This document shows, piece by piece, positions 1-64,000 of a stretch of 64,000 nucleotides of DNA (position 1 is its first letter; the number at the start of each line of letters is the position of its first letter). Source of the stretch: a virus. The position numbers were made by a program, and so were the translations under genes. The stretch spans positions 1-64,000 of IMG/VR virus record IMGVR_UViG_3300023063_000001; one strand, written 5' to 3'. Under the pieces are notes generated by a model. The model did no database searches. It had not been told where the DNA came from and saw nothing but the letters and a program-made list of their open reading frames with translations.

Positions 1-123
1 TACTAAACGGCTTCCGTATGCCTGGAACATCGTCTCAATCCACCATGCAAGGTCTTCCTGAGACTTACTATTGTACTCTTTAGAGTTGTCTGTAGAGTCA
101 ATGCAGTAGTTGATAAGGTACAT
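1..123 (-). CDS. Hypothetical protein, cut by window edge
   Basis: Reading frame opens at an ATG (complement of 121-123) and stays open to base 1, so only the first 41 codons are present (starts MYLINYCIDSTDNS). Its start overlaps the stop codon of the gene at 123-344 by one base, so translation is probably coupled. No recognisable domain. Confidence 0.6.
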   Translation of the reverse strand, partial: MYLINYCIDSTDNSKEYNSKSQEDLAWWIETMFQAYGSRLV

Positions 124-344
124 TAGTTTACCATCCAATTCTTGAAGTAGGCTTTAGCTTTAGGAAGAGAACGCCCCTTGATACGCAATTCAACTTCACC
201 ATCAAGGATCACTTCATAATAGTCTTGAGAGATGTTGTAATGAAAATCATAAACTTTACCTTCAAATTTCAGAGTGCCATCTTTAGCGCTAGCTTGCTGC
301 TTGGCTACCATCTTTATCAGTTTGGATTCGTTGTAGATGTTCAT
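123..344 (-). CDS. Small hypothetical protein (73 aa)
   Basis: 73-aa protein, MNIYNESKLIK at the N terminus, with alternating charged and aromatic residues suggesting a small beta-rich domain (DFHYNISQDYYEVILDGEVE). It lies directly downstream of the promoter at 383-411 with an AAAGGA ribosome site in the leader, and is followed with a one-base overlap by the partial gene at the left edge. Function unknown. Confidence 0.7.
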   Translation of the reverse strand: MNIYNESKLIKMVAKQQASAKDGTLKFEGKVYDFHYNISQDYYEVILDGEVELRIKGRSLPKAKAYFKNWMVN

Positions 345-382
345 TGTCTGTATTCCTTTGGTTCATTGTCTCGATATGAAGA

Positions 383-411
383 ATTCTACAGACATAGAAA
401 ACAGGTGTCAA
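383..411 (-). promoter_or_regulatory. Sigma70-like early promoter
   Basis: On the minus strand TTGACA (406-411) and TAGAAT (383-388) are separated by exactly 17 bp, preceded by the TTGT context shared by the other leftward early promoters. It would drive the genes at 344 and below. Confidence 0.75.
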
Positions 412-414
412 CAA

Positions 415-529
415 CTATTTTTCATTAGATGCAAGATATTCAGCTTCGTATACATCTGAACATTCCTCTTGTAAATCTTTCAGATACCCCCAAAACTCCG
501 ACTCCGTAATAAAGTTTCTTTTAGTTCAT
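415..529 (-). pseudogene. Frameshifted small gene
   Basis: From an ATG at 529 the frame stops after MN, but ignoring one base directly after the ATG opens a frame that runs to a TAG at 415-417 and looks coding (TKRNFITESEFWGYLKDLQE, then an acidic tail ending ASNEK). I infer a one-base insertion in a 37-aa gene, or a sequencing error. It lies behind the intact gene at 568-711. Confidence 0.45.
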
Positions 530-567
530 TTTTAAGATTTCTGTCTGCCTTTCAAGGTATGTCATAT

Positions 568-711
568 TCAAACAACCTTACTACCCACCACATAACGAAC
601 ACCTTTCAAGCCTACATTCAGCGAAGCTGCCCATTTCTTTGCTGCATTAAGAGTTTTACGATTGGCTACTACTTCTTTGTTGAAAGTGTCGGTGATGATG
701 TAGGTAGTCAT
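568..711 (-). CDS. Small basic hypothetical protein (47 aa)
   Basis: ATG at 711 follows an AGGAG ribosome site (CAGGAGCTACGCC) and the frame stops at 568-570. The 47-aa product (MTTYIITDTFNKEVVANRKT...) is basic and has the look of a short phage protein with a beta-hairpin followed by a helix (LNAAKKWAASL). A promoter-like pair lies just upstream at 752-779. Function unknown. Confidence 0.65.
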   Translation of the reverse strand: MTTYIITDTFNKEVVANRKTLNAAKKWAASLNVGLKGVRYVVGSKVV

Positions 712-751
712 GGCGTAGCTCCTGGGTTGTATGTTTTGCTTTCTTGTGTTC

Positions 752-779
752 AGTATACGTCATCTGTCAGGTTGTGCAA
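752..779 (-). promoter_or_regulatory. Possible promoter
   Basis: Minus-strand TTGCAC (774-779), 16-bp spacer, TATACT (752-757), located 40 bp upstream of the gene at 568-711. The -35 is weaker than in the other leftward promoters. Confidence 0.45.
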
Positions 780-787
780 GAATTATT

Positions 788-1063
788 TTAAGATATTTTA
801 GTGGTAGGGACTAAGTCTGGACCAAGAGGGACCAAGTAGTTTTTAGCTGCCTTCAGACTTGAAAAGCTTTTCTCATTGACCCCTTGATAATACAGATCTT
901 CATTTATAAAGCAAGAAAAATAATCTTTCTTTTTAACTCCTAATGTCCAATAGCGAGCAATAATAAAGCCCTCCAAATGCTTCCATTTGTGAGGGCCTGT
1001 CCTAGACCAGCCTGATTTATCTGGTTTGTATTGGTTCCTAACAGTCACGACGATGGCAACCAA
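788..1063 (-). CDS. Hypothetical protein (91 aa)
   Basis: 91-aa basic protein (MVAIVVTVRNQYKP...), overlapping the end of the upstream gene (1038-1223) by 26 bp. It contains a run of aromatic and lysine residues around YWTLGVKKKDYFSCF and a C-terminal helix SFSSLKAAKNYL. No known domain seen. The start is uncertain because no strong ribosome site precedes the ATG. Confidence 0.55.
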   Translation of the reverse strand: MVAIVVTVRNQYKPDKSGWSRTGPHKWKHLEGFIIARYWTLGVKKKDYFSCFINEDLYYQGVNEKSFSSLKAAKNYLVPLGPDLVPTTKIS

Positions 1064-1223
1064 GCTTTAAAAGCTCTGCAACGATAATGTCTTCTGCATC
1101 CATCAACTCACAGATTAGATCATCAGAGCAACCTGTATTTTCAGCATCACGGGTTTCCGATTTAGCAAGGGTCAGCTTGTTTTGGAGAGAAAGAATAGTG
1201 CTATCATTGGTAAATTTGTTCAT
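1038..1223 (-). CDS. Small acidic helical protein (61 aa)
   Basis: The start chosen is the ATG at 1223 (MNKFTNDSTILSLQ), which follows a GAAGAG-containing leader; an upstream in-frame ATG at 1301 would lie inside the promoter at 1273-1301 and is rejected. The protein is helical and acidic (ENTGCSDDLICELMDAEDII). First gene of a two-gene operon with 788-1063. Function unknown. Confidence 0.65.
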   Translation of the reverse strand: MNKFTNDSTILSLQNKLTLAKSETRDAENTGCSDDLICELMDAEDIIVAELLKLGCHRRDC

Positions 1224-1244
1224 GGTGTTCACTCTTCGTCTGGT

Positions 1245-1262
1245 AAGAAGCTTTTGCCTCTT
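1245..1262 (-). promoter_or_regulatory. Leader hairpin (family member 1)
   Basis: On the minus strand AAGAGGC, AAAA loop, GCTTCTT form a 7-bp hairpin about 10-30 nt into the transcript from the promoter at 1273-1301. The same hairpin type, with compensating base changes, occurs in the leaders at 2244-2264, 6245-6260 and 10288-10300. Confidence 0.55.
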
Positions 1263-1272
1263 GATGTGATTG

Positions 1273-1301
1273 ATTTTATAGACATTATACAACCACGTCA
1301 A
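1273..1301 (-). promoter_or_regulatory. Sigma70-like early promoter
   Basis: Minus-strand TTGACG (1296-1301), 17-bp spacer, TAAAAT (1273-1278), upstream of the genes at 1223 and 1063. Confidence 0.7.
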
Positions 1302-1319
1302 CAGCTATTTCAATGATCT

Positions 1320-1412
1320 TTAGTTTTCTATCATATTACACATCAGCCCAGCTACTAAATAGCTATAACCAATTAAACAAAAACCAAAGATGAAGATTAG
1401 TAAAACTATCAT
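1320..1412 (-). CDS. 30-aa membrane peptide
   Basis: ATG at 1412 overlaps the stop codon of the gene at 1412-1558 (TAATG arrangement). The 30-aa product (MIVLLIFIFGFCLIGYSYLV...) is almost entirely one transmembrane helix. The overlap suggests coupled translation. Very short, so support is only moderate. Confidence 0.45.
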   Translation of the reverse strand: MIVLLIFIFGFCLIGYSYLVAGLMCNMIEN

Positions 1413-1558
1413 TAAACACCACCAAACTCAATAGGGCTATACACAATCTTACATCCATCTTCATACAAGACAGCCGTAGCAAGCTTTGTGTTAGGGGATA
1501 CATTCCTTGTGTACATCCACAAGACCACTGTAGCTGATTTAAAGAAAGTGGTTATCAC
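1412..1558 (-). CDS. Small hypothetical protein (48 aa), GTG start
   Basis: GTG at 1558 overlaps the TGA of the gene at 1555-1746; the frame runs 48 codons to TAA at 1412-1414. The product (VITTFFKSATVVLWMYTRN...) ends in CKIVYSPIEFGGV. It resembles short phage proteins with a two-strand hairpin; function unknown. Third of a tightly coupled chain 1746, 1558, 1412. Confidence 0.5.
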   Translation of the reverse strand: MITTFFKSATVVLWMYTRNVSPNTKLATAVLYEDGCKIVYSPIEFGGV

Positions 1559-1746
1559 AACACTCCTCCGAGCATTGCCGCTGTCAACACTTTAGCTGCT
1601 ATCCTATCTGTATCAAGATCCAATCCCCAGGACTGTTGCATATAGAAAGGTTGAGCCTCAACAATAGCACTAGCATCTGAGAATGAAATAGATAGACGTT
1701 CGCATATTGTCTGTATTACAGCTTGTTCCCAGTTTGTGTATGTCAT
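1555..1746 (-). CDS. Small hypothetical protein (63 aa)
   Basis: The start ATG at 1746 follows AAAGGAATCAAAATC, a good ribosome site; longer in-frame starts overlap the terminator at 1793-1818. The protein (MTYTNWEQAVIQTICERLSI) is helical, ending KVLTAAMLGGVL. Function unknown; first gene of a coupled three-gene set. Confidence 0.65.
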   Translation of the reverse strand: MTYTNWEQAVIQTICERLSISFSDASAIVEAQPFYMQQSWGLDLDTDRIAAKVLTAAMLGGVL

Positions 1747-1792
1747 GATTTTGATTCCTTTAGGTATTTGCTTTTGATAAGCCATTATAAAG

Positions 1793-1818
1793 AAGCCCCC
1801 ACACGAATGCAAGGGCTT
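1793..1818 (-). terminator. Intrinsic terminator
   Basis: Minus-strand AAGCCC...GGGCTT stem followed by CTTTATAA, immediately after the stop codon of the gene at 1827-2045. Confidence 0.6.
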
Positions 1819-1826
1819 TTATGAGG

Positions 1827-2045
1827 TTATTTATATTTGGCTTTTACAAGATCTTTGAGGCAGGATTCACAACCAAAAGCTTGCGTGGCACTGGTAAAGC
1901 TTGCTTGCTGCTTGATCGTGTTAAAGTAAAGCTTTTGTACACGAAGGCTAAAAATACTAGAACAATACTTCTTGCACAATTCGCAGTTACCAAGACGATC
2001 AGAACTTGAGTGGGCATCCTGAATCACGGCTTTAAAGTTCGACAT
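1827..2045 (-). CDS. Cys-rich small protein, possible zinc binder (72 aa)
   Basis: The 72-aa protein has two CxxC motifs, NCELCKKYCSS near residue 20 and GCESCLKDLVKAKYK at the C terminus, a spacing consistent with one structural zinc site. Its ATG (2045) sits 5 nt after the stop of the gene at 2050-2223, and a terminator follows at 1793-1818. Probably a small zinc-ribbon-like phage protein; the partner is unknown. Confidence 0.65.
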   Translation of the reverse strand: MSNFKAVIQDAHSSSDRLGNCELCKKYCSSIFSLRVQKLYFNTIKQQASFTSATQAFGCESCLKDLVKAKYK

Positions 2046-2049
2046 GATC

Positions 2050-2223
2050 TTAAGCCTTCTCTGCTGTTAGTTCTTTGATATTGTGGGTGTGATGAACACA
2101 AGCTTCAACATGGTGTTTAGAAAACTTCTTGTTAAATGTAACTTGTGCGTAGCGTTCACCATTCAGCATAATGTTCCAAGTGGTATAAGTAGCTGCGAAT
2201 TCTTTAGAATCTTGAGTTTTCAT
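2050..2223 (-). CDS. Small hypothetical protein (57 aa)
   Basis: ATG at 2223, stop TAA at 2050-2052, 57 aa (MKTQDSKEFAATYTTWNIML...). It is basic and histidine-rich near the C terminus (FSKKFSKHHVEACVHHTHN type composition). It is the first gene after promoter 2273-2301 and leader hairpin 2244-2264, and is closely followed by the zinc-binding candidate at 1827-2045. Function unknown. Confidence 0.65.
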   Translation of the reverse strand: MKTQDSKEFAATYTTWNIMLNGERYAQVTFNKKFSKHHVEACVHHTHNIKELTAEKA

Positions 2224-2243
2224 AGTGCTTACTCGTTATGTTT

Positions 2244-2264
2244 AGAAGCTGTTTTGCTCCCTTC
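2244..2264 (-). promoter_or_regulatory. Leader hairpin (family member 2)
   Basis: Minus strand: AGAAGGGAGC, AAAAC loop, AGCTTCT; GGAGC pairs with GCTTC. It lies at the 5' end of the transcript from promoter 2273-2301. Confidence 0.5.
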
Positions 2265-2272
2265 TGTTATCT

Positions 2273-2301
2273 ATTCTAGTGTGATTCACTTCATACGTCA
2301 A
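2273..2301 (-). promoter_or_regulatory. Sigma70-like early promoter
   Basis: Minus-strand TTGACG (2296-2301), 17-bp spacer, TAGAAT (2273-2278), upstream of the genes at 2223 and 2045. Confidence 0.75.
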
Positions 2302-2373
2302 CAAGTGATTGAAGAATTTATAGAATTTCTTTTCATGTGTGGTCGATTCGGCTCACATTGGTAAATTTGTTCA

Positions 2374-2565
2374 CTATTCGTTCTCAATAGAAGCTTTACA
2401 AACAGTAACCTTAATTTCTGGATTAGCTTTTTGAATCTCTAGCAACAACTTCTCAAGATTATTCGGGGCAGTGAAATCCCAATAATTCCCATAGAATACA
2501 GTTTTCTGATTGACTTCAATGCCTATCATCTCTGTAACAGAATCTTTAAAGATTACGATGTTCAT
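2374..2565 (-). CDS. Small hypothetical protein (63 aa)
   Basis: The start ATG at 2565 (MNIVIFKDSVTEMIGIEVNQ) overlaps the stop codon of the 38-aa gene upstream in an ATGA arrangement, so it is preferred over the longer GTG-rich extension. The protein is likely a small alpha/beta domain ending KVTVCKASIENE. Function unknown. Confidence 0.65.
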   Translation of the reverse strand: MNIVIFKDSVTEMIGIEVNQKTVFYGNYWDFTAPNNLEKLLLEIQKANPEIKVTVCKASIENE

Positions 2566-2678
2566 GCTCTCACCTCCACTATCCAAACCCCATCCAAACG
2601 ATATAGCTTACACTGTACACCTTCTTTAAGCATTTCATAAGCTTTGTTGAATGCTTGTGTTGATGATTGAAATGTCAT
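2562..2678 (-). CDS. 38-aa hypothetical protein
   Basis: ATG at 2678 follows AAAGGAATAACCAG; frame ends with TGA at 2562-2564 overlapping the next start. Product starts MTFQSSTQAFNKAYEMLKEG. The same frame stays open upstream without a start codon as far as the promoter and encodes plausible protein (AWEGFYKAGNIAANAF), so this may be the 3' remnant of a longer gene. Confidence 0.5.
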   Translation of the reverse strand: MTFQSSTQAFNKAYEMLKEGVQCKLYRLDGVWIVEVRA

Positions 2679-2776
2679 CTGGTTATTCCTTTGTTCAAAT
2701 CGGTAGAATGCATTTGCCGCTATGTTACCGGCTTTATAGAACCCTTCCCAAGCTGCTTTTGCGTCTCTGTGTGGTA

Positions 2777-2805
2777 ATTGTAGCTCTAGGCTGTGTGACT
2801 GTCAA
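2777..2805 (-). promoter_or_regulatory. Sigma70-like early promoter
   Basis: Minus-strand TTGACA (2800-2805), 17-bp spacer, TACAAT (2777-2782), upstream of the coupled genes at 2678 and 2565. Confidence 0.75.
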
Positions 2806-2809
2806 CAGG

Positions 2810-3061
2810 TTATTTATCTAATCCACGTATTACATTTTGTAGCATATCATTGATAACTTGCTGTGCAAGGTCGTGAGGCTCAGATATAGTCGAAAGGATG
2901 AGGAATTCTGGAACAATAGTGCTCCCCCATTGTTGAAATAAATCAGCCTCAGCCTCCTCTTTGGAATAATAAATAGGATTATTTAAATCCAAAGTTAGTA
3001 TATTGCTAGATTCTTGAGTGTACTCCACCTTGCTCGGATCAAGCATCCAGAAGTATTTCAT
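2810..3061 (-). CDS. Hypothetical protein (about 83 aa)
   Basis: Acidic 83-aa protein (MKYFWMLDPSKVEYTQ...) with a C-terminal helix AQQVINDMLQNVIRGL. The chosen ATG lies 5 nt after the stop of the gene at 3066-3284; a longer start at 3082 is also possible. No domain recognised. Confidence 0.55.
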   Translation of the reverse strand: MKYFWMLDPSKVEYTQESSNILTLDLNNPIYYSKEEAEADLFQQWGSTIVPEFLILSTISEPHDLAQQVINDMLQNVIRGLDK

Positions 3062-3065
3062 CAGA

Positions 3066-3284
3066 TCAGTAATCCGTATCATCTTCGGAAGGTGCTTTAG
3101 GCTCTTGCATCCAATGTGTATAGTAATTTGAAGGATCCATTACCATATTTTCATCTTTGCGTAGTTGGCTGTAGTGTACAGAAATCCAAGCTGTCCCATT
3201 CCAAGCTAAGACACAAGGACCATCTGAAGGTAATGGCCTAACATCTTTAGTGGCAAAGTAGTACATTTCGTTATGAATTTTCAT
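3066..3284 (-). CDS. DUF551-like small protein (72 aa)
   Basis: The 72-aa protein has the pattern VLAWNGTAWISVHYSQ followed by YYTHWMQEPKAP, matching my recollection of the DUF551 family, common in phage accessory regions, which ends in a THWMPLPEPP-type motif. The ATG at 3284 follows AATGAGGAGAATG. Function of the family is unknown. It probably forms an operon with 3306-3851 and 2810-3061. Confidence 0.6.
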   Translation of the reverse strand: MKIHNEMYYFATKDVRPLPSDGPCVLAWNGTAWISVHYSQLRKDENMVMDPSNYYTHWMQEPKAPSEDDTDY

Positions 3285-3305
3285 AACATTCTCCTCATTA
3301 ATTTA

Positions 3306-3851
3306 TTAATGACTCATAATTAACATCAGAATACATACTAACACACTAGCTCCAAAGAATACACATCCTTCTATATTATTTTTACCCTTCAAAGTGTCTA
3401 TTTGTGCAGGGTTTTGATCGTTTGAAACGACGTTCTCTTTTTGTGTGTGACCTACAGCCTCTTCCCTGTCATCGCTGTTTTGAGCATTGAATTGAGCCTT
3501 AACAGAGCGTGCTTTCTTGAGCAATACAATAGCTCTGTCACGCTTAGCTGAGACAATATTCAAAAGCTCTGAATACTCTTCAATGCTCATGTTACCAGCT
3601 TTGTATTCTTGTACAAGCTCTGTCATCTGTTGTGTAAGGGTCTGCACACGTTTTGCTTGAGGAAGAATCCTATCTTGGATTGAGACAGCAGCTTTCTTGT
3701 TGGGCTCAGGGTCTGCATAAGAAGACACACAAGCGCTACCATCAGGATTAAAATGCACCTTCTGTGACTTGGATTGACGATTACCAATCTGTTCACCAGA
3801 GTACTCGTAGCTATCGGCATTATTCCAAGAAGCAACTATGTAATTTCTCAT
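3306..3851 (-). CDS. C-tail-anchored membrane protein (181 aa)
   Basis: 181 aa. The middle (about residues 60-125) is a charged helical region with coiled-coil character (RVQTLTQQMTELVQEYKAG, then SAKRDRAIVLLKKARSVKA). Residues about 160-180 form a single hydrophobic segment (CVFFGASVLVCILMLIM) at the very C terminus, so it is probably anchored in the inner membrane with its body in the cytoplasm. The ATG at 3851 follows AGGAGATAGGTC. Role unknown; the layout would suit a membrane-tethered modulator of host functions, which is inference only. Confidence 0.6.
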   Translation of the reverse strand: MRNYIVASWNNADSYEYSGEQIGNRQSKSQKVHFNPDGSACVSSYADPEPNKKAAVSIQDRILPQAKRVQTLTQQMTELVQEYKAGNMSIEEYSELLNIVSAKRDRAIVLLKKARSVKAQFNAQNSDDREEAVGHTQKENVVSNDQNPAQIDTLKGKNNIEGCVFFGASVLVCILMLIMSH

Positions 3852-3889
3852 GACCTATCTCCTAAAGCTTTGTTTGTGTCTGTGTGATG

Positions 3890-3918
3890 ATTGTACACCA
3901 ACAAAAGAAGCGCCACAA
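3890..3918 (-). promoter_or_regulatory. Weak promoter candidate overlapping a terminator
   Basis: Minus-strand TTGTGG (3913-3918), 17-bp spacer, TACAAT (3890-3895) ahead of the gene at 3851. The -35 lies in the loop and arm of the terminator at 3902-3927. Confidence 0.35.
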
Positions 3919-3927
3919 GGGCGCTTT
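3902..3927 (-). terminator. Intrinsic terminator
   Basis: Minus-strand AAGCGCC, CTTGT loop, GGCGCTT, then CTTTTGTT; it follows the gene at 3957-4559. Confidence 0.75.
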
Positions 3928-3956
3928 AGGAGAAATTTCAGATTATTTTAAGCCAA

Positions 3957-4559
3957 TTACATTGGAGACCAACCGGGGACACTGAGCCTCACCAATGTAC
4001 GAAGAACATCTTCCATAACAGGTGTTGATTCATGCAACATTGTCACATTCCCCACATAAATCTTGTTTGCTTGCAAAGCAATACGTTGCAAATCTGATAA
4101 ATCTAGGTGACTACAATCCCCGCCTTCCCTAATTTCCCCACTCCACTCGCCAATATAGGCTGCTGAAGCTGCCACACTTGATGCTAAAATAATAGCTTCG
4201 TCAGGCCAATCCTCAGACCCTGCATTCCATTTGGGGATGTCGTCTTGCCATTTTCCTGCTGTGTGAATATGTGTTCTATGACCGCCACCATGAGTTTGAA
4301 GCTCAGGCACCCAATAACCATCAATGTGAACACCTTTACGACGGTGTGTTGTGTTAGCTTTGACCAGTCCTTGATCAATCATCAAATAAATAGGACCATC
4401 AGTGTCTACTTCCAGTAGCATTTGATCAATAGTAGGTTGCCACCGTTTAAGTTCAGCCGGAAGACCAACTTCTTTATGAAATGCTTTCATATACACACGC
4501 TCCATAGTGTGCTTTGGAAATGTTACGGCTCCCTTTTCTTTTACAATACTTTTCATCAC
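3957..4559 (-). CDS. Hypothetical protein (200 aa)
   Basis: 200 aa with no domain I recognise. Visible features are a His/Gly-rich segment (HIDGYWVPELQTHGGGHRTH, about residues 79-98) that could bind metal, and a C-terminal region ending VRLSVPGWSPM. The ATG at 4559 overlaps the stop of 4556-5098 (ATGA) and follows GGGGGAGAAGTG. It is the last gene of its operon, closed by the terminator at 3902-3927. Confidence 0.6.
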   Translation of the reverse strand: MMKSIVKEKGAVTFPKHTMERVYMKAFHKEVGLPAELKRWQPTIDQMLLEVDTDGPIYLMIDQGLVKANTTHRRKGVHIDGYWVPELQTHGGGHRTHIHTAGKWQDDIPKWNAGSEDWPDEAIILASSVAASAAYIGEWSGEIREGGDCSHLDLSDLQRIALQANKIYVGNVTMLHESTPVMEDVLRTLVRLSVPGWSPM

Positions 4560-5098
4560 TTCTCCCCCTTCAACGCTTTAATCTGCTCGCTCGCCTTAGC
4601 AATAGTGGCTTCAAGCTCACGTAATTGTTTGTCTTTTTCTGTTTCAACTGTCGGGTATTCAACAGAATCAATAGCAGTTTTGAAAGATAATTTGATTTCT
4701 TTGGCGCTTTGGTGTGGATTATCTCCCCACAATACCATTGGGCAAACTTCTCCATCTGTCCAAGTATTAGTAAAGATTTTATCCGACCCCATAAATTTAT
4801 AAACGAGGTCATCACAACGACCAAAGTTTTCAGTAAGCCATTCTTTAGTAGCTTTGAATTCATAATAATCTTTATAACGAATAAACCAAGCTTCTTTATT
4901 CATATCAAAGGAATACTTTTGTTCAGCTAATTCAAACCTACTTTCATGCCACCACCAAATCCCATCAACCCGAACTGTACTAGAGCCGCTTTGGCTCAAT
5001 TCAGTGATAGTATATTCTTTACCAAGCAGAATGATCGCCGCATACTGCACAGAGGCCTCCACACAAACAACCCTATCACCCACTTTAAACTTACTCAT
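4556..5098 (-). CDS. SH3-like N-terminal domain plus coiled-coil tail protein (180 aa)
   Basis: Residues 1-55 look like a small beta-barrel of the KOW/SH3 type (FKVGDRVVCVEA, then KEYTITELSQSGSSTVRVDG). The C terminus (about 150-180) is a charged heptad region (EKDKQLRELEATIAKASEQI). The ATG at 5098 overlaps the TGA of the 42-aa gene upstream. Probably a structural or regulatory early protein; function unknown. Confidence 0.6.
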   Translation of the reverse strand: MSKFKVGDRVVCVEASVQYAAIILLGKEYTITELSQSGSSTVRVDGIWWWHESRFELAEQKYSFDMNKEAWFIRYKDYYEFKATKEWLTENFGRCDDLVYKFMGSDKIFTNTWTDGEVCPMVLWGDNPHQSAKEIKLSFKTAIDSVEYPTVETEKDKQLRELEATIAKASEQIKALKGEK

Positions 5099-5223
5099 AC
5101 CAAAGCTCCTTTCTCAGCGTCTACAATACGTTGTATGCCTTCTTTTGCTTCTCTCATTGTAATCTCTCCTTTCAAACAACGCAAGTGCCACTCTTGTACT
5201 GCTGCTTTAGCTAAGATGCTCAT
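5095..5223 (-). CDS. 42-aa helical protein
   Basis: ATG at 5223 follows AAGGAAATAACA; 42 codons to a TGA overlapping the next ATG. The product (MSILAKAAVQEWHLRCLKGE) continues with ITMREAKEGIQRIV, a helix-turn-helix-like pair of short helices, though too short to call. Coupled to 4556-5098. Confidence 0.55.
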   Translation of the reverse strand: MSILAKAAVQEWHLRCLKGEITMREAKEGIQRIVDAEKGALV

Positions 5224-5241
5224 TGTTATTTCCTTGTTTAT

Positions 5242-5328
5242 TTAGCTTTGAATGAATTCTAACCATGTTGGTGGGTTGTTCAATAAACAAGCCGCTGCCC
5301 AGGCTTTCAAGGTCGAGTAGTCGATCAT
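5242..5328 (-). CDS. 28-aa peptide
   Basis: ATG at 5328 overlaps the stop of the gene at 5325-5588 (ATGA). The 28-aa product (MIDYSTLKAWAAACLLNNPP) ends TWLEFIQS. Support is only the coupled start and plausible composition. Confidence 0.35.
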   Translation of the reverse strand: MIDYSTLKAWAAACLLNNPPTWLEFIQS

Positions 5329-5588
5329 TTTGATACCTCACAGCGGATGCCAGCAGCCGTGATGGCTTGCTTCACCTCATCATCGTAGAGAACCTGAGCC
5401 GACACATAGGTTTCAGACATATGAGGCTCAGGCAACACCACGCAAACCGAGTCCAGCGCCGCATTCCAAGCTTGCTCTGCGATCATCTTGCGCAGCACTT
5501 CCTCTGTGTTCCTTTCTAGGTTGCCATTCGGATGATTTTTAGCGAACCAAGCCTGGAACGTTGGCCTCCGCGCTTCTTGAATGCTCAT
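5325..5588 (-). CDS. Phage accessory protein, GC-rich (87 aa)
   Basis: 87 aa beginning MSIQEARRPTFQAWFAKNHP and containing the stretch SVCVVLPEPHMSETYVSAQ and AITAAGIRCEV. This composite layout (EAWF... AWNAAL ... LPEP) is familiar from mosaic accessory proteins of proteobacterial phages. It is clearly richer in GC than its neighbours, which suggests recent acquisition. The ATG at 5588 follows CAGGAGAGTTGATTT. Function unknown. Confidence 0.65.
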   Translation of the reverse strand: MSIQEARRPTFQAWFAKNHPNGNLERNTEEVLRKMIAEQAWNAALDSVCVVLPEPHMSETYVSAQVLYDDEVKQAITAAGIRCEVSK

Positions 5589-5591
5589 AAA

Positions 5592-5741
5592 TCAACTCTC
5601 CTGAAAATTAGTACGAACAACATAACGACAAGCCCCGTATTGCATATCAAGCTTGTTTGCCCTATTGCGAGCACGCTGTCTGTCATTATAGGGTTTGCCT
5701 ACAGACTGCTTGGTGTGGATGTCGATGATGGAAAAGGTCAT
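5592..5741 (-). CDS. Small basic phage protein (49 aa)
   Basis: ATG at 5741 follows AAGAGGAGAATTTAA. The 49-aa product reads MTFSIIDIHTKQSVGKPYND then RQRARNRANKLDMQYGACRY, a pattern I recognise from small conserved phage proteins of unknown function (a strand, a PYN-R-RAR helix, then YGACRYxV). Basic, possibly nucleic-acid binding (inference). Confidence 0.6.
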   Translation of the reverse strand: MTFSIIDIHTKQSVGKPYNDRQRARNRANKLDMQYGACRYVVRTNFQES

Positions 5742-5786
5742 TTAAATTCTCCTCTTTGGAGGCATCTTCTCAAACAACTGAAGGGT

Positions 5787-5894
5787 TTAGATACCGAAGC
5801 GATTGGTGAGAATAGTGTTGCGACGGCTAGGGCTCATTCTATTGCCACAGGTACTAGGTTCAGTGATGCGGGCTTTCAAGGCTGTCATGTTCAT
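5787..5894 (-). CDS. 35-aa basic peptide
   Basis: ATG at 5894 follows TAGGAGAAACAAAA, the first start after promoter 5938-5966. The product starts MNMTALKARITEPSTCGNRM and is basic. A longer in-frame open frame extends upstream through the promoter and is rejected. Confidence 0.5.
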   Translation of the reverse strand: MNMTALKARITEPSTCGNRMSPSRRNTILTNRFGI

Positions 5895-5937
5895 TTTTGT
5901 TTCTCCTAGATGTTGGGTTTCTTGCTTTGTTGAAGTA

Positions 5938-5966
5938 ACTATAGCAACAGCCCTGGCCCGTGTCAA
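5938..5966 (-). promoter_or_regulatory. Sigma70-like early promoter
   Basis: Minus-strand TTGACA (5961-5966), 17-bp spacer, TATAGT (5938-5943), with an A/T-rich block immediately upstream resembling an UP element. Drives the operon 5894 to about 3957. Confidence 0.8.
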
Positions 5967-6000
5967 CAAAAATTTAGAGATATTTTCAGTAAATTTTTTA

Positions 6001-6027
6001 AAAGAAAAAGCCCCATTTAGGGGCTTT
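6001..6027 (-). terminator. Intrinsic terminator
   Basis: Minus-strand AAAGCCCC, TAAAT loop, GGGGCTTT, then TTCTTTTA, just after the gene at 6046-6228. Confidence 0.85.
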
Positions 6028-6045
6028 GAAGCGTTGAAATTTGAC

Positions 6046-6228
6046 TCAGTAACCAGCCCACTCTTTAAGCTCTTTATAGTCGGTGAAAGTCTTAATGCCA
6101 CCGTCCTCTAATACACCGTTAATAGTGTACCAATCATGTGCGCTTACAAATACTCGACTCTCTGAATCAACGCCTTGTCCTGCATACCAATCTTGGTTGC
6201 TTGCCCACTTCAATTGTGAATCATTCAT
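6046..6228 (-). CDS. Small acidic protein (60 aa)
   Basis: 60 aa (MNDSQLKWASNQDWYAGQGV...), rich in W, Y and D, with a probable small beta-sheet. It is a single-gene transcription unit with its own promoter (6272-6299), leader hairpin (6245-6260), ribosome site TAGGAGAATTGAA and terminator (6001-6027). Function unknown. Confidence 0.7.
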   Translation of the reverse strand: MNDSQLKWASNQDWYAGQGVDSESRVFVSAHDWYTINGVLEDGGIKTFTDYKELKEWAGY

Positions 6229-6244
6229 TTCAATTCTCCTATTT

Positions 6245-6260
6245 GGAAGCTTTTGCTTCC
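6245..6260 (-). promoter_or_regulatory. Leader hairpin (family member 3)
   Basis: Minus-strand GGAAGC, AAAA loop, GCTTCC, about 12-30 nt after the -10 of promoter 6272-6299. Confidence 0.6.
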
Positions 6261-6271
6261 TTCTGTGGTTA

Positions 6272-6299
6272 ATTCTACACCATCACAAACACACGTCAA
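6272..6299 (-). promoter_or_regulatory. Sigma70-like early promoter
   Basis: Minus-strand TTGACG (6294-6299), 16-bp spacer, TAGAAT (6272-6277), preceded by an A/T-only tract of about 25 bp. Confidence 0.75.
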
Positions 6300-6332
6300 C
6301 TATTATTTTAAATTTATTTTCTCTAGGCATAA

Positions 6333-6357
6333 GAAAAACCCGCTTTCTTAGGGCGGG
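6333..6357 (-). terminator. Intrinsic terminator
   Basis: Minus-strand CCCGC/GCGGG stem (6339-6343 with 6353-6357) followed by TTTTTCTTA, downstream of the gene at 6381-6728. Confidence 0.8.
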
Positions 6358-6380
6358 CTTTCGTGGGGTTGCATGGATCG

Positions 6381-6728
6381 CTATTGTGTATCTATCAGAA
6401 ACCTCTTGCATTGCTCACCTATCAACAACAATTTAGCTTTACATTCGATCAGATGGTCTGTAGGCGTTGATACATCACTAATTGATTCTACAATTGCTCT
6501 GCATTCTGTAATCTGAGATTTTAGATTATCTATTTGTGCCTCTTCAAGCTCAAACAACTCTTCCAATAGCTTCACTGTTCCATCAGCATCCGCGTTTGTA
6601 AGCTCCTCCCCTTTAGCAACAAGCTCTATAACATTGTAATCTATATCTTCATACGCCCATTCAGGGCGCTCACGCATGAACAAAGAGTGATCATCACGCA
6701 AGACAAGATAGCCATAGATTCTAGGCAT
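6381..6728 (-). CDS. Coiled-coil acidic protein (115 aa)
   Basis: The ATG at 6728 (MPRIYGYLVLRDDHSLFMRE) lies 3 nt after the stop of the gene at 6731-6946. Residues about 55-85 form a heptad-like helix (TVKLLEELFELEEAQIDNLK), so an oligomer is likely. Function unknown. Closed by the terminator at 6333-6357. Confidence 0.65.
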   Translation of the reverse strand: MPRIYGYLVLRDDHSLFMRERPEWAYEDIDYNVIELVAKGEELTNADADGTVKLLEELFELEEAQIDNLKSQITECRAIVESISDVSTPTDHLIECKAKLLLIGEQCKRFLIDTQ

Positions 6729-6730
6729 GA

Positions 6731-6946
6731 TCAATTGGCCCGTGACAATGAACGTTTAGCTTCTTGCAAGGTTTTCTTGATACGCTCTTTGCGATCAGGA
6801 AAGCGTGTCACACGGTACCCCTCACCAGATTCAAGTTTGGTAATCAATCCTACGAACGATCCTTCTTCATCGAAGTAGCGGCGAACGTTAGAGCCAGCCA
6901 CAGTGGAGAATTTACCAGTGATCACTTTAGACATTACATTCACCAT
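6731..6946 (-). CDS. Small basic protein (71 aa)
   Basis: 71 aa (MVNVMSKVITGKFSTVAGSN...), with a beta-rich first half and a basic C-terminal helix (RKERIKKTLQEAKRSLSRAN). Two starts are possible, ATG at 6946 or at 6934. The transcript from promoter 7054-7082 has an unusually long structured leader (6947-7050). Function unknown. Confidence 0.6.
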   Translation of the reverse strand: MVNVMSKVITGKFSTVAGSNVRRYFDEEGSFVGLITKLESGEGYRVTRFPDRKERIKKTLQEAKRSLSRAN

Positions 6947-7050
6947 TTAATAAGCACCAATCAGGTGCCGAGGATTTAGTGAGAAAGCCCTATTACCTTC
7001 TCTACTTCGGTTGAGGACTCCTCTCGCCCCCTTCTTCTCTCAACCTTGGG
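6947..7050 (-). promoter_or_regulatory. Long structured 5' leader
   Basis: About 100 nt lie between promoter 7054-7082 and the ATG at 6946. On the minus strand there are two hairpins: GGTTGAG...CTCAACC with a purine-rich loop containing GAGGAG, and GCACC-TGATT-GGTGC ending directly ahead of the start. This could control translation of the downstream gene or be a small RNA. Confidence 0.4.
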
Positions 7051-7053
7051 TAA

Positions 7054-7082
7054 ACTATAACGCTTGGTAGGATAGGTGTCAA
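7054..7082 (-). promoter_or_regulatory. Sigma70-like early promoter
   Basis: Minus-strand TTGACA (7077-7082), 17-bp spacer, TATAGT (7054-7059). Confidence 0.8.
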
Positions 7083-7094
7083 CAAAAGATTCAT

Positions 7095-7355
7095 TTAATT
7101 TTGAATCTTTATCAGGGTTTGTAACTCATTGATTCTCTTAGCTTTACGTCGTTCTTTAGGGGTTTCAAGCACTACTTTAGAGCTTTTTGTAATGCTCAAG
7201 GCGCTGGCGATGGCTCGCAATGTGTCATCACAAACAGGCTTTATGCTATAGGCATCCTCTGTTTTGTCAAAAAACCCTAGAACACCACCAATGACAGGCT
7301 CTCCCTTTTCATTGAAATAGACAGCAATTTGAAAACCTTGATTATTGATTGACAT
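7095..7355 (-). CDS. Hypothetical protein (86 aa)
   Basis: 86 aa (MSINNQGFQIAVYFNEKGEP...), a beta-rich N-terminal half and a basic helical C-terminal half (ETPKERRKAKRINELQTLIK). The ATG at 7355 follows AGAAGGATTGTAAA. The same frame remains open without a start codon for about 95 bp upstream (7356-7450), where it encodes plausible protein, so the gene may be trimmed at its 5' end. Confidence 0.6.
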   Translation of the reverse strand: MSINNQGFQIAVYFNEKGEPVIGGVLGFFDKTEDAYSIKPVCDDTLRAIASALSITKSSKVVLETPKERRKAKRINELQTLIKIQN

Positions 7356-7413
7356 TTTACAATCCTTCTGGCTATGTGTTGCGAAATCCCAGGCGGTGTT
7401 CCGATTGGGGTGC

Positions 7414-7446
7414 CTATCGGCAATCTCTTCTGCTGTTCTATCGGCA
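7414..7446. repeat. Short direct repeat CTATCGGCA
   Basis: Two identical 9-mers CTATCGGCA at 7414-7422 and 7438-7446, in the GC-richer gap between the genes at 7355 and 7481. Significance unknown. Confidence 0.4.
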
Positions 7447-7480
7447 GACTAGAGCAAAGCTTTAATCTTTTCTTAAGCTG

Positions 7481-7723
7481 TCAAGCTGTCAAGAAACTAT
7501 GAATCTGGATTAGAGCGTGCAGATACTTTGTATCAGATTCATTCAGGGTTTCTGCATTGTTAATGCCTTCATCTATCCAATTATGATAGTGCTCATTCAC
7601 CGCTGTTTCTGATAGCGAAAGCCCATACAAAACATCATCAAGGGCATCTTGACCGGGAGGACCATAGAACTGTTTTAAGCCTAAGTTTTCCCACATCAAT
7701 AGCAGTTCTTCAGACGATTTCAT
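7481..7723 (-). CDS. Hypothetical helical protein (80 aa)
   Basis: 80-aa acidic, helical protein (MKSSEELLLMWENLGLKQFY...), ending YLHALIQIHSFLTA. Start ATG at 7723 follows TTAGGAGAAGCC. No clear promoter of its own; the terminator at 7741-7772 precedes it, so it may be served by readthrough. Function unknown. Confidence 0.6.
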   Translation of the reverse strand: MKSSEELLLMWENLGLKQFYGPPGQDALDDVLYGLSLSETAVNEHYHNWIDEGINNAETLNESDTKYLHALIQIHSFLTA

Positions 7724-7740
7724 GGCTTCTCCTAATGCAT

Positions 7741-7772
7741 AAAAGACTCCCTCATAAAGAAAGAGTCTTTTT
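7741..7772 (-). terminator. Intrinsic terminator
   Basis: Minus-strand AAAAGACTC...GAGTCTTTT hairpin ending in TTTT, 18 nt after the stop of the YadA-like gene at 7790-8464. Confidence 0.75.
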
Positions 7773-7789
7773 AAACTAAAGTTTTTAAC

Positions 7790-8464
7790 TTACCAGCTAT
7801 ATGTACCAGCTACAACAGCGCCTGTCTGGCTTGATGAAGTGGTGAATGCTGCATTCAAGAATACATGATCACTCAAAGCACCACCTGCACCAATTGCCAA
7901 CCCTTGATAACCTCCCATTGTTGACGCTGCAATAGCTGTTTGAAAGCCACCATGAATATCAAATTGTTGACCTGCCACTGCTAATGCTGCTGCGGCTCCA
8001 GCTTTTGCTTCTTTAGCTTCACGTCGAGCTTGCCTTACATCATTACGCAATCCTGCTGTATCTGTGTAAAGACCATTAAGTTTGCTTGACATAGCATCAT
8101 TGATAACATCTTGATTTGCAAACTGTGCATCGTGTGCTGTCAAGCGCACATCTTGTGTGTCATTACGCTGTGTTTGAACAATAGCTGCCAAATCACTGTC
8201 ATCAGCACGAGCGCCTAATGATTGAATATTGGTAGTGTTTACATTGGTTTGTGCTTGTGTAGCTTGTTGACGCCCATCAAGGATTTGAATTGCAACACTG
8301 TTACCATATGTATATTTATTCAAGCGTGTTGTTTCTTGATTCAAAGCATTGTATGTAGGAGCACTATTACCATTGACTTTGCTATAGTCAAAGCCTTCAT
8401 CAGCCATTACAGAGCAGCTAGCGAAGGTGATTGCAGCGGCGAGCGGTAGCATAAAAGTTTTCAT
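7790..8464 (-). CDS. Secreted YadA-like mini trimeric autotransporter
   Basis: 224 aa. Residues 1-21 form a Sec signal peptide (K2, hydrophobic core LPLAAAITFASCSV, cleavage expected before DEGF). Residues about 40-150 are a helical stalk rich in A, Q, N and D with hydrophobic heptads. Residues about 150-224 match the membrane anchor of YadA-type trimeric autotransporters: an EAKAGAAAALAVAG helix, then four amphipathic strands (GGFQTAIAAS, YQGLAIGAGG, FLNAAFTTSSS, AVVAGTYSW) ending in an aromatic residue. Known family members are surface adhesins or, in the prophage Eib proteins, immunoglobulin binders. There is no adhesin head, so a role in masking or blocking phage receptors is possible but is inference. 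It is a self-contained unit with promoter 8492-8520 and terminator 7741-7772, like a phage moron. Confidence 0.75.
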   Translation of the reverse strand: MKTFMLPLAAAITFASCSVMADEGFDYSKVNGNSAPTYNALNQETTRLNKYTYGNSVAIQILDGRQQATQAQTNVNTTNIQSLGARADDSDLAAIVQTQRNDTQDVRLTAHDAQFANQDVINDAMSSKLNGLYTDTAGLRNDVRQARREAKEAKAGAAAALAVAGQQFDIHGGFQTAIAASTMGGYQGLAIGAGGALSDHVFLNAAFTTSSSQTGAVVAGTYSW

Positions 8465-8491
8465 TTGTGTTTCTCCTGTGTTTGAGACTGT

Positions 8492-8520
8492 ATATTGTCA
8501 TGGTTTTGTGATGCAGTCAA
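8492..8520 (-). promoter_or_regulatory. Promoter of the YadA-like gene
   Basis: Minus-strand TTGACT (8515-8520), 17-bp spacer, CAATAT (8492-8497). The -35 context TATTGTTGACT matches the other leftward promoters, but the -10 is poor (3 of 6). Confidence 0.55.
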
Positions 8521-8534
8521 CAATATTTTATAAA

Positions 8535-8891
8535 TTAAATTGTATGTTCTATACAAATAATACCGCCATGCTCTTTACACATCAATGAACAAATAGGACA
8601 TGGCTTTGCATTGACAGGTTGATTTTTTGAATTAACACGAGCTACAACAAGCTTACAGCCTTTGCCTCTTGAGCGAATCAAAGCTAAGCTCTCCGCATGA
8701 CAGAATATTTTTAATTCCAACCCTACCTTTTTAGCGGCATAAAAATGCTTTACGTGGCTGCGGGTATACGAGTTTTTTCCCTCAGAGACAACGCGGTTTT
8801 TACGGTCTAAAACTACGCAATAAAGACGCATTTTACCTCGTTCATAAGGCATAGCTGATGCCATCTTTATGCAGTAGTCTAGTGGGTTCAT
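8535..8891 (-). CDS. Cytidine-deaminase-fold protein (118 aa)
   Basis: 118 aa. HAE (about residues 61-63, in FCHAESLALIRS) and PCPIC (about 97-101) are the zinc-binding motifs of the cytidine/deoxycytidylate deaminase superfamily, in the right order and about 33 residues apart. Length fits a minimal deaminase domain. Possible roles are dCMP or cytidine deamination feeding dTTP synthesis together with ThyX, or nucleic-acid modification; the substrate cannot be read from sequence. It lies next to, and is transcribed in the same direction as, the broken gene at 8918-9130. Confidence 0.7.
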   Translation of the reverse strand: MNPLDYCIKMASAMPYERGKMRLYCVVLDRKNRVVSEGKNSYTRSHVKHFYAAKKVGLELKIFCHAESLALIRSRGKGCKLVVARVNSKNQPVNAKPCPICSLMCKEHGGIICIEHTI

Positions 8892-8917
8892 TATTATTCC
8901 TGATTATTTATAAAAAG

Positions 8918-9130
8918 TTAATAAGCCTTCATGAAGCTTGACCTTTTAACTCCGCTAACTTCATGTGACACACCGACAACCATAGTATCAGTGAACATTG
9001 GTTTATCAACAATTAAAATCTCATATGTCCCGTCTGCATTAACGTCTGTGATTTCACCAGACATACCATACACACGACCGCCACACATCAGCTTTTAATT
9101 GATTTTTATTTTATCGCCAATATTAATCAT
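8918..9130 (-). pseudogene. Small SH3-like gene with an in-frame stop
   Basis: ATG at 9130 after GAGGTCTGCA starts MINIGDKIKIN, then an in-frame TAA (9097-9099), after which the same frame continues (KLMCGGRVYGMSGEITDVNA ... RSSFMKAY) to a second TAA at 8918-8920. The two halves read as one 70-aa SH3-like protein, so I call a nonsense mutation. Reinitiation at the internal ATG (9090) would give 56 aa but lacks a ribosome site. Confidence 0.5.
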
Positions 9131-9138
9131 TGCAGACC

Positions 9139-9360
9139 TCAAGACCAACCCAAATCTAGCCACTCTTTTACTTCCTTGTCAAAAGCAATCTGCTCCTCAT
9201 GAGCATCGCATAAAGCTTCATAATATTCAAATCTTGCATTCTTTAGCAGTTGTTTCTTTACAATCAAATCAACACTAGAGCCATCCAAGCTTGCTTGTGC
9301 TGTACGATATTCTTGTTCGGCTGATCTTAGCATATTGCGAAGTTCTAGTAGAGTGGTCAT
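9139..9360 (-). CDS. Coiled-coil small protein (73 aa)
   Basis: 73 aa, nearly all helical (MTTLLELRNMLRSAEQEYRT, then KQLLKNARFEYYEALCDAHE), so probably a coiled-coil oligomer. The ATG at 9360 overlaps the stop of the gene at 9357-9539. Function unknown. Confidence 0.6.
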   Translation of the reverse strand: MTTLLELRNMLRSAEQEYRTAQASLDGSSVDLIVKKQLLKNARFEYYEALCDAHEEQIAFDKEVKEWLDLGWS

Positions 9361-9539
9361 TGAGTGTCCTCCAGAAGCTCTTTAAGAACCTCAATTTTAG
9401 CTTCTTGTTTAATTTCTTCTTTAAACAGTTCAAGCAAAGCTTCAAGCTTGTCTAGTTCAATAGAGGAGAAAGTGCGATAGCCATCAGAGAGTGTCCTAGA
9501 AGATTCCATGACTTTTACAATAGATTTAATTGTGCTCAT
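9357..9539 (-). CDS. Small helical protein (60 aa)
   Basis: Start ATG at 9539 (MSTIKSIVKVMESS) follows GGGAGAAATGAG, preferred over a longer upstream start. The C-terminal half is helical and charged (LDKLEALLELFKEEIKQEAK). Part of the coupled series 9908-9741-9541-9357-9139. Function unknown. Confidence 0.6.
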   Translation of the reverse strand: MSTIKSIVKVMESSRTLSDGYRTFSSIELDKLEALLELFKEEIKQEAKIEVLKELLEDTQ

Positions 9540-9540
9540 C

Positions 9541-9744
9541 TCATTTCTCCCTTGCTGCATCAATAGCTTCGTTTAATTCTTCTGCTGTAGAGCTAGTATG
9601 GCCCATTTTGACAAAGAATGTATTCCATTCGTCAGACAATTCTTCAAAAGGAAGCTGACAGGCGTATAGGAATGATTCCCAGCGTTTACTACTTTCCAAG
9701 GTTTCTGATTTTAGTTTCACTGTTGTTTTAGGTTTTGCTTTCAT
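9541..9744 (-). CDS. Small hypothetical protein (67 aa)
   Basis: 67 aa with a lysine-rich N terminus (MKAKPKTTVKLKSETLESSK) and an acidic helical remainder (TAEELNEAIDAAREK at the end). The ATG at 9744 overlaps the stop of the gene at 9741-9911. Function unknown. Confidence 0.6.
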   Translation of the reverse strand: MKAKPKTTVKLKSETLESSKRWESFLYACQLPFEELSDEWNTFFVKMGHTSSTAEELNEAIDAAREK

Positions 9745-9911
9745 ACAGCCTCCACTTCCTTAAGCTCAAACACAAAGACACCCCCATTCTCTATATTGAC
9801 ATAGACAGGAAACATCGCCCCTAGATTAAAATAATCTACTGTCAGAATATCTCCTGCACGAATAGAGAAATAAGGGCTAGATAGGATACGTATTTGATCA
9901 CCTTGTTTCAT
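9741..9911 (-). CDS. SH3-like small protein (56 aa)
   Basis: ATG at 9911, TGA at 9741-9743, 56 aa. The pattern KQGDQIRILSS ... RAGDILTVDYF ... VYVNIENGGVFVFEL is typical of small five-strand barrel phage proteins. Both ends overlap neighbouring genes in ATGA arrangements. Function unknown. Confidence 0.6.
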   Translation of the reverse strand: MKQGDQIRILSSPYFSIRAGDILTVDYFNLGAMFPVYVNIENGGVFVFELKEVEAV

Positions 9912-10141
9912 TTCATCCGTGCCTTTAGCATTGCATCAGCTTGTTTATAAGCTTGCTCTGCATCAAGATCCATATCAACAAATCCCATAATAGATGCCCT
10001 CCCTTGCATATGTGCTGCTGCAAAATAGTCACGAAGAGTCATGCCTTCATAAGCACCTTGCTGTGACATATCCCCATGTCTGTCGCGAAGAACTACACCG
10101 GGACTAGGAAAAGCTGCACCACCATCCACTGAGTTAGTCAT
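9908..10141 (-). CDS. Conserved phage accessory protein (77 aa)
   Basis: 77 aa with the recognisable pattern GGAAFPSPG ... GMTLRDYFAAAHMQGRA, seen in many unannotated accessory proteins of proteobacterial phages, ending in a helix (AYKQADAMLKARMK). ATG at 10141 overlaps the TGA of the gene at 10138-10275. Function unknown. Confidence 0.65.
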   Translation of the reverse strand: MTNSVDGGAAFPSPGVVLRDRHGDMSQQGAYEGMTLRDYFAAAHMQGRASIMGFVDMDLDAEQAYKQADAMLKARMK

Positions 10142-10275
10142 AGCTCAACTCCTTCAGCAATAAACAGAATGTCAATAGCTCCTTCAAATTCCATAACTTC
10201 TTCCATTGTACACATCATTGGATATTCTACAGTTTGTGTGGACCCATCAGCATATGTTACTAGAAATCTGTTCAT
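10138..10275 (-). CDS. 45-aa hypothetical protein
   Basis: ATG at 10275 after TTAGGAGAATTGAG, TGA at 10138-10140. The product (MNRFLVTYADGSTQTVEYPM) has two beta strands then an acidic helix. First gene of the coupled run down to 9139; a leader hairpin lies at 10288-10300. Confidence 0.55.
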   Translation of the reverse strand: MNRFLVTYADGSTQTVEYPMMCTMEEVMEFEGAIDILFIAEGVEL

Positions 10276-10287
10276 CTCAATTCTCCT

Positions 10288-10300
10288 AAGCTGTTTGCTT
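10288..10300 (-). promoter_or_regulatory. Leader hairpin (family member 4, weak)
   Basis: Minus-strand AAGC, AAACA loop, GCTT in the sequence CAGAAAGCAAACAGCTTAGG, the same layout as the leader hairpins at 1245, 2244 and 6245 but shorter. Confidence 0.35.
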
Positions 10301-10391
10301 TCTGTATCTGTATTATTGCTTAAGCGTAAGGGGTTGTATAATTGAATGTTTCTATTGGGGTGTGGTTAGTGATATATTATCTATATCTTTA

Positions 10392-11711
10392 TTAAACGCT
10401 CATCTTCCGCTGAATAATAGTACCATCTACTTCTTTCCAAGCTGCACCTACTGGAACAGGCAATGTAGAGTTAAACCGTTTTCTATAGCAATCCCCCATA
10501 GTGTCGCACAAAAGATTCATGTGCTCAACTTTTGTAATGAACGAATCATGCACAATGAGAATTGGATAACCTTTCTTAATAAACACCTCTACCACATCAG
10601 ATGCCAGATTACTGTCATGATTCTGCAATACCAAACCATAACTCTCAGATTTACAAAGAATATCTGAGAACTGAGGGTAAGCGTTAAAGATCAAATCAAG
10701 AACATCAGAGCCATTACCGAGCGTGTACTGTTCTTTATCTTCGTTACTTAGTTTATTAATGTGACGTTGTACAGCCCCACGAGCGCCTTTATAGTCTTTA
10801 GAGTTTAGCATGACATTCACAGCAAGCTTCACTACAGCACGATCAACACCATTATTTTCATCTGGAATCATGCCAGAATAAACATCAGTTGGAAGGTTGT
10901 CGCGATCAATGTCGTTCAGTTCACTCGCAATAAGAAAATGTAAATTGCCATAATCGATTTCACATACGTTACTGTCATCAATAGTGATATGCCAGCGACC
11001 GTATTTATCTCCAACTTTATGTTGCAAACCAAGAACATCAGCACGATAGAAACGCCCACCATGATCAAATGTTTCATTGAAGATACGGCAGTAGATGTTA
11101 GTCATAATGTCACCATTACGGTCACGAATAATATGACTTTCATTCAGCACATTAAGGTCACGCACAACCTTAGACATACGACGAAGGCCGGAATTACTTC
11201 GAAATACAGTTACAACTTTCTCCCCATCTCTTAGCTCAAGCGTGCCCAACTGGTCTACGTATTGCATTTGAGATTCCATCTTAACCTCTTCATTCCACAA
11301 TGCTTTGAATTTGTCTGTTGCTGTCATGTAGCTGCTCACACGTCTTTCTATGTTTTCACTGGCCTGACCAACAGAGTTGATAATATACCCGTTATCCTCA
11401 AGCCAGTCAACAGCTTTCTTGATATGATGGGAGGTAAGCCCTTTCTTGCTCTCCAAATTCTTATTCTTTCTTGGGTATACAAGTTTACTTTCTTTCTTTA
11501 AGCAACAAATAAGATTAGCAACAATAACATTAAGTGTAGTCTTATCTTCATAAGTCCACATACGAGTACAATTCATAACCTCTTGAGATACTTTAATATC
11601 ATACATCAATACCTTGGCATTAGAGATATGATTATTGTTATACAAGAGCAAGGGCTGGTATCTGATATTATCTTCATCTTGTTCTAGTACACTCCATACT
11701 TCTTCTTCCAT
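10392..11711 (-). CDS. Uncharacterised single-subunit-polymerase-like protein (439 aa)
   Basis: 439 aa, the largest protein of the left arm. Visible order: a winged-helix-like segment (about 92-112, TSHHIKKAVDWLEDNGYI); HGGRFYRAD (217-225); EIDYGNLHF (251-259), like motif A of T7-type RNA and family A DNA polymerases, where the Asp binds metal; RAVVKLAVNVMLN (291-303), like the R-xxx-K of motif B; NHDSN (364-368); and VHDSFIT (387-393), like motif C, which in T7 RNA polymerase is HDSFGT. Proteins with this layout exist as unannotated genes on proteobacterial plasmids and prophages (recalled, not checked). It is half the size of T7 RNA polymerase, so an active polymerase, primase-like or terminal-transferase-like enzyme, or a degenerate relative, are all possible. 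The phage also carries a family B replicase. Confidence 0.6.
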   Translation of the reverse strand: MEEEVWSVLEQDEDNIRYQPLLLYNNNHISNAKVLMYDIKVSQEVMNCTRMWTYEDKTTLNVIVANLICCLKKESKLVYPRKNKNLESKKGLTSHHIKKAVDWLEDNGYIINSVGQASENIERRVSSYMTATDKFKALWNEEVKMESQMQYVDQLGTLELRDGEKVVTVFRSNSGLRRMSKVVRDLNVLNESHIIRDRNGDIMTNIYCRIFNETFDHGGRFYRADVLGLQHKVGDKYGRWHITIDDSNVCEIDYGNLHFLIASELNDIDRDNLPTDVYSGMIPDENNGVDRAVVKLAVNVMLNSKDYKGARGAVQRHINKLSNEDKEQYTLGNGSDVLDLIFNAYPQFSDILCKSESYGLVLQNHDSNLASDVVEVFIKKGYPILIVHDSFITKVEHMNLLCDTMGDCYRKRFNSTLPVPVGAAWKEVDGTIIQRKMSV

Positions 11712-11751
11712 CTTTAGTCCTCCTATCCTCTCTTATTGGGTATGGGAAATT

Positions 11752-11798
11752 TTATAAAAAAAATAAGGCTACAGCCCACGTAGCATATAGCCTGTAGC
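11752..11798 (-). terminator. Strong intrinsic terminator
   Basis: Minus-strand GCTACAG...CTGTAGC stem (11792-11798 with 11768-11774) followed by CTTATTTTTTTT. It ends the operon 13015-11823 upstream of the polymerase-like gene. Confidence 0.8.
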
Positions 11799-11822
11799 TG
11801 ATTGACTACCAATTAAATTCAT

Positions 11823-11972
11823 CTATTCCTCCTCACCACGCTTCTTCTCAAACAATTCTAAGTCTTTAATAAAACGTTCAACAGATTCTTTGTCAGCTTG
11901 AATCTCAAAGAATCTTGTGTCGTCTAGTTGATGATAGGTGGTGTCTAGTGTGAAGCTGTAAGAGTTAATCAT
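11823..11972 (-). CDS. 49-aa hypothetical protein
   Basis: ATG at 11972 overlaps the stop of the gene at 11969-12178; TAG at 11823-11825. The product starts MINSYSFTLDTTYHQLDDTR and ends in a charged helix (FIKDLELFEKKRGEEE). Its strand-then-helix layout parallels the neighbour at 11969-12178. Function unknown. Confidence 0.6.
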   Translation of the reverse strand: MINSYSFTLDTTYHQLDDTRFFEIQADKESVERFIKDLELFEKKRGEEE

Positions 11973-12178
11973 TTGTTAAGCTTGTCCATAAATTTATTCA
12001 CCAAAGCTTTGTTTTCAGATTTAAAGATTACCTTTTGATAATTCCTATCATCACCGTAGTTATCAGGCCAGTCCATTACAAACTGTGACCAGTGTTTAAC
12101 AAGCTGATATTGAATGTAGGGTTTACCAAACCAAGGTGTTTTAAATTCTGTTTGTATGGTGTATTTTACATTATTCAT
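11969..12178 (-). CDS. Small hypothetical protein (69 aa)
   Basis: 69 aa (MNNVKYTIQTEFKTPWFGKP...), aromatic and basic, ending ALVNKFMDKLNK. The ATG at 12178 lies 3 nt after the stop of 12182-12406. It shares an approximate strand-helix layout with 11823-11972, so the two may be distant duplicates. Function unknown. Confidence 0.6.
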   Translation of the reverse strand: MNNVKYTIQTEFKTPWFGKPYIQYQLVKHWSQFVMDWPDNYGDDRNYQKVIFKSENKALVNKFMDKLNK

Positions 12179-12181
12179 TTC

Positions 12182-12406
12182 TCAATCTCCTAAACGAATA
12201 GGTGGGTTATTATCAATCATGTATTGTACATCTTCCAAAGCTTTCTTGTGCCATGAATCATAAGCATTAGGTTGTTGGTAGACAGGCGTAATCAAGACCA
12301 ATTGATTCTTCAACTCATCCACACGTTCATGAGCACGATCAAGGAGTTTCTTTAGTGCAAGGTTTTCTCTTAAGGTCACTTCGTAAAGCTCTTTATAGTC
12401 AATCAT
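12182..12406 (-). CDS. Coiled-coil small protein (74 aa)
   Basis: Start ATG at 12406 (MIDYKELYEVTLRENLALKK) follows CAGGGAGGCTAAAA, preferred over a longer frame. Residues 5-40 are a probable coiled coil. It overlaps the end of the gene at 12399-12584 by 8 nt. Function unknown. Confidence 0.65.
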   Translation of the reverse strand: MIDYKELYEVTLRENLALKKLLDRAHERVDELKNQLVLITPVYQQPNAYDSWHKKALEDVQYMIDNNPPIRLGD

Positions 12407-12584
12407 TTTTAGCCTCCCTGAGAAATAAATCTGCATGTTCTTCATCATATTTCCATTTACTTCTTTCTGGATAAAACCATTGAACATGAATAAACATTTG
12501 ACTTTGTTTGACGACTCTACCAACTTTCTCAGGCCACCATGAATCTGTTACCTTGGCTCCCACCACTGCATCACCTATTTTCAT
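12399..12584 (-). CDS. SH3/KOW-like small protein (61 aa)
   Basis: Start ATG at 12584 (MKIGDAVVGAKVTDSWWPEK) after GGAAGGGACTGTAGAG. The pattern GDAVVGAKV ... VGRVVKQSQMFIHVQW is a small beta barrel. The end overlaps the next gene. Function unknown; several such barrel proteins occur in this arm. Confidence 0.6.
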   Translation of the reverse strand: MKIGDAVVGAKVTDSWWPEKVGRVVKQSQMFIHVQWFYPERSKWKYDEEHADLFLREAKND

Positions 12585-12629
12585 CTCTACAGTCCCTTCC
12601 AACAGATAAGAAGATCTGTCTTCTGATAC

Positions 12630-12803
12630 TCAGTCATTAAAATTTCCTTTTAGAGCGTGCTCAATAAAGAGGTTCACTAATCTACACGCCTCTTCAAACT
12701 TTTCTTCGTTATTGTCACACACCTTATAAAGAAGTGTTGTCAGTGCAGGCATCTTATATTTTGGATCTTTGGTATTCATTGCAATAATATCTATGTGGTT
12801 CAT
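12630..12803 (-). CDS. 57-aa helical protein
   Basis: ATG at 12803 overlaps the stop of 12800-13015; TGA at 12630-12632. The product (MNHIDIIAMNTKDPKYKMPA) is helical with an acidic C-terminal helix (EEKFEEACRLVNLFIEHALK). Function unknown. Confidence 0.6.
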   Translation of the reverse strand: MNHIDIIAMNTKDPKYKMPALTTLLYKVCDNNEEKFEEACRLVNLFIEHALKGNFND

Positions 12804-13015
12804 TCGTCTTCCCCTTCAATCTCATAAGCCCTGCCTGAAATTTCATCCTCCAACCAAATAATCAATTTTTCAGCATCTTGCCGTGCAAGGCATGTCCCCG
12901 CAGCTTTTTTATCACTTTGAAAGCCGATACCACTGAGCCAATTTTCATCATTAGGCAAGTCAACCAAATACATCTTTTTACCTGAATCCTTGCTGGCATA
13001 ATAAATTGTATACAT
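12800..13015 (-). CDS. Small acidic protein, first leftward early gene (71 aa)
   Basis: Start ATG at 13015 (MYTIYYASKDSGKKMYLVDL) follows AATAGGAGATACGAA; the in-frame ATG at 13042 overlaps the -10 of its promoter and is rejected. The C terminus is acidic (LEDEISGRAYEIEGEDE). As the first gene of the leftward arm next to the divergent promoter pair it is likely among the earliest expressed. Function unknown. Confidence 0.65.
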   Translation of the reverse strand: MYTIYYASKDSGKKMYLVDLPNDENWLSGIGFQSDKKAAGTCLARQDAEKLIIWLEDEISGRAYEIEGEDE

Positions 13016-13041
13016 TTCGTATCTCCTATTAATGTCAGCCA

Positions 13042-13070
13042 ATCATAGGCCACCCCACAATCTCTGTCAA
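13042..13070 (-). promoter_or_regulatory. Sigma70-like early promoter, leftward member of divergent pair
   Basis: Minus-strand TTGACA (13065-13070), 17-bp spacer, TATGAT (13042-13047), with an A/T-rich upstream block. Confidence 0.8.
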
Positions 13071-13139
13071 CAATTATTTTCAAACCCTTGTGCCAACACG
13101 TCTCCAGACAACCCTCGGAAAATATTTTCAGCACACCCC

Positions 13140-13167
13140 TTGACTCACCCTACAATTCTGGTAAGCT
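13140..13167 (+). promoter_or_regulatory. Rightward early promoter
   Basis: TTGACT (13140-13145), 16-bp spacer, TAAGCT (13162-13167). The spacer begins CACCCTACAA, shared with the promoters at 15244, 20690 and 32243. Divergent from 13042-13070. Confidence 0.55.
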
Positions 13168-13198
13168 AAGAAAAACCAACAGACAAAGGGTGTACAAA

Positions 13199-14035
13199 AT
13201 GAGAACTGACTTTCAACTCCCAGCTATCTTTTCGGATACCACGCCGATTGATTGGACCTATACAAAACCTATATCCACCAAATCTATTCAAGAGGCATGG
13301 GCTACTGCCAATCCTGTCACCGTTCGTATGGAGGAATTTGGTTTACCTCAACAAGCTAATAAAAGCAGAGAATTGATGCAAAAGCCTAAATGCAAACGTC
13401 CATCACGTACAGATTTTATGATAAGGGGAAAGACGTTCTCACAATACCTTGAAAAGCGCTTTGTTGTGGACAATTTGGGGTTCAAACCGCTTGATACACT
13501 CTTGGCTGCATCAACAGACGGGGGAAGCATTATCGCCTCTGTAGTACCTCAAAACCCCGTAGAATTCTTGACATACTCCCATGAGCTTGGCCACGTCAAG
13601 AGCAAACAATATCAGCGCGGAATGGAATATGGATTCTCCCTATATAGCTCAGTTTGTGATAACACATTGGAGAATGAATTGAATGCTTGGGTGTGGGGAT
13701 TGAAATACTTCCGCCGTCTTGGTTTTACCTTGTGCAGTGCAGGGAAAGCCTTGGTTACAGAGACATTTTCCACATACACAGAGAAATGTACAAACAAAGA
13801 TTTCGTTGAATATTGCTGGAGCACTTTGTACAATAAGTTTGATATACAAAAACCGCAGCGCAAGAATGATAGTTGGAAATCATTTGAAAGTAACAGAATT
13901 CATGAGGCTTATTTCTACTATGATGAAGTTTCTCCTATCACAGAGCGAACAGAAATTGAGAAGCCTAAAGGCTGGAAGCCTTGGCATGATATGAAGCAAA
14001 AGCAGATTAAAAGGCAATGGAAACAGCAAAGATAG
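13199..14035 (+). CDS. Zinc metallopeptidase-like protein (278 aa)
   Basis: The start ATG at 13199 (MRTDFQLPAIFSDTTPIDW) follows AAAGGGTGTACAAA; an upstream in-frame ATG at 13088 precedes the promoter and is rejected. About residues 128-132 are HELGH (in YSHELGHVKSKQY), the HExxH zinc motif, and NELNAWVWGLKYF about 30 residues later can supply the third ligand, a layout like ImmA/IrrE-type peptidases. The rest is unlike any family I know. As first gene of the rightward arm it may cleave a host or phage regulator early in infection (inference). Confidence 0.6.
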   Translation: MRTDFQLPAIFSDTTPIDWTYTKPISTKSIQEAWATANPVTVRMEEFGLPQQANKSRELMQKPKCKRPSRTDFMIRGKTFSQYLEKRFVVDNLGFKPLDTLLAASTDGGSIIASVVPQNPVEFLTYSHELGHVKSKQYQRGMEYGFSLYSSVCDNTLENELNAWVWGLKYFRRLGFTLCSAGKALVTETFSTYTEKCTNKDFVEYCWSTLYNKFDIQKPQRKNDSWKSFESNRIHEAYFYYDEVSPITERTEIEKPKGWKPWHDMKQKQIKRQWKQQR

Positions 14036-14038
14036 GGC

Positions 14039-14067
14039 TTGACTCATGGCGGATAGTGGTGGATACT
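14039..14067 (+). promoter_or_regulatory. Possible promoter
   Basis: TTGACT (14039-14044), 17-bp spacer, GATACT (14062-14067), directly after the stop of the peptidase gene and 49 bp upstream of the next start. Confidence 0.5.
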
Positions 14068-14115
14068 TGGCTCCAACGAAACATAAGCGTGGGTTTAGAG
14101 AGAGGAAGGATTGAG

Positions 14116-14331
14116 ATGGTTAATTTAAACGTTCTGGAAAAGCTGGTTGACACCGAAGACGCTCGATTGACTGTTGAGCAGAAAGTAATGGCTGAATATA
14201 ATGTCAATAAAGGTTTTGAAGCTTTCATTGAAGATTACTCAGGCTACACCTACCTTGTATTGTTTCAGGAAGGTGTTCGTAATGGTATTAAACGTCTCAA
14301 CCGTACAGGACATGACATCTATGTTGCGTAA
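14116..14331 (+). CDS. Small acidic protein (71 aa)
   Basis: ATG at 14116 (MVNLNVLEKLVDTEDARLTV) follows AGGAAGGATTGAG; an earlier in-frame ATG at 14017 overlaps the preceding gene and the promoter candidate. The protein is helical then beta (YSGYTYLVLFQEGVRNGIKR). It overlaps the methyltransferase start. Function unknown. Confidence 0.6.
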   Translation: MVNLNVLEKLVDTEDARLTVEQKVMAEYNVNKGFEAFIEDYSGYTYLVLFQEGVRNGIKRLNRTGHDIYVA

Positions 14332-15247
14332 AGATAAACCACTTGTAGTGCTGTCCTTGTTTGATGGGATTAGCTGTGGATTACAAGCACTAAAGAATCA
14401 AGGTTTTACTGTTGCACAATACTTTGCATCAGAGATTGATAAGAATGCAATTAAAGTTAGCCACGATAATCATCCAGAAATTATCCGCTTGGGTGATGTA
14501 ACCACTATGGGTTTTAAAAATGGTACACTTTATTCTGAGAACGGTGAGTGGGATATTGGACAAGTTGATCTAGTATTAGCTGGTAGTCCATGTCAAGGAT
14601 TCTCTATGGCTGGCAAGCAACTAAACTTTGATGACCCTCGGTCTAAGTTGTATTTTGAATTTAAGCGTATTCTTAATGAATGCCAAGGCAGCACAAGTGT
14701 TATCAAACTTCACGTTGATTTTCTTCTTGAGAACGTAAACATGAAGAAAGAGCACATTCATTATATTGAGAACGATCTTACTTGTTGGTCGTTAAAGATT
14801 AATTCTTGTCACTTTAGCGCTCAGAACCGTCCTCGATTCTACTGGACTAATCTCATCGATGAGTTAGAGAAACTTAGGATGAATTTTAAAGTGGATAGTG
14901 GCGATGGTCTCCATATTACAGATATACTTGAGGATCAAGACTATAATGGTGTTTGGACATGGCCTAGAGGATATAACAAAGGTGGAACTCGGTTAGTTGA
15001 TAAGATGCCTTGCATCACTACATCAAGCTGGCAGCATAATTTTCTTATAGAAAAACAAGATGGCACCCGTAGGAAATTCACTCCGCAGGAGTGTGAGCGC
15101 GCTCAAGGACTACCAGATTTTTATACAAAAGTATTGACTGAAAATCAAAGGTATGTTGTGCTCGGTAACTGCTGGACTATTCCAGTTATTGAAAAGTTGC
15201 TGACTGATTCTGTTTGGAATGTAGATGTGTTGAAAGAACGTGCTTGA
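14321..15247 (+). CDS. C5-cytosine DNA methyltransferase, Dnmt3-like
   Basis: 308 aa from the ATG at 14321, which has AGGA 10 nt upstream (14312 is a possible alternative). Motif I LSLFDGISCG and the ASEIDK of motif II bind S-adenosylmethionine; GSPCQGFSMAG is motif IV with the catalytic Cys; LLENV is motif VI; QNRPRFYW is motif VIII; a short target-recognition region and VLGNCWTIPVI near the end complete the fold. It transfers methyl groups to cytosine C5. The form of motif I (FDGISCGLQALKNQGF) resembles the Dnmt3-like orphan methyltransferases of phages and eukaryotes more than bacterial restriction partners. No restriction gene is adjacent, so it likely protects phage DNA from host restriction. 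The stop codon lies within the -35 of the next promoter. Confidence 0.85.
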   Translation: MLRKDKPLVVLSLFDGISCGLQALKNQGFTVAQYFASEIDKNAIKVSHDNHPEIIRLGDVTTMGFKNGTLYSENGEWDIGQVDLVLAGSPCQGFSMAGKQLNFDDPRSKLYFEFKRILNECQGSTSVIKLHVDFLLENVNMKKEHIHYIENDLTCWSLKINSCHFSAQNRPRFYWTNLIDELEKLRMNFKVDSGDGLHITDILEDQDYNGVWTWPRGYNKGGTRLVDKMPCITTSSWQHNFLIEKQDGTRRKFTPQECERAQGLPDFYTKVLTENQRYVVLGNCWTIPVIEKLLTDSVWNVDVLKERA

Positions 15248-15272
15248 CAACCCATACACAACCCTCTATCCT
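15244..15272 (+). promoter_or_regulatory. Rightward promoter
   Basis: TTGACA (15244-15249), 17-bp spacer containing CCCATACACAA, TATCCT (15267-15272). The TGA of the methyltransferase lies inside the -35. A hairpin CTACG...CGTAG follows at the transcript start. Confidence 0.7.
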
Positions 15273-15305
15273 ACGCTTTCACACAAGCAAACACGTAGAG
15301 AATTT

Positions 15306-15332
15306 TACATTTAAATTTTTTACATTTAAATT
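15306..15332 (+). repeat. Tandem TTTACATTTAAATT repeat
   Basis: TTTACATTTAAATT occurs twice back to back in the leader between promoter 15244-15272 and the gene at 15380; very A/T-rich. Confidence 0.5.
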
Positions 15333-15379
15333 AATTGAGGCCGAATAGCCAATGGGGCTATGAGGCTGGGAGAGAAGAG

Positions 15380-15649
15380 ATGAAAATTAACAAGTACAAA
15401 TTTGACAGCGGTAAATATGAAGTACATGCTGCTGACGATGGAAGCTTGCTAGTAGCTTATCGTCATGGCGAATTATGGCAGAATATGATTGGGGATAACC
15501 TTACAGCGGCTATGTTGCACAGAGTTGAGGAACTTGAAGCTGTCCTAAATAAGTTCGTAAACTGGACTACTAATGAAGCTGGTACAAAGGCACTGGGGGA
15601 TGATGTGGATCTTTGGGAATTGGCAGAGAAAGTGTTGGAGAATAAATAA
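15380..15649 (+). CDS. Hypothetical protein (89 aa)
   Basis: The start ATG at 15380 (MKINKYKFDSGKYEVHAADD) follows GGGAGAGAAGAG. N-terminal beta strands (SLLVAYRHGELWQNM) and an acidic helical C terminus (DLWELAEKVLENK). First gene after the promoter at 15244, upstream of the replication genes. Function unknown. Confidence 0.65.
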   Translation: MKINKYKFDSGKYEVHAADDGSLLVAYRHGELWQNMIGDNLTAAMLHRVEELEAVLNKFVNWTTNEAGTKALGDDVDLWELAEKVLENK

Positions 15650-15650
15650 A

Positions 15651-15770
15651 ATGATCACAGTGTTATGCTATATAGCTCTAAATTATTATTGTGGAGCATC
15701 TTGGTCGGGCTGGCTGTTGGTATTGCCAGTATTTTTGGATTTGAATATTATTGATAAGGTGGTAAAATGA
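15651..15770 (+). CDS. 39-aa membrane peptide
   Basis: ATG at 15651, TGA overlapping the next ATG (15767). The product MITVLCYIALNYYCGASWSG then WLLVLPVFLDLNIIDKVVK has one or two hydrophobic segments. Coupled to the following gene. Confidence 0.5.
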   Translation: MITVLCYIALNYYCGASWSGWLLVLPVFLDLNIIDKVVK

Positions 15771-16003
15771 GTGATCTACTTAGAATGGACTTCATTAATT
15801 CACTCCCACAACCCCTGTGGATTCGTCAGTGGGGTGACAAAGAATTTATGTGGCCTGTACAAGACCTTTGTGTTGAATCTGGTATTGTAAGAATTGACGT
15901 CTGCGGGCTTTTGCAAGCAATGCATATTAGCGATATTGCAGAATTTAAAGATGACAGCGGTGCCATTCATGATGCAGAAACATTCTATTCAGATTATGAA
16001 TAA
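15767..16003 (+). CDS. Hypothetical protein (78 aa)
   Basis: 78 aa (MSDLLRMDFINSLPQPLWIR...), with aromatic-rich strands then an acidic end (AETFYSDYE). ATGA-coupled to the upstream peptide and overlapping the next gene by 8 nt. Function unknown. Confidence 0.6.
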   Translation: MSDLLRMDFINSLPQPLWIRQWGDKEFMWPVQDLCVESGIVRIDVCGLLQAMHISDIAEFKDDSGAIHDAETFYSDYE

Positions 16004-16199
16004 TCCAGTCTATAGTAAATGCACAGGTAAAGATTGCAATCAGAAGGATTTGTGTGTACGCTATACGTCCTTGGCGTTAGTCAAGCATCAACCATGGCTT
16101 TGTGAGGAAGTGGTGTTTGGGGATGGGAAAGGGAGAGATGGGTGTAAGTGGTATTTGGGTGAAGAGGTAGAATTGGTGGAAGAGAAATTGGAGGGGTGA
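15996..16199 (+). CDS. Cys-rich small protein (67 aa)
   Basis: Start ATG at 15996 (MNNPVYSKCTGKDCNQKDLC) overlaps the preceding stop. Four cysteines C9, C14, C20 and one in WLCEEV, then DGCKWYLG, suggest a small zinc-binding domain. It sits directly ahead of the primase-helicase and overlaps it, so may act with it (inference). Confidence 0.6.
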   Translation: MNNPVYSKCTGKDCNQKDLCVRYTSLALVKHQPWLCEEVVFGDGKGRDGCKWYLGEEVELVEEKLEG

Positions 16200-17950
16200 T
16201 GAGTAAAAAACCAGATGGAGAACTTTTGTATCACGCTGCCTGTATTGGAGACGACTGCACGTCTTCAGACGGGATGGCAGTATATATAAAAGAAATCGAT
16301 GGTAAGCAGATTCATGACGCTTATTGTTTCGTATGTACAAATTATTTCAATCACTCCCAGCTTGAAGAATTGGGCGTAAAGATCAAAGAGGGGAAAAACA
16401 AAGTGTCAGAAGTCGTAGACTTTACAAATATTCAAGTGATTCCATTTCGCGGCTGGAAAGAACGCGGTATTGGTCAACCGGTATCAACGAAATACGGAGT
16501 TCACACAGAGATTGAAAATAGTTTTGATGTAGTTGCTCGCTACTATCCTTCTACATCTGACGGCAAGCTTGTTGGATTCAAAAAACGAACTTCACCAATT
16601 AAAGACTTTGTTGGTATTGGTAGCACTAAAGCAACCAATGAGATGTTCGGGCAATCTGTCTTTGAAGCTGGTCAAAAATATTTAGTAATCTGTACAGGAG
16701 AGGAGGACGCGCTTGCGTTCGCTCAAGCATTATATTCAAAGAAAGACGGTACAGAATATTGGACACCTGCTGTGAGTGTAACGTGCGGTGACGGCAGTAT
16801 CATCAAACAATTCAAAGCTAATTTTGAATATATCAATAGCTTCTCTAAAGTTATCTTGGCATTTGATCAAGATGAATCAGCACAAAAGTATGTTGAGGAA
16901 GCTGCACGTCTATTAACTCCGGGTAAAGCATTTATTGCGAAGTTCCCACAAGGGGTAAAAGATGCCTCAGACATGGTTAAAGCTGGCCGCTCTGCTGAAC
17001 TGAAACAGTTGTTTTGGAAAGCCACTCCGTTTAGTCGAGTGGATGTATTGCACCTTAGTCAGATGTGGGACGACTTTGAAAGTGAAGATAATAATGTAAA
17101 GATTCCATTCCCTGCCTCATGGTCACATCTTAACGAGATGATGAACGGCGGTATGGAAAAAGGTGAAATTACAATCATAGGTGCATTAACAAGTATTGGG
17201 AAATCCTCAATTGTCAACAATGTAGTCTACTCTCTAATTGAGAACACGCATTTCAAAGTAGGTGCAATGTATCTTGAAGGCACTAAGCGAGAAGTTGTAC
17301 GCGACTTGTTGTCTCTTGATGCTGGGATGAACCTCCGCACAGTAAATCGTGAAAACGTAGATATTGAAGCTCTCAAGAGTCGTTTCTTTGAGAACCTTGC
17401 AAAGAAAGATCAATTCGTTTATGTTGATCACCAAGGCAGTATCTCAACAACAGAGATTTTTGATAAGCTTAATTATCTGGCTAAGGCTGAAAACTGTGAT
17501 GTAATTGTCATCGATCCAGTGCAGGCTGGTGTGAACAGTAGCGACAATGGTGCAATTATTGAGTTCATGGATACACTCTTGAAGTTTGCAAAGGAAACAG
17601 ACACTTGTGTGGTGGCGATCTCACACATGCGCAAGCCTTCTGAAGAAAATCCGCACGCTGTTACCGAATACCAATTAATGGGTTCGTCCAGCCTGAACCA
17701 AATTGCTTTCAATACAATTTTGATCAGCCGCGACAAGATGAACCCTGATCCAATCAAAAAGTCAGCCACTAAGTTGCAATTGGTTAAGTGTCGTCGTACA
17801 GGTAACACAGGAGACGCCGGATGGTTGCGATACGATGGTGCTACAACACATATGTTTGCAACATCTGATCCTTATGTGGAAGATATGCTACTAGATGAAC
17901 CACCATCAGCAGAAAGCTTAGAAGTTCCTGCATATATGGTTGACTTTTAG
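16199..17950 (+). CDS. Primase-helicase, T7 gp4-like (583 aa)
   Basis: 583 aa. The N terminus has a zinc-finger-like CIGDDC ... YCFVC (about residues 16-47) used by T7-type primases to read template DNA. A TOPRIM primase domain follows (CTGEEDALAFA, about 168-178, and LAFDQDESA, about 222-230, give the catalytic acidic residues). The C-terminal half is a RecA-fold helicase: Walker A GALTSIGKSSIVNN, Walker B VIVIDPVQAG, and a SHMRKP motif like the RecA/DnaB sensor region. Together it unwinds the fork and primes lagging-strand synthesis. The ATG at 16199 follows GGAGGGG; a GTG at 16196 is a minor alternative. Directly followed by the DNA polymerase. Confidence 0.9.
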   Translation: MSKKPDGELLYHAACIGDDCTSSDGMAVYIKEIDGKQIHDAYCFVCTNYFNHSQLEELGVKIKEGKNKVSEVVDFTNIQVIPFRGWKERGIGQPVSTKYGVHTEIENSFDVVARYYPSTSDGKLVGFKKRTSPIKDFVGIGSTKATNEMFGQSVFEAGQKYLVICTGEEDALAFAQALYSKKDGTEYWTPAVSVTCGDGSIIKQFKANFEYINSFSKVILAFDQDESAQKYVEEAARLLTPGKAFIAKFPQGVKDASDMVKAGRSAELKQLFWKATPFSRVDVLHLSQMWDDFESEDNNVKIPFPASWSHLNEMMNGGMEKGEITIIGALTSIGKSSIVNNVVYSLIENTHFKVGAMYLEGTKREVVRDLLSLDAGMNLRTVNRENVDIEALKSRFFENLAKKDQFVYVDHQGSISTTEIFDKLNYLAKAENCDVIVIDPVQAGVNSSDNGAIIEFMDTLLKFAKETDTCVVAISHMRKPSEENPHAVTEYQLMGSSSLNQIAFNTILISRDKMNPDPIKKSATKLQLVKCRRTGNTGDAGWLRYDGATTHMFATSDPYVEDMLLDEPPSAESLEVPAYMVDF

Positions 17951-17955
17951 TAAAA

Positions 17956-17973
17956 GGAGGGCTAGAATCCTCC
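17956..17973 (+). promoter_or_regulatory. Hairpin in the primase-polymerase gap
   Basis: GGAGG, GCTAGAAT loop, CCTCC, placed between the primase-helicase stop and the polymerase ribosome site. It buries a decoy AAAGGAGG, and may tune translation of the polymerase. Confidence 0.45.
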
Positions 17974-17994
17974 GTTCAATCTAGGAGATTTAGC

Positions 17995-20181
17995 TTGGAA
18001 AAGAAATTCTTTAAGACCGATTTCATTTGGGATTTGGAAACCTACCCAAATTGCTTTACTTTCGCGGCTGTCTACGCTAATGGTCAAGGTATGCGAGCAT
18101 TTGAAATTAGTGACCGTAAGAATGAAGTTGATGAGATGCTTGAATTCCTACGCAAAGTTAAAGGCGGAGGATACCGCCTAGTAGGTTTCAACTCTGTTGG
18201 ATTTGATTACCCTATTCTTCACCACATCTTGCAGAAAGCTCGTAAGATTCATGGTACTGACAAGAAACTGAAAGTAACGGCTAAGGAGTTGTTTGATCTA
18301 GCACAGAAAACTATTAACTCAAACAAGGAGAATAAGTTTGGCTCTGCTGTCAAAGAAAAGGATGTGATTATCCCACAGGTGGACTTGTTTAAAATTCACC
18401 ACTTTGATAACAACGCTCGCTCAACATCTTTGAAAATGCTTGAATACAATATGCGTTCGACTAATATTGAAGACCTGCCTTATCCAGTGGGCGCTACCTT
18501 GTCAGATGCAGAAAAAGATAACCTAATCAAATACAACAAACACGATGTCATGGAAACACTCAAGTTCTATTGGTATTCTTATGAGAACCTAAAACTTCGT
18601 GCTGATCTGACTGATCAGTTTGGCTTTGACTGTACCAACTTTAATGATACAAAGATTGGTAAAGAGTTGTTTATTCGCACTCTTGAGAAAGAAGCTCCAG
18701 GTAGTTGCTACGTGAAAACAGAATATGGTCGTGAGGTAAGGCAGACCAAGCGAGATAAGATTGTAATTAAGGATTGTTTATTTCCTTATATCAAGTTTGA
18801 TCGCCCCGAGTTTCAAGCCGTACATAAATGGTTTCAGACTCAAATCATCACCGAAACTAAGGGGGTATTCAGTGATTTGATGGAACATCAGTTGGGTGAT
18901 GTTGCTAAATATGCTGAGATGGTTGTAAAGAAAAAGAAATTGTCCGATCCTGCTGGCAAAAAGAATAAGCGTTATATTCCCTCAGAGGATGTGATTACAG
19001 CCTGTAAGAAAGAACAACCTTTGGGTTGGCTTGAGGAAAAGGAGCTAAAGAGTCCTAAGGGTGCTAAGAGTTATTATTGGTGCTGGAATGTAGCTGAAAC
19101 ATTGAACGTAATAATCAATGGTTTTCGCTATGACTACGGCGTGGGTGGTATTCATGGAGCTACACAAGGAACTATTCGTAGCACTGAGAGTCGAAAGATA
19201 CGCACACTTGACGTTGCCAGCTACTACCCTAACATGGCAATCGCTAACCAAATTTACCCTAAACACTTGGGTAAAACGTTCTGCAAGGTGTACTCTGACC
19301 TATATGAACAACGTAAGGCAACACCCAAAGGGTCAGCAGCTAACGCAGCATTAAAGCTTGCTTTAAATGGTGTATACGGGGATAGCAACAATGAGTTCAG
19401 TCCCTTGCTTGATCCAGCGTATACAATGGCGATTACAATCGGCGGTCAGCTTTCCCTGTGTATGCTTATGGAAAAGCTAATTGATAATTGTGATGCGCGA
19501 ATTATCATGTGTAACACTGACGGCTTTGAGTACATCATTGACGTTGATAAATTTGATGAGGCTGATAAGTGGGTGACGTGGTGGGAAGATCTGACCAAAC
19601 TCCAGATGGAAGGCGATTCATATAGTCAAATGTTTATTCGTGACGTGAATAATTACACCAGCATTACAGAGTCCGGAAAAATCAAGCTTAAAGGAGCTTA
19701 TGAATATATGGACTTTGATAAGCTTGGTTGGCACAAGAACCATTCAGCAATGGTAGTTCCTATGGCTGTGAAAGCTCAACTGATTGATGGTGTAGATCAC
19801 GAAGAGTTTATTCGTTTGCATGAGAACAAGTTTGACTTTATGCTGAGGACGAAAGTACCAAGGAGTAGTAGTCTTGCGCTGGTAGTTGATGGTGAGGATA
19901 TTCAACAACAGAATATCTGCCGTTATTATCCAGCAAAAGAAGGTGGTGGTAAGTTGATTAAGCTTATGCCTCCTTTGGTAGAAGGAGGAGAAGTGCGTAG
20001 GTTGGGTATTGATACGGATTGGAATGTTAAGACGTGTAACAACATTCATGACTTCTCTTGGGGAGTTGACTATAAATATTACATTGATCAGGCAGCTAAA
20101 CTTATTGAAGCAGTGTCCGAGGATGTAACTGATAAGCAAGGTAAAAATTGTGAAAGAAGTGTGGAAACCAGTATTGATTAA
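17995..20181 (+). CDS. Family B DNA polymerase (728 aa), TTG start
   Basis: The frame starts at TTG (17995) after CTAGGAGATTTAGC; no better ATG precedes it. N-terminal 3'-5' exonuclease: WDLETYPN (DxE, Exo I, about residues 12-19), GFNSVGFDYPI (Exo II), and YNKHDVMET (Exo III, YxxxD). Polymerase motifs: A LDVASYYPN, B KLALNGVYGDSNN, C MCNTDGFEYI. Motif C is unusual, with N-T-D in place of D-T-D; the second Asp, the essential one, is kept. It is the replicative polymerase. The last 11 codons overlap the HNH gene at 20150. Confidence 0.9.
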   Translation: MEKKFFKTDFIWDLETYPNCFTFAAVYANGQGMRAFEISDRKNEVDEMLEFLRKVKGGGYRLVGFNSVGFDYPILHHILQKARKIHGTDKKLKVTAKELFDLAQKTINSNKENKFGSAVKEKDVIIPQVDLFKIHHFDNNARSTSLKMLEYNMRSTNIEDLPYPVGATLSDAEKDNLIKYNKHDVMETLKFYWYSYENLKLRADLTDQFGFDCTNFNDTKIGKELFIRTLEKEAPGSCYVKTEYGREVRQTKRDKIVIKDCLFPYIKFDRPEFQAVHKWFQTQIITETKGVFSDLMEHQLGDVAKYAEMVVKKKKLSDPAGKKNKRYIPSEDVITACKKEQPLGWLEEKELKSPKGAKSYYWCWNVAETLNVIINGFRYDYGVGGIHGATQGTIRSTESRKIRTLDVASYYPNMAIANQIYPKHLGKTFCKVYSDLYEQRKATPKGSAANAALKLALNGVYGDSNNEFSPLLDPAYTMAITIGGQLSLCMLMEKLIDNCDARIIMCNTDGFEYIIDVDKFDEADKWVTWWEDLTKLQMEGDSYSQMFIRDVNNYTSITESGKIKLKGAYEYMDFDKLGWHKNHSAMVVPMAVKAQLIDGVDHEEFIRLHENKFDFMLRTKVPRSSSLALVVDGEDIQQQNICRYYPAKEGGGKLIKLMPPLVEGGEVRRLGIDTDWNVKTCNNIHDFSWGVDYKYYIDQAAKLIEAVSEDVTDKQGKNCERSVETSID

Positions 20182-20716
20182 AGATGTACATGCACATTAT
20201 GCTGTAAGTAATCACGGACGTGTGTATGATTTGAAGCTAAATAAATACTCAAATTGGGGTGATAATGGAGCGGGATACAAAACCGTCTCATTGAAAACAG
20301 ATAATTACTCACAACCAAGAAAAGTATTTTATGTTCATCGACTTGTCGGATTGATTTTCATTGAGAACCCGAGTAAACTTCCTCAAGTCGGACACAGGGA
20401 CCACAACAGAGAGAATAATCGACAAGATAATTTGTACTGGACAACACCTAAACAGAATACTGCGGATGGTATTCGTGATGGTAAAATCAATGCAAAGAAA
20501 CGTCCTAATACAAAAAAACTGAACAAGGCACAGATCTGTGAAATTGCTTTACTTTCTAGCCAAGGGAAAGGTATAAACGAGATTGCAATTATGTTAGGCT
20601 TTCCCCGTACAACAATTTCTAGTGTATTTAACGGTCGTAGCAATTTTGAATTGTTTGATTTTGCTAGGAAAGAAATTCAAAATAATCCCTTGACCCACCC
20701 ACACAACCATGTATAA
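20150..20716 (+). CDS. HNH homing-type endonuclease (188 aa)
   Basis: 188 aa, GTG start at 20150 inside the polymerase 3' end. N-terminal NUMOD4-like region (EVWKPVLIKDVHAHYAVSNH ... GRVYDL), then the HNH core VGHRDHNRENNRQDNLYWTT (about residues 80-99), then a C-terminal helix-turn-helix (INEIAIMLGFPRTTISSVF) for DNA binding. Such free-standing enzymes cut intron-less or enzyme-less alleles and spread with flanking DNA. It is probably a mobile insertion behind the polymerase gene; its last codons hold the promoter at 20690. Confidence 0.85.
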   Translation: MKEVWKPVLIKDVHAHYAVSNHGRVYDLKLNKYSNWGDNGAGYKTVSLKTDNYSQPRKVFYVHRLVGLIFIENPSKLPQVGHRDHNRENNRQDNLYWTTPKQNTADGIRDGKINAKKRPNTKKLNKAQICEIALLSSQGKGINEIAIMLGFPRTTISSVFNGRSNFELFDFARKEIQNNPLTHPHNHV

Positions 20717-20717
20717 T
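20690..20717 (+). promoter_or_regulatory. Rightward promoter with perfect -10
   Basis: TTGACC (20690-20695), 16-bp spacer CACCCACACAACCATG, TATAAT (20712-20717), inside the 3' end of the HNH gene. Confidence 0.8.
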
Positions 20718-20760
20718 AGATCTACGTTGAATTTCTCAGCGAAAAAGGAGAAGAAATTAA

Positions 20761-20916
20761 ATGAGCAAATTAGAAGCACTGCAAGCTATCAAAGCAGTTC
20801 TTGAAGACAGCTTGGATTACTTTGAGTATTTCGATACAAGCGGTGATGAGGATGAGCATGCCGATTTATATTGGGGTATTAAAGATATAATTTCTACTGT
20901 TGAAAAACGTATTTAA
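20761..20916 (+). CDS. Small acidic protein (51 aa)
   Basis: ATG at 20761 after AAAAAGGAGAAGAAATTAA, TAA at 20914-20916. The product (MSKLEALQAIKAVLEDSLDY) is helical and very acidic (FDTSGDEDEHADLYWG). First gene after the strong promoter at 20690. Function unknown. Confidence 0.65.
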   Translation: MSKLEALQAIKAVLEDSLDYFEYFDTSGDEDEHADLYWGIKDIISTVEKRI

Positions 20917-20930
20917 ACTTGGAGAATAAA

Positions 20931-21110
20931 ATGAGCAATAACGTAAAACTCGAATACACCCTGATCGACCGTGAAAATGGTAAAGTGTTGAATGTACATT
21001 CTTCTCGTGAAGACGCAAGAGATGAGAAACGTGATTGGAAAGCTGAGGGGTTTCAAGTGGATATTATTCAATCTCGTTTCCAGCATGTTATCTCTAAAAT
21101 TATTCGGTGA
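20931..21110 (+). CDS. Small protein (59 aa)
   Basis: Start ATG at 20931 (MSNNVKLEYTLIDRENGKVL) follows TTGGAGAATAAA. Beta-hairpin then helix (SSREDARDEKRDWKAEGFQV). Function unknown; in the operon from promoter 20690. Confidence 0.65.
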   Translation: MSNNVKLEYTLIDRENGKVLNVHSSREDARDEKRDWKAEGFQVDIIQSRFQHVISKIIR

Positions 21111-21116
21111 AATATC

Positions 21117-21362
21117 ATGGGTAAAGTAGTCTACAAAGATTCCCACACAAATGCTAATGGTTGCTCAATCGTTGAATATCAATTTGATAGTGTTGAGGAT
21201 TTAATTAAATTTGAAAATCATAAGCAACAAAGCTTGATTGATAGTTTCAAAGGCGTAGGATTGTTTGCATTGGATACAGAGGATTTTGATGAGGAAGATC
21301 ATGAAATGAAACAAGCAAATGTAGTTGACATTGAAGTGAATAAGAAAACTACGAAACATTGA
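21117..21362 (+). CDS. Small acidic protein (81 aa)
   Basis: 81 aa (MGKVVYKDSHTNANGCSIVE...), with a strongly acidic segment (DTEDFDEEDHE) near the C terminus, and a basic tail. In the same operon as the single-stranded DNA-binding protein. Function unknown. Confidence 0.65.
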   Translation: MGKVVYKDSHTNANGCSIVEYQFDSVEDLIKFENHKQQSLIDSFKGVGLFALDTEDFDEEDHEMKQANVVDIEVNKKTTKH

Positions 21363-21440
21363 AAGAATTTATTGTAAGACAAATAGCTGTAAATGCTCAA
21401 AAATAAGTGACTAAATAATACACACAAATAGAGAAATAAT

Positions 21441-22118
21441 ATGACTAGTGTTATCGTAAAGCAACTCCCTAAGTCTGGTACGTTGGAAACCTTCAACGTG
21501 TACATCTTGAACACACCGGTGTTCTATCCTGTCGTGCATGAAGTAAAGACCAAGTATCAATCACAGGACCGTGAATTCAGTATTCAGCCTTTTGTTGATG
21601 AAGCTACTAAAGACAAACTTCTAGACGAAGTGATGCTGAACAAAACGTTTGCTGAAGTAGGCGTAACTAAAACTAGCAAAGCACCCAGGCGCATCAAGTT
21701 TCCCCTATCTTCACAAGTAGAAGAGGGCAAGACCAATTACGATGTTGTTAAAGGTATGCATGGTTTTACTGTAGCCAAGCCTGAGTTTTCAAAGAAAGGC
21801 AATAAGATGACAGTGAATGTCATTGATAAAGAAGGTAATGCGTTTACAGACAACATTGGTAATGGCAGTATCTGCACTCTTAAATTGTTTGGATATAAGA
21901 ACGTAGAAGGCCAACTAACTGTTACACTTGATACTGTTCAAGTGCTGGAGCACGTTCCTTATGAGGGTAAGGGCTCATCTGATGAAGTTGTGGATGATGT
22001 ACTGGGCAGCTACAAAGTTAAGAAGGTTGAGCCTAAAGCTACTGAAGTTGAAACACCTAAAGCTAAACCAGATCCGCTTGAGCTAGACGAAGACGAAGAG
22101 AGTTTGCTCCCCTTCTGA
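21441..22118 (+). CDS. Single-stranded DNA-binding protein, T7 gp2.5-like (225 aa)
   Basis: 225 aa. A beta-rich core (about residues 1-170) is followed by a low-complexity K/E/P linker and an acidic tail ending DEDEESLLPF, the hallmark of gp2.5/SSB-type proteins, whose acidic C terminus with a final Phe contacts polymerase and helicase. Located downstream of primase-helicase and polymerase, as expected. Identification rests on tail, length and context rather than a clear OB-fold motif. Confidence 0.7.
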   Translation: MTSVIVKQLPKSGTLETFNVYILNTPVFYPVVHEVKTKYQSQDREFSIQPFVDEATKDKLLDEVMLNKTFAEVGVTKTSKAPRRIKFPLSSQVEEGKTNYDVVKGMHGFTVAKPEFSKKGNKMTVNVIDKEGNAFTDNIGNGSICTLKLFGYKNVEGQLTVTLDTVQVLEHVPYEGKGSSDEVVDDVLGSYKVKKVEPKATEVETPKAKPDPLELDEDEESLLPF

Positions 22119-22129
22119 TACACTCCATA

Positions 22130-22145
22130 AGCGCAAGGATGCGCT
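22130..22145 (+). promoter_or_regulatory. AAGGAT hexaloop hairpin, copy 1
   Basis: AGCGC, AAGGAT loop, GCGCT, then ATTCATT, 12 nt after the stop of the DNA-binding protein gene. See copies at 27020-27035 and 36228-36243. Confidence 0.5.
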
Positions 22146-22165
22146 ATTCATTCAAGGACAAACCA

Positions 22166-22417
22166 ATGAACTACAACATGTTAAACCTTTCCCTTACATA
22201 CACTGAAGTGGTGGCAATACAAGCCCTTCTAGGCTATGTACAGCTACATACAAGCGAAGATCTTAGTAGTGTATCCATGAAACTTGAAGAGTTTTGCGAT
22301 CCTGATGAAGTAGATTGTAGTCAAGTGAAGTTTATTAAGCTTAGTAAAAATCATATGGATGAAGTGAAGACGTACAAGAATTCTAATTTTGCTATTAAAT
22401 TTGTGGAGAGTAAGTAA
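22166..22417 (+). CDS. Hypothetical protein (83 aa)
   Basis: The chosen ATG (22166, MNYNMLNLSLTYTEVVAIQA) follows CAAGGACAAACC; an in-frame ATG at 22139 inside the hairpin loop is possible. Helical N terminus, acidic middle (FCDPDEVDCSQVKF). Function unknown. Confidence 0.6.
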   Translation: MNYNMLNLSLTYTEVVAIQALLGYVQLHTSEDLSSVSMKLEEFCDPDEVDCSQVKFIKLSKNHMDEVKTYKNSNFAIKFVESK

Positions 22418-22663
22418 GTGTTATTCTCTGAGTTACAAAACTCTATTATTTTAAAAGTACAAGATCACATGAAGTATGCGAGTATCTCAGACGGCTTTAT
22501 TGCAGAGGTTACACCAAACTATTATTATGATCTGCTTAGGACATATCCTGATTTCAAGCCTTCACAGATGCTATACATAAACGTTGTTTTAAATGTAGAC
22601 ATCTCAACGGCTTATGCTTATCGTGATAATATTAAAATAGTAAGTTCCGTAGTTAAAATTTAA
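22418..22663 (+). CDS. Hypothetical protein (81 aa), GTG start
   Basis: GTG at 22418 directly abuts the preceding stop. The 81-aa protein (MLFSELQNSIILKVQDHMKY...) has alternating hydrophobic and aromatic residues. Function unknown; operon member. Confidence 0.6.
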   Translation: MLFSELQNSIILKVQDHMKYASISDGFIAEVTPNYYYDLLRTYPDFKPSQMLYINVVLNVDISTAYAYRDNIKIVSSVVKI

Positions 22664-22673
22664 GGAGAACAAA

Positions 22674-22946
22674 ATGACTGAACAAACGATCTACACCGAA
22701 GAAGCTCTATTCCAACGTCTGACTAAACTAAAGACTGACCTTCAAATCACTAAAGATGACATCAAAGCCATCAAAGCAGACTTCACTTACGATGTTGACG
22801 TAAACAGTAAAGGCCTACACAAAGATGTGATTAAACTTGTTGATAAAGCAGCCTCTCTTTATGTGGCTGCTAAGTTTGAGGAAGTGGAGCAAGAAGCTCT
22901 TGAAGTGTTTGAGAAGTATAAAACTTTAACTTCATATGAAGGTTAA
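22674..22946 (+). CDS. Helical protein (90 aa)
   Basis: 90 aa after AAGGAGAACAAA. The sequence (MTEQTIYTEEALFQRLTKLK ... TKDDIKAIKADFTYD) is like small phage helical proteins with a DIKxIKxDxxY motif; ends in a long amphipathic helix (KFEEVEQEALEVFEKYKT). Function unknown, possibly a replication accessory. Confidence 0.65.
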   Translation: MTEQTIYTEEALFQRLTKLKTDLQITKDDIKAIKADFTYDVDVNSKGLHKDVIKLVDKAASLYVAAKFEEVEQEALEVFEKYKTLTSYEG

Positions 22947-22952
22947 CTATTA

Positions 22953-23147
22953 ATGTCCAGTTTAATGGTGAGTATTAAAGAAAAAGTTGGGGAATGCTCT
23001 ATTAACTTTGAACTAGATGTAGAGTTTGACGTCGTGTATATCACTGAGAAAGTGGGAAAGCTTGTACAGACAGAAGTAACCACTTTAAATAGTGGTAAAA
23101 TTCCAGCAGGTATCCTACAATATTTTCAGAAGTACATTAAAGAATAA
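22953..23147 (+). CDS. Small beta-rich protein (64 aa)
   Basis: 64 aa (MSSLMVSIKEKVGECSINFE...), acidic, likely a four-strand sheet (LDVEFDVVYITEKV). 6 nt after the preceding stop. Function unknown. Confidence 0.6.
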   Translation: MSSLMVSIKEKVGECSINFELDVEFDVVYITEKVGKLVQTEVTTLNSGKIPAGILQYFQKYIKE

Positions 23148-23160
23148 TTAAGAGGTGAAC

Positions 23161-23475
23161 GTGACTGATAATCCTGATGCACAGGAACCAAAGAAAAAGA
23201 AATGGCATAAGGCCGTTGGGCGTGTTGCTTGGTCTTTAGCAAAAGGCCTATCCATTCCAATCCTTGCAGGTGCTTTGGCTTGGTGTGTGTCCTATCCCCT
23301 AGGTATGTATCAATGCCGTAATTACACGCTAGGACTGCACCTAGACGGCTGGAATTATACATGGTTCACTTGCTTTCTTAATGAAGATGGTAAGTGGTAT
23401 ACAAAAGAACAGTATGAAGCTAGTGCTGTAGGTGTACGACTTATTATTAGCCCTGATGTGAAGTTTCCAAAATGA
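23161..23475 (+). CDS. Membrane protein (104 aa), GTG start
   Basis: GTG at 23161 follows TTAAGAGGTGAAC. A short charged N terminus (DAQEPKKKKWHKAVGRVAW) precedes a hydrophobic segment SLAKGLSIPILAGALAWCVS (about 27-46), then a cysteine-containing extramembrane domain (GMYQCRNYTLG ... YTWFTCFLNED). Topology suggests the C-terminal domain faces the periplasm. Coupled ATGA to the next peptide. Function unknown. Confidence 0.6.
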   Translation: MTDNPDAQEPKKKKWHKAVGRVAWSLAKGLSIPILAGALAWCVSYPLGMYQCRNYTLGLHLDGWNYTWFTCFLNEDGKWYTKEQYEASAVGVRLIISPDVKFPK

Positions 23476-23606
23476 CAATAATATTTCTTACAGTTTTCTT
23501 CTTCTGCTGCTGGGAAGCAATCATTACAGATGAGAATATGTTGGCAGCTAGATATGAAGCTATTTGGTTGAAGTTTTTAGAAGATACAGGGTTGGAGATT
23601 GATTAA
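23472..23606 (+). CDS. 44-aa membrane peptide
   Basis: ATG at 23472 overlaps the preceding TGA; TAA at 23604-23606. The product begins MTIIFLTVFFFCCWEAIITD, one transmembrane helix, with an acidic C terminus. Ends just before the terminator at 23608. Confidence 0.5.
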   Translation: MTIIFLTVFFFCCWEAIITDENMLAARYEAIWLKFLEDTGLEID

Positions 23607-23607
23607 T

Positions 23608-23630
23608 GGGGCCGTAAGGCCCTCCTTTTT
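23608..23630 (+). terminator. Intrinsic terminator with GTAA tetraloop
   Basis: GGGCC-GTAA-GGCCC stem followed by TCCTTTTT. The core 15-mer GGGGCCGTAAGGCCC recurs on the minus strand at 61196-61210. Confidence 0.85.
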
Positions 23631-23649
23631 GAATAGGAGTTGGATATGG

Positions 23650-24645
23650 ATGAGTAAGCTTACTGCGGTCATAGACCTAGACTACGTTAAGTACAGTGCT
23701 GCATCTGTTGGAGAAACACGTTCTATCACTGTTGTACATAAAGCATCGGGAAGGGAAAAAGAGTTTCCTACACGTACAGACTTTTATGGCCGAGACAAAC
23801 TTAAATCAGGTGGATGGCTTGGAGAACTGAACGCTAAACGAGAAAGTCCTTTTCTTCTTGATGAATTTAGTATAATCGATGTACAAACTCCCGAGCCTAT
23901 TGATCACGTATTACAGATTGCAAAGACACAAGTAGAGAATGATCTTAAGAAACTTGGGACAAATAAATACAAAGCTTTCTTAGGGAAAGGTGAAAGCTTT
24001 CGTGTTGAACTGTCTACACTTCAAAAGTACAAGGCAAATCGAAAAGATATGCTTCGCCCTCTTCATATGGATGCTGTGACAGAATACCTTGAACGTAAAT
24101 TCAAAGCTGAGGTTGTTACATCAATTGAAGCCGATGATGCTTGTGTAATTGAGTGCTATGAAAACCCTAACAATGTTATCCAAGGGTTAGATAAAGATTA
24201 CTACTCCAGCCCTAATAAATTCTTTAATGTGAATAGGCCAGATGAAGGCATTATTGATGCTGATTGTTTTGGTAAGCTATGGCTAGATGATAAGGGAGAT
24301 GTTCGTGGTGTTGGCAGAATGCATCTGTATTGGCAGATGTGTAGCAATGACACCAGTGACAACTATGCTGCCAACTGTTTCTCTGACCTTCGTTGGGCGG
24401 GAAAGTCAGCCTATAAATCCCTTGTAGAGTGTGGGTCTGACAAGGAGGCGTGGGACAAGATGAAAGAGGTTTTCACCCTACTTTATCCCGAGGAAAAGAC
24501 TGTTTTAGGGTGGAGAAATGATCCTATCAGCGTAACATGGGATTACGTACTGAATGAGATGTTCATGATGGCTAGGATGTTAACTAAACGTGATGAACAT
24601 CTAAACGCTTATGATATGATGGATGAAATGGGGGTGAGTTATTAG
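23650..24645 (+). CDS. 5'-3' exonuclease, FEN/T7 gp6-like (331 aa)
   Basis: The start ATG at 23650 (MSKLTAVIDLDYVKYSA) follows ATAGGAGTTGGAT; an upstream frame at 23599 runs through the terminator and is rejected. FEN/PIN-type features: VIDLDYVKY at the N terminus (first acidic residue), LQKYKANRKDMLRP (helical clamp), SIEADDACVIEC (paired Asp), and LDKDYY (further acidic ligands). The role would be removal of RNA primers and degradation of host DNA, as for T7 gp6. Overlaps the next gene by 5 nt. Confidence 0.8.
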   Translation: MSKLTAVIDLDYVKYSAASVGETRSITVVHKASGREKEFPTRTDFYGRDKLKSGGWLGELNAKRESPFLLDEFSIIDVQTPEPIDHVLQIAKTQVENDLKKLGTNKYKAFLGKGESFRVELSTLQKYKANRKDMLRPLHMDAVTEYLERKFKAEVVTSIEADDACVIECYENPNNVIQGLDKDYYSSPNKFFNVNRPDEGIIDADCFGKLWLDDKGDVRGVGRMHLYWQMCSNDTSDNYAANCFSDLRWAGKSAYKSLVECGSDKEAWDKMKEVFTLLYPEEKTVLGWRNDPISVTWDYVLNEMFMMARMLTKRDEHLNAYDMMDEMGVSY

Positions 24646-25180
24646 TAGTAAGGAGCCTTGGCTATCCCACCCTGAGATCTGGAAGAATTCAGTTTCTTGG
24701 TTTACATACCTGAGGGGGTGTCTGAGAAAGGCTTGGTCGTCATCCCCGGTAAAGCATAATTTAATTAAAAAGAAACGTAAACAAATACCAAACCCGAATC
24801 CTAAAGGGAAAAAAGAAACAGTGTTTGGTTTTACTTGTGAAATGTGTAACACTGACCATGTTATTGCTAGTGGTCAAGTGGACCATATAATTCCAGCAGG
24901 GAGTTTAAGGAAGACAGAAGATATTCAAGGGTTTGTTGAAAGGTTGCTTTATGTGGCTGAGGAAGACCTTAGATTGATCTGCAAAGGGTGCAACTCAGCT
25001 TTAGCGTATGCGGACAAACAAGGAGTTACATATGAACAGGCGATTAAGGAGAAAATGCTTATTGAAATTTGTAAGTCAAAGAAAGATATACAGTTTCTTA
25101 AAGACAGAGGAATTATTCCAGCCTCAAATGCAGTTAAACGTAAAGAACAAATTAGAGAGTTTTTAAACAATGAAAATTGA
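24641..25180 (+). CDS. HNH-type recombination endonuclease (179 aa), AUU start
   Basis: The coding frame has no ATG, GTG or TTG until a GTG at 24821, but clearly continues upstream with conserved-looking protein (EPWLSHPEIWKNSVSWFTYL, then RGCLRKAWSSSPVK), as in phage endonucleases with a WxxYLRGxLRxxWSxxPxK N terminus. The only plausible start is ATT at 24641, with GGGGGTGA 6 nt upstream, so I infer an AUU start. The core is a zinc-ribbon-like CEMC and QVDHIIPAG ... LRLICKGCN (HNH with Cys pairs). Context next to the exonuclease suggests Holliday-junction or host-DNA cleavage. It overlaps both neighbours. Confidence 0.7.
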   Translation: MSSKEPWLSHPEIWKNSVSWFTYLRGCLRKAWSSSPVKHNLIKKKRKQIPNPNPKGKKETVFGFTCEMCNTDHVIASGQVDHIIPAGSLRKTEDIQGFVERLLYVAEEDLRLICKGCNSALAYADKQGVTYEQAIKEKMLIEICKSKKDIQFLKDRGIIPASNAVKRKEQIREFLNNEN

Positions 25181-25262
25181 TTACTGGCAATCCGTACAGG
25201 CAACACAACTAATTCAATACGCAACATTCTTCTACACATTCCTAAATCAAATAGGTCTTTGA
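25170..25262 (+). CDS. 30-aa peptide
   Basis: ATG at 25170 overlaps the end of the endonuclease gene; TGA at 25260-25262 abuts the next start. The product (MKIDYWQSVQATQLIQYATF) is aromatic and amphipathic. Coupled position is the main support. Confidence 0.4.
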   Translation: MKIDYWQSVQATQLIQYATFFYTFLNQIGL

Positions 25263-25263
25263 T

Positions 25264-25560
25264 ATGTCAGTAGTGGAGCTATTTCCTAAGAAGCTTTCAG
25301 CTATTCCAGAAGGTGAGACTATGGAACAAACAGTTGTACGTTTCCATGAAAAGCTTGATATTGCTTTATCTGAATTTGGAACAATGTCTGTCATGGAGAA
25401 ATGGGAGTTGTTTGAAACTGTTGTAGGGATGAACAAGAATATTTTTAAGCTCTATATGGATGTTAAGAAACAAAGGGACTTTGATATTAAATGGTATGCT
25501 GATTTGAGTGATAAGTTGGCTAGGGCTATTGAGAAGAATGAGGAGATGGGAATTGAGTGA
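25264..25560 (+). CDS. Helical protein (98 aa)
   Basis: 98 aa (MSVVELFPKKLSAIPEGETM...), mostly helical with an acidic end (KLARAIEKNEEMGIE). It overlaps the start of the metallophosphoesterase gene. Function unknown. Confidence 0.6.
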   Translation: MSVVELFPKKLSAIPEGETMEQTVVRFHEKLDIALSEFGTMSVMEKWELFETVVGMNKNIFKLYMDVKKQRDFDIKWYADLSDKLARAIEKNEEMGIE

Positions 25561-26446
25561 TTTGGATTGGAAAGACAAGGCAATTGAACTTGCTAAAACG
25601 GGTAAAAGCTGGCGTAAGATTTCAGAGTTACTTGGGGTTGCTAGGTCTACTGTAAGTGATTATTTACGTAAAGAATTCAGTCAAGTGGTTCTAGATAATC
25701 GTAAATCATCTGAAACGTACTCTGTTCGTAAGAAAGATGGACCAGAGCATGATAATAGTAGGATTCTTTTGATTAGCGATCTTCATATACCATTTCACCA
25801 TCAAGATGCAATTGCTTTCTTACTGCATCTTAAAGAGAAATACAAACCTACACGAGTTATTTGTTTAGGTGATGAAGTTGACGGAGCAGCGCTTAGTTTT
25901 CATGACCATGACCCGGATCTGCCAAGTGCTGGCGATGAAATTCGCCAAGCTTTGCCTGTAATTGCCGAACTATTTAAAATATTTCCCAAGATGGATATTC
26001 TTGAAAGTAATCATGGAAGTCTAATTTGGCGGAAGGCTAAAGTATTTGGTATCCCTAAGCACTACATAAAATCTTACAATGAGGTTCTTGGTGTTGACGA
26101 TGGTTGGAAATGGAGCTTTGACTTAACAGTAGACCTGCCTAATGGTCAGAAGTGTTATATGCATCACGGTAAGACAAGTAATATTATTCAGCTTAGTCAG
26201 CAAATGGGCTCAGCGGCGGCTCAGGGCCACTACCATGAATCTTTTAAAATTGATTACTGGGGCAATAGTACGGGTTTGTACTGGGGAATGCAGTGCGGCT
26301 GTTTGATTGATGATAACAAACTGGCATTTAACTATAATAATGTAAATATTAAACGTCCAATTATCGGTACGGGTTTGATTATTAATTCACTACCTATCTT
26401 AGAACCAATGGTTCTTTTGAAGAATGGGCGGTGGGAAGGTGTTTGA
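25553..26446 (+). CDS. Metallophosphoesterase with N-terminal HTH (297 aa), TTG start
   Basis: TTG at 25553 follows GAGGAGATGGGAA; a longer frame from 25508 overlaps the previous gene. Residues about 8-45 form a helix-turn-helix (KSWRKISELLGVARSTVSDY). The rest is a calcineurin-like phosphoesterase: ISDLHIPFHH (DxH), CLGDEVDGA (GDxxD), ESNHGS (variant GNH, with Ser replacing Gly), MHHGK, and AQGHYHES (GHxH). These bind two metals and hydrolyse phosphoesters; DNA, RNA or nucleotide substrates are all possible. The HTH suggests it acts on or near DNA. Confidence 0.8.
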   Translation: MSDLDWKDKAIELAKTGKSWRKISELLGVARSTVSDYLRKEFSQVVLDNRKSSETYSVRKKDGPEHDNSRILLISDLHIPFHHQDAIAFLLHLKEKYKPTRVICLGDEVDGAALSFHDHDPDLPSAGDEIRQALPVIAELFKIFPKMDILESNHGSLIWRKAKVFGIPKHYIKSYNEVLGVDDGWKWSFDLTVDLPNGQKCYMHHGKTSNIIQLSQQMGSAAAQGHYHESFKIDYWGNSTGLYWGMQCGCLIDDNKLAFNYNNVNIKRPIIGTGLIINSLPILEPMVLLKNGRWEGV

Positions 26447-27005
26447 ACTAACACAAGTGATTCTTCATGAAGCTTTAGACTACAATAAAGACACCGGAGT
26501 TTTCACATGGAAAAGTAACAGACCTCTAAGCCACTTTAAAAATGCCCATGCACTCTGTGCATACCAAGGTAAATTTTCTGGTAAGGTTGCTGGGTATGCT
26601 TCAAAATATGGAGAGAAAGATTTATACTATCTTCAGATTAGAATTAAAGGCACTCTGTTTTTGGGGCATCGTCTAGCGTGGTTTTATGTAGAAGGGGTTT
26701 GGCCAGAAAAGCTTATTGATCACGAAGATGGAAATGGGTTAAACAATAAATGGGAGAATCTCAGAGAAGCAACCCCTATAAGTAATGGTCGTAATTGTGG
26801 TTTGTCTTCCAATAATAAATCCGGTGTCAACGGTGTTTATTGGAATAAAGCAAACAGTAAATGGATTGCCGAGGGTCACTATACGGAAGATGGAGTGCAT
26901 AAAAAGATTAACCTTGGTTCTCACTTAAGTCTTGAAGACGCTGAAAAAGCTAGATTAAAATGGCAATCTGAGCAAGGTGGGTTCACAGAACGACACGGAA
27001 AATAA
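26439..27005 (+). CDS. HNH homing-type endonuclease with AP2 domain (188 aa)
   Basis: The preferred start is GTG at 26439 (start VFELTQ), matching the usual N terminus before LDYNKDTGVFTWK; ATG at 26424 is an alternative. HNH core DHEDGNGLNNKWENLREATP (about residues 95-114) and an AP2-like DNA-binding domain (SGVNGVYWNKANSKWIAEGH) follow. Free-standing mobile endonuclease inserted after the metallophosphoesterase gene, overlapping its end by 8 nt. Confidence 0.8.
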   Translation: MFELTQVILHEALDYNKDTGVFTWKSNRPLSHFKNAHALCAYQGKFSGKVAGYASKYGEKDLYYLQIRIKGTLFLGHRLAWFYVEGVWPEKLIDHEDGNGLNNKWENLREATPISNGRNCGLSSNNKSGVNGVYWNKANSKWIAEGHYTEDGVHKKINLGSHLSLEDAEKARLKWQSEQGGFTERHGK

Positions 27006-27009
27006 GCCC

Positions 27010-27038
27010 TTTACACCACATAGCAAGGATGCTATTAT
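27010..27038 (+). promoter_or_regulatory. Promoter candidate
   Basis: TTTACA (27010-27015), 17-bp spacer, TATTAT (27033-27038), upstream of the gene at 27067. The spacer contains the hairpin at 27020-27035, so either reading may be right. Confidence 0.5.
27020..27035 (+). promoter_or_regulatory. AAGGAT hexaloop hairpin, copy 2
   Basis: ATAGC, AAGGAT loop, GCTAT, followed by TATTGTTC, 14 nt after the HNH stop codon. Confidence 0.5.
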
Positions 27039-27066
27039 TGTTCTACGAAATTAATTTAGGAGAGGA

Positions 27067-27495
27067 ATGATGAATAAGTTTAAAGTTTCAGTAGGGAAAG
27101 AAAAGAACTTAGAATACATCTATGATGTTGTGTTTAATGGACTGACTTATAGTCTTCGGTGGTATGATGAAGACGGCCTGAATGAGTGCGTGTATACTAA
27201 GGAAAAGGGAGAGGAGTTTATTAAAAACAAAGCTTGGGTTGTTTTAGAGGGAAAACAAGAGCCTACAGGTGCTATTAAATCAGCAAGTGCCCTAGACAAA
27301 CAAATTAGTGGCAACCATTACAAAGATTGCAAGATTCAACCCATTGAGTATATTCAAGCTAATGGCTTATCCTACTTAGAAGGGAATGTTATTAAATACA
27401 CCACCCGTCACAGTAAGAAAAATGGAAAGGCAGACATTGAAAAAGCTATTCATTACCTTGAATTGATTTTGGAAATGGAGTACAAAGACAAGTGA
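27067..27495 (+). CDS. DUF3310 protein, T7 gp1.7-like (142 aa)
   Basis: 142 aa after TTAGGAGAGGA; M1 or M2 may start. The C-terminal half (about 75-140) is a DUF3310 domain: SGNHYKDCKIQPIEYIQAN ... GNVIKYTTRHSKKNG ... DIEKAIHYLELIL. In phage T7 the DUF3310 protein gp1.7 is a nucleotide kinase, so a role in dNTP supply is likely. The N-terminal beta-rich region (about 1-65) is unrecognised. It heads a nucleotide-metabolism block. Confidence 0.8.
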   Translation: MMNKFKVSVGKEKNLEYIYDVVFNGLTYSLRWYDEDGLNECVYTKEKGEEFIKNKAWVVLEGKQEPTGAIKSASALDKQISGNHYKDCKIQPIEYIQANGLSYLEGNVIKYTTRHSKKNGKADIEKAIHYLELILEMEYKDK

Positions 27496-27818
27496 TATAC
27501 CTAGCCAGTCCCTACAGCTACAAAGCAGACAAAGAACTGATGCACACACGCTACCTTCAAGCTCTAGCTAAGGCAGCTGAGCTTACAAAAGAAGGATTGG
27601 CTGTGTTCTCGCCGATAGTTTCATCGCATCAGCTTTCCTTGTTTCACGATATGCCAACCACTTGGGATTTCTGGAGCAATATTGATTATAAATTTCTAGA
27701 TGCCTCTAGTGAACTGTTTATACTTATGTTAGAATCCTGGGACAAGTCAGTAGGCGTAGCGGCTGAAATTAAGTATGCTGAACAGATTGGTATCCCTGTA
27801 ACATTTATTTATCCTTAA
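27492..27818 (+). CDS. DUF1937 / deoxyribosyltransferase-like protein (108 aa)
   Basis: GTG at 27492 overlaps the preceding TGA. The 108-aa protein has the Rossmann-like pattern MIYLASPYSYKAD ... PIVSSHQL ... DFWSNIDYKFLDASSELFIL ... SVGVAAEIKYAEQIGIPVTF, typical of DUF1937 and nucleoside 2-deoxyribosyltransferase relatives. It probably works on nucleotides; exact reaction unknown. Confidence 0.75.
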   Translation: MIYLASPYSYKADKELMHTRYLQALAKAAELTKEGLAVFSPIVSSHQLSLFHDMPTTWDFWSNIDYKFLDASSELFILMLESWDKSVGVAAEIKYAEQIGIPVTFIYP

Positions 27819-27827
27819 GGAAAGAAC

Positions 27828-28313
27828 GTGAAAAACTTGCAAGACTACTACAACCAAATTATTGATTGGAACAAGAAAGCCGGGGTTAAGGATTTCACCT
27901 ACGGCACCTTGGATTGGGAACGTGCTGTAGAACTCCAATCAAAGTTGTTGGTAGAGGAGAGCAGCGAAACGATTGAGTCTATTACTCACGGTAATATGGT
28001 AGAGTTGCTAGGCGGGGCTGTTGACACGTTTGTAATTCTAGCAAAGCTTATGGATATGCTAGAGAAAGCTGGTTTTGATGTTGAAGGCGGTATTCAACAA
28101 ATTATTGATAATAATCAAAACAAGATTTTCAATTCTTTTTACGAAGCTTGTGAAGCTAAAGAAAAGCTTGAAGTTCGTGACAAGAAAGAATACTATATTG
28201 AAACATCAGTATTGAATGGCTTATCTTTTTACACTTGTCGACGTGAAGATGGGAAGATTGCTAAACCTGTAGGGTTTGTTGCTGTAGAACTAAAGGAGTT
28301 CGTACCTAAATGA
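27828..28313 (+). CDS. MazG-like nucleotide pyrophosphohydrolase candidate (161 aa)
   Basis: GTG at 27828 follows AAGGAAAGAAC. About residues 40-80 contain LLVEESSETIESITHGNM ... ELLGGAVDTFVILAKLMD, the ExxE and (E/D)xxD pattern of all-alpha NTP pyrophosphohydrolases (MazG/HisE). Such phage enzymes hydrolyse (d)NTPs or (p)ppGpp-related nucleotides. The C-terminal 50 residues are extra. ATGA-coupled to thyX. Confidence 0.7.
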   Translation: MKNLQDYYNQIIDWNKKAGVKDFTYGTLDWERAVELQSKLLVEESSETIESITHGNMVELLGGAVDTFVILAKLMDMLEKAGFDVEGGIQQIIDNNQNKIFNSFYEACEAKEKLEVRDKKEYYIETSVLNGLSFYTCRREDGKIAKPVGFVAVELKEFVPK

Positions 28314-29080
28314 CGCAGATTACTGTAGAGTATATTGATCATTGTGGCTCTGATTTAAGTGTAGCCAATGCCGCAAGAGTTTCTTTTGATAAGAAAAGTG
28401 AGTGGGAGCTTCCGATTGACGTCAAAGAGTTTATGGATCTTCCGCAAGCATTGGTGAGTGGGTGGCCGGAAAAGAATGGGTTTAAATTGGTAAATGGTTT
28501 ATTCCAACGACTTAAAGCATCCGACACAAAACTCATTAACTACCTAGCTAAACACAAGCATTTTTCACCATTCAATCACAGCTTCATTAGTGTTCGTGTA
28601 AAGGCTCCTATATTTGTGTGCAGGCAACTTGTGAAGCATAAATTCATGCCTTACAATGAAGTGAGTAGGCGTTATGTGACAGACAAACCTGAATTCTACA
28701 CACCTGATTCATGGCGACAAGCTGCTGAGAATGTAAAGCAAGGCAGTAGTGATGTAGAAGTAGACATCAGTCCTTTGCTTGAGATGGAGACATTAGATGG
28801 TAATGCTGTGATGCTACCTGATGAGGTTAACACTATTGCTCTACAAACCTATGAAGCTCTATTAAAGCAAGGGGTGTGTGCTGAAGAGGCCAGGATGGTG
28901 CTGCCACAGTCAATGATGTCTACATTCATTTGGTCTGGTACGCTGGGGGCTTTCTGTGATATGCTTGTCTTACGGCTTGATCCTCATACACAATATGAGA
29001 GTCGTTTGGTAGCGCAGCAAGTAGCAGAAATTGTTAAAGGGTTGTTTCCAGTTTCTTATAAAGCTTTGGTGGAGAAGTAA
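28310..29080 (+). CDS. thyX: Flavin-dependent thymidylate synthase ThyX (256 aa)
   Basis: 256 aa. The ThyX signature R-H-R-xx-S-x-N-E-x-S-x-R-Y is present as KHKFMPYNEVSRRY (about residues 109-122), with both flanking Arg replaced by Lys and the first Ser by Pro. Other conserved parts are the N-terminal VEYIDHCGSDLSVANAARVS and the C-terminal DPHTQYESRLVAQQVA. It makes dTMP from dUMP using FAD, methylene-tetrahydrofolate and NADPH. Placed between the MazG-like and ribonucleotide reductase genes in a dNTP operon. Confidence 0.9.
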   Translation: MTQITVEYIDHCGSDLSVANAARVSFDKKSEWELPIDVKEFMDLPQALVSGWPEKNGFKLVNGLFQRLKASDTKLINYLAKHKHFSPFNHSFISVRVKAPIFVCRQLVKHKFMPYNEVSRRYVTDKPEFYTPDSWRQAAENVKQGSSDVEVDISPLLEMETLDGNAVMLPDEVNTIALQTYEALLKQGVCAEEARMVLPQSMMSTFIWSGTLGAFCDMLVLRLDPHTQYESRLVAQQVAEIVKGLFPVSYKALVEK

Positions 29081-29081
29081 A

Positions 29082-29273
29082 ATGATTATTGAACGGCAAG
29101 ATTATAGCGCTTCAGCTTGGCTTGCAGATCTTACGAATATTATCAAAAAACGTGGATTTCTTGATAAGAAAGAAAATGCTTGGCTTGTAATTGAGGAGAA
29201 TATTGTAGAGTTGATTGAATTGTACGAGGGTGGTAGTTCACCAAATGAAGCATTTTTGGAGTTTTCAGAATGA
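29082..29273 (+). CDS. Small acidic protein (63 aa)
   Basis: The start ATG at 29082 (MIIERQDYSASAWLADLTNI) follows GGAGAAGTAAA. Helical, acidic. ATGA overlap with the next gene. Function unknown, within the nucleotide operon. Confidence 0.6.
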   Translation: MIIERQDYSASAWLADLTNIIKKRGFLDKKENAWLVIEENIVELIELYEGGSSPNEAFLEFSE

Positions 29274-29635
29274 CAATCGGCCACACACTTTCAGTTTCAG
29301 ACCTACTCCTAATCGATGATTTCAAAACTGCTTTTGGTAGTGATGATAAGAAAGCAATTGAAAAGATCCTGTTTGAAAATGGTATGGATATTAACGAACC
29401 AGTAAGCCTAGAGTTCTCCAAACATCGTAATCTACGAGGTAATATCGTAAGTTGTGAGCGTTATGTAGGGGAGGAGAGGCAGGACCTTAGTTGGAGGCAA
29501 TCAGGTGCTGCATCATGGGATTGTATCGTTGCATCCTGTGATCTTGATTTGCGTATCCAATTAAAGGTTATGGGGAAGAATTACAGTAATGCTGAACATA
29601 TTTGTTCTGAACTAGAACGACACGCTACTAAATAA
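29270..29635 (+). CDS. Hypothetical protein (121 aa)
   Basis: 121 aa (MTIGHTLSVSDLLLIDDFKT...), containing FSKHRNLRGNIVSCERYVGE and CDLDLRIQLKVMGKNYSNAE. No domain recognised. Coupled to the gene upstream, 20 nt before the ribonucleotide reductase. Possibly a nucleotide-metabolism accessory. Confidence 0.6.
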   Translation: MTIGHTLSVSDLLLIDDFKTAFGSDDKKAIEKILFENGMDINEPVSLEFSKHRNLRGNIVSCERYVGEERQDLSWRQSGAASWDCIVASCDLDLRIQLKVMGKNYSNAEHICSELERHATK

Positions 29636-29655
29636 ATTATAACTAAGGAGCAACA

Positions 29656-30637
29656 ATGAGTAACGCTGGTAAAGAAATGATGAGTCAATCAAAGTTTTAT
29701 ATGGGTTATTCCCGCTGGGATGAAATCAAGGGCGGTTATGAAACATGGGAACAATCAGTTTCCCGTGTAATGGATATGCACCGACAAAAGTATTCTTCTG
29801 TAATGACACCACAGCTTGAAGAGTATATTGCTTTTGCAGAACAAGCTTACAAAGATAAAGTTGTACTCGGCGCCCAACGAGCATTGCAATTTGGTGGTGA
29901 ACAATTATTCAAACACGAAACTCGTATGTACAACTGCTCAGTATCCCATTGTGATCGAGCCACTTTCTTTCAAGAGTGTATGTATCTTCTGCTGTGTGGT
30001 TGTGGTGTAGGCTTCTCAGTACAGTCACACCACATTGCAAAGCTACCCAAAGTTCATAAGCGATATGAAAAGAAAGTAAAAGTATTTCAGGTGCCTGATA
30101 CAATTGAAGGATGGGCTGATGCTTTTGGTGTTCTGTTCAGTAGCTACTTTGTAGATGGTGGTAGCTTTCCTGAATATAAGGGTTGCCAAGTTCACTTTGA
30201 TTTCAATAAGATTCGCCCTAAAGGTGCTTTGATTTCAGGGGGTTTTAAGGCACCCGGACCAGATGGCTTGCGTAGTGCATTAGTTAAGTGTGAAGCTTTG
30301 CTAGAAGCACTAGTTGAGGGTAAGACAGAGGCTGTAAGTGTACCTACCATCACAGCTTACGACTTTGTAATGCATATGTCTGATGCTGTATTAAGCGGCG
30401 GTGTTCGTCGCTCAGCTACAATTTGTATGTTTGATAAAGATGATGATTTGATGTTGAAGGCCAAGACTGGGGATTGGTTTGTTGATAACCCTCAACGCGG
30501 TCGTAGTAACAACAGCGTTATGCTAGTTCGTGATGAACTAAGCCGTGAAGAGTGGGCTAACATCATGAAGTCTGTTAAGGACTTTGGTGAACCCGGTTTC
30601 ATCTTCACAGAGAATAAAGAGTTCTGCTTCAATCCGT
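29656..30637 (+). CDS. nrdJ: Class II ribonucleotide reductase, exon 1
   Basis: Encodes residues 1-327 and the first base of codon 328 after AAGGAGCAACA. It contains MYNCSVSHCDR (the Cys paired with the active-site Cys after turnover), GCGVGFSVQSHH, SGGVRRSATICMF and GEPGFIFTENKEFCFNP. The frame then runs into a stop within the intron. Splicing at 30637/30808 gives 982 + 1238 = 2220 nt, exactly 739 codons plus stop, the same length as the monomeric Lactobacillus enzyme. Adenosylcobalamin-dependent enzymes of this type reduce ribonucleotides to deoxyribonucleotides without oxygen or an iron subunit, so they work aerobically and anaerobically; cobalamin must come from the host. Confidence 0.9.
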
Positions 30638-30807
30638 AAAATTACATGCGGATTTAAAACCTTCTCTGATTGACTTGGAAGCCAAATATAAGGCGACAGG
30701 GCGCAAGGGTAATGCCAGCGTGAGAGACTAAGTGAGAGGGGCACTAAATAGTGTATGCGATAGTCCAGCGCACAGTCAGAACTATATTTGATTACTGACA
30801 GTGTGAG
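30638..30807 (+). ncRNA. Group I intron (170 nt, no ORF)
   Basis: The 5' exon ends AATCCGT and pairs fully with GCGGATT (30648-30654) as P1, placing U-G at the splice site. P7 is GACTA (30726-30730) with TAGTC (30761-30765), P8 is CACT-AAAT-AGTG (30742-30753), and the intron ends in G (30807). Removal restores the frame and the NPCVEIGM active-site motif. Very compact, with no endonuclease inside. Confidence 0.9.
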
Positions 30808-32045
30808 GTGTAGAAATTGGTATGCTTCCAATTGCAGAAAATGGAGACTCTGGTTTTCAATTCTGTAATTTGACAGAACTTAATGGTAGCAAATGTGTGG
30901 ATAAAGAATCTTTCTTTAGGGCTTGTAAAGCCGGAGCTATTCTTGGGACCCTTCAGGCAGGTTACTCAAACTTTAAATACTTGTCAGATGCAACACGTCG
31001 CATTACAGAGAAAGAGGCATTGCTTGGGGTTAGTATTACCGGTTGGATGAACAACCCCGATGTGCTATTTGACCCACAGAATATGATTGATGGGGCCACA
31101 GTTGTAAAAGATATTAACTCTGTTGTTGCTATTTTATTGGGTATCAATCAAGCTGCACGGACAACAGCAGTAAAACCCTCTGGTAATGCTTCTGTAGTAC
31201 TAGGCACAGCTTCAGGTATCCATGGAGAACATAGCCCTAAGTATCTTCGTAATGTACAGATGAACGTAGGAGATGAGGTTACACGCATTATTACAAAGAC
31301 CAACCCTAAAATGGTTGAATCAAGTGTTTGGAGTAGTAATGGAACAGATGTTGTAGTTAGCTTCCCTGTTGAAAGTAAAGAGGGATCTATCTATAAATCT
31401 GATTTGATGGGCGTGAAGCAGCTTGAGTATGTAAAGACAGCACAGCAATATTGGATTGAACACGGTACAAACTATGAGCTTTGTGTTGACCCTGATCTTC
31501 GTCATAACGTAAGTAATACCATCACAGTTGATGATTGGGATGAGGTTGAGGAGTATATCTACAACAACCGTAAATGGTTTGCTGGTATATCCCTTCTCAG
31601 CTCTATGGGGGATCGCGCATATGCTCAAGCTCCATTCACAGAAGTATTCACTGCACAACAGATTGTTGATATGTATGGTGATAGTTCAATGTTTGCATCT
31701 GGTTTGATTGTAGGTGCATTACAAGCTTTTGGTAACAATTTGTGGATGGCTTGCGATACTGCATTGGGATATGGACTTAAACTTGACCCTGAAGATTCAT
31801 CAGACCTTTTAAAGCGTGATTGGGTACGACGTATCAAGAAGTTTGCTGAACGAAACTTTGAAGGTGATACTATGAAGCTTACGTTTATGCTTAAAGATTG
31901 TCATAATCTTCATAAGTGGGTGGGAATCAATAATAACTTTATTAATGTGGATTTCTCACAAGATTTGTCTCAGCAAAGCTATACAGAAGTTGATACAATG
32001 GGTAGCCAAGCCTGCGCAGGGGGTGTCTGCGAGATAAGCTTTTAA
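30808..32045 (+). CDS. nrdJ: Class II ribonucleotide reductase, exon 2
   Basis: The last two bases of codon 328 (Cys) to the stop; reads VEIGMLPIAENGDSGFQFCN. Cys328 in NPCVEIGM is, by family comparison, the thiyl-radical cysteine that starts catalysis. The C terminus ends QACAGGVCEISF, two Cys five residues apart, matching the redox pair that reloads the active site (C731/C736 in the Lactobacillus enzyme). TVKPSGNASVVLGTASGIHG is the conserved phosphate-binding loop region. An independent ATG at 30822 is an artefact of the interruption. Confidence 0.9.
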
Positions 32046-32054
32046 GAGAAAATA

Positions 32055-32246
32055 ATGGACTACAAAGAGCTAATGAAATCTGTGGGTGTACAATCATGTG
32101 TCACCCACTCGTGTCCTCAGTGTCAACAGCCGGTTAAATGCGAGGTTTCTCAAGGTAAAACCTTTTGTTGGTGCTTCAACGTACAGAGTAAAGGGTTGGA
32201 TATGAATGACGTTTGCATGTGTAAAAAGTGCCTTAAAGAGGCTTGA
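32055..32246 (+). CDS. Cys-rich zinc-binding small protein (63 aa)
   Basis: 63 aa with eight or more cysteines: SCVTHSCPQCQQPVKCEVSQ and FCWCFNVQ ... VCMCKKCLKEA. The CPxC and CxCKKC pairs suggest one or two structural zinc sites (cysteine-rich CWC-like family seen in phages and bacteria). Follows nrdJ by 9 nt; its TGA forms part of the -35 of the next promoter. Confidence 0.65.
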   Translation: MDYKELMKSVGVQSCVTHSCPQCQQPVKCEVSQGKTFCWCFNVQSKGLDMNDVCMCKKCLKEA

Positions 32247-32271
32247 CACCACCCACAATTTCCACCATACT
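32243..32271 (+). promoter_or_regulatory. Rightward promoter overlapping a terminator
   Basis: TTGACA (32243-32248), 17-bp spacer CCACCCACAATTTCCAC, CATACT (32266-32271). The predicted start near 32278 lies within the left arm of the terminator at 32272-32310. Confidence 0.7.
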
Positions 32272-32310
32272 AGCCTCAAGAGCAGAAATGCTTTTAGAGG
32301 CTTTTCTTTT
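32272..32310 (+). terminator. Strong intrinsic terminator
   Basis: AGCCTCAAGAGCA (32272-32284), GAAA loop, TGCTTTT-A-GAGGCT (32289-32302), then TTTCTTTT. It should stop transcripts from nrdJ. Confidence 0.85.
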
Positions 32311-32327
32311 ATCTAGGATAAACAAAC

Positions 32328-32549
32328 ATGACTACACTAGAAATCCTGTCCCTCATCCGCCTGGGACTTTGTCACATTTCCTCAAGCGTGACAAAAGAGA
32401 CAATGGCTAGGAATGCTGGACATTCTCAAGGGCAAGCATCCATGGCCATCAAGATGGGGGTTATCACTATGGATGATTTCAATTCTATTTTTAAAGATGT
32501 GGAAAAAGAAATACTTACTTGGTATGCTAAAAACACCAATATCTTTTAA
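32328..32549 (+). CDS. Small HTH-like protein (73 aa)
   Basis: 73 aa (MTTLEILSLIRLGLCHISSS...). The segment VTKETMARNAGHSQGQASMAI resembles a short helix-turn-helix (plasmid-type regulators), but the match is weak. First gene after the terminator-promoter element at 32243-32310. Function unknown. Confidence 0.55.
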   Translation: MTTLEILSLIRLGLCHISSSVTKETMARNAGHSQGQASMAIKMGVITMDDFNSIFKDVEKEILTWYAKNTNIF

Positions 32550-32565
32550 ATAGGAGAAATTAATT

Positions 32566-32700
32566 ATGAAAGTAATTGAAATTTATTCTTTTCAAACATT
32601 GATGAACATGCTAACATCTGATGCTTGGGAAGTGGAGAGTGAAGATGATGGGAATTTTATCTTCACACAAAATATTTATCTTAATGGGAGAAAGAAATAA
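32566..32700 (+). CDS. 44-aa acidic protein
   Basis: ATG at 32566 after TAGGAGAAATTAATT, TAA at 32698-32700. Product MKVIEIYSFQTLMNMLTSDA then an acidic end. Coupled by one base to a following 18-codon frame (32700-32756, MSEFKAFLSGEDDAPKKS). Confidence 0.5.
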   Translation: MKVIEIYSFQTLMNMLTSDAWEVESEDDGNFIFTQNIYLNGRKK

Positions 32701-32736
32701 TGAGTGAATTTAAAGCCTTCCTTTCAGGTGAAGACG

Positions 32737-32952
32737 ATGCACCTAAAAAGTCTTGAGCCCGAAGCAATGCCGGTTGATGAACGCCCAACGCACGAGCCGT
32801 ATCAACGTGAATACCGGTGTCCTACTTGCCAGCAATGGCGGCCGATGATTCGACGTGGCGAGAAGCCGCCTTGTGGGCAGACAGCACAATGCAATGAACA
32901 AGAAAAATCCCAGCCCGCTGAGCCACTAAAAGAATGGTCCGGCAAATACTGA
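32737..32952 (+). CDS. GC-rich Cys-containing small protein (71 aa)
   Basis: The start ATG at 32737 (MHLKSLEPEAMPVDERPTHE) follows AGGTGAAGACG; a GTG at 32704 is an alternative. REYRCPTCQQWRPMIRRG and PPCGQTAQC are a likely zinc knuckle. The stretch 32755-32950 is visibly richer in G and C than its surroundings, pointing to transfer from a higher-GC source. Function unknown. Confidence 0.55.
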   Translation: MHLKSLEPEAMPVDERPTHEPYQREYRCPTCQQWRPMIRRGEKPPCGQTAQCNEQEKSQPAEPLKEWSGKY

Positions 32953-32961
32953 GGTACTGCG

Positions 32962-33138
32962 ATGAAATGGGTTGATGGATTGGTTATTCTTATCACTCTC
33001 CTAATTTTCTTAATTGGGGGTGGAATATGGATAAATATGAAAGCTGAAGAAGTATCTGTAAACGGAGTTTATGATTTAAGGAATCATAACACAAGTACTC
33101 CAAGGACATTTGAATATATGGTAAAACACACAGACTAA
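32962..33138 (+). CDS. Membrane protein (58 aa)
   Basis: ATG at 32962, TAA at 33136-33138. The product starts MKWVDGLVILITLLIFLIGG, one N-terminal transmembrane helix, followed by about 30 polar residues. Last gene of the rightward arm. Could be a small lysis-control or exclusion peptide, but nothing supports a specific role. Confidence 0.6.
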   Translation: MKWVDGLVILITLLIFLIGGGIWINMKAEEVSVNGVYDLRNHNTSTPRTFEYMVKHTD

Positions 33139-33150
33139 ATTATGGACATA

Positions 33151-33191
33151 AAAATGCCCCGGCATCCTTCACAGGACCGGGGCTTAGTTTT
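33151..33191. terminator. Bidirectional terminator between convergent arms
   Basis: GCCCCGG (33156-33162) pairs with CCGGGGC (33177-33183); flanked by AAAAAT on the left and TTAGTTTT on the right, so it can end transcripts from either strand. Confidence 0.9.
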
Positions 33192-33246
33192 GAGATAGGC
33201 TATGGCGGGCCTATGTCCGTAGAACGGTTCTTATTGTTATCTTTTA

Positions 33247-33795
33247 TTATTTACGGGTTGTCACTGTTTGCGTGTTTAGATTGTTTTGTATTACCCGAAC
33301 ACCACTCTTGTTAGAGGATTGAATGTTATAAAGCTTTTGTTCAATAACCTCTAGACGAGATGTTGTTTTACTGTTTGTGGTGTCCACTTTCTCATCAATA
33401 CGATTGATTTTATTTTCTATATATTCCATGTTACTTTCAACAGGAGGGGTTACTTCAGGGATCGTCTTATTGTCAGTGGGAGTATTTTCAATAATAGGAG
33501 AAGGGTCTTTTTGGTAAAGTTCATACAAATCATCAATTCGTTTAGAATAGAGCTTGGATCTATCTTCACGAAGTTGAATGTATCTGTTAACGTTGTCTTG
33601 CTGTGTCAAGATCTTTTGGTTAAGATCTGATACATCATTATTAATTCTAGTAGTAAGTTCTTTCTCTACACTGTCAATACGGCTTTCGTAGGCATGGCGA
33701 GAGCTAAATTGATAAACGAGGAAGAGGGCTAATATGATTATAAGAAGGTTGGCTGAAGGGCCTATTATTTTTGTTATCCACATATCTAGCCTCAA
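33247..33795 (-). CDS. Membrane-anchored coiled-coil protein (182 aa)
   Basis: 182 aa. One transmembrane helix near the N terminus (about 10-27, GPSANLLIIILALFLVYQF) then a long charged helical region with heptads (ISRVEKELTTR-like, NKINRIDEKVDTTNSKTTSR). Topology N-in, C-out in the periplasm, as for i-spanin-like or lysis-modulating proteins. Last gene of the late operon, behind the spanin-like pairs. Function unknown. Confidence 0.6.
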   Translation of the reverse strand: MRLDMWITKIIGPSANLLIIILALFLVYQFSSRHAYESRIDSVEKELTTRINNDVSDLNQKILTQQDNVNRYIQLREDRSKLYSKRIDDLYELYQKDPSPIIENTPTDNKTIPEVTPPVESNMEYIENKINRIDEKVDTTNSKTTSRLEVIEQKLYNIQSSNKSGVRVIQNNLNTQTVTTRK

Positions 33796-33807
33796 CTGCT
33801 GAAACGG

Positions 33808-34089
33808 CTATCTTGAGCTTTTATCTGATTGTTGCAAAAGGCGAACAACCATATCAAGCCTTGAATTCATTTCTGAAAACTTAGTCTCCATACTACGATT
33901 CAATCTATCCTCCATCAACTGACCTGCACTCTGTGTCATGGTGGTTGTAGAGATATTGAACACCCGGTCTTCCAAGTGTTGAAAGGAATTGAATTGCCAT
34001 CCAATCAATACAAACAGCAACCCAATCAATGCGCTTTTTACAGTTTCAAAGTTTCTATCTTTTTGCGCATTTAATTCTGAGTTAGGCAT
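33808..34089 (-). CDS. Small membrane protein with coiled coil (93 aa)
   Basis: 93 aa. Transmembrane helix at about residues 18-36 (KSALIGLLFVLIGWQF) and a helical periplasmic tail (MEDRLNRSMETKFSEMNSRL). Start ATG at 34089 directly abuts the lipoprotein gene at 34090. Possibly a second small i-spanin-like or holin-associated protein. Confidence 0.55.
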   Translation of the reverse strand: MPNSELNAQKDRNFETVKSALIGLLFVLIGWQFNSFQHLEDRVFNISTTTMTQSAGQLMEDRLNRSMETKFSEMNSRLDMVVRLLQQSDKSSR

Positions 34090-34350
34090 TTAATTCTCCA
34101 TCCTCTTTAAAGTGTTGATTTTCCATACTTGAAGCGTTTTAACCTTCTGGCTACACTTTCCAAGATTATTTGTTTGTAAGCTCCAAGCACTAGCAAGAAG
34201 AAGCTTATCTTTCTCAGTGTTACCTGACAATGTAGGGGGAGGGGAGATGATGCAATCTGATAAGAGCGCATCCGATGGAAGTGGTGGGGTGGGGTTATTA
34301 GAAGAGCAGGCAGCAATGCTAAAACATATGCAAAGAATAATAATCCTCAC
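34090..34350 (-). CDS. Rz1-like outer-membrane lipoprotein (86 aa)
   Basis: 86 aa. Signal peptide with lipobox IAAC (Cys15), followed by a proline-rich stretch (NNPTPPLPSD), typical of Rz1-type o-spanins. Start overlaps the stop of 34347-34835 by 4 nt. It would pair with that inner-membrane protein to bridge the periplasm and fuse membranes at lysis. The second such pair in this cassette. Confidence 0.65.
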   Translation of the reverse strand: MRIIILCICFSIAACSSNNPTPPLPSDALLSDCIISPPPTLSGNTEKDKLLLASAWSLQTNNLGKCSQKVKTLQVWKINTLKRMEN

Positions 34351-34835
34351 TCTTTACACTCCTTAGCTGAAGGAACCGTGGCACAATAAGAATCTTTCAT
34401 CATTGTGTTAAGCTCTTTATTAACAACAGTTTTTACCTCTACGGTTGTAGTGACTGTTTCAGTTTTAACTTTAGTAGGTTGATTAAGGGCTTTATCAATA
34501 ATAATGTCTTGTACTTTAGAAATCTTATCATTAACTTTAGTGGCTGTCTTATCTACACCTTCATGCGCTGGTGTTATTACAGGAAGCATAAATTGATTTC
34601 TTTGTTTTTCGTTTTCAGCCCTAAGATCCATAATCTGTGTATGACTATTGACCAAGTCTATTTGTAGAAGTGCTATTTGGTCTTTCATTCTTAGGGACAT
34701 ATTAGCTTCCCGTTCGATTATAAATACCATCACAAATAAGGCTATGAAAGAAACAACACCATACCATATATGTAGGTCATTCTCTACATACCACCCTTCT
34801 AAACGTCTAAACAAAGACTCTTCATCATCTTCCAT
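34347..34835 (-). CDS. i-spanin-like inner-membrane protein (162 aa)
   Basis: 162 aa. Transmembrane helix at about 22-42 (IWYGVVSFIALFVMVFII) with a short acidic cytoplasmic N terminus, then a coiled-coil periplasmic domain (IALLQIDLVNSHTQIMDLRA) and a threonine/valine-rich region. It fits an Rz-type i-spanin with the lipoprotein at 34090-34350 as partner, but is longer and more complex than usual Rz. Confidence 0.6.
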   Translation of the reverse strand: MEDDEESLFRRLEGWYVENDLHIWYGVVSFIALFVMVFIIEREANMSLRMKDQIALLQIDLVNSHTQIMDLRAENEKQRNQFMLPVITPAHEGVDKTATKVNDKISKVQDIIIDKALNQPTKVKTETVTTTVEVKTVVNKELNTMMKDSYCATVPSAKECKE

Positions 34836-34846
34836 ACTAAATAACC

Positions 34847-35128
34847 TTACTTAGTTTTATAAATGAGTAACTGAGAGGCTGTCCACTTACGTTGACTGTC
34901 AATCAACAACTGATATTGTTGTATACAACTATTGTTCTGTACATATGCCTTGGCAAGCAATCGAACAGTGTCTCCAGCATCAACAGACGTACAAGGAGTG
35001 ACCATCAAACTACTTGGCATCACCACCAACACTTCCTTGGACTGCACTACTTGATTGCTGCAAGATTGTAAGCAAAGAAGAGGGAAGCTTGCCATCAATA
35101 TCAACAACATCTGTTTCATCTTGTACAT
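34847..35128 (-). CDS. Rz1-like lipoprotein nested over Rz (93 aa)
   Basis: 93 aa. Signal peptide with lipobox LQSC (Cys23) after MKQMLLILMASFPLL. Overlaps the 3' end of the Rz-like gene (35010-35462) by 119 bp in another frame, the classic nested Rz/Rz1 arrangement. The mature protein is longer than lambda Rz1 and has two more Cys. The start may be 35128 or the ATG at 35119. Confidence 0.7.
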   Translation of the reverse strand: MYKMKQMLLILMASFPLLCLQSCSNQVVQSKEVLVVMPSSLMVTPCTSVDAGDTVRLLAKAYVQNNSCIQQYQLLIDSQRKWTASQLLIYKTK

Positions 35129-35462
35129 TCGTATTAGCCTGTTGTGTTGTAGCCTTTACAGGCTTCTTGGGAAGGGCATCAATAGCATTAAGCTTCTTGT
35201 CTTTCACATCAACAATCGTGGCTGTAGCTGTTTGGTATGCAGCTAATGCTTTATCTGTTACATCACAAGAAGCTGTCTTATCTATCAAGGATTTATCAAG
35301 AGTTTTGTTAGCATCTTGTGCCACCTGTACCTGAGCTTCAAACTTGTCAGCTTGAGTCTTGGAGTACCAGAAAAGCCCGCCGAATAGGAGAGTTGATGCC
35401 ACTAATGCAGCTATGATGTAGAGCAGAATAGAACTTGAGATTGATGTAAACCAACTAAGCAT
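35010..35462 (-). CDS. Rz-like i-spanin (150 aa)
   Basis: 150 aa. Transmembrane helix at about 10-32 (SILLYIIAALVASTLLFGGL) followed by a helical periplasmic domain (QADKFEAQVQVAQDANKTLD) with one Cys. Positioned after holin and overlapping the Rz1-like lipoprotein gene. It would link inner and outer membranes at the last step of lysis. Confidence 0.75.
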   Translation of the reverse strand: MLSWFTSISSSILLYIIAALVASTLLFGGLFWYSKTQADKFEAQVQVAQDANKTLDKSLIDKTASCDVTDKALAAYQTATATIVDVKDKKLNAIDALPKKPVKATTQQANTNVQDETDVVDIDGKLPSSLLTILQQSSSAVQGSVGGDAK

Positions 35463-35764
35463 TATTTAGTCTCCGTTGAAGCAACAGGATCAGTGACAGT
35501 CTCAACATGGGCATTAACAGCAATGTTCACTTGAGTGTCGGGAGGAGACTCATCTGTCTTCAAAGATTCTTGTGGGATGTACCGAAGAATACCAATAAGA
35601 GTGCCTAGTGTGAATGTAACCCACGCAAACACTTGAGGAGTGACTACAGCAGCTAACATAGGGACATTGAGTTGAACAATAGACAAGACAGCAAGAAGAA
35701 AAGACAACTTAACAGTATGTGATTTCCACAGTTTGCGATAGTTTGGCACGAGGTTAATCTTCAT
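35462..35764 (-). CDS. Holin candidate (100 aa)
   Basis: 100 aa. A basic N terminus (NYRKLWKSHTVKLSF) precedes two predicted membrane helices (about 17-36, LLAVLSIVQLNVPMLAAVV, and 40-58, FAWVTFTLGTLIGILRYI) and a polar tail. Size, topology and position directly after lysozyme support a holin of the class with two or three helices (DUF7940-like). It would open the inner membrane to release lysozyme. Overlaps the Rz-like start. Confidence 0.75.
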   Translation of the reverse strand: MKINLVPNYRKLWKSHTVKLSFLLAVLSIVQLNVPMLAAVVTPQVFAWVTFTLGTLIGILRYIPQESLKTDESPPDTQVNIAVNAHVETVTDPVASTETK

Positions 35765-35779
35765 CTTGCATCATCTTCT

Positions 35780-36208
35780 TTATGAAAGGAATAAAGCTTT
35801 TTCTGCTGCCCTACGTTTTACTAACCCCGGTAAGATAACTCCTCCGGCATGTGTCCACTTAGGAAACTCAAGACTCGCCCCAGCATAATCACCAAGATTA
35901 AGTTTTTTGAGTAGTGTTGATCCACCAAGACTTCCTAGCCCTAAGTTGAAGCTAAAGCAAACAAGAGCATCAAATTGATTTTGGTTAAGAAATACTTTTA
36001 CAAGCTTACTAACACCAATCTCAAACCTAGACAAATCTACAGTAAGTAGAAGTTCAGCTTCAGCAGCAGTTATTTTCTGCCCCATTTGTACGTGTGACCC
36101 AGTCGAACCATATCCTATAGTTGTAACACCAACAGAATCTTTGTATGCTTCAAGTCTAAGCCCTTCTGAGGCTTTAATCAGGTCAATACCTTTCTGACTT
36201 GTTTTCAT
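35780..36208 (-). CDS. Endolysin, T4-type lysozyme (142 aa)
   Basis: 142 aa, glycoside hydrolase family 24. The catalytic triad Glu15, Asp24, Thr30 has the exact E-x8-D-x5-T spacing of T4 lysozyme (E11, D20, T26) within SEGLRLEAYKDSVGVTTIGY. GLVKRRAAEKALFLS is the conserved C-terminal helix. No signal or SAR helix, so it needs the holin. It cuts the glycan between MurNAc and GlcNAc. Confidence 0.92.
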   Translation of the reverse strand: MKTSQKGIDLIKASEGLRLEAYKDSVGVTTIGYGSTGSHVQMGQKITAAEAELLLTVDLSRFEIGVSKLVKVFLNQNQFDALVCFSFNLGLGSLGGSTLLKKLNLGDYAGASLEFPKWTHAGGVILPGLVKRRAAEKALFLS

Positions 36209-36221
36209 ATCTACCTCTTAC

Positions 36222-36243
36222 AAAATAGACACATCCTTGTGTC
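36222..36243 (-). terminator. AAGGAT hexaloop hairpin, copy 3 (terminator-like)
   Basis: Minus-strand GACAC, AAGGAT loop, GTGTC, then TATTTTG, 8 nt after the stop of the fibre gene at 36251. Same loop as the hairpins at 22130 and 27020. Confidence 0.6.
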
Positions 36244-36250
36244 ACTAAAT

Positions 36251-38170
36251 TTAAATACCCGTCGATACAATCTTACACGTCACTAAGTTTGCTGTACCTG
36301 ACCCTGTTTTACTCATCTGCCATACATGCCCCGGACTGATAATAAAGCTAAGACTTTGAGTTACAGTGTGTGGGGTTGTCTGTGCAGATACAGCAATGCC
36401 TGTACGGGCAGAGAGTACGCTAGCATTCTTGCCTGTATAGATAGTGATGGTTGAATCACTTGAGGTAGTAGGGGTTAGGCTATAAGCTAACGAGATTTCT
36501 ACAGGCACCCCATAAGTGTTGGTGTAGTTTGTACCGGATACAGGAGTAGGAGATGCCGGAAGTGTTCCTGGATTTGGGTGGCCAATACGCCATTGGTTCA
36601 AACAACCAGCAGCACTAAGATCTGATACAGTGACGCCCGGATTACCAACAACAAGTTTATTAGCGTCAGCATTACCACCAAAGATAAAGAAACAATCAGG
36701 GGTCGATGCATATGTCACTTTAAAGTCATTGTACAAACCATAGATTTCAACACCAATCTTATCAGGAGAAGTACAACGCTCCATGGCGATAATATCAAAT
36801 ACTAAGTCATTACTATTGTTATCCGTACCGTCTGGATTACCAATAATCATGTGCTTGAAGTTGGTGACAAAGTTTTTTATCTTGAATCGGTTAACTTGTG
36901 TAGCGCCTACAGAAGCACTTATAGATTTAACAAAAATACCAATACCATTGTAGCCAAGGATTCCAAAGTTGAAATCGTTGTCTTGCATGTGTTGGCCAGA
37001 ATAGATATTGTTTGTGGAGTTGAAATAATATCCAGCAAAAGTGAAAGCTAAAGCTGCTTTACATTTAAAGTCACTAAACTGTACATTGCGATATTCAATA
37101 CCAATACTACCAGATGTGTTGTATCCGGTTGGGTCAGCCGAGTTACCATTAATAGCCCGCAACCCTTCAAGCTCTACATCAAAGTCTGTACGACTAATAG
37201 TTGGGGCTACACTCCCTGCAATGATTGCTGCACCCGTTGTAGGGGTGTATTGAATAAAGCTTTTAAATCTTGCATAAATAGGTGTGTCAAACACCAAACT
37301 ACTTGCAATAACCAAAGGCATTCCGGGAGGTGATGTCAAACCACCACGCACACCTTCGGATGTTCCTGTGATACTGCCAGCCCAATTGATTGCAGCTTGA
37401 ATCTTTGCTGCTTGGTCAGTACCGTTATTTACAACACCCCATTGACGTAAATCAGTTATGTTGTTGTGTATAAGCTTAATGCGTACACCATTAGCAACCC
37501 ACACCGTACCATTATTAGCAACACTTGTGGTATCCGAAGCATCAATATAGTAGTCTCCCTGACCACCATCACCGATAGTATTATAGCCCATGGTTGAGAA
37601 GCGTTTCACACGCCCTGTATCCAAAGCTGCGATCTGTTGTGCTGTGTCTAATACAACACGCCCCAACTGACCAAATGCTTGGTTTAGTGTGTCTACGTTT
37701 ACAGCAATGGTGCTAGGAGTTTTAAAGGTTGATGTGGTTGGTACAGCCACTGTCCCTGAAAAAGTAGGTGATGCAATATTAGCTTTAGTGGCTAAAGATG
37801 TGGTTACATCAGAGCTATTAGCCTTTGTAGCAATGGCTGAGGATAGATCTGAAAGAGCAGGTTGAAGCTGTGGAAGAGTACCATCAAAGACGTACAATGC
37901 ACCCGAGGATTTAATCTTAAATTCAAACCACTGAGGAAGTGGAGTAGAATAATAAGCACCCTCTACGACATAATAAATACGCTTATCAGTTTTAAGGTAG
38001 TAGGCATTTCCGTTAACGGCTGTAGGAAGTGTATCTACTAAACCAATAACTGTTGAGTCAAAGAGGTAGGAGAATTTTAGAAGGTCTTCATCAACCCCAG
38101 TATTCCATTGACTCTCTCCATAACTCCAACCATACTTGGCTTCAATAAAAGGGCTTGTTTTTTGTGGCAT
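36251..38170 (-). CDS. Tail fibre/spike with beta-helix domain (639 aa)
   Basis: The start ATG at 38170 (MPQKTSPFIEAKYGWSYGES) is preferred over a TTG at 38182. Residues about 1-100 resemble the DUF2793-like N-terminal attachment module (WSYGESQWNTGVDEDLLKFS); about 130-200 are short linkers; from about 195 a pectate-lyase-like right-handed beta helix (RVKRFSTMGYNTIGDGGQGD, RQWGVVNNGTDQAAKIQAAI) begins. It probably binds or degrades a surface polysaccharide. Confidence 0.75.
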   Translation of the reverse strand: MPQKTSPFIEAKYGWSYGESQWNTGVDEDLLKFSYLFDSTVIGLVDTLPTAVNGNAYYLKTDKRIYYVVEGAYYSTPLPQWFEFKIKSSGALYVFDGTLPQLQPALSDLSSAIATKANSSDVTTSLATKANIASPTFSGTVAVPTTSTFKTPSTIAVNVDTLNQAFGQLGRVVLDTAQQIAALDTGRVKRFSTMGYNTIGDGGQGDYYIDASDTTSVANNGTVWVANGVRIKLIHNNITDLRQWGVVNNGTDQAAKIQAAINWAGSITGTSEGVRGGLTSPPGMPLVIASSLVFDTPIYARFKSFIQYTPTTGAAIIAGSVAPTISRTDFDVELEGLRAINGNSADPTGYNTSGSIGIEYRNVQFSDFKCKAALAFTFAGYYFNSTNNIYSGQHMQDNDFNFGILGYNGIGIFVKSISASVGATQVNRFKIKNFVTNFKHMIIGNPDGTDNNSNDLVFDIIAMERCTSPDKIGVEIYGLYNDFKVTYASTPDCFFIFGGNADANKLVVGNPGVTVSDLSAAGCLNQWRIGHPNPGTLPASPTPVSGTNYTNTYGVPVEISLAYSLTPTTSSDSTITIYTGKNASVLSARTGIAVSAQTTPHTVTQSLSFIISPGHVWQMSKTGSGTANLVTCKIVSTGI

Positions 38171-38171
38171 A

Positions 38172-38885
38172 TTAAACCCCAATAGCTAAGTAGTTTACGG
38201 TTATGACCACTGGATTAGGATTCCAAACAGTGAAACCTGTAGTGGTGCGAGTGGCCTGACCTACTGCATACTGATTACCTGCTGTAAGTTGAGGCGTCAA
38301 TAGCAGTTGAAATACAGCACTAGTGAAGGCAACATCAAAGTTTAGTGCAGTAGTGGTGCTACCAACAGCGCTCACTTGACCCCACTTCAATTGTATACCG
38401 CCGGGTAGGATTTGCTTACCGTTAGAATTAGATACTTGCTGACTGCCTGTAAAAGCGTTAGCAAGCTGCAAAGGACTGATGAAAACAGTGTTATCAGTCA
38501 TTGCCCTTGATTGAGCGGCAGTTGCAACATTAGGACCTAGAGCACTTGTACTATCAACAAAAGCTACCCGCCAGCTTGATGTTGTGTCTCCGACAGGATT
38601 GATGTTTGTGTTAGTGATCAAGCATTTGTAGACAACACCATCGCTACCCTGTGTGTAACTGGAGTTTGCTTGATAGCTTGTAATAGAATCCCAAAGAGCA
38701 ACACCGTATTGGTTAATGTGTGCAATAGCTTGATCTTGTCGTCCATCAATATAATTGAAGTACTGCCTTGGTGGAATGGTGTTAGCTGACCAACCATTTG
38801 CTATATAGGAGTCAGGCGGGGCAAGTACATCGCCTGAAGCTGCCCATATTTTGTTAATATCTGCTGGTTTTGTGATCGCAGCCAA
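38172..38885 (-). CDS. Tail fibre with gp53-like tip (237 aa)
   Basis: 237 aa. About 65-95 (WDSITSYQANSSYTQGSDGV) resembles a carbohydrate-binding CBM5/12-like turn; the C-terminal 85 residues (LPGGIQLKWGQVSAVGSTTT ... FQLLLTP ... VNYLAIGV) match the gp53-like receptor-binding tip seen in many tail fibres. Follows the DUF2612 baseplate gene, and overlaps nothing else. Confidence 0.75.
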   Translation of the reverse strand: MAAITKPADINKIWAASGDVLAPPDSYIANGWSANTIPPRQYFNYIDGRQDQAIAHINQYGVALWDSITSYQANSSYTQGSDGVVYKCLITNTNINPVGDTTSSWRVAFVDSTSALGPNVATAAQSRAMTDNTVFISPLQLANAFTGSQQVSNSNGKQILPGGIQLKWGQVSAVGSTTTALNFDVAFTSAVFQLLLTPQLTAGNQYAVGQATRTTTGFTVWNPNPVVITVNYLAIGV

Positions 38886-38906
38886 TTGAATATTCCTTCT
38901 TAAAAT

Positions 38907-39707
38907 TTAATATAGCGTTGCGAACACACCGCCGTTCTTATTACTATAATCTGAATCGCCGTAGTTAAGACCCCAACCAAGCCCGTACCCATAAGTCCCG
39001 TTAATATCACCGAAACCAAGGGCACCCGGACTGCCATCAAATCCAAAATACTCCCCGGCTTGGTATTCCCCATACTTAACCCCTACACCAACTGTCTTAG
39101 GAATTAACCTAGAAGGGTAGCCATCTGTGGAGTTAATATAAGCTAACAAGCCTTTTTCATAGTCGCTAAGCTGTCTACCAAAGAGGACAGTGACGTTAGC
39201 ATTACCATCTTCTGTAAGGGATGTACCTGTTGTACCAAAGATTAGATTGACTACTTCAAGAAATTCTTCTGGTGTAGAGGCTGTGGTGTTCTTATAAATC
39301 TTAGCTCTGATAAAAAGACGATAGGTGTCATCATCTAAGGCAATATTACCGCCTGTAGGAGCACCGTAGTCTAGAAACTTACCACCATATAAATTACTAC
39401 CGTACTCTCCAAAACTTGCTGCTTTAGGTGCTCCGACAAAGCCAAAGAAGGTGTAGAGGTCAGCATTCAGTAGAACACGGTCTTGACCTACAATACGTCC
39501 TATGACATCAAGCTGAGCACCTGTAGCGTTATCAATATCACGAAGCTGAAGAAGATCTTTAAACACTTCCTGGATATTGGTTTGAGCATCTACTAGAAGT
39601 TGCAAATACTTGTCAAACACCGGAGCATATTCTTGTTTAAATTGTTCAGTTGTTCGACTTCTTGCCGTTGCTAAAAAATCCTCTTCATTAAACACAGGAG
39701 TTGTCAT
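38907..39707 (-). CDS. DUF2612 baseplate protein (266 aa)
   Basis: 266 aa. The N-terminal half matches DUF2612 (FKDLLQLRDIDNATGAQLDV, IGRIVGQDR), a baseplate wedge protein that follows baseplate J in many contractile tails and links it to the fibres. The C terminus is Gly/Tyr-rich (GYGLGWGLNYGDSDYS), likely a fibre-attachment surface. Confidence 0.8.
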   Translation of the reverse strand: MTTPVFNEEDFLATARSRTTEQFKQEYAPVFDKYLQLLVDAQTNIQEVFKDLLQLRDIDNATGAQLDVIGRIVGQDRVLLNADLYTFFGFVGAPKAASFGEYGSNLYGGKFLDYGAPTGGNIALDDDTYRLFIRAKIYKNTTASTPEEFLEVVNLIFGTTGTSLTEDGNANVTVLFGRQLSDYEKGLLAYINSTDGYPSRLIPKTVGVGVKYGEYQAGEYFGFDGSPGALGFGDINGTYGYGLGWGLNYGDSDYSNKNGGVFATLY

Positions 39708-39719
39708 ATTTAAACTCCC

Positions 39720-41189
39720 TTATGTGTTAATGACTATATTGACTGAGGAAATTGAAGCTATCTGATTAAAAGCAATTGGGATAGTTGGTCCTGTGCCTGT
39801 TGGGCTTGGTGATGTGCCAACAAACAAACTGTCTACTTGAAAACCCGCAACAGAATTTATTGGAGTGTAGAGACGGCTGTAAATAACATCATCACCAATA
39901 CCAAGAGTTCCAATGTAAGCAACCAAGGCCGAAGCAATATCATCTTTACCCGTTGCTGGAAAGTTGCTATCTGTTTCAAGGGTCATTGTAATGTATAGGG
40001 GTACAGGATCTGGTCTTTCAAAACCAATATTGTGTGCAAACCCTTGACCACCATCAACACCTTGATTATCATAAATAACTACAACCGTGTCACCATAGCT
40101 TCGTATACCCATTGGTTTGTTTTCCCAAATGGATTCTGCAATATCGCTAGACAATCCACCTAGAACAATAGGCATGAAGCTGTGGGCAGGAACACCTAAA
40201 GAATCTGTCGTATCTGTATCATTCTCATAGATTCTAACCTCTTGCACGCCATCAAGGCTAATCAAAGAGGAATAAAGAGCTTCAAGAATATTACTCGCAC
40301 GTTCAAACTTTGTTTCTCGAAAGCGAAGACGAAGTTCATCATCTGTTTCAAGGTTTCTTCCGGGAGACGCAGCCGTTGGATTATAAACACTATCCCAACC
40401 AAGTTGTGGAGTTAGAATCTTGCTTAAACTATTAACTTCAGCATCCACAGGACCGCTGACAGTTGACTGCACTTCACCAATCTTTTGTACTTTAGTGATA
40501 CCAAGATTACTTGTGGTAGTAAAGCTAACTACTGCAAATTCATCTACACGAACTAATGTAACAACACTGCCAACAACTGTAGCTGTAAGAGTGGGGTGGC
40601 TTGTACCAACCAATGCTGCAATACCCGCAACAATAGTAGCTGCTGTAGCACCTGTTCCGCTTGTGTAATTAATGCTATTGCTTGTAGAGATAGAAGAATA
40701 AGTGATGGTATATAAGGTGTTGTCAGCTACAACCAAAGGAGAGAATGTAGCACCTGTTGCAGATGTAGGAGATAAGGCAACAGGGGAGAGGAGTGTCCAT
40801 TGTGAGCTATCAACAGTACTACCAATAGTTAAGCCTGAAGCTACAAGAGTACCGTTATCACCAGCCAGAATCACTTGTGCTGTGGAGAAAGAGGAGCCTA
40901 AACGTGTGATACCGCCCAAGGCTACTAGGTTATCAAGGGAGATTCCTGTGGCTGTATTAGGGTCAAATGCCCCGTATAAATCCTGCATTTGTTCCCATAG
41001 AAGAGATTCACCAGCAGCATCTAGAGCAATCAATCTACCAAGAATACTGGAGTCACTTGTGTCCACCACATCGCCAACAGCTGTCTGATCTTGAAACAGT
41101 TGTACAGCTTTAGCTCTCTTTTCTGTTAAGATGTCAGAGAGTCTTTTATTTATAAATCCTAGTGACGTAAGACCGTATGCAGTTGCCAT
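39720..41189 (-). CDS. Baseplate J-like wedge protein (489 aa)
   Basis: 489 aa. Baseplate_J features: AVGDVVDTSDSSILGRLIAL near the N terminus, the conserved RNLETDDELRLRF (about 270-290) and EVRIYENDTDTTDSLGVPAH, and the C-terminal YSRLYTPINSVAGFQVDSL. Contains Thr/Ser-rich inserted beta domains (about 95-250). Forms the wedge of the contractile baseplate. Confidence 0.9.
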   Translation of the reverse strand: MATAYGLTSLGFINKRLSDILTEKRAKAVQLFQDQTAVGDVVDTSDSSILGRLIALDAAGESLLWEQMQDLYGAFDPNTATGISLDNLVALGGITRLGSSFSTAQVILAGDNGTLVASGLTIGSTVDSSQWTLLSPVALSPTSATGATFSPLVVADNTLYTITYSSISTSNSINYTSGTGATAATIVAGIAALVGTSHPTLTATVVGSVVTLVRVDEFAVVSFTTTSNLGITKVQKIGEVQSTVSGPVDAEVNSLSKILTPQLGWDSVYNPTAASPGRNLETDDELRLRFRETKFERASNILEALYSSLISLDGVQEVRIYENDTDTTDSLGVPAHSFMPIVLGGLSSDIAESIWENKPMGIRSYGDTVVVIYDNQGVDGGQGFAHNIGFERPDPVPLYITMTLETDSNFPATGKDDIASALVAYIGTLGIGDDVIYSRLYTPINSVAGFQVDSLFVGTSPSPTGTGPTIPIAFNQIASISSVNIVINT

Positions 41190-41208
41190 ATATTTTTCTC
41201 TTTTTAAA

Positions 41209-41568
41209 TTAAACTGATACGGTCACAGAGGCACTGCCTTCTTTAGTCAGAACGGTAAATGAGCAACTGTAAAGTCTTGTGTAAGCATCAAAAGTAGATG
41301 TGAAAGATTGGATTTCTAATACACCAGATTCAGCAAGGATTTGTTCACGAAAAATGTTATCTACTGTTGTCTTGGAAACATTCTTCTTCAATATTTGCTC
41401 AAAGTAGGGCATACCATAAGTTGTGTTAATGAACCAATCACCTAAAAAACTACGAAGCCTAATAGTTAATCGTTGAGCAACAACATCTTGAGCAGATTGG
41501 GTAATACCAGCTAAAGTAAGTGGACCATTGATAAACACGGCATCACCATCAGTAAGTCTAATATCCAT
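41209..41568 (-). CDS. gp25-like baseplate wedge (119 aa)
   Basis: 119 aa. Layout VVAQRLTIRLRSFLGDWFIN ... TTYGMPYF matches the gp25/W-like and DUF2634-type baseplate wedge proteins, lysozyme-fold in T4 but non-catalytic. Sits between the spike and baseplate J genes, as in most myoviruses. Confidence 0.8.
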   Translation of the reverse strand: MDIRLTDGDAVFINGPLTLAGITQSAQDVVAQRLTIRLRSFLGDWFINTTYGMPYFEQILKKNVSKTTVDNIFREQILAESGVLEIQSFTSTFDAYTRLYSCSFTVLTKEGSASVTVSV

Positions 41569-41577
41569 ACTTCCCTC

Positions 41578-42315
41578 TTAGTTACTTGGTGGTGGTGAAG
41601 AACCGTGTTTATGGGTGCTGAAAATTACTCCGTTGAAGGTTTGAACACCGACAGATGTAAAGTTTCCAGTGTGTTGTATGTTACCCACCCAAGTGGTATT
41701 AACACTATCTACAACCAAGTTCTGAGCATTCAAATTAATAGAGTTGTTAGCATTGACTGTAACATCTGAAGCATTGATGGTTACAGGACAATTGCTCGTA
41801 TTAATCTCAATTGATCCGTCTTGTTTAAGGCGTATTTCAGCCTCTACAGAGCCTAGCCCTGCAAACAACACTGTATCCTTGGGGTCATGCGTTAAGACGT
41901 GTTTGGTAGGGTTATTTACCGATACTCCGGGGGGTTGAATCCCTGCAATAGCGATAGCATCCTTATAATCCAACATCCTGAAATCAGTAGGGGTGACAGG
42001 GTAACCATTGCCAGCTTTCCAAGAATCTAAACCTCTCTCTGAGAAGATAAGAAGAACTGTATCGCCCTTATCGACTGGGAATGTCATACCTGCTGTTTTA
42101 GAGACAGGAAATTGAAGAGGGACATTTAGAATAGTAGGACGTTCTACAGCACCACTCCCATCGAACATTTTAAGGTTGAGAGAAGGTTGAACGTCCACTT
42201 GCATATTAGCAAGGTCTGCCCTTACAACTATAGCTGGAATGCTGAAATGAAAGTTTTCAAAATGATGTTCAATAGCGGAGTTTAGTGTTTCTTGAAGCGA
42301 AGATTCTCTTGCCAT
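41578..42315 (-). CDS. Tail spike, gp138/V-like (245 aa)
   Basis: 245 aa. N-terminal OB-like domain (IPAIVVRADLANMQVDVQPS, FPVSKTAGMTFPVDKGDTVL) of the Gp138 N type, a middle region, and a repetitive beta-helix-like C terminus (NASDVTVNANNSINLNAQNL) with HKHGSS at the end, like His/Gly spike tips that bind iron. Pierces the outer membrane on contraction. Confidence 0.85.
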   Translation of the reverse strand: MARESSLQETLNSAIEHHFENFHFSIPAIVVRADLANMQVDVQPSLNLKMFDGSGAVERPTILNVPLQFPVSKTAGMTFPVDKGDTVLLIFSERGLDSWKAGNGYPVTPTDFRMLDYKDAIAIAGIQPPGVSVNNPTKHVLTHDPKDTVLFAGLGSVEAEIRLKQDGSIEINTSNCPVTINASDVTVNANNSINLNAQNLVVDSVNTTWVGNIQHTGNFTSVGVQTFNGVIFSTHKHGSSPPPSN

Positions 42316-42318
42316 AAT

Positions 42319-43212
42319 TTAACTCGCTAATCTTTGACTGCAACGACATTCACTTACCCACTGCCCACCACGCCAGCTACCTGTGTGCCTGACAGATTCA
42401 ATTTTGTAAAACCCATCGAGACTGTTACCCTGATCAAGCTTTATGATTGACCCTGCATAAAAATCAGCATTTAAGTTTGCTTGAAATTGAATGCCTGCCA
42501 CTTTTGCAGGGTCAGGTTTCTTAACAATACCTTGACCACTAACTTTATAAGCTAAGTCAATCAAACCCGTCTCAGGAGACACAACGATAGCTTGGTCGGT
42601 GGTTGATTGATAACTTTGTCCCCTATCCATAAGGTATAGAGTATTGTTATCAATTGTGTATTCCATTTCACCATCATGACACAGCTTATCTAAAGCAGCT
42701 TTAGGGGTGCCAGTCAACGGATACCCTGAGATAACAGGGTTATTACAATTAACCCCCGAGTACAAGCCTTTGTTAATACCTGTGATCTTCTTTCTAATAG
42801 CTTCAACCACTTCTTTCTTCTTAGCTCCAGGGGGTAGAATACCTGAAAGCTGAGTAAAGTTTAAAGCAGAATACCCCGCTCCCATTAGAATTTGAGTGAT
42901 CAAATCTTGACCTGATTGCCTTGTTGTTACTTGGGCAATTTCACCAGCAAACAACCTCTTTATATGTGTGTTGTAATACCCTGCATTAAATTCAGCAGCT
43001 ACGAACTCTTTATCAAGCAAAGCGAGCGTATTGTCATCCACATTATAGATTTCAATAGTGCAAGAATTTGTCTTGTCTTTATTACTACTACTTTTACTCA
43101 CTTCGAAAGTAATCTGAAGATTATCAATCAATATGGCATTGTTAGGGTCATTTTTATAATCCCCTATTGTGAGTGAATACCCCCTATTAACATAGGTATT
43201 TTCCAACGCCAT
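42319..43212 (-). CDS. Baseplate hub protein (297 aa)
   Basis: 297 aa. Beta-rich with NAGYYNTHIKRLFAGEIAQV and TPKAALDKLCHDGEMEYTID, patterns of gp27/D-type hub proteins below the tube. The C terminus GFYKIESVRHTGSWRGGQWV is typical of the LysM-like end of this family. Lies directly before the spike gene. Confidence 0.75.
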   Translation of the reverse strand: MALENTYVNRGYSLTIGDYKNDPNNAILIDNLQITFEVSKSSSNKDKTNSCTIEIYNVDDNTLALLDKEFVAAEFNAGYYNTHIKRLFAGEIAQVTTRQSGQDLITQILMGAGYSALNFTQLSGILPPGAKKKEVVEAIRKKITGINKGLYSGVNCNNPVISGYPLTGTPKAALDKLCHDGEMEYTIDNNTLYLMDRGQSYQSTTDQAIVVSPETGLIDLAYKVSGQGIVKKPDPAKVAGIQFQANLNADFYAGSIIKLDQGNSLDGFYKIESVRHTGSWRGGQWVSECRCSQRLAS

Positions 43213-43225
43213 GTTTTATTTCCTT

Positions 43226-43567
43226 TTAAGTGAGAGAGGGTATGTATTCAAATGTGTAATATTGACTCAACGCTTCAGGGACTTCTTTATACTTTTCAGA
43301 AGTTATCGAGGGTATAGGATATAGCCAAAAGAAGCCTGTAAGATTGGGAAGGATATAATCAATAGCAATAGGATATTTAGGCAGTAAAGCCAATCCGGCT
43401 ATAATTAAAGACCTATCTTCTGTATACAATGACATAAACCATTTTTTAGAGTAGTCATTGTATTGTATTTCAATAATGTATACATCATTATCATCTTGCA
43501 AACTTATAGAATATTCATAAAAGTAATCAGAAAAGAGGGGTAGATTAACTGAAGTGTATGTTGTCAT
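43226..43567 (-). CDS. Baseplate plug-like protein (113 aa)
   Basis: 113 aa, beta-rich (YNDYSKKWFMSLYTEDRSLI, GLALLPKYPI). Length and pattern resemble the baseplate plug domain described in cyanophage Pam3-type tails. Overlaps the gene at 43564-44328 by 4 nt. Confidence 0.65.
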   Translation of the reverse strand: MTTYTSVNLPLFSDYFYEYSISLQDDNDVYIIEIQYNDYSKKWFMSLYTEDRSLIIAGLALLPKYPIAIDYILPNLTGFFWLYPIPSITSEKYKEVPEALSQYYTFEYIPSLT

Positions 43568-44328
43568 TGTGGCAACCCTTCTAAGTCATCTGATTGATCT
43601 TTTTCTTCATCAACTTTAGGTATATTACCTTTCTTAGATTTTGGGGACGCCCTACTTTTTAAAGCCTTGACAACATCGGGTGTTAAAGCTGTAGTCTGAA
43701 GCGTTACAAAACTAACTTGTTCAAATTGAAGATCACAGAATAATGCATCACCACTGTCCACTGTTTCTTTTATGTCAAGAGTTACTAAACACAAATCATC
43801 ATAAGTCTTAGTTAAGGCTGAGCCTTCAAACTCAAATAATTTGATTGGTCTAATTCTTGTTTCTGTCTTTCCGGTTGTTGTGTTGTAGAAGCTGCCAGAC
43901 ATAAGTTTGGTGAGACAAGTTTCTACATACGTCTTGTAATTTGTTCGTATAGGAGAGACAGTGATGGTATTGGAAGAAGGTTTTAAGAATTGACCAATAG
44001 ACTCAGGTAAAAAATTTAGTAATGAGTTTGAACTACTTTGGATAGTAGCAGCATCTGGCTGGTCAATAGCATTATTAGCTAAATTATCCTCATCATCTCT
44101 AATCAAAGCATATACAGAGGATATATCAGCAAAGCTAACGACTCCTGTGAATCCAAAAGTAGGATTTTCAGCAGTATAGTTATCTGTTGATGATCTTCCA
44201 CGGGCTGTAGGGTTCTTTGTAACCTGCCCTCGTTGGTTACGAGAGTAGAGAGTTACACTATCAAAGTACAACCAAAACCCGGAATCCGACTTATCTGTTG
44301 AAGGTGGAAGCTTTATACCTAAACTCAT
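43564..44328 (-). CDS. Dit-like baseplate protein (254 aa)
   Basis: 254 aa. N-terminal FWLYFDSVTLYSRNQRGQV and FGFTGVVSFADISSVYAL, central RIRPIKLFEFEGSALTKTYD, then DALFCDLQFEQVSFVTLQTT, a pattern I associate with Dit-like hub-proximal proteins. The C terminus is basic then acidic. Lies between tape measure and plug genes. Confidence 0.65.
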   Translation of the reverse strand: MSLGIKLPPSTDKSDSGFWLYFDSVTLYSRNQRGQVTKNPTARGRSSTDNYTAENPTFGFTGVVSFADISSVYALIRDDEDNLANNAIDQPDAATIQSSSNSLLNFLPESIGQFLKPSSNTITVSPIRTNYKTYVETCLTKLMSGSFYNTTTGKTETRIRPIKLFEFEGSALTKTYDDLCLVTLDIKETVDSGDALFCDLQFEQVSFVTLQTTALTPDVVKALKSRASPKSKKGNIPKVDEEKDQSDDLEGLPQ

Positions 44329-44337
44329 AAAGCCTCC

Positions 44338-46038
44338 TTATCGGGCACTTTTTGCATAATTCAATTGGGCATTAGCCCATACAGTTTCCATTGCAGGGGC
44401 TAGCTGAGCTTTGAAATCATCCATCATACCAGAGGCATTAGTAGCGGATGTATTCACTATGATGTCCCCAACAGTCACTGTGGTAGTTTGCGTAGTGGCT
44501 TTAGGTGTGGACATACTGTTAGATAAAATAGGGATGTCTTCATTACGACCAAGAGGATTGACGTTAACATCGGGCAGTGTATGTGTACCTGTAGCATCAA
44601 CCTTTTTCTTCCAATCGTCTTTGGTCATATACCCAGCTTTCTCAGAAAAACTATCAACCATCATGCTGAACTTTTCTGAAGGGCTCATATTCGGAGAATC
44701 CCAAATCATCCCTAAAACACTACCACTACCAATATTATTATTACCAATGTTACCAAGCTTTGTTGCTGCGGCAGGAATGTCTTTTCCACCAAACTGTACA
44801 GCCCAACGAATAGCTGAAGCTGAATAGTTCATAGTAGCAACTTCAGCAGCATTCATGGCTTCTTTTAGGGGTTTTAATGCTGCCTCTAGTTCACGTTCTG
44901 CTGCAATACGATTCTTTGTAGCATCTTCGATTTGCTTGCCGTCACGTTCAAACTGATTCCAAAACTTATCGTTTGCAAGCCGTTGAGCGTTTGCACGCAC
45001 CGAGTTTACAGCCTCATCAAGCTCTTTTGTATATTTTGTTGAACTTATCTGATATGCTGAAATCAAATCCCCGGATGTAACCTGCCCTTTCTTCTGTGCA
45101 GTTTGGTAATCACCCGATAGGTTTTCCCCAGCGTAGTTGGTTCGTTTAGCCCAAGCTTTTTGAACAAGAGTTTTAATCTCCGGGTCACCACCACCCTCCA
45201 CCAAGGCGTTCATATCTTGTTGGCCAACTTTCTGCTTACCTAGAATCTGTGTGATTTGACGCATAGCAGCTTTTTGTTGATCTGAGCTAAGGTGTCTTAC
45301 AGCAAAACGTTGGGAAAACAAATCGTAGTTACTGAGTGCTTGGCGAGTACTAATACCATTACCACGTTGAAGAGCAATAGCGGTGTTAAAGTCTGTCACG
45401 CCCTCTTCAGCGCTATTACCATACTTATTGCTATTCCTTTTGTACCAAGCAATGGCATTTGCCTTTCGGGTATCACTACCACCTACAGATTGACCAAGAA
45501 GGATACGTTTAGTATCGTTACCAATCACACGTTCTTGTACTTCATCTAGTCGCCGGTTTACAGCATAGCCGGCTGCAACAGTAGCCCCTATTCCTAGACC
45601 AGCTAAACCAAGACGACCACCCACAAGATTGGCCAAACCAAAGCCTGTGTGCTCAGCAAATCTAGGACTAAATAATCTTTCGGATCGAAACTGGTGGGAG
45701 TCTGCAACAGAGCTTGATATTTGCTGTACTCTTGCCCTTCGTCCACCTTGTGCATTAAGATTTACCGGAAGGTTAACACCCCTGGATGCTCTGAGTAAAC
45801 TAGCTTGAAGGTTACGTTCATTTACAACAAACTTAGATATTTGAAATGTAACTTTTCCAGTTGCAAGATCTAGGGCATCGCCCAAAACTTTTGTGAGATT
45901 TTTCTGATTAACAGAGAAGCTTTTAAGTCTATTTTCAATTTGAGTGAATAGACTATCTACTTTATGAATACTTGTTGCGTCTACTTTAACACCGAGAGAG
46001 GCCCAAAACTTGGCTACTTCTTGACTATTATTTTCCAT
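44338..46038 (-). CDS. Tape measure protein (566 aa)
   Basis: 566 aa, long helical segments (VDSLFTQIENRLKSFSVNQK; RNRIAAERELEAALKPLKEA) and a membrane-like stretch (LGLAGLGIGATVAAGYAV, about 162-180). Follows the frameshifted chaperone and precedes the baseplate genes, the fixed position of tape measures. At roughly 1.5 angstrom per residue it implies a tail of about 85 nm. The ATG overlaps the end of the chaperone frameshift product. Confidence 0.85.
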   Translation of the reverse strand: MENNSQEVAKFWASLGVKVDATSIHKVDSLFTQIENRLKSFSVNQKNLTKVLGDALDLATGKVTFQISKFVVNERNLQASLLRASRGVNLPVNLNAQGGRRARVQQISSSVADSHQFRSERLFSPRFAEHTGFGLANLVGGRLGLAGLGIGATVAAGYAVNRRLDEVQERVIGNDTKRILLGQSVGGSDTRKANAIAWYKRNSNKYGNSAEEGVTDFNTAIALQRGNGISTRQALSNYDLFSQRFAVRHLSSDQQKAAMRQITQILGKQKVGQQDMNALVEGGGDPEIKTLVQKAWAKRTNYAGENLSGDYQTAQKKGQVTSGDLISAYQISSTKYTKELDEAVNSVRANAQRLANDKFWNQFERDGKQIEDATKNRIAAERELEAALKPLKEAMNAAEVATMNYSASAIRWAVQFGGKDIPAAATKLGNIGNNNIGSGSVLGMIWDSPNMSPSEKFSMMVDSFSEKAGYMTKDDWKKKVDATGTHTLPDVNVNPLGRNEDIPILSNSMSTPKATTQTTTVTVGDIIVNTSATNASGMMDDFKAQLAPAMETVWANAQLNYAKSAR

Positions 46039-46617
46039 TTAATTTAAAAGCCTCTTCTTTTCTTCGGTGGTTATCTATCTCAGCTTTTGTTTTAATTTCT
46101 TTTGATTCCTCAAAAGCTTCAAGCACTTCAATATCTTCTGCAAAATCTAGAAGATCTGAAAGTGTGTAGACGCTAGCTAACTCAGCCTTGGTACATTTTA
46201 TTCTTGGATGGGTGGTGACTTTCAGAATAAGCCAGTTTTGAGAGTATCCGTCTGTAATCTCTTTATCAAGACTGGATGGTGCAGAGGAGGCTTTTACTCT
46301 CCTACTGAACCTTGATCGGGAAAATTTTCATCAAAGTTAAACTCAAGGACAGAGTTGTAAACATCCATCAAGTGTGTATACCGACCAGAAAAGTATTCAT
46401 CAAACTTATCACTTGAAATTCGAACGCTACCAATTGCAACAGATGAACATACTACATCTTTAATAAAAGCTGGAGTCACCATATCATCACGAAGCTTGAA
46501 CTGTACATCCAAACCTTTGATAGCTGAAAGCTTAGTGAATACATACTCCACGGGGGCTACATTGCCATCTTTACTTTTGTAACCTTCAATGGTAAAAAAT
46601 TTAGTTTCGAGTGCCAT
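46028..46617 (-). CDS. Tail assembly chaperone, frameshift product (G-T, 196 aa)
   Basis: After 99 codons of the G frame the heptamer A-AAT-TTT (46327-46321) allows a -1 slip into a frame open for 97 more codons to TAA at 46028-46030. The extension has helical acidic sequence (LASVYTLSDLLDFAEDIEVL) and no start of its own. This matches the lambda G/GT chaperones, made in a fixed ratio and binding tape measure and tube. Confidence 0.8.
46294..46617 (-). CDS. Tail assembly chaperone, G form (107 aa)
   Basis: ATG at 46617 (MALETKFFTIEGYKSKDGNV) follows TTGAGAAATAAC; an ATG at 46665 inside the upstream gene is rejected. Mostly beta then helical, ending NFDENFPDQGSVGE. Positioned between tube paralogues and tape measure. 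The unshifted product of the slippery gene. Confidence 0.8.
   Translation of the reverse strand: MALETKFFTIEGYKSKDGNVAPVEYVFTKLSAIKGLDVQFKLRDDMVTPAFIKDVVCSSVAIGSVRISSDKFDEYFSGRYTHLMDVYNSVLEFNFDENFPDQGSVGE
46321..46327 (-). promoter_or_regulatory. -1 frameshift slippery heptamer
   Basis: Minus-strand A-AAT-TTT in the zero frame, canonical X-XXY-YYZ, eight codons before the G-frame stop. Confidence 0.8.
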
Positions 46618-46630
46618 GTTATTTCTCAAT

Positions 46631-47104
46631 TTAAAACAAGGATGAAACTCCGGAGGAGATTGCATCTAAAAGTGAACCAGAAGGTGTGGTAGTGTTACCA
46701 ACATTGTAAACGTCTGTACTTAGGCATTGTATTGTCCAAGCCCTTTCAGATAAGGAAGCGTCAAATACAACGTCAGCAAAGTTAACCACAAAAGCTTCTG
46801 AGGATTTAAATAAGCTTGTCCCACCTGTGTCTTTTAATAACAACTCAAGACGTGATGTCCCAGAGGTTAAGTCAGCAGTTAGTAAACTAGAGAATATACT
46901 ATTCCATTCGCTACCGGCTGGTAACGTAAGTCTAACCGTCGCACTTGTGTCATAGCTTAATACTCGCGTGTGCTTACCACGAATACCCTTAATCGTCAGG
47001 ATAGGGTAGCTGTCTCTTGTAATAGAAATTACATTCCAACCTACTAAGATTTGTTCGCCAATAACTAGATATATTGCTTCAGGATCATAAGTTGTTATTG
47101 TCAT
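46631..47104 (-). CDS. Tube-like paralogue 3 (157 aa)
   Basis: 157 aa. Shares with its two upstream neighbours the layout YDP at the N terminus, a central LLKDTGGTSLF, and an aromatic RAWTIQCL strand near residue 125, so all three are paralogues of the tail-tube (DUF3277-like) fold. It may form a tube-initiator or tube-baseplate ring. Overlaps 47101-47601 by 4 nt. Confidence 0.7.
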   Translation of the reverse strand: MTITTYDPEAIYLVIGEQILVGWNVISITRDSYPILTIKGIRGKHTRVLSYDTSATVRLTLPAGSEWNSIFSSLLTADLTSGTSRLELLLKDTGGTSLFKSSEAFVVNFADVVFDASLSERAWTIQCLSTDVYNVGNTTTPSGSLLDAISSGVSSLF

Positions 47105-47601
47105 GAAATCAAACCTGCAAGACTTGGAATCTCAGCCACCAAAGTATTAATAATATCTTCAGCTATAGAGGATGCACCATAGCTATCACCAAAGCTAACA
47201 ACACCTTCACTCGCCCTGATAATCCAAGTGCGAGGTACTACACTATCACCAAAGATTAAATCAGGTTGTGCTTCAATCCAGCATGTAGTAGAGAAAAACA
47301 AACTTGATCCCGATGTATCTTTAATAAATAAAGGAAATTTAGCAACGGTTGTAGTTTGATCTGCAATCAGAAAGTATTGAAGTATTTTACTTGTCTTGCT
47401 GACAGATGATAGAGTTAATTCTATAGTGTAAGACTTACTGGAATTCCTGCGCCTGTATTGAACACCATCTGTTGAAACACTGCTTGAAAAAGTTTGTGCG
47501 TCTTTACTAACCCTAACAAATGTTCCTGATTCAACATCTTCTACAATAATACCAAGGATGTTAATAGTTACACTGGTTGGATCATACATTGAAAAAGGCA
47601 T
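47101..47601 (-). CDS. Tube-like paralogue 2 (166 aa)
   Basis: 166 aa. Contains YDPTSVTINILGIIVEDVES, FIKDTSGSSLFFS and VVPRTWIIRASEG, parallel to the tube protein at 47653-48186. The hairpin at 47622-47637 separates it from the tube gene. Probably a lower-copy tube-end or initiator protein. Confidence 0.7.
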   Translation of the reverse strand: MPFSMYDPTSVTINILGIIVEDVESGTFVRVSKDAQTFSSSVSTDGVQYRRRNSSKSYTIELTLSSVSKTSKILQYFLIADQTTTVAKFPLFIKDTSGSSLFFSTTCWIEAQPDLIFGDSVVPRTWIIRASEGVVSFGDSYGASSIAEDIINTLVAEIPSLAGLIS

Positions 47602-47621
47602 ATTCTCTCCTTATCTGGAGA

Positions 47622-47637
47622 GGGGCAATAAAGCCCC
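47622..47637 (-). promoter_or_regulatory. Intergenic hairpin without U tract
   Basis: GGGGC-AATAAA-GCCCC between the tube gene and paralogue 2; may reduce expression of the downstream paralogues or protect the upstream RNA end. Confidence 0.45.
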
Positions 47638-47652
47638 ATCCCTCTTCTTTAT

Positions 47653-48186
47653 TTAGCTAATCCATTTGGCTGGAATAGTTACACCTAAGCTAGCAGCTTC
47701 GTCAACCAAAGCACCATCAACTTTACTGTTACCACCAAGAATATCTTCAAGCTTGTTAACACGTACCACCCACTCACGGGTTTCCATTGTGTTACCATAC
47801 ATTGCATTTGGTTTAACAGCTACATAAGCTTGATAACCATAGTGTAGCGAACGGCCAGATGTGTCTTTAACAGTAATAGAGAACAAGTTATCGCTTGACT
47901 TACCACGAATGTCACGAGCAAACAAAGCATCAAGAATATCATTGGTATCTGAAGTCATCTGTAGTGGGATGGTAATGTTAGCTTTATCCCAAACAGCATT
48001 ATAGATACGAGTTGTATTGCCGTAAGCCCCAACTGATTCAGACCAAGCGTCTGAACGCTCGATTCTCACGATCTCTGATTCGCTCACACCGTCAACAATA
48101 TGTGAACGAGGGGCACCATTATTATCTTCCCAATCAAGAATTATATAAACTTGCGTGGGATCATAACTACTAAGCATACCACTCAT
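47653..48186 (-). CDS. Tail tube protein (177 aa)
   Basis: 177 aa. YDPTQVYIILDWEDNNGAPR ... SESEIVRIERSDAWSESVGA ... ITVKDTSGRSLHY ... ETREWVVRVNKLED. Size, fold pattern and position directly after the sheath gene identify the DUF3277-type tube protein that forms the inner tube. First of three tandem paralogues, separated from the others by a hairpin. Confidence 0.8.
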   Translation of the reverse strand: MSGMLSSYDPTQVYIILDWEDNNGAPRSHIVDGVSESEIVRIERSDAWSESVGAYGNTTRIYNAVWDKANITIPLQMTSDTNDILDALFARDIRGKSSDNLFSITVKDTSGRSLHYGYQAYVAVKPNAMYGNTMETREWVVRVNKLEDILGGNSKVDGALVDEAASLGVTIPAKWIS

Positions 48187-48213
48187 AGTAAATTCTCCTT
48201 ATCAATCAGTTGG

Positions 48214-49236
48214 TTACACATGCACGGTTCCTTTTATAATTACTTTTTCGACGGCCCCTTGTAGGGTTGCATCAAATAAGAAGTCACCGGCAATACGTTG
48301 CAGACGTTGGTTCTCCGGGATGTCACTCACTCTTGGGACCGTGATTGTGTAGGTACTATAAGCACCATTGGTCACACCAAGAGCTAGTACAGAACGCATC
48401 TGAGCTTCAACCAAAGCAAATCCTGCATCGGTGTACGGAACTTTAGGCTTGCGAACCAACATACCAAATACTGACTCTTGCATACGGGCAATCGTCCAAA
48501 ACACAATGATCTGTTGATCAATTTTTGTGCCATCTGCCATCATATTATGCCGAGTGATGTTTACCCCTGCAATAGTGATATAGTAGGACATGTTCTTACT
48601 TTCTAGGTTAGTGCGAGCAGTCTTCGAAAGATTGTCTGCTGGGACACCTTCAAGAGTCTTAAATTCCCAAGTGTTAGCACCCGGAGTATAAGTCAACTGG
48701 CTGCCTACCCATGCAGCTTCTGGATAATATGTATCTGCTGCTGTGTGGAAAGTGGTGCTTGTTTGGTCATAACCCAAGGCTTTAAGCTGGGCACCAATAT
48801 CTGTTGTAGTCACTGCAAGGGCTGTAGCATCTTGGGTAGATGTGAAATATACTTTGTTAACCGTTGCAATATAACCAGCCATGGCCAGAACATCAGCAGG
48901 AACGTGTGTACCAGCAACCAAAGCAAACCAAGTACTGTTTTCAGCATCTACGGCTGTCAAGGCTTGTAGCCAAGTTTCTGTAGTTGGTACTTTACGCCCA
49001 ATCACTACAGTATTAGGAGATTGATCCTGACCAAAAATTGCTTCTGCCATTGTTAGAACAAGAGGAGCATTGAAGTCTTCAACAACCTCAGCGTAAGAGG
49101 AATAGGTACGAGTACGTGAATCAGTCCAATCCGTAAATTCGGCTAGAATTAGGGGGATCGTAAATGAAGCCGTGGTGATAGTTTCTGTCTGAGCACTGAT
49201 GCTGACAGAAACTACATCATCTAGCATATTAGCCAT
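48214..49236 (-). CDS. Tail sheath protein, DUF3383-type (340 aa)
   Basis: 340 aa. N-terminal VVSVSISAQTETITTASFTI PLILAEF and the C-terminal beta pattern LQRIAGDFLFDATLQGAVEK with IIKGTVHV match DUF3383, the sheath of a compact class of contractile tails. Precedes the tube gene on the transcript. Confidence 0.85.
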   Translation of the reverse strand: MANMLDDVVSVSISAQTETITTASFTIPLILAEFTDWTDSRTRTYSSYAEVVEDFNAPLVLTMAEAIFGQDQSPNTVVIGRKVPTTETWLQALTAVDAENSTWFALVAGTHVPADVLAMAGYIATVNKVYFTSTQDATALAVTTTDIGAQLKALGYDQTSTTFHTAADTYYPEAAWVGSQLTYTPGANTWEFKTLEGVPADNLSKTARTNLESKNMSYYITIAGVNITRHNMMADGTKIDQQIIVFWTIARMQESVFGMLVRKPKVPYTDAGFALVEAQMRSVLALGVTNGAYSTYTITVPRVSDIPENQRLQRIAGDFLFDATLQGAVEKVIIKGTVHV

Positions 49237-49244
49237 TTATTATT

Positions 49245-49778
49245 TTATCCTATGCTTTCTGGGATTTCATAACGATCACCCGTGTTTTGATTTACGATTT
49301 TTACTTGTTTAATGTAATCCACAGATTGCTGCGTTATATACGCATAACTGAAAGTTACATCTTGAATAAAAGTTTGTATATATTTTGTATCACGAACTTG
49401 AGGAGCATTCCTGATAGATGATGTTCTCATCTTACCTAGATTATTCTCATTCATTCGTTCCCTATATATAGGGCTATTAAATCTTTGGGCAAAGTCATGA
49501 GCAAGATCACCTGCTGTACTTCCCTTGAAAGTAAACTGTACTTGAGCTTCATAGTTAGCAATAATATTTAAAAAGAAACTGTCACTATCTAGAGCAGTTT
49601 CAGAAGCTAGACTACTAACTTGCTCTCTCCCTATCTGATCAATACTAAGAATATGCATTCCTACATAAGGATCTGTAGGCTCTGTTCCACCACCATACAT
49701 CCAAATAACTTGTGATGTTGGGAACATAAAAGAAATAGTGTTATAAAGAGCACTTCTTAACTCTGTGTATGCAGCCAT
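49245..49778 (-). CDS. Neck / tail terminator-like protein (177 aa)
   Basis: 177 aa. Pattern WMYGGGTEPTDPYVGMHILS ... GDLAHDFAQRF fits the LIC_12616-like neck/terminator family located before the sheath. Probably caps the tail at the neck. Confidence 0.65.
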   Translation of the reverse strand: MAAYTELRSALYNTISFMFPTSQVIWMYGGGTEPTDPYVGMHILSIDQIGREQVSSLASETALDSDSFFLNIIANYEAQVQFTFKGSTAGDLAHDFAQRFNSPIYRERMNENNLGKMRTSSIRNAPQVRDTKYIQTFIQDVTFSYAYITQQSVDYIKQVKIVNQNTGDRYEIPESIG

Positions 49779-49801
49779 TGGTGCTCCTTACTGGTTATTC
49801 A

Positions 49802-50287
49802 TCAAGACTTTCCTACCTCAAAAGACACGTTGTCTATGAGTTCGTGTGTTTTTACTAGGGGATTATTAAAACCTTTTAACTGTATAGTTATACGGGAGTT
49901 GGGCGGTGTATCCCAAGCATCCATAGTACTCTGTAAGGCTTTTACAAAGGCAGGACCAAGCATGTTGTATGCTTTTAAAGCTGTGTCACCACTCACAACA
50001 GCATTGATAAGAGCTTTAAAGTTGGTAGCCGCTTTATCAGTCTTCATGTAGTCTCTAAACCCTACACGCATGAAAGGTCTAGGTGGTGTATAAGTTCCGG
50101 GGAAAGCAGCACCTGCACCGTTAACATGCCCATCTTCATTGAGGCTGGCCACAAATGCATGTGGGAGGTTATCGTTGTCTGGCCCATAATGGGTATTGAA
50201 CCAACCTATACGAAGCTCTGTACTCTCTAAAGTGAGTAGCTGTTTCTTTAGTTTATCCCAACCACTTTTATCAACTGTATAGTCCAT
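49802..50287 (-). CDS. Tail completion / neck protein, HK97 gp10-like (161 aa)
   Basis: 161 aa. WDKLKKQLLTLESTELRIGW ... FPGTYTPPRPFMRVGFRDYM is the PPRPF-type pattern of HK97 gp10-like and gp22-like neck proteins. Function: head-tail joining. Confidence 0.7.
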   Translation of the reverse strand: MDYTVDKSGWDKLKKQLLTLESTELRIGWFNTHYGPDNDNLPHAFVASLNEDGHVNGAGAAFPGTYTPPRPFMRVGFRDYMKTDKAATNFKALINAVVSGDTALKAYNMLGPAFVKALQSTMDAWDTPPNSRITIQLKGFNNPLVKTHELIDNVSFEVGKS

Positions 50288-50295
50288 AAAACACC

Positions 50296-50670
50296 TCAGT
50301 TGGGAGAAAGTTCTACTCTTGCAGCACGGCCTTCATAGTGATCACGGATTTGCATAGTCCAAACACTAGTTGCCATAATCTCGTAAAGATCACCATTCCA
50401 TGAGAATCTATCGGCCCCGTATTGCCCTTCTTTCTTTGATCTAATCAGATCAGATGTAAACACCCACATCCAACTTTTAGTTCTATCAGCTTCAGGAAGG
50501 AGCATCACTTGATAATCAGAGAAGGGGTGGATATTGGCATTGATAGTTACATCTTGCTCTACTCCTTCCACCCAATTACCATTTACATAACTACCTAAAG
50601 CATGACGTTGAATAGTGACAGGGACGTTATTAACCAAAGAAAAACTTGCAGTAGTCATCGTATGTACCAC
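50296..50670 (-). CDS. Head-closure-like protein (about 120 aa)
   Basis: About 120 aa (start MTTASFSLVNNVPVTIQRHA at 50658 likely). RSKKEGQYGADRFSWNGDLY and FTSDLIRSKKE suggest a small SPP1 gp16-like head-closure or connector beta protein. Overlaps the DUF4054 gene end. Confidence 0.6.
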   Translation of the reverse strand: MVHTMTTASFSLVNNVPVTIQRHALGSYVNGNWVEGVEQDVTINANIHPFSDYQVMLLPEADRTKSWMWVFTSDLIRSKKEGQYGADRFSWNGDLYEIMATSVWTMQIRDHYEGRAARVELSPN

Positions 50671-51128
50671 AACGGCAAGTCAGGAACACCATAACGAAAG
50701 CGATCTAGCCAACCATAAGGAGAGCAACCATCCATCTCTACTTGTTGAGTTGTGTTGACGAGATTACCTTGATAACCACTGCGATCATATTGATTAGAAC
50801 GAACATCTTCTCTATCAATACCAGCAGCATAAGGCATTAAACTACCAAGCCCCAATGTAGGGTTTGATGTAATATTAGAAAGAAGAAGTTTATACCACTC
50901 AATGGCATTGCTCCAAACTTCATAATGTCCTGCTGTTTCACGGATGATAGACTTATTCTTAGCAAGGTCAGCAAGCAAAGCATACAAGGCAAATATAGTT
51001 GCTTGCCTTACACTCTGACCACCCATATCCAAGAAGTATTGGATTTCATCATCAATGAATGTGAAAGGGGCTGTGCTATCACCTATAAAAATTCTAACAC
51101 CCTGTATTGGAGTCAACATGGATGCCAT
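50655..51128 (-). CDS. DUF4054 head-tail connector (157 aa)
   Basis: 157 aa. PIQGVRIFIGDSTAPFTFID DEIQYFLDMGG and FALYALLADLAKNKSIIRET match the helical DUF4054 head-tail connector, analogous to HK97 gp6. Sits downstream of capsid genes. Confidence 0.8.
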   Translation of the reverse strand: MASMLTPIQGVRIFIGDSTAPFTFIDDEIQYFLDMGGQSVRQATIFALYALLADLAKNKSIIRETAGHYEVWSNAIEWYKLLLSNITSNPTLGLGSLMPYAAGIDREDVRSNQYDRSGYQGNLVNTTQQVEMDGCSPYGWLDRFRYGVPDLPLWYIR

Positions 51129-51137
51129 TTCAAATCC

Positions 51138-51434
51138 TTACGCTTTAATAGCGCGAATAATTTCATTGAGCTTATCAGCGATTGCAACGCTTGATGTTGA
51201 GCTTGTATCTTCAAACTCTTCAATACTAATCAAAGCTGCATACTTAACCCAAACAGCTTTCTTAACTTCTTCTTGCACTTTAGCTTTAACCCAGTCATAG
51301 TCAACTGAATCATCTGGAACATCTACAGTGTTGTTAATAGTTGTATCATTGATCACGATTTCAAGTTGGTCAATAAGGTCATTAACAGCAGAAGTAGGGC
51401 CAGCAAAACGACTTGGTTTAGTAAACCGTGGCAT
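51138..51434 (-). CDS. Small head-region protein (98 aa)
   Basis: 98 aa, basic N terminus (MPRFTKPSRFAGPTSAVNDL) and an otherwise acidic helical body (YDWVKAKVQEEVKKAVWVKY). Lies between capsid and connector genes. Function unknown; perhaps a capsid-associated or connector accessory. Confidence 0.65.
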   Translation of the reverse strand: MPRFTKPSRFAGPTSAVNDLIDQLEIVINDTTINNTVDVPDDSVDYDWVKAKVQEEVKKAVWVKYAALISIEEFEDTSSTSSVAIADKLNEIIRAIKA

Positions 51435-51459
51435 ATCTATTCCTCACATTTAGAGAATA

Positions 51460-51479
51460 AGGGGTCAGTTAAGACCCCT
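51460..51479 (-). terminator. Hairpin after the major capsid gene
   Basis: Minus-strand AGGGGTC, TTAACT loop, GACCCCT, then TATTCT; likely a partial terminator or RNA-end stabiliser behind the highest-expressed gene. Confidence 0.65.
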
Positions 51480-51495
51480 ATAAAACTCACTTATA

Positions 51496-52569
51496 TTAAG
51501 CGAGGTACAGACGTACTATGGCTTGTGGTCTAAGTACTGCGTTCAGCATGTTGGACTCAGACATGATTTCGATCTTGTCCATCTTGTCGCCCATGTACTC
51601 AGCGTAGTACTGAGACTGACCAACAGTGTTAACTGAAGGGAAAGTCAGAGCAGGAGCGTAGTAGGTCTGGAACATATCAGTCACACCCAATGGGAATGCA
51701 TAAGCATCGCCAGCAGGAATGAAAGGCTGTACAGCACCGTTTTGGTCGGTGTAAGTACCACGATATTCAACGAAGGTGATACCACCAAAGGTGAACACTT
51801 GATAACGAGCGTCAAGACCCATTGCACCAGTAGCCAGACGGTTAACCAAAGGATCTTGGTCACGGCGGAAGTACTTGTATACTTCGGTGATGTAAGGGTT
51901 GGTGATTAGAGCTTGGAACCAAGTTGGGGAACACAGAACAACAAAGTTTTCAACTACTTGACCATTCAACAGACCATCTTGTACAGCGGAGATGATTTGG
52001 TTGGTATAGGTCAGGGGATCGGTGTTAACGTTGGTGAGAGTGGTTGGAATCTCAGTACGGGTAACGCCAAACTCGGTGTAGTAGTTGATGGTGTTGCCGT
52101 AGGTGGTGGCCATAGTACCACTTGGAGCATATACGCTACCTGAAGTGATAATCTGCATACGCGCTACTTCTGCAAGGTTGGCATAGCGCTGACGCAGGTT
52201 AGCCATCTTACGAAGACGTACAGTAGCTTGGGTTTCCAGTTCCAGACCTTGGGCAAAGTTAGTCCAAGAGATGATACCTTGAAGGTCACGCGGGGTGATT
52301 TCAGTATCAAGTGGGAAGTGAGGAATCTTGAAAGGCATAACACCACGCTTTGAAGGCTTCAGAGCGGAGTTACGTTCATCCCAGTTGCGGTCAACAGGCA
52401 AGCCATCAACTTCAGTGAGGGCACTAACCAAAACGGTGTCTTGGGTAACGCCTTGCTCATTGAACAGGCCCATGGTGTTGAGAAGACCCCAGTGGTTTGG
52501 GATGTTCAGAAGTTGTTGTGTTAGTTCGGCAACCCGACCAGTGTTGTTGGGTAGAAAAGCAATAGCCAT
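51496..52569 (-). CDS. Major capsid protein, lambda E-type (357 aa)
   Basis: 357 aa. The N terminus (MAIAFLPNNTGRVAELTQQL), the conserved VMPFKIPHFPLDTEITPRDL and the C-terminal MDKIEIMSESNMLNAVLRPQ match the phage capsid E family (HK97 fold). The gene is richer in GC and less variable in codon choice than its neighbours, as expected for a very highly expressed gene. Followed by a hairpin at 51460. Confidence 0.9.
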   Translation of the reverse strand: MAIAFLPNNTGRVAELTQQLLNIPNHWGLLNTMGLFNEQGVTQDTVLVSALTEVDGLPVDRNWDERNSALKPSKRGVMPFKIPHFPLDTEITPRDLQGIISWTNFAQGLELETQATVRLRKMANLRQRYANLAEVARMQIITSGSVYAPSGTMATTYGNTINYYTEFGVTRTEIPTTLTNVNTDPLTYTNQIISAVQDGLLNGQVVENFVVLCSPTWFQALITNPYITEVYKYFRRDQDPLVNRLATGAMGLDARYQVFTFGGITFVEYRGTYTDQNGAVQPFIPAGDAYAFPLGVTDMFQTYYAPALTFPSVNTVGQSQYYAEYMGDKMDKIEIMSESNMLNAVLRPQAIVRLYLA

Positions 52570-52597
52570 AGTATTTAGACTCTCTGATTAATTGTTA

Positions 52598-53017
52598 TTA
52601 GTAAGCAGTTTCAACAAGCACACCCTGAAGTTCCAGCAGACCACGAAGGGTCACAATCTGAGGGGCAGTGAGTTGAGTGTTGTTAGCTTTAATCAGGAAG
52701 TCAGAAAGAATGACTCCGCCACGAACGAAAGCAACAGCAGGGGTAGCGGTGGCAGCAACAATGTTCCAAGTGGAACGGAAGCTATAACGATCACCAAACA
52801 CTACAGCGAAACGAGCACCGGTAGCAGTGAGGTCAGCAGCAACTACCAAGTGGTAGGAAACACCAGCATCGGTGGAAGCAACAACAGTACCCAGCGGGAT
52901 AGCTTGTGCAGCAACAAAGTTAAGGCTGATAACTTTGCGAGCATAGCCAATGCTTGGTTCGTGTTCGTGTTGTACTAGGTCGCCAAGGACATAGAAGGTT
53001 TGATCTAGAAATGCCAT
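52598..53017 (-). CDS. Head decoration protein, lambda D-like (139 aa)
   Basis: 139 aa. AIPLGTVVASTDAGVSYHLV VAADLTATGARFAVVF and VAFVRGGVILSDFL match the lambda gpD/P21 SHP-type trimeric decoration proteins that stabilise expanded heads. Adjacent to the capsid gene. Confidence 0.8.
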   Translation of the reverse strand: MAFLDQTFYVLGDLVQHEHEPSIGYARKVISLNFVAAQAIPLGTVVASTDAGVSYHLVVAADLTATGARFAVVFGDRYSFRSTWNIVAATATPAVAFVRGGVILSDFLIKANNTQLTAPQIVTLRGLLELQGVLVETAY

Positions 53018-53034
53018 TAGGAAGATTCCTCGTC

Positions 53035-53487
53035 TTATTTAGTTTTTGTTTTAAATTGTTCAGCGATCAACTTTGCGAGATGATCTTCCATTGCTGGTGT
53101 AACAGCAGTGTCTACAACAGTGTCAGCACCCATTTCTTTAAACAGAGATGAATCACCAATCACTTTATTGCTCATTTCATGGCTAGCTACAACAGCGTCC
53201 ATCTGAGCATCTGACAAACCATCAAGAGAGGCGAGCAGGGTTTTAGCTGCTTCATCACCAAGGACGGCTGAAAGTTTAGCGGTGCGAGCTTCTACAATAA
53301 CAACTTTAGCAGCTAGTTCAGCAGTTTCTTTTTCTGCTTTGAACTGAGCTACAAATTCATTTGCTTCAGCAAGTTTAGCTTGAAGATCTACAACACCAGA
53401 AAGGGCTAGTTGCATTTCTTGTTCTTTAGTTTGAAAAGCTAGCTGAAGTGCGGACAATTCCGACTTAGCGAGTTCTAGTTCGTTCAT
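53035..53487 (-). CDS. Nested scaffold protein (150 aa)
   Basis: In-frame ATG at 53487 (MNELELAKSELSALQL) has GGAGAG 8 nt upstream (GGAGAGTTTCGAC), and is placed exactly where the protease domain ends and the coiled coil begins. By analogy with lambda Nu3 it should yield free scaffold. Confidence 0.65.
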   Translation of the reverse strand: MNELELAKSELSALQLAFQTKEQEMQLALSGVVDLQAKLAEANEFVAQFKAEKETAELAAKVVIVEARTAKLSAVLGDEAAKTLLASLDGLSDAQMDAVVASHEMSNKVIGDSSLFKEMGADTVVDTAVTPAMEDHLAKLIAEQFKTKTK

Positions 53488-54426
53488 GTCGAAACTCTCC
53501 AGAGACACTGATGTGTCTACGTTCTTGGTCATTTTAAATAGTTTGTCTTTTAGCATTGAAGAATCATTTCCTTTATTGCTTTGGGCTGTATCTGCTAAGT
53601 ATTCGTAAAAATCCTCGATGGACATTACCTTATCTGCTAGACCAAGCTTCAAAGCGTCTCCGGAGAGAAACGTCTTTGCTTCTGTGGCTCTAACTGCTTC
53701 TACAGAAATGCTGCGATTCTCAGCAACAAACTCTGTAAAACTGTCGTAGAGAATATCTACTTTTGATTGAATATCTTCTAAGAATGCAGGTTTGAAAGAT
53801 CCGTCATTTGCAAATGGGGTCTTGGATGCACCTGCCGTAATAAAGGTACGTTCATAACCTTCTTTCTCAAGAGCTTTACTATCATTAATTAACTGAACAA
53901 CTACACCAATACTGCCTATATCACTTTGAACATTAGTAATAATTTGATCAGAAATAGCTGTAAGAGCATAGGCGGCGCTGGCACTTAAACCATCTACATA
54001 GCTTAATATCGTGACATCGTTGGCTTGTGCATAAGCTTTGATATAGTTAGCTGCATCAAACAAACCGTAAGCTGAGCCTCCACCACTATCAACCATGAAT
54101 GCAATAGTCTTTGCACCATTATCAACTAGATAAGTAAAGTCAGCTTTAAGGTTCTGATAGCTAGTACCACCACAATCCATTCCCATCATTGTAACGGGTT
54201 TATCTGTAAGTGGGCCTTGGATGTCCATAACGGCTACACCAAGATCAGAGTTAAATGAATAGCGGTTTGTAACTTTGTTTGAAGGGCTGTCTTCATCGTC
54301 ATCTAGTTTAAAATCACTAGCTTCACGACTGTCTAGATAATCCAAGACTGTTTCAAAGGATTGAAGATGCATCAAATGAGGAGTGTTAGACAGCTTCTCT
54401 TTAATACGTAAAAGTTGATGAGCCAT
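53035..54426 (-). CDS. Head maturation protease fused to scaffold (463 aa)
   Basis: 463 aa. The N-terminal part (about 65-260) is an S49/SppA-type serine protease: LGVAVMDIQGPLTDK, VDSGGGSAYGLFDAANYIKA, GLSASAAYALTAIS (catalytic Ser), DIGSIGVVVQ; the general-base Lys lies further on. The C-terminal part (about 315-463) is a helical scaffold (LAKSELSALQLAFQTKEQEM). An internal ATG at 53487 can make the scaffold alone, as lambda C/Nu3. It cleaves scaffold and portal during head assembly. Confidence 0.85.
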   Translation of the reverse strand: MAHQLLRIKEKLSNTPHLMHLQSFETVLDYLDSREASDFKLDDDEDSPSNKVTNRYSFNSDLGVAVMDIQGPLTDKPVTMMGMDCGGTSYQNLKADFTYLVDNGAKTIAFMVDSGGGSAYGLFDAANYIKAYAQANDVTILSYVDGLSASAAYALTAISDQIITNVQSDIGSIGVVVQLINDSKALEKEGYERTFITAGASKTPFANDGSFKPAFLEDIQSKVDILYDSFTEFVAENRSISVEAVRATEAKTFLSGDALKLGLADKVMSIEDFYEYLADTAQSNKGNDSSMLKDKLFKMTKNVDTSVSLESFDMNELELAKSELSALQLAFQTKEQEMQLALSGVVDLQAKLAEANEFVAQFKAEKETAELAAKVVIVEARTAKLSAVLGDEAAKTLLASLDGLSDAQMDAVVASHEMSNKVIGDSSLFKEMGADTVVDTAVTPAMEDHLAKLIAEQFKTKTK

Positions 54427-55947
54427 TTAATTTTCCTTATTTGAAGTAGATGAGTCTCCAGAGCTACCCGTTGCACTACCCGTACCTGAGGGAAGACCAG
54501 CCGCCAACCCTTCACCACTGGAACTGTCTGCTGGACCTAGAAGCTCATTAAGATCATCCTGACTCATATCCTCATCCACACGATCTGGAAGACCAATAAT
54601 CTCAGCAATGTAGTTAATGTTCTTAGGGGTAGGGGCTACAAGACCGACAGCTTTAGTTCGTTGCAAAGCGCTAGAGAGTGCGTCAATATCCGTGGCGTCC
54701 ACTTCACCATAGCAAAGCTTAGGCATATCTACAGGATTCCAACCATTAAGCTGTGCAAGCTGTTTAATCACATCATTATTGAATACATCTTGAATTTCCA
54801 TCAAGGCTGTTTCAACTCGTGTGGCTACAATGCTTGTCTTGTTATCAGCAAGGCTAAAAGAACCTGTATTGTTCTGACCCATCTTCAACACATCAGCAAA
54901 GAATGACATTAGAATTTCTGTTGAATACCTGTCAATGACAGCACCAACATCAAAGCTTTTAGCTCCCGTAACACCAGCCAACTCAAAGTTGAACATCTTG
55001 TTACCAGACTCATCATAGATGGTTGGAAGAATCAAACCCTCTTGTTCTTCACGATGTAAATTACGCATCACTTTCTTTAGGTATTCGTAGGTGGCTTTAT
55101 CAGAGTCAGAAGCACCTTCCACCATATATTGAACAGGGATAGAAAGAACTGGAAGCCCTCTCATATCCTTGCTTATACCAACAGCTTCAGCTTCTTCTAA
55201 CGCCTTCTTGAACTTCCACGATTCCCAACAATAGATAAGAGGACTTTCACCTGTTGGGCTATTCTTACGAGCGTTGGTTCTAAACAACATAAACTTTTCA
55301 CGGGGGATAAGAACTCCAGGTGAAATCTGTGTTGATTGAACAAACTGTGTAGTTGTTGGGTTATCTATGCCTGTGTTATTTACTTGCCACTGGCGAACAC
55401 CTGTTACATTACGATTGTTAGCATCCATTTCCCAACGAGCAATAGTTTCTTGACCACGACAATAAATACCTTTAAGACCAATCAACCCATCGTTGTAATA
55501 AGAGCCATTAATCTTTAATCTTTTTCTAAAAACCTTTTCACAGAGCGAAAATCCGTAAGTGTTAAAAGAAATAATCTCTTTAATTGTTTGAAAGAAACTT
55601 GTATCTAAGTCTTCAAAAAATACTTCTTCTAGAAACTTCTTTTTAGCTTTCTGATCTGGTGTGGCATTGTGAGGAACATCAAAGCTCCACTTAGTCTTGC
55701 TAATCATTGTTTCAACAAGCTGAATAGCAGAACTTACTGTTGCATCTTTACGCATCTGTTTAAATGTGTAAATGCATTGTGGCCATTGCAATTCTTGTCT
55801 GTAGCCATCTAGGATATTGTTTCCTAGTTCTACACCCGGTTGACCAGATTCAGTGAACTTGAGACGTGGGATTGTAGAATCCGTTCCCGTTGTTAATGTC
55901 GGCAACTCTGTAGTTGCCCCCACAGGAGCCTTTTTTGTTGCTGCCAT
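54427..55947 (-). CDS. Portal protein, DUF935/Mu gp29-type (506 aa)
   Basis: 506 aa. MFRTNARKNSPTGESPLIYC WESW, LDTSFFQTIKEIISFNTYGF and the C-terminal NDVIKQLAQLNGWNPVDMPK are typical of DUF935 portals. It forms the dodecameric DNA gate. The N terminus is disordered, the C terminus Ser/Gly-rich. Starts 12 nt after the terminase stop. Confidence 0.88.
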   Translation of the reverse strand: MAATKKAPVGATTELPTLTTGTDSTIPRLKFTESGQPGVELGNNILDGYRQELQWPQCIYTFKQMRKDATVSSAIQLVETMISKTKWSFDVPHNATPDQKAKKKFLEEVFFEDLDTSFFQTIKEIISFNTYGFSLCEKVFRKRLKINGSYYNDGLIGLKGIYCRGQETIARWEMDANNRNVTGVRQWQVNNTGIDNPTTTQFVQSTQISPGVLIPREKFMLFRTNARKNSPTGESPLIYCWESWKFKKALEEAEAVGISKDMRGLPVLSIPVQYMVEGASDSDKATYEYLKKVMRNLHREEQEGLILPTIYDESGNKMFNFELAGVTGAKSFDVGAVIDRYSTEILMSFFADVLKMGQNNTGSFSLADNKTSIVATRVETALMEIQDVFNNDVIKQLAQLNGWNPVDMPKLCYGEVDATDIDALSSALQRTKAVGLVAPTPKNINYIAEIIGLPDRVDEDMSQDDLNELLGPADSSSGEGLAAGLPSGTGSATGSSGDSSTSNKEN

Positions 55948-55959
55948 TTTGGCTCCTAA

Positions 55960-57546
55960 TTAACGGATGTTGTTGAGAGGGTTACTGGTTCTTTCGAAAC
56001 CAAAAGATTGCATGCCGGAGAGGAAGTTTGGTACAGTGCGTTTGGATGCTACAGCTTCGAAGGCATCCGAGCACGCATCACATAAATCATCGTGACCTGC
56101 CTCGCCACTACGACGGGTTCCATCAAACACCTCCACTTGATTGTAAAAAAAGGATAAATCATTGGTTACCCCGTTTTCAAAATCAGTAGCACAATTCTTT
56201 AGAATCTTCATACCACCGTTCATTACAATAGATGCAAAAGGCTTAAACCTATCAGCTTTTTTACCTTGTGCCCTTAACTGTCTGCACATAAAACCGGCTG
56301 ATGAAATATCCCTAGATAAGACACTGTTTGTAAACTTAGCCCCAGGGCCTGGGTCCAAAGGGATAATTATATCTGTCCTTTTCCCATCTTGATAAGCAGC
56401 TTCAAGGATAAAAGGTAGCCACTCTCCCGGAAGAATACGAGTCTGCTTGATGTCATGAATAAAATAAGTACCATCTTTGAGGCGACTCATTTTCACTGAA
56501 ACTGTATAGTCCGGAGAACTGTTCTTTTCACTTTTCTTGGAAAAGGCAAAATCATAAGCGCGGACTGTGCAATCAATGTCTGTCCAAGCGGGTTCTTGAC
56601 TTTCTTCAATGAACCACTCGCGGCGCACCATGCCTGAACCTTCTTCGCGGGCCTCCCACGAGCCATAAAGAAGAATTTCTTTTTGTACGCGTGGCAATCC
56701 TTCAAGGAATGCTATATAATTATCTTCAATGTATGGGTTGTCATAAACAGATGCTGAAATCCAAGCAAACGAAAGAGGTTTAATTTGCTTCTTATCCGTA
56801 TCCGGCAACAAGTCGCCAAAGGAATCTCTTCGTCCATGTTTCTCAAACATCTGATCCCGAGATTCAGCCCAAATCATGTTGTTGCCGTCACGGATAAACC
56901 AGCGCACAACACCTTGTTTAGCTGGGTCAGGCCTGCCAAAGAACTCACTTCCCTCTGGATATAAGTACCACCCAACCCACTTCTTCACCCAGCTATCAGG
57001 CGAGGGGTTCATGGTAGCCCTCATCACCGGTTTCATTTCTGCTTTTGTACGAAGGCGGGACAAAATATAAAGAAATTGACTTTCTTCAAACTGACAAAGT
57101 TCGTCTAGGACCGCTGAACTAATTTGTGCCCCTTGAAAATTGCCCGTATCATCAACACTTTCAAAGTGCGTAAAGGACACTTCAGCTTTCTTTTCTAAAC
57201 CCTGCACCGGTCCAAAGTTAATCTTCATGTCCTTGATTCGAACACGAGCATTTTCATCAAAATCTTTATATAGGCTTTTAGCTTCGTCCCAAATTGCTCC
57301 GGGTTTAGTAAGCATGGGGGTTGTTCGGCGAATCACAATACCCTTATAATTAGGTAAGTGAATATATTTCATGTGATGAATAAGCGCGGCAAAAGTCTTC
57401 CCTCCGCCAGCTTGCCCCCCATAGAAGATTATATCAACTTCTTCACCTTCTTCTGTCGCATACTTACTACGTTTTCCTGTACCATCTCTTAGATTTAAGA
57501 AGAGGGCTTGAGGTCGGCTTGCGGGGGCAATAATTTGTCCTGACAT
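55960..57546 (-). CDS. terL: Terminase large subunit (528 aa)
   Basis: 528 aa. Walker A YGGQAGGGKTFAALIHH, motor arginine region RRTTPMLTKPG, Walker B SSAVLDELCQFE (acidic DE), then the RNase H-like nuclease with RAYDFAFSKK, IPLDPGPGAKF and GHDDLCDACSDAF supplying the metal ligands. It packages DNA into heads. The start ATG at 57546 follows GAGGAGTTTGA, which lies inside the C-terminal coding part of the HNH gene. Confidence 0.93.
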   Translation of the reverse strand: MSGQIIAPASRPQALFLNLRDGTGKRSKYATEEGEEVDIIFYGGQAGGGKTFAALIHHMKYIHLPNYKGIVIRRTTPMLTKPGAIWDEAKSLYKDFDENARVRIKDMKINFGPVQGLEKKAEVSFTHFESVDDTGNFQGAQISSAVLDELCQFEESQFLYILSRLRTKAEMKPVMRATMNPSPDSWVKKWVGWYLYPEGSEFFGRPDPAKQGVVRWFIRDGNNMIWAESRDQMFEKHGRRDSFGDLLPDTDKKQIKPLSFAWISASVYDNPYIEDNYIAFLEGLPRVQKEILLYGSWEAREEGSGMVRREWFIEESQEPAWTDIDCTVRAYDFAFSKKSEKNSSPDYTVSVKMSRLKDGTYFIHDIKQTRILPGEWLPFILEAAYQDGKRTDIIIPLDPGPGAKFTNSVLSRDISSAGFMCRQLRAQGKKADRFKPFASIVMNGGMKILKNCATDFENGVTNDLSFFYNQVEVFDGTRRSGEAGHDDLCDACSDAFEAVASKRTVPNFLSGMQSFGFERTSNPLNNIR

Positions 57547-58100
57547 TCAAACTCCTCAAGACTAAACCTTTTAAAAACAGACTCTATACAAGTTGAAGAA
57601 ACATTATATTTAGCTGCAAAATCTTTTTGTAAAACACCTTCAACCCTTTTCTTGCAATTCGTAAGAATATCTATAACAGCTTCCTTGTCTAATTTAGCTA
57701 ACTTACTTTCTAATTTAGAGGCTGTTACTTTAGTCAAACCCGTTGCAAGAGCATGTGATTTATTTTCAGCGTAGGTATTCCACTCAAGATTCTCTACTTG
57801 GTTGTTAGTCTTATTTCCATCAATATGGTTTATTGTAATCTTAGTTTCAGGATTAGGTATAAAAGATTTAGCAACTAGCCGATGGATCATACAAGTTTCC
57901 CTAACACCCTCTAAAGAATAAAAGTGTAGGGTTGGGTAGCCTGATGTACCAACTGAAAATTTAAGAATCTTTTCTTTATATGGGTAAACACGCCCATCTT
58001 TATAAATTATAGTTTTAGCTAAAGCTTTAACCCTACCTAAAGAACTAACTTGATATAAACCTTCATACCCTTGTATATCTTTCCAAACTTCTTCATTCAT
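57495..58100 (-). CDS. HNH homing-type endonuclease between terminase genes (201 aa)
   Basis: The start ATG at 58100 (MNEEVWKDIQGYEGLYQVSS) is typical for NUMOD4-HNH enzymes. HNH core INHIDGNKTNNQVENLEWNT (about residues 85-104), and a C-terminal helix-turn-helix (DFAAKYNVSSTCIESVFKRF). Its last 17 codons overlap the terL start in another frame, so it was inserted without breaking terL. A mobile element in the packaging operon. Confidence 0.85.
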   Translation of the reverse strand: MNEEVWKDIQGYEGLYQVSSLGRVKALAKTIIYKDGRVYPYKEKILKFSVGTSGYPTLHFYSLEGVRETCMIHRLVAKSFIPNPETKITINHIDGNKTNNQVENLEWNTYAENKSHALATGLTKVTASKLESKLAKLDKEAVIDILTNCKKRVEGVLQKDFAAKYNVSSTCIESVFKRFSLEEFECQDKLLPPQADLKPSS

Positions 58101-58113
58101 GTAATTTAGTCTC

Positions 58114-58245
58114 TTAATAAAAAGAAAACTGTGTGCCTCCCGGCAAGACATGAGTATAGGAGCGTTTCACAACGAGTCCTGAATAGGTGAGGGCGTCATC
58201 CCGACGAGCCTCGGTGTTGCTTTTATACAACTCTTTACTCTTCAC
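58114..58245 (-). CDS. GC-rich small protein (43 aa)
   Basis: GTG at 58245 (58248 possible) overlaps the end of the putative small terminase; TAA at 58114-58116. The product VKSKELYKSNTEARRDDALT then YSGLVVKRSYTHVLPGG is basic and GC-rich. Either a small conserved gene or the N-terminal piece of a gene interrupted by the HNH insertion. Confidence 0.5.
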   Translation of the reverse strand: MKSKELYKSNTEARRDDALTYSGLVVKRSYTHVLPGGTQFSFY

Positions 58246-58603
58246 CACTCACATCATCAACACCGTCTTCAACGGCCTTCAGATATTTCACCTGCATAAC
58301 CGAGCGCTGGCGCCCCTTGACGCCTCGACTCTGAACTGCATCTTTGAAATCTTCCCACTCCATAGCCTCTAGATCTTCTGCTGTAAACACAGAGTCCTTC
58401 AAAGGAACAGGAATAGTATGAATCCCCGGTTCCATCCGTAGAGTCTTATCTGTCTCAATCACAAGACTTGCTGTCAACGGGAAACCTTTAAGACGTGGGA
58501 ATGTATTGTCTTTCAATACAAACCCTTGCTTACCAAGCTCAAGAATCTTCTTTACAAAATCAACAGGGCTACCCATTGATAAATTAACTGTTTGTTCTGC
58601 CAC
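58235..58603 (-). CDS. Putative small terminase subunit (122 aa), GTG start
   Basis: GTG at 58603 follows AAAGGAGAATAAAC; the longer frame from 58687 crosses the promoter at 58636-58665. 122 aa ending in a basic helical region (AMEWEDFKDAVQSRGVKGRQ) and an acidic tail. No terminase-specific motif; the call rests on size and position ahead of terL. Confidence 0.5.
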   Translation of the reverse strand: MAEQTVNLSMGSPVDFVKKILELGKQGFVLKDNTFPRLKGFPLTASLVIETDKTLRMEPGIHTIPVPLKDSVFTAEDLEAMEWEDFKDAVQSRGVKGRQRSVMQVKYLKAVEDGVDDVSGEE

Positions 58604-58635
58604 GTTTATTCTCCTTTGTTCTAGCTTGTGGGGAG

Positions 58636-58665
58636 AGTTTAACATTGATTTTACATCCCTGTCAA
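58636..58665 (-). promoter_or_regulatory. Promoter for the packaging and structural genes
   Basis: Minus-strand TTGACA (58660-58665), 18-bp spacer, TAAACT (58636-58641), upstream of the gene at 58603 with its GTG start. Confidence 0.6.
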
Positions 58666-58708
58666 TAGTCTGAGTGTTTATTTTCAACTATTTTAATAGA
58701 TTTATTAA

Positions 58709-58732
58709 ATAACACCCATCCTTAGATGTTAT
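58709..58732 (-). terminator. Weak terminator after the tail-fibre gene
   Basis: Minus-strand ATAACATC, TAAGGATG loop, GGTGTTAT, then TTAATAAATC; the loop again carries AAGGAT. Confidence 0.5.
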
Positions 58733-58751
58733 CTATAAAGCTACTTTACTG

Positions 58752-60788
58752 TTATAACAAGACTTCTTGTGCTGACATAAATGTAAATGTAGGTGTTTGT
58801 GTTACGTTCACTGTCCTAAGACGCACAAATTTACCTAGTGGAATAACACCAGATAGATTTGCTGTACCAAGACTTGTGATACTAAGTACACCACCTGTAC
58901 TGTTCCCTGATGATGTGACAGTAGTTACGCCTGTCGTAAATCCAACCTCGTTTGCATACTCTAAATAAACTCTACCACTTGCTCCTGCAATCAATACAGC
59001 AGACACTGTAATATCTACAGCATAACTTACTATAGCATCTTGTGTTGTGCTGATTTGAAATGCAGTGTTTAAAGTACGTGTGGGGTTGGCAAACGTCCTT
59101 GTAGGAATGGGAAGAGTTGCTAATGATCCATCACCACGGACATATTGAGATACTGTACCTGTTGGAGTATTAAACTTAGTTGACAATCCGCTTGTCAATG
59201 CACTTGTTGTAGCATAAGTGGATAGTGTGGTTGTAAGGCTAGTTGTTGTTACACCATCTGTAATTCCATAACCACTTAATGTTGTAGGCTTACCTGTGAT
59301 CGTGCTGTATGGAATATTAGCACCTACACTAATCTTCCCATCAAGACTTGTCTGTAAGCCTGTCACATCACTAATAACATGTGTATGGTTTGTAGCTGCT
59401 GCTCCAACATCCAAATTGGTTAAGACTACAGCCCCTGTCTTTGTGTTAACAGACGTGACAGGGTAGGTAACAGTAGTAAGATAGCCACTGTCGTTTGTAA
59501 GCTGTGATGTCTTTGTTACAACTGTTGGAACACCTGTTAATGTACTATAAGGAATACTAGCCCCTGTAGCAATAGCTCCTACATCCGAAGCTGAAAGAAC
59601 AACAGTTCCTGTTTTACTATTGACACTTATGACAGGATAGTTTACAACAGGGATAGTTGGCTTATTAAGAATAAAAGCCACACCAGATGTTGCATTCCAA
59701 TCTGAATTCACTTGTGCAGCAGGAATTACAGGCGTTCCTGTAAGCTGTAAATAGGGGATTGCTGTACTTGTCCCAATCTTGCTATCCAGCGCGTTTTGTA
59801 GCCCTGTAACGTCTGCTATAACGTGAGTGTGTGGGGTAGGAACGAATGCAGCAGGAACGTTGCTTAGGCTCGTATATTTCCCGTCAAATAGGGCAGGTTT
59901 GTTCAATATCTGGCTAACACCAGCAACACTATTCCAATCACTGTTAACTTGTGTAGGAGATGCTGGTATTGTCACTGCACCAGTTTGTCCATTTACAGAT
60001 GTTACACTTGTTGCGGGGATCATTGCTTTTACAGCATTAAGATCATTGGTATCAACAAGACCAATATAATAGCCTTCTTGAATGATTGCTGAAATCTTTG
60101 GAATTCCTGTAGAGCTATTTCCTAGGAGTGCATAGTTGTCAGCAACAATATCAAATATTAAAGTTGTACCTGAAGTCAAGATAAGAGAGGTATCTTGATA
60201 ATCAATAATATTATCACCTGTTGAAAGGTTGGTGCCATTACTACCAGACACCCAAGCTGACTTACTAGGGAAATACTTTACTGCAATATTGCTTGTCTTG
60301 TCTCTAATTCTAAGCCTTACATTTGTCATTGCCGATGATGCTGTGAATATCAAAGCATTTGATCTAGCTGTAAGGGTTGTTGTGTATTCAAAAGAAATAG
60401 GAGATGTTAAAACATCGCTTCCTGATGTAGCTGAGAACGTCCGTTCGGCTTCTTTCAAATAAAAATAGTAGGGTTTTGATGAAGCTGCATTTCTTGGAAC
60501 TGAGTAGTCTACTAATTGGTACCTATTAAGGGACACCATATCTTGAATGGCAAGAAAACTTGCTGATTCAGATAGCCTTAAGACATCACCAAAATCCACT
60601 GATCCTGATTCTACAGCAAACCCTATTGGAGCTAGTAGGGCTCCTGAGGAAAGCATCATAAGGCCTGAGCCTTGCAGAGTTCCATCTTCTGCTTTATAAG
60701 GAACTTCGTTAACACCTAAATTATCTAGGTTAACTCCGCTATCCCCTTCAATGATTGTTGTATTGTTTCTATTAGGAATAATACTCAT
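58752..60788 (-). CDS. Repetitive tail fibre (678 aa)
   Basis: 678 aa. N terminus MSIIPNRNNTTIIEGDSGVN. The middle carries at least three SVNGQTGAVTI-type collar repeats (also SVNSKTGTVVLSASDVGA, SVNTKTGAVVLTNLDVGA) and two HTHVIADVTGLQNALDSKI-type repeats, the usual building blocks of long tail fibres. The C-terminal 115 residues form a separate beta domain (LEYANEVGFTTGVTTVTSSG). First fibre gene of the late operon upstream of the packaging genes. Confidence 0.8.
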   Translation of the reverse strand: MSIIPNRNNTTIIEGDSGVNLDNLGVNEVPYKAEDGTLQGSGLMMLSSGALLAPIGFAVESGSVDFGDVLRLSESASFLAIQDMVSLNRYQLVDYSVPRNAASSKPYYFYLKEAERTFSATSGSDVLTSPISFEYTTTLTARSNALIFTASSAMTNVRLRIRDKTSNIAVKYFPSKSAWVSGSNGTNLSTGDNIIDYQDTSLILTSGTTLIFDIVADNYALLGNSSTGIPKISAIIQEGYYIGLVDTNDLNAVKAMIPATSVTSVNGQTGAVTIPASPTQVNSDWNSVAGVSQILNKPALFDGKYTSLSNVPAAFVPTPHTHVIADVTGLQNALDSKIGTSTAIPYLQLTGTPVIPAAQVNSDWNATSGVAFILNKPTIPVVNYPVISVNSKTGTVVLSASDVGAIATGASIPYSTLTGVPTVVTKTSQLTNDSGYLTTVTYPVTSVNTKTGAVVLTNLDVGAAATNHTHVISDVTGLQTSLDGKISVGANIPYSTITGKPTTLSGYGITDGVTTTSLTTTLSTYATTSALTSGLSTKFNTPTGTVSQYVRGDGSLATLPIPTRTFANPTRTLNTAFQISTTQDAIVSYAVDITVSAVLIAGASGRVYLEYANEVGFTTGVTTVTSSGNSTGGVLSITSLGTANLSGVIPLGKFVRLRTVNVTQTPTFTFMSAQEVLL

Positions 60789-60798
60789 TGTCTACTCC

Positions 60799-61086
60799 TC
60801 AATCAAGCGTCTGAATAGAAACTTTACCAGCATTAGTTCCCTTCAGCCAAACTCTACTTCCTGTAGGTACATCTGTAACTGTCGTCCATCGTTCCCCTGT
60901 CGTAGATCCTAAATCCCACCCATCAGTTGAAGCTACAGGAGGGGCTACAGCATTGATGTTAATATAAATAACGGCTGAAGCTTTGTTTCTAATGATCAGG
61001 GATGTACCGGGGCTTATGCCTGTAAGATCGTAAGCATCAATCCATGTGTTAGTGACTAGCTGTACATCATTAAGTGTATTACTCAT
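60799..61086 (-). CDS. Small fibre-associated beta protein (95 aa)
   Basis: Start ATG at 61086 (MSNTLNDVQLVTNTWIDAYD) follows AAGAGGTGTTTAAT. Beta-rich (GTSLIIRNKASAVIYININA). Lies between the SGNH tail protein and the repetitive fibre. Possibly a fibre or decoration module. Confidence 0.65.
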   Translation of the reverse strand: MSNTLNDVQLVTNTWIDAYDLTGISPGTSLIIRNKASAVIYININAVAPPVASTDGWDLGSTTGERWTTVTDVPTGSRVWLKGTNAGKVSIQTLD

Positions 61087-61194
61087 ATTAAACACCTCTT
61101 ATTGTTATTCTAGGTGCCTTTCCAAGAGGTCTTTATAGCCACTGACAGACAAACAACGGCTTTTGTATGACACAGCCTCTTTCTGCTTAAACTA

Positions 61195-61210
61195 GGGGCC
61201 TTACGGCCCC
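61195..61210 (-). terminator. GTAA-tetraloop hairpin after the SGNH gene
   Basis: Minus-strand GGGGCC-GTAA-GGCCCC then TAGTTT, 10 nt after the stop of 61220-62548; weak U tract, so perhaps a partial terminator. Confidence 0.65.
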
Positions 61211-61219
61211 TCACACATT

Positions 61220-62548
61220 TTAAAGTGCAGCTACGGTTGGTTGTACAACTGCTTGTAGCGCAACATAACCAGCGTTGCTGAAGTGTACGTTGTCACTTGA
61301 AGCCATACCTGATGCAATCTGAATTTGACCTGAACCATCATCAGCACCAGCAACAGCAGCTTGATAACCTGGCACTACTGCAACTCCACCGTAGTTATTG
61401 GTAAGAAGTGCAGCCTCACTATTCATAAACCGACGAACAGTTGTGTCATATGCACCAAGAGCACGGTATGCTGTGTTGGTTGGAGCACCTTCCAAGAAAT
61501 ACAGAGCAGGTGGAGCAGTCTTTAAGCTCACTGTTGAGAGTACACGGCTAAGGGCTGTGTAATCTTCTTGCAGAATAGCTGTTACGGTGCTGCTTGTATA
61601 AGTGTTGTTAATTGAATAGGGAGCATAGAACAATGCAGTAGGATTCACTTTATCCAAGTGGTTACTTACCATCTGTGAATAAGTGGCGGGGGTCTGTGCA
61701 TGTAAAGCCGCATTAAACCACTCAACAGGCGCTGTCGGCGAGGAAAGAGCAGCACAAGCACGTTGTACAGCACCAAACGCACGAATATCACCACCAATCC
61801 CTTCTACAGTACTGTCGCCATTCACCATAACTAGTTTACCAGCACGAGGGCTGAAATAACGGATAGCTGGGTGAAATACACTGTCATAACTAACAGTGGT
61901 GGTGGTGTAGTTGGCAGGAGTTGTAATACCGGCTACAGCTTGGTATGAACCTTTAAGGATAGGCTGAGCCTGACCTGAAGTAGCCCAGTAGTAGGTGTTA
62001 TTCGCCGGAATCATTGGAGAAATGGTGGTTGGGAATTGAATGCGTACACAAACAATAGCCTTGGTTCCGCTATCGGTGCGTGCCAAACTGCGAAGTGGAC
62101 TTACATCAAGAATGGTGTAAGAAGGAACTTCGTTTGCAATTTGGGCTGCAATGTTAATAGTGGTGGAACCGTTCAAAGTGGCGTTAGTCCACGTACCACC
62201 TGTAGGGGTGATAGGTACAACGTTATCAGCACCAATCGCACTGGCTACACAAACCTGAACAGTACAGCCGGCAATTGCTGGACCGTTGTTAGGAAGTATA
62301 ACTTGAAAACCATAAAAACTATCAGCCATGACTTCTTGGATTGAAGTGTGGGTTTCAATAGTTGTTGAGGCAGTTCGTGGAATGTAACGCCCAAACCTAG
62401 ACACAGTAAAGGTGTTGGTTAGTGGGCGTGTACGAACCTTAGCGGTGGTCAAGGCTGCTGGTAGGGTTGATGGTAAAGATGAAGGAAGAGCAGTTGTGAT
62501 AGCAGCAGGAAGCAATGCCGCCAGCGGTACTGAAATATCTGTGGTCAT
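61220..62548 (-). CDS. SGNH-hydrolase tail protein (442 aa)
   Basis: 442 aa. An N-terminal Ala/Leu/Pro-rich helix (LAALLPAAITTALPSSLPST) is followed by a beta domain and, from about residue 235, an SGNH/GDSL esterase: VMVNGDSTVEGIGGD carries the catalytic Ser, and SSDNVHFSNAGYVAL the Asp-x-x-His. Such tail enzymes remove acetyl or other acyl groups from capsule or O-antigen. The start ATG at 62548 follows ACGGAAGTTAATAC. Confidence 0.75.
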   Translation of the reverse strand: MTTDISVPLAALLPAAITTALPSSLPSTLPAALTTAKVRTRPLTNTFTVSRFGRYIPRTASTTIETHTSIQEVMADSFYGFQVILPNNGPAIAGCTVQVCVASAIGADNVVPITPTGGTWTNATLNGSTTINIAAQIANEVPSYTILDVSPLRSLARTDSGTKAIVCVRIQFPTTISPMIPANNTYYWATSGQAQPILKGSYQAVAGITTPANYTTTTVSYDSVFHPAIRYFSPRAGKLVMVNGDSTVEGIGGDIRAFGAVQRACAALSSPTAPVEWFNAALHAQTPATYSQMVSNHLDKVNPTALFYAPYSINNTYTSSTVTAILQEDYTALSRVLSTVSLKTAPPALYFLEGAPTNTAYRALGAYDTTVRRFMNSEAALLTNNYGGVAVVPGYQAAVAGADDGSGQIQIASGMASSDNVHFSNAGYVALQAVVQPTVAAL

Positions 62549-62551
62549 GTA

Positions 62552-64000
62552 TTAACTTCCGTAAGTGACGTAATCGCCATTATAAGTAACTGGACTACCA
62601 TTATAAGTAACAGCATTCGAAGGTGTTGTTGAGGCAGTTTGTGGAGGGTGAGCAACAATAATTGGCAATACAACTGTATTATCAGCGCCACTAACCGGAC
62701 CAACTGCTGTGATAGAGCTAAAGCCATCACCAGCCGCCCAATACGTACCACTCCATTTGTAAGTGTCATAGAGGGTTAGGGATGCTGCAAAGTCTGTACG
62801 GTAGTTTGCAGAACTGGTGCTTGAATCACTTGGTACACCATATTCACCCATAAACACTTTGACAGTTTTCGCATCTGTCCACCTACCCACTGCGTTAACA
62901 TACAGAGGCATACGGTCACGAACATCTTGAGTCCATGCAGTTGTATATGCACCGCTGTAGTCAAGGTAGTGGTGAAGGGATAGTTGTGTCTTGTTGAGTG
63001 GGTCAATCCAAGGGACATCAGGCCACCAACCATAACAAGAACCGAATGCCATCAAACCTGAAGCTTGATCACCCTCCCACAAGCAATAACCCGTATAACC
63101 TGCGTTACGAACAGCAGCAATTGCAGTGTTTGTGGCGGTTGTTATACTTGCTGTAGGAGAACCATCATAAGACCAAGTAACATATGGCTGTAGAGTCGAC
63201 CCTTCAGTAATGTTAAAGTCTTCTACATAACCCATACCTACAAAGCCTTGCATGTTGAAGTTGTAGTACAGTAGGGTTTGACCAGAAGGCATTGTGAAAG
63301 TCAAGCTAACACGGCTACGACTTGTGGTAGCAACTAATGGTATGTTACCGAGTGCAACACCGCTAGCTGAAGCATACCCACCTGCTGCAAAGTACAGGAT
63401 GTGAGTACCACCAGTGGCAGTTGACTCGTAGGAGAAGCTAATTGTGTAAGTACTTCCCGCTACTAGCGTATCACCACCATCACTGCCATTAATCCTATGG
63501 CGAATAGCGTCTTTATACTGGGCTGTTGTAGCTGCCCATGAAAGACGACCTTGACCAGTTGTACCACCAAATGAAACGTTAGTGTAAGGTGCAGTTGTAA
63601 ACCAGTTACTTGTTGTCACTGGATTACGGTTGGTAGGATCGGTCATCAACTGCTTGTAAGGTCTAGCCGTTGGGTAGTAGTTGAACGCTGTAGAGGCAAT
63701 TGGTAGACCGGCTGGCTCGTTTACAAAGTCAATACCGTAAAACGCTGTCTTACCTTGAATATAGGTAGCTACGTTTGCCCAATCACTTGCCCAAGATGCA
63801 ACGCTATAGCTGCTTGAACCAAGTTGTACTTGTGCTCCACCCACATAACGTTTGGCGTAGTCGTGACCATCTAGGATAATTTGCATACCCGTTTGATCAG
63901 CATACCCTTGAACCAAATCAATCTGAGACTTACCAGTAGCATTTAATGCAGCGCCTGGGGTATCAAACCAGCGAGCCAAAAGAATTGGCAAGCGAATGAT
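62552..64000 (-). CDS. Tail protein with glycoside-hydrolase-5-like domain, partial
   Basis: The frame runs past base 64000, so the N terminus is missing (483 codons seen). DGHDYAKRY, FYGIDFVNEPAGLP (general acid/base Glu), YCLWEGDQASG, LSLHHYLDYSGAYTTAWTQD and VKVFMGEYGVPSDSS (nucleophile Glu) give a TIM-barrel glycoside hydrolase of GH5 type, with a beta-sandwich inserted (about 130-280, FSYESTATGGTHILYFAAGG). It likely cuts capsular or surface glycan during adsorption. Next gene on the transcript is the SGNH protein, 3 nt away. Confidence 0.75.
   Translation of the reverse strand: MIRLPILLARWFDTPGAALNATGKSQIDLVQGYADQTGMQIILDGHDYAKRYVGGAQVQLGSSSYSVASWASDWANVATYIQGKTAFYGIDFVNEPAGLPIASTAFNYYPTARPYKQLMTDPTNRNPVTTSNWFTTAPYTNVSFGGTTGQGRLSWAATTAQYKDAIRHRINGSDGGDTLVAGSTYTISFSYESTATGGTHILYFAAGGYASASGVALGNIPLVATTSRSRVSLTFTMPSGQTLLYYNFNMQGFVGMGYVEDFNITEGSTLQPYVTWSYDGSPTASITTATNTAIAAVRNAGYTGYCLWEGDQASGLMAFGSCYGWWPDVPWIDPLNKTQLSLHHYLDYSGAYTTAWTQDVRDRMPLYVNAVGRWTDAKTVKVFMGEYGVPSDSSTSSANYRTDFAASLTLYDTYKWSGTYWAAGDGFSSITAVGPVSGADNTVVLPIIVAHPPQTASTTPSNAVTYNGSPVTYNGDYVTYGS

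What the first reader, a model, noticed from the sequence alone, without database searches (positions are those of the whole stretch)
10392..11711. Orphan protein with motifs of single-subunit polymerases
Seen in order: EIDYGNLHF, RAVVKLAVNV, VHDSFIT, as motifs A, B and C of T7-type RNA polymerase and family A DNA polymerases (T7 has HDSFGT). It is about half the length of T7 RNA polymerase, has a winged-helix-like N terminus, and lies in the early accessory arm although the phage has a family B replicase. Similar unannotated genes occur on plasmids and prophages (recollection). If active it could be a new transcriptase, primase-polymerase or defence/anti-defence nucleotidyltransferase.
Basis: partly seen in the sequence, partly recalled or inferred. 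Interest (0 to 1): 0.75.

Follow-up and report, generated by a model that had tools for sequence, protein, structure and literature searches.

The report
Minimal polymerase shared by mobile islands
A phage gene of unknown function encodes a stripped-down relative of DNA polymerase I and T7 RNA polymerase, and its bacterial relatives sit beside an integrase in small mobile DNA islands, hinting at a widespread class of elements that may copy themselves with an unstudied kind of polymerase.

Summary
Confirmed and extended. The 439-aa ORF at 10392-11711(-) carries the three motifs as described. It belongs to PHROG 4756 (unknown function). A 71-sequence AlphaFold2 model (pLDDT 89, pTM 0.87) matches family A DNA polymerases (Z 15.2) and mitochondrial RNA polymerase (Z 14.5). 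Catalytic positions (DxxGR-type Arg, motif A Asp, R-xxx-K, HDS) are 97-100% conserved and dN/dS is about 0.05, so it is probably an active polymerase. It has no exonuclease domain; its N-terminus is winged-helix-like. Two sugar-selecting positions of known relatives are replaced across the family: His at the steric-gate position (67/71), Asn for the O-helix Tyr (69/71). New here: bacterial members (6% of sampled Pseudomonadota genomes) lie in small tRNA-integrated islands. In 17 repeat-bounded islands (5.5-14 kb) only a tyrosine integrase and this polymerase recur; cargo varies. That is pipolin architecture with a family A-like polymerase instead of piPolB. Best reading: the replicating or priming polymerase of mobile elements, carried by large phages as an accessory polymerase. 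Polymerase identity is strong; the replication role is inferred (about 0.5). No biochemistry exists. Alternatives: defence-type untemplated polymerase, transcriptase, repair enzyme.

The parts
10392..11711 (-). minimal family A / T7 RNAP-superfamily polymerase gene (439 aa, PHROG 4756)
11208..11633 (-). N-terminal winged-helix-like domain (residues 27-168)
   Evidence: separate AF2 model pLDDT 89; PDB matches are mostly winged-helix proteins, best Z 6.8: category likely, no specific relative
11052..11066 (-). DxxGR-like motif, residues 216-220 (DHGGR); T7 RNAP equivalent D421-R425
   Evidence: G219 71/71, R220 69/71
10995..10997 (-). invariant R239, preceding motif A
   Evidence: 71/71
10935..10961 (-). 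motif A, residues 251-259 (EIDYGNLHF): catalytic D253; H258 at the steric-gate position (D+5)
   Evidence: D253 71/71, H258 67/71; aligned with Pol A motif A
10803..10841 (-). motif B / O-helix, residues 291-303: R291, K295, and N303 where Pol I/T7 RNAP have Tyr766/Tyr639
   Evidence: R291 70/71, K295 71/71, N303 69/71; assignment by RxxxK spacing
10611..10628 (-). LQNHDS, residues 362-367, aligned with T7 RNAP HSQDGS (784-789)
10533..10553 (-). motif C, residues 387-393 (VHDSFIT): catalytic D389
   Evidence: H388 69/71, D389 70/71, S390 69/71; aligned with T7 RNAP HDS motif
11719..11724 (-). Shine-Dalgarno AGGAGG
   Evidence: sequence
11768..11784 (-). terminator-like hairpin upstream, suggesting a separate transcription unit
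   Evidence: one found, 1.1 expected by chance, so weak

Best explanation
It is a minimal single-subunit nucleic acid polymerase: palm and fingers of the family A / T7 RNA polymerase superfamily fused to an N-terminal winged-helix-like domain, with no exonuclease. Shown: family, predicted fold, conserved catalytic residues, purifying selection, and in bacteria residence in small tRNA-integrated elements whose only other recurrent gene is a tyrosine integrase. Inferred: it uses two-metal catalysis at D253/D389; the winged helix binds DNA and may direct it to an element's origin; in the bacterial elements it primes and/or replicates the excised circle, as piPolB is proposed to do in pipolins. 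In large phages such as this one, which have their own replicase, it is an accessory polymerase, perhaps for priming or a second replication mode. The replaced sugar-selecting residues predict unusual NTP/dNTP choice, possibly use of both.
For: Structure. Sequence: PF00940 RNA_pol is the Pfam family matched by most members (4/71, best E 0.0013); HMM-HMM score 44.9 to T7-type RNAPs and 36.0 to Pol A, against at most 27.9 for shuffled columns and 21.9 for 25 unrelated families. Active: conserved motifs, dN/dS about 0.05. Element core: among 41 loci of at least 12.5 kb, integrase in 31 and tRNA in 27, versus 0 and 1 of 20 control regions (Fisher 5e-9 and 4e-6); replicated in 16 Pseudomonadota hits found by profile search: 12 and 9, versus 0 and 1 of 16. 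17 repeat-bounded elements of 5.5-14 kb each hold integrase plus polymerase; about 100 cargo ORFs share almost nothing. From the integrase side, 13 of 17 genomes with a close integrase carry the polymerase versus 45 of 295 overall (p 7e-9).
Against: No biochemistry. No helicase, initiator or primase recurs in the elements, so replication would need host factors. A defence cargo gene could also travel with integrases. The element data concern bacterial members, which form a separate group from the phage members in the sampled tree. Phages that carry it already have replicases, and some carry two diverged copies, which is odd for a core replication enzyme.
Confidence: 0.52

Rival explanations
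1. A defence or inter-element conflict polymerase: like AbiA/AbiK/Abi-P2-type reverse transcriptases, it makes nucleic acid that poisons or signals against competing phages; phages carry it for superinfection exclusion.
For: Lives in integrase islands beside other defence cargo such as type I R-M, TIR and AIPR genes; patchy; two diverged copies in some phages. Abi RTs make untemplated DNA (abstract of PMC11077055).
Against: No PADLOC model matches the family convincingly (best E 0.0042, one member each). It accompanies unrelated cargo including carbonic anhydrase and glycosyltransferase. The conserved R/K/DxxGR set suggests templated synthesis.
Confidence: 0.2
2. A miniature T7-type RNA polymerase that transcribes phage or element genes.
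For: Motif C HDSF and the preceding block match ssRNAPs best; Pfam RNA_pol is the top weak hit.
Against: No exact 14-mer occurs 4 or more times in this 83.6-kb phage genome, so no T7-like promoter set (degenerate promoters not excluded). No room for the large N-terminal promoter-binding domain. The Tyr that selects rNTPs (Y639) is Asn.
Confidence: 0.12
3. A repair or gap-filling DNA polymerase used in recombination.
For: Lacks exonuclease; structural matches include repair-type polymerases theta and nu.
Against: Winged helix, island residence and tight link to an integrase clade do not predict repair.
Confidence: 0.1
4. A catalytically dead polymerase relic acting as a DNA-binding regulator.
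For: Winged-helix N-terminus; a few members deviate at catalytic motifs (e.g. L108 NDS).
Against: Catalytic residues 97-100% conserved across very divergent members.
Confidence: 0.04

Closest known systems
PHROG 4756 (phage protein family, unknown function)
   Same: The window protein is a member (E 6e-49).
   Different: No function had been assigned in PHROGs; one BFVD member, 435 aa from Rheinheimera phage Barba31A, is named 'DNA polymerase'.
DNA polymerase family A (Pol I, T7 DNAP, Pol theta, Pol nu)
   Same: Predicted palm/fingers fold (Z about 14-15), motif A Asp, RxxxK, motif C HD, TGR-like Arg.
   Different: No exonuclease, 439 aa, winged-helix N-terminus, HDS not HDE, His for steric-gate Glu, Asn for O-helix Tyr, no Pfam PF00476 match.
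Single-subunit RNA polymerases (T7, mitochondrial)
   Same: HDSF motif C and its upstream block, DxxGR-like motif, fold (Z about 14.5).
   Different: Half the size, no N-terminal promoter domain of that type, Asn for Tyr639, no T7-like promoter set in the phage.
Pipolins (piPolB elements) and other self-synthesizing elements
   Same: Polymerase + tyrosine recombinase + tRNA att repeats + variable cargo; in pipolins piPolB and att sites are the only common features (PMC7385651).
   Different: Polymerase is family A-like and small, not family B; applies to bacterial members, not to the phage copy in the window.
Tycheposons and other tRNA-targeted genomic islands
   Same: Tyrosine recombinase and tRNA integration in aquatic bacteria (described for Methylophilaceae in PMC10872708).
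   Different: A polymerase of this family is not mentioned in that paper ('polymerase' 0 occurrences); the original tycheposon paper was not available to me.

Membership tests
DNA polymerase family A | palm/fingers fold | tested here: met
   Z 13.8-15.2 over about 235-260 residues, predicted model
DNA polymerase family A | motif A Asp, motif B RxxxK, motif C HD | tested here: met
   70-71 of 71, H388 69/71
DNA polymerase family A | PF00476 profile match | tested here: not met
   no match in the phage genome; not listed for the window protein
DNA polymerase family A | steric-gate Glu and O-helix Tyr, HDE in motif C | tested here: not met
   His 67/71, Asn 69/71, HDS 69/71
DNA polymerase family A | dNTP polymerisation | not testable with these tools
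   needs enzyme assay
T7-type single-subunit RNA polymerase | PF00940 profile match above cut-off | tested here: not met
   none in the phage genome; weak hits in 4/71 family members, best E 0.0013
T7-type single-subunit RNA polymerase | DxxGR, HDS motif C | tested here: met
   GR and HDS 97-100%; the Asp of DxxGR only 24/71
T7-type single-subunit RNA polymerase | Tyr639 (rNTP selection) | tested here: not met
   Asn 69/71; Tyr only in L033, L034
T7-type single-subunit RNA polymerase | cognate promoters repeated in the genome | tested here: inconclusive
   no exact 14-mer repeated 4 or more times; degenerate promoters not excluded
Pipolin / self-synthesizing element (bacterial relatives) | polymerase plus tyrosine recombinase between tRNA-derived direct repeats | tested here: met
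   17 elements
Pipolin / self-synthesizing element (bacterial relatives) | polymerase is piPolB (family B) | tested here: not met
   family A-like fold
Pipolin / self-synthesizing element (bacterial relatives) | polymerase replicates the element | not testable with these tools
   needs circle copy-number and deletion assays
Pipolin / self-synthesizing element (window copy) | lies in a tRNA-integrated element with integrase | tested here: not met
   it lies in a tailed-phage genome with terminase and replicase; no tRNA in the window

The most novel reading that the evidence does not exclude
A third lineage of the family A / single-subunit RNAP superfamily, minimal and probably able to start chains de novo or with relaxed sugar choice, is the hallmark of a large unrecognised class of self-synthesizing integrative elements (tyrosine integrase + family A-like polymerase), and large phages have captured it.
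Probability: 0.35. Interest if true: 0.88.

Novelty: new variant of a known kind. Interest (0 to 1): 0.74.

Why it matters
The self-synthesizing mobile elements named in the pipolin literature (polintons, casposons, pipolins) use family B polymerases (PMC7385651). A family A-like counterpart present in about 6% of sampled Pseudomonadota genomes would be a new polymerase type with a direct test: does one small protein plus an integrase replicate and move an island? It would also give a minimal natural model of the polymerase fold shared by Pol I and T7 RNA polymerase, with both sugar-selecting residues changed.

Tried and rejected
Direct Pfam, PDB-sequence and NCBIfam searches of the protein: nothing useful (the GalP_UDP_transf hit at E 0.033 is chance). 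PADLOC: no convincing defence family. Rfam over the window: none. T7-like repeated promoters: none found. A conserved partner gene next to the polymerase in phages: only a small RHH-looking ORF in some clades, absent in the window and bacteria. Empty-site search for the L038 and L179 islands: relatives keep the tRNA side, with similarity usually starting at or near the att core, but no clean fully joined empty site was found. Two neighbouring phage ORFs first taken as possible homologues (L007 450 aa, L012 426 aa) were unrelated and dropped.

Full report
What is there. The ORF at 10392-11711 on the minus strand encodes 439 aa. It matches PHROG 4756, unknown function, at E 6e-49, and nothing useful in Pfam or by sequence in the PDB. 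tblastn finds homologues in 44 phage records, mostly Vibrio and Aeromonas phages of about 90-145 kb annotated as hypothetical proteins; a search from the bacterial side adds 115 Rheinheimera phage records. Two plasmids and at least 180 stretches in bacterial genome contigs also encode relatives.

The motifs are real. In 14 diverse members the invariant residues include R209, R220, R239, E251, D253, H258, R291, K295, H388, D389 and S390. In 71 non-redundant members, D253, K295, R239 and E251 are 71/71, D389 and R291 70/71, H388, S390 and N303 69/71. RxxxK spacing equals that of T7 RNAP R627/K631 and the HDS motif equals T7 H811-D812-S813; GGR at 218-220 lines up in type with T7 D421xxGR425 (positions read from the T7 sequence).

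Fold. AlphaFold2 with 71 rows gave mean pLDDT 89.4 and pTM 0.87 (model numbering is one less than protein numbering). Structural alignment to Foldseek's top PDB chains gave Z of 15.2 for apicoplast Pol, 14.9 for Pol nu, 14.7 for Bst and Klentaq, 14.5 for yeast mitochondrial RNAP and 14.3 for T7 DNA polymerase, all 50 entries listed being family A DNA polymerases or single-subunit RNA polymerases. Foldseek alone is weaker (best E 3.7e-4) and a few family B polymerase hits appear among its rows. Residues up to about 150 are a separate winged-helix-like domain: its own model (pLDDT 89) matches mostly winged-helix proteins, but none above Z 6.8, so only the category is supported.

Sequence support. 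HMM-HMM comparison of the catalytic part scored 44.9 against seven T7-type RNAPs and 36.0 against 18 Pol A proteins; reversed alignments scored at most 15.9, 40 column shuffles each at most 27.9 and 20.2, and 25 unrelated families at most 21.9. The aligned block with RNAP is the stretch around motif C; with Pol A it runs from the region after TGR through motif A to motif C. Among Pfam families, RNA_pol was hit by most members, 4 of 71, best E 0.0013.

Active-site differences. Pol I's steric-gate Glu (five after the motif A Asp) is His in 67/71, and the O-helix Tyr (eight after the Lys) is Asn in 69/71. The mapping is by motif spacing. From established knowledge of Pol I and T7 RNAP these two positions govern sugar choice, so unusual substrate selection is predicted, not shown.

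Selection and phage context. Window versus L016 and L017: dN/dS about 0.05, so the protein is maintained. The phage has its own primase-helicase (16196-17950) and DNA polymerase (17995-20181). Other carriers have Pol A-type polymerases, and Shewanella phage KASIA has a T7-type RNAP as well. Some phages carry two diverged copies. The gene is therefore accessory. No T7-like promoter set was found.

Bacterial context, the main new result. Of 41 bacterial loci of at least 12.5 kb, 31 have a tyrosine integrase and 27 a tRNA gene; in 20 control regions from genomes of the same set the counts are 0 and 1 (p 5e-9 and 4e-6). The first locus set was gathered with Rhodobacterales-based peptide patterns, so I repeated it with 16 profile hits from a Pseudomonadota sample: integrase 12, tRNA 9, against 0 and 1 in 16 regions of the same genomes. 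Direct repeats that include the tRNA 3' end flank the gene in 17 analysed elements of 5.5-14.1 kb. Every one has an integrase and a polymerase (L187 has two integrases; the L115 polymerase is a fragment); of 100 other ORFs only a serine resolvase recurs in four islands, apart from genes shared by pairs of islands. Cargo includes restriction-modification, TIR, AIPR, carbonic anhydrase, glycosyltransferase and others; no replication helicase, relaxase or capsid gene was among the families listed (top 25 only).

Is the polymerase core or cargo? All loci were first chosen for the polymerase, so I reversed the test. Integrases close to that of L038 occur in 17 of 295 genomes of its family; 13 of these genomes carry the polymerase, against 45 of 295 overall (p 7e-9), and about eight of the 19 integrase places have it within 10 kb on the same contig. 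With the L179 integrase, 4 of 8 genomes carry it, all within about 5 kb. This favours a core gene, but a stable defence cargo is not excluded. Extra fragments of the polymerase lie near intact copies in several genomes, as expected of repeated integration at one site. Prevalence was 45/295 in that family and 24/398 in the Pseudomonadota sample.

Comparison with known systems. In E. coli pipolins, piPolB and the att sites are the only common features, most have tyrosine recombinases, they integrate at a tRNA gene and cargo varies (PMC7385651). The bacterial elements here have the same plan with a polymerase of another family. They are not pipolins, since the defining piPolB is absent. The window copy is in a tailed phage, so it is not itself such an element. 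In the tree of 81 proteins, phage and bacterial members fall on different sides of a well-supported branch, with many long phage branches; recent exchange is not shown.

Mechanism, with status. Shown: fold class by prediction, catalytic residues, selection, island association. Inferred: two-metal polymerisation; DNA targeting by the winged helix; priming or replication of the excised circle with host helicase and other factors; an accessory or alternative priming role in phages. My confidence is about 0.93 that it is a polymerase-superfamily protein, about 0.85 that it is catalytically active, about 0.5 for the element-replication role.

Limits. No enzyme data; coordinates of the model could not be inspected; no clean empty site was found; the original tycheposon paper was not held; literature searches found no description of this family, which is not proof of absence.

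Noticed in passing
L006:3460-3630, L011:3577-3774, L012:3397-3597, L030:4859-5056, L032:4853-5053; also L003, L009, L033, L034: A 53-67 aa ORF resembling ribbon-helix-helix proteins lies just upstream of the polymerase, in five phages overlapping its start by 31-58 nt; no convincing Pfam match. Could be a CopG-like regulator or antitoxin. Not found in the window's clade or in bacteria.
   Followed up: partly
window 29656-30639 and 30822-32045: Two adjacent ORFs match consecutive parts of one ribonucleotide reductase family (phrog_367 positions 42-387 and 397-666), as if the gene were split by a short insert or intron.
   Followed up: no
window 13088-14035: 315-aa ORF with an HELGH zinc-metalloprotease-like motif and no PHROG match, at the divergence point of the two gene arms.
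   Followed up: no
L148 (phage genome 64001-83571) near 721, 910 and 1099: A 14-mer repeated three times at exactly 189-bp spacing, possibly a tandem repeat within a coding region.
   Followed up: no
L108 (uncultured alphaproteobacterium): Family member with NDS instead of HDS in motif C, possibly altered or inactive.
   Followed up: no
G283:C13, G254:C41, G296:C16, G135:C1: Fragments of further polymerase copies beside or near intact ones, suggesting repeated element insertion at the same sites.
   Followed up: no

What the first reader, a model, noticed from the sequence alone, without database searches (positions are those of the whole stretch)
29656..32045. Group I intron splits the radical-cysteine codon of a class II ribonucleotide reductase
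Seen: a 170-nt insert (30638-30807) with a perfect P1 pairing to the 5' exon, a P7 and P8 of group I type and a terminal G. Its removal leaves 2220 nt, exactly 739 codons plus stop, and recreates NPCVEIGM. From family knowledge, that Cys is the thiyl-radical residue; the intron interrupts its codon after the first base. It is very short, has no endonuclease, and sits at the most conserved site in the gene. The three free-standing HNH enzymes could have moved it.
Basis: partly seen in the sequence, partly recalled or inferred. Interest (0 to 1): 0.8.

Follow-up and report, generated by a model that had tools for sequence, protein, structure and literature searches.

The report
Self-splicing intron splits phage RNR codon
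A 170-base RNA insert that should cut itself out interrupts the codon for the essential radical cysteine of a virus's DNA-building-block enzyme; the same kind of insert, as well as unrelated introns and inteins, keeps landing at or within a few bases of that codon in very different viruses.

Summary
Bases 30638-30807 are a 170-nt group I intron. Removing them joins 29656-30637 and 30808-32045 into a 739-aa B12-dependent (class II) RNR; the split residue, Cys328, aligns with Cys408 of the solved L. leichmannii enzyme. A covariance model built without any intron from this site finds it as the only hit in 64 kb (105.9 bits, E 2e-24). Helices covary across 63 relatives; P1 pairs with the 5' exon; a 6-bp P10 covaries with the 3' exon. 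Thirteen close relatives (82-96% aa) are uninterrupted. Unspliced mRNA stops at the junction, and neither half encodes Cys328 or Glu330.

New: it belongs to a large compact phage intron lineage that Rfam's group I model missed in every copy tested. Its RNR-site form occurs in 37 other viral contigs at the same codon, in monomeric and dimeric class II RNRs, some with GIY-YIG genes, and in cultured phage CRP-118, unrecognised there. A second kind of intron and inteins hit the same codon. The HNH mover idea is not supported: a 78% homologue sits in an intronless relative. Splicing itself is inferred. The kind is known; lineage and site pattern look undescribed.

The parts
29656..30637 (+). nrdJ exon 1 (327 codons plus first base of Cys328)
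   Evidence: TIGR02505/phrog_367; uninterrupted relatives; dN far below dS
30638..30807 (+). group I intron, 170 nt, no ORF; terminal (omega) G at 30807
30808..32045 (+). nrdJ exon 2 (rest of Cys328 to stop)
30631..30637 (+). P1 5' strand in the exon, AATCCGT
   Evidence: pairs with 30648-30654
30648..30654 (+). internal guide sequence GCGGATT (P1 3' strand)
   Evidence: pairing kept in all 16 aligned site introns
30642..30647 (+). P10 5' strand TTACAT, pairs with 3' exon GTGTAG 30808-30813
   Evidence: 6 bp; covaries across 18 site introns, 69 vs 44 paired, 0 of 5000 shuffles
30637..30639 (+). in-frame stop TAA formed at the 5' splice site in unspliced RNA
   Evidence: immediate stop in 37 of 46 site introns
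30660..30666 (+). P3 5' strand (partner 30734-30740)
   Evidence: all 7 pairs covary, 98.4% paired
30674..30677 (+). P4 5' strand (partner 30697-30700); P5 is 30681-30683 with 30692-30694
30701..30721 (+). P6 (30701-30704 with 30718-30721) and P6a
   Evidence: 5 of 6 pairs covary, 99.5% paired
30724..30730 (+). P7 5' strand with bulged A30725 (partner 30761-30766)
   Evidence: 100% paired, two covarying pairs
30734..30740 (+). P3 3' strand
30742..30753 (+). P8 hairpin; place where sibling introns carry GIY-YIG genes
30761..30766 (+). P7 3' strand
30771..30803 (+). P9 hairpin (CAC-A-GTCAG / CTGAC-A-GTG)

Best explanation
A compact, endonuclease-less group I intron sits in the coding sequence of a phage monomeric class II (B12-dependent) ribonucleotide reductase, inside the codon of the thiyl-radical cysteine (Cys328, equivalent to Cys408 of L. 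leichmannii RTPR). In the transcript, P1 pairs the last seven exon bases with the guide sequence. Guanosine bound in P7 should cut after U30637; the exon 3'OH should then attack after G30807 with P10 holding the 3' exon; the joined mRNA encodes the active enzyme. Unspliced mRNA stops at the junction (CCG TAA) and yields a 327-aa fragment lacking Cys328 and Glu330, so all activity depends on splicing. The intron belongs to a horizontally spread phage intron lineage whose RNR branch is tuned to the NP-C-x-E codons. Some members carry a GIY-YIG endonuclease gene in P8. This copy lacks one and was probably acquired by homing or recombination with an endonuclease-bearing or helper element. Shown: anatomy, covariation, homology, recurrence at the site. 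Inferred: splicing and mobility.
For: Exact ORF restoration. Thirteen relatives at 82-96% aa identity uninterrupted at the site. Independent covariance model 105.9 bits, no hit in the 15 intronless relatives searched. Covariation: 96.5% of cells paired vs 80.4% shuffled, 285 vs 70 double-changed cells, slid controls about 40%. P1 of 6 bp or more with U.G in 68 of 88 family members vs about 18% of shuffles. P10 covaries with the 3' exon. 37 of 38 IMG/VR contigs with this guide and core lie at NP|C-x-E of RNR genes. Cys328 aligns with residue 408 of 1L1L. GIY-YIG genes in P8 of siblings. Cultured pair: CRP-118 with intron, CRP-403 without. dN much below dS in both exons.
Against: No RNA data. 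Folding energy alone is unremarkable (z about -1.8). Rfam's group I model does not recognise it. Mobility of this copy is not shown: no clear co-conversion tract next to the intron. Low dN/dS reflects mostly history before the insertion.
Confidence: 0.94

Rival explanations
1. Gene in pieces: the two ORFs are translated separately and assemble into a working enzyme without splicing, as with Aeromonas phage Aeh1 nrdA.
For: Two open ORFs exist; database records annotate the CRP-118 and KLEP7 copies as two RNR genes; a split but functional phage RNR is known (PMC3653736).
Against: Neither ORF encodes the radical cysteine or the catalytic Glu330: ORF 1 ends at Pro327 with a stop, ORF 2 starts at 30822 after them. 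The insert has a covarying ribozyme core.
Confidence: 0.02
2. Dead insertion: a degenerated intron in a pseudogene, with the host enzyme doing the work.
For: The intron is short and lacks an endonuclease gene.
Against: All core helices intact including P7, and P10 matched to this gene's own exon; both exons open and about 96% identical to an intact relative.
Confidence: 0.04
3. On mobility only (not an alternative to splicing): the free-standing HNH enzymes of this phage drive collaborative homing of the intron.
For: Three HNH genes in the window, one 2.6 kb upstream; collaborative homing is known in phages (PMC3984707).
Against: A 78% identical HNH lies upstream of nrdJ in an intronless relative, and the relatives with more distant matches to the others lack the intron too; sibling introns have GIY-YIG genes instead.
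Confidence: 0.1

Closest known systems
Group I introns of phage RNR genes (T4 nrdB and nrdD, Twort nrdE, SPbeta nrdE/nrdF; reviewed in PMC3653736, PMC3984707)
   Same: Group I type, protein-coding phage gene, near functionally important residues; stop codon just after the 5' splice site (the last from own knowledge of T4 introns).
   Different: Class II RNR instead of class I/III; inside the radical-cysteine codon itself; 170 nt; core not recognised by RF00028.
CRP-118 nrdJ intron, Roseobacter Autographiviridae phage (OR420741; genome paper PMC11092137)
   Same: Same codon and phase, 84.6% identical over 128 nt, 172 nt, same P1.
   Different: Host protein only 33% identical; not recognised as an intron in the record or the paper (the word intron does not occur in it).
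Introns and inteins of RNR genes coinciding at active sites (SPbeta, 'Lightning strikes twice'; R2 inteins in PMC8772380)
   Same: Different self-splicing elements converge on catalytic residues.
   Different: Here the coincidence is at the class II NP|C codon, seen here as two kinds of intron plus inteins.
Compact Bastillevirinae phage introns (PMC11878797)
   Same: Small phage group I introns, from 173 nt.
   Different: Other genes and lineages; found with Rfam or GISSD models.

Membership tests
Group I intron | P3-P9 core with conserved, bulged P7 and the P3/P7 pseudoknot | tested here: met
   63-sequence covariation, P7 100% paired, P3 98.4%; independent CM E 2e-24
Group I intron | P1 with U.G at the 5' splice site formed with the exon | tested here: met
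   7 bp, 30631-30637 with 30648-30654
Group I intron | Terminal (omega) G and P10 with the 3' exon | tested here: met
   G30807; P10 6 bp, covarying
Group I intron | Guanosine-initiated self-splicing | not testable with these tools
   needs RNA
Rfam RF00028 Intron_gpI | Score above the family's gathering cut-off | tested here: not met
   No match in the window up to E 10; compact copies in L001, L002, L046, L069, L092, L167 also missed at gathering, while the second intron of L046 was found at 92.5 bits
Group I subgroup (IA, IB, IC...) | Subgroup-specific peripheral helices and P7 logo | not tested
   No subgroup models on hand; no P2 seen between P1 and P3 and no P7.1/P7.2 between P7 and P3, so not a typical IA
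Mobile (homing) group I intron | Encodes a homing endonuclease | tested here: not met
   No ORF in this copy; GIY-YIG genes in sibling introns at the same codon
Class II (B12-dependent) RNR, monomeric RTPR type | Full-length homology to RTPR, catalytic N-x-C-x-E, redox and C-terminal cysteines | tested here: met
   Profile of six phage RNRs incl. the window's vs 1L1L E 1.6e-152, Cys328 = Cys408; invariant C94, C347, C730, C735; TIGR02505 is the best NCBIfam model, each half below its whole-protein cut-off

The most novel reading that the evidence does not exclude
An undescribed, abundant lineage of compact phage group I introns, missed by the standard Rfam model, has a branch specialised on the radical-cysteine codon of class II RNRs. 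It spreads among unrelated phages (and into some Lachnospiraceae MAGs) by GIY-YIG homing, and this one codon is a general hot spot hit independently by two kinds of intron and by inteins.
Probability: 0.6. Interest if true: 0.65.

Novelty: new member of a known kind. Interest (0 to 1): 0.52.

Why it matters
It shows that one catalytic codon, which an RNR cannot lose, is used again and again as a landing site by different self-splicing elements across distant phages, so the question of why such elements choose catalytic codons becomes directly testable. It also flags a practical problem: annotation calls these RNRs two genes or truncated, and Rfam's group I model misses the compact lineage, so intron counts in phages and RNR-based virus surveys are probably too low. 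A cultured pair of roseophages (CRP-118 with, CRP-403 without) allows a test at once.

Tried and rejected
Rfam at gathering and permissive thresholds: no hit for the compact introns, so a family model was built instead. Folding energy as proof: z about -1.8, not decisive. Co-conversion tract next to the intron: windows around the site are not unusual in window vs relatives, and in CRP-118 vs CRP-403 8% of windows are as low; dropped. Target-site match: Pro codon CCG in 5 of 42 intronless relatives but in all intron-bearing genes found by the protein search; suggestive, but few independent cases, and intronless CRP-403 has CCG too. HNH co-occurrence with the intron: not found. Plasmid collection: no match. 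L211 carries the same guide in another gene, so the guide pattern is not strictly RNR-specific. L167 has a related intron 4 nt downstream with its guide changed to fit, so two registers exist.

Full report
What was checked. The finding places a 170-nt group I intron at 30638-30807 inside a class II ribonucleotide reductase gene. Joining 29656-30637 to 30808-32045 gives 2220 nt, 739 codons and a stop, with NPCVEIGM restored and the cysteine at residue 328. Thirteen close relatives from IMG/VR (L005-L015, L026, L028; 82-96% amino-acid identity over the whole protein) have the gene uninterrupted and collinear at that point. The insert is therefore real and precise.

The enzyme. NCBIfam, Pfam and PHROGs put the halves in the adenosylcobalamin-dependent RNR family. 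A profile of six phage RNRs including this one matches PDB 1L1L (L. leichmannii RTPR) over its length at E 1.6e-152. In that alignment the split cysteine is residue 408, counted from the printed alignment; by established enzymology that is the thiyl-radical cysteine. N326, P327, C328 and E330, the partner cysteines C94 and C347, and the C-terminal C730 and C735 are invariant among the six.

The intron. Rfam's group I model finds nothing in the window, even at E 10. A blastn search found the same element in Roseobacter phage CRP-118 at the same codon (84.6% over 128 nt) and, more distantly, in the coat gene of a podovirus. The core sequence TGATTGACTTGGAAGCC then pulled 120 viral loci before the scan stopped at its limit, nearly all with the same core in different genes. 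On 63 distinct cores the named P3-P8 structure has 96.5% of cells paired against 80.4% for shuffles and about 40% for slid versions, with 285 double-changed cells against 70. P7 keeps its bulge, and both of its variable pairs covary. A covariance model made from 57 copies, none of them from an RNR radical-codon site, hits the window once, at 30658-30766, with 105.9 bits and E 2.3e-24. Fifteen intronless relatives give no hit. The plain minimum-energy fold of the insert gives P1, P3, P4, P5, P6, P8 and P9 unguided, but its energy is not remarkable against shuffles.

Splice sites. P1 is AAUCCGU with GCGGAUU, U.G at the junction. Across the lineage 68 of 88 distinct copies have such a stem of six or more pairs, against about 18% of shuffled sequences. 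P10 (UUACAU with GUGUAG) was not in the finding. Over 18 introns at this site P10 pairing sums to 69 against 44 when exons are swapped, 0 of 5000; relatedness among the sequences makes this less than a true probability. Since P10 serves only exon joining, this argues for working splicing. In 37 of 46 copies, including this one, an in-frame stop forms at the junction.

Why splicing must happen for activity. Unspliced mRNA is read to Pro327 and stops at CCG TAA. The downstream ORF begins at 30822. Neither piece holds Cys328 or Glu330, so a two-piece enzyme without splicing would lack the radical residue.

How widespread. The guide plus core pattern finds 38 IMG/VR contigs and 3 MAG contigs. By the exon ends, 37 of the 38 are RNR genes read as NP|C-x-E. 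The 5' exons scanned belong to the monomeric RTPR type (TIGR02505) or the NrdJ_Z type (TIGR02504). The exception is L211, in another gene. Two MAG contigs are Lachnospiraceae; the third, labelled Dehalococcoidia, has exon ends identical to those of viral contigs L202 and L206. Five introns checked carry a GIY-YIG gene lying between the two P7 strands, that is in P8. Others, like the window's, are 167-190 nt with no gene. Identity of the host proteins to the window RNR falls to about 24-35% for most, while the intron stays alignable at DNA level: horizontal spread or strong constraint, with spread favoured by patchiness (present in the window phage but in none of 11 relatives; in CRP-118 but not in CRP-403).

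Other elements at the same codon. KLEP7 (L003) has a different compact intron there (only 18 bits with the lineage model). L016/L017 have an intron with a LAGLIDADG gene. L021, L048 and L055 have in-frame inserts at NP|C that read as inteins by their first cysteine and HN-C or SN-C ends (by eye, no domain search was run). L046 has, after the compact intron, a second group I intron that Rfam does recognise (92.5 bits).

Movers. The window has three HNH genes. The nearest has a 78% homologue upstream of nrdJ in intronless L007. The others have only distant matches, in genomes that are intronless. I see no support for them as movers of this intron, though no cleavage test exists.

Literature. Introns in phage RNR genes, their preference for conserved catalytic positions, and intron-intein coincidence are known (PMC3653736, PMC3984707, PMC8772380, PMC2814812). 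The CRP-118 genome paper lists a class II RNR in nine of ten phages and does not mention introns (PMC11092137). I found no report of this lineage or of the class II radical codon as a hot spot; the library is incomplete, and at least one key paper (the Twort nrdE introns) is not held.

Verdict. Real; a group I intron with confidence 0.94, splicing inferred. A new member of a known kind, raised in interest by the recurrence at one catalytic codon and by escaping the standard model.

Noticed in passing
L002:3996-4108 (MW202674.1): A compact intron of the same lineage interrupts the P22-like coat protein gene of Podoviridae ctn9Y15; it is annotated as two coat genes with a small ORF between. Loci L060, L064, L074, L076 and L080 share the same flanking exon sequence.
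   Followed up: partly
L046:1515-2478: Two different group I introns close together in one nrdJ: the compact one at the radical codon, then a Rfam-recognised one with a small ORF (no Pfam match).
   Followed up: partly
L162, L140, L157: Two or three copies of the compact intron core within a few kb of one viral contig.
   Followed up: no
L211:2876-3391: A compact intron with the same AATCCGT/GCGGATT guide in a non-RNR gene, with an Endonuclease VII gene.
   Followed up: partly
L004:2002-2124 (PV062637.1): Copy of the lineage in a Desulfovibrio phage, after an exon that by eye looks like an anaerobic (class III-like) nucleotide reductase, followed by an HNH-like reading frame.
   Followed up: partly
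L214, L216: Compact intron at the radical codon of NrdJ_Z-type RNRs in Lachnospiraceae MAGs; prophage or host gene not resolved.
   Followed up: no
window 17995-20716: DNA polymerase gene directly followed by an overlapping HNH ORF (20150-20716), a typical place for a free-standing endonuclease.
   Followed up: no
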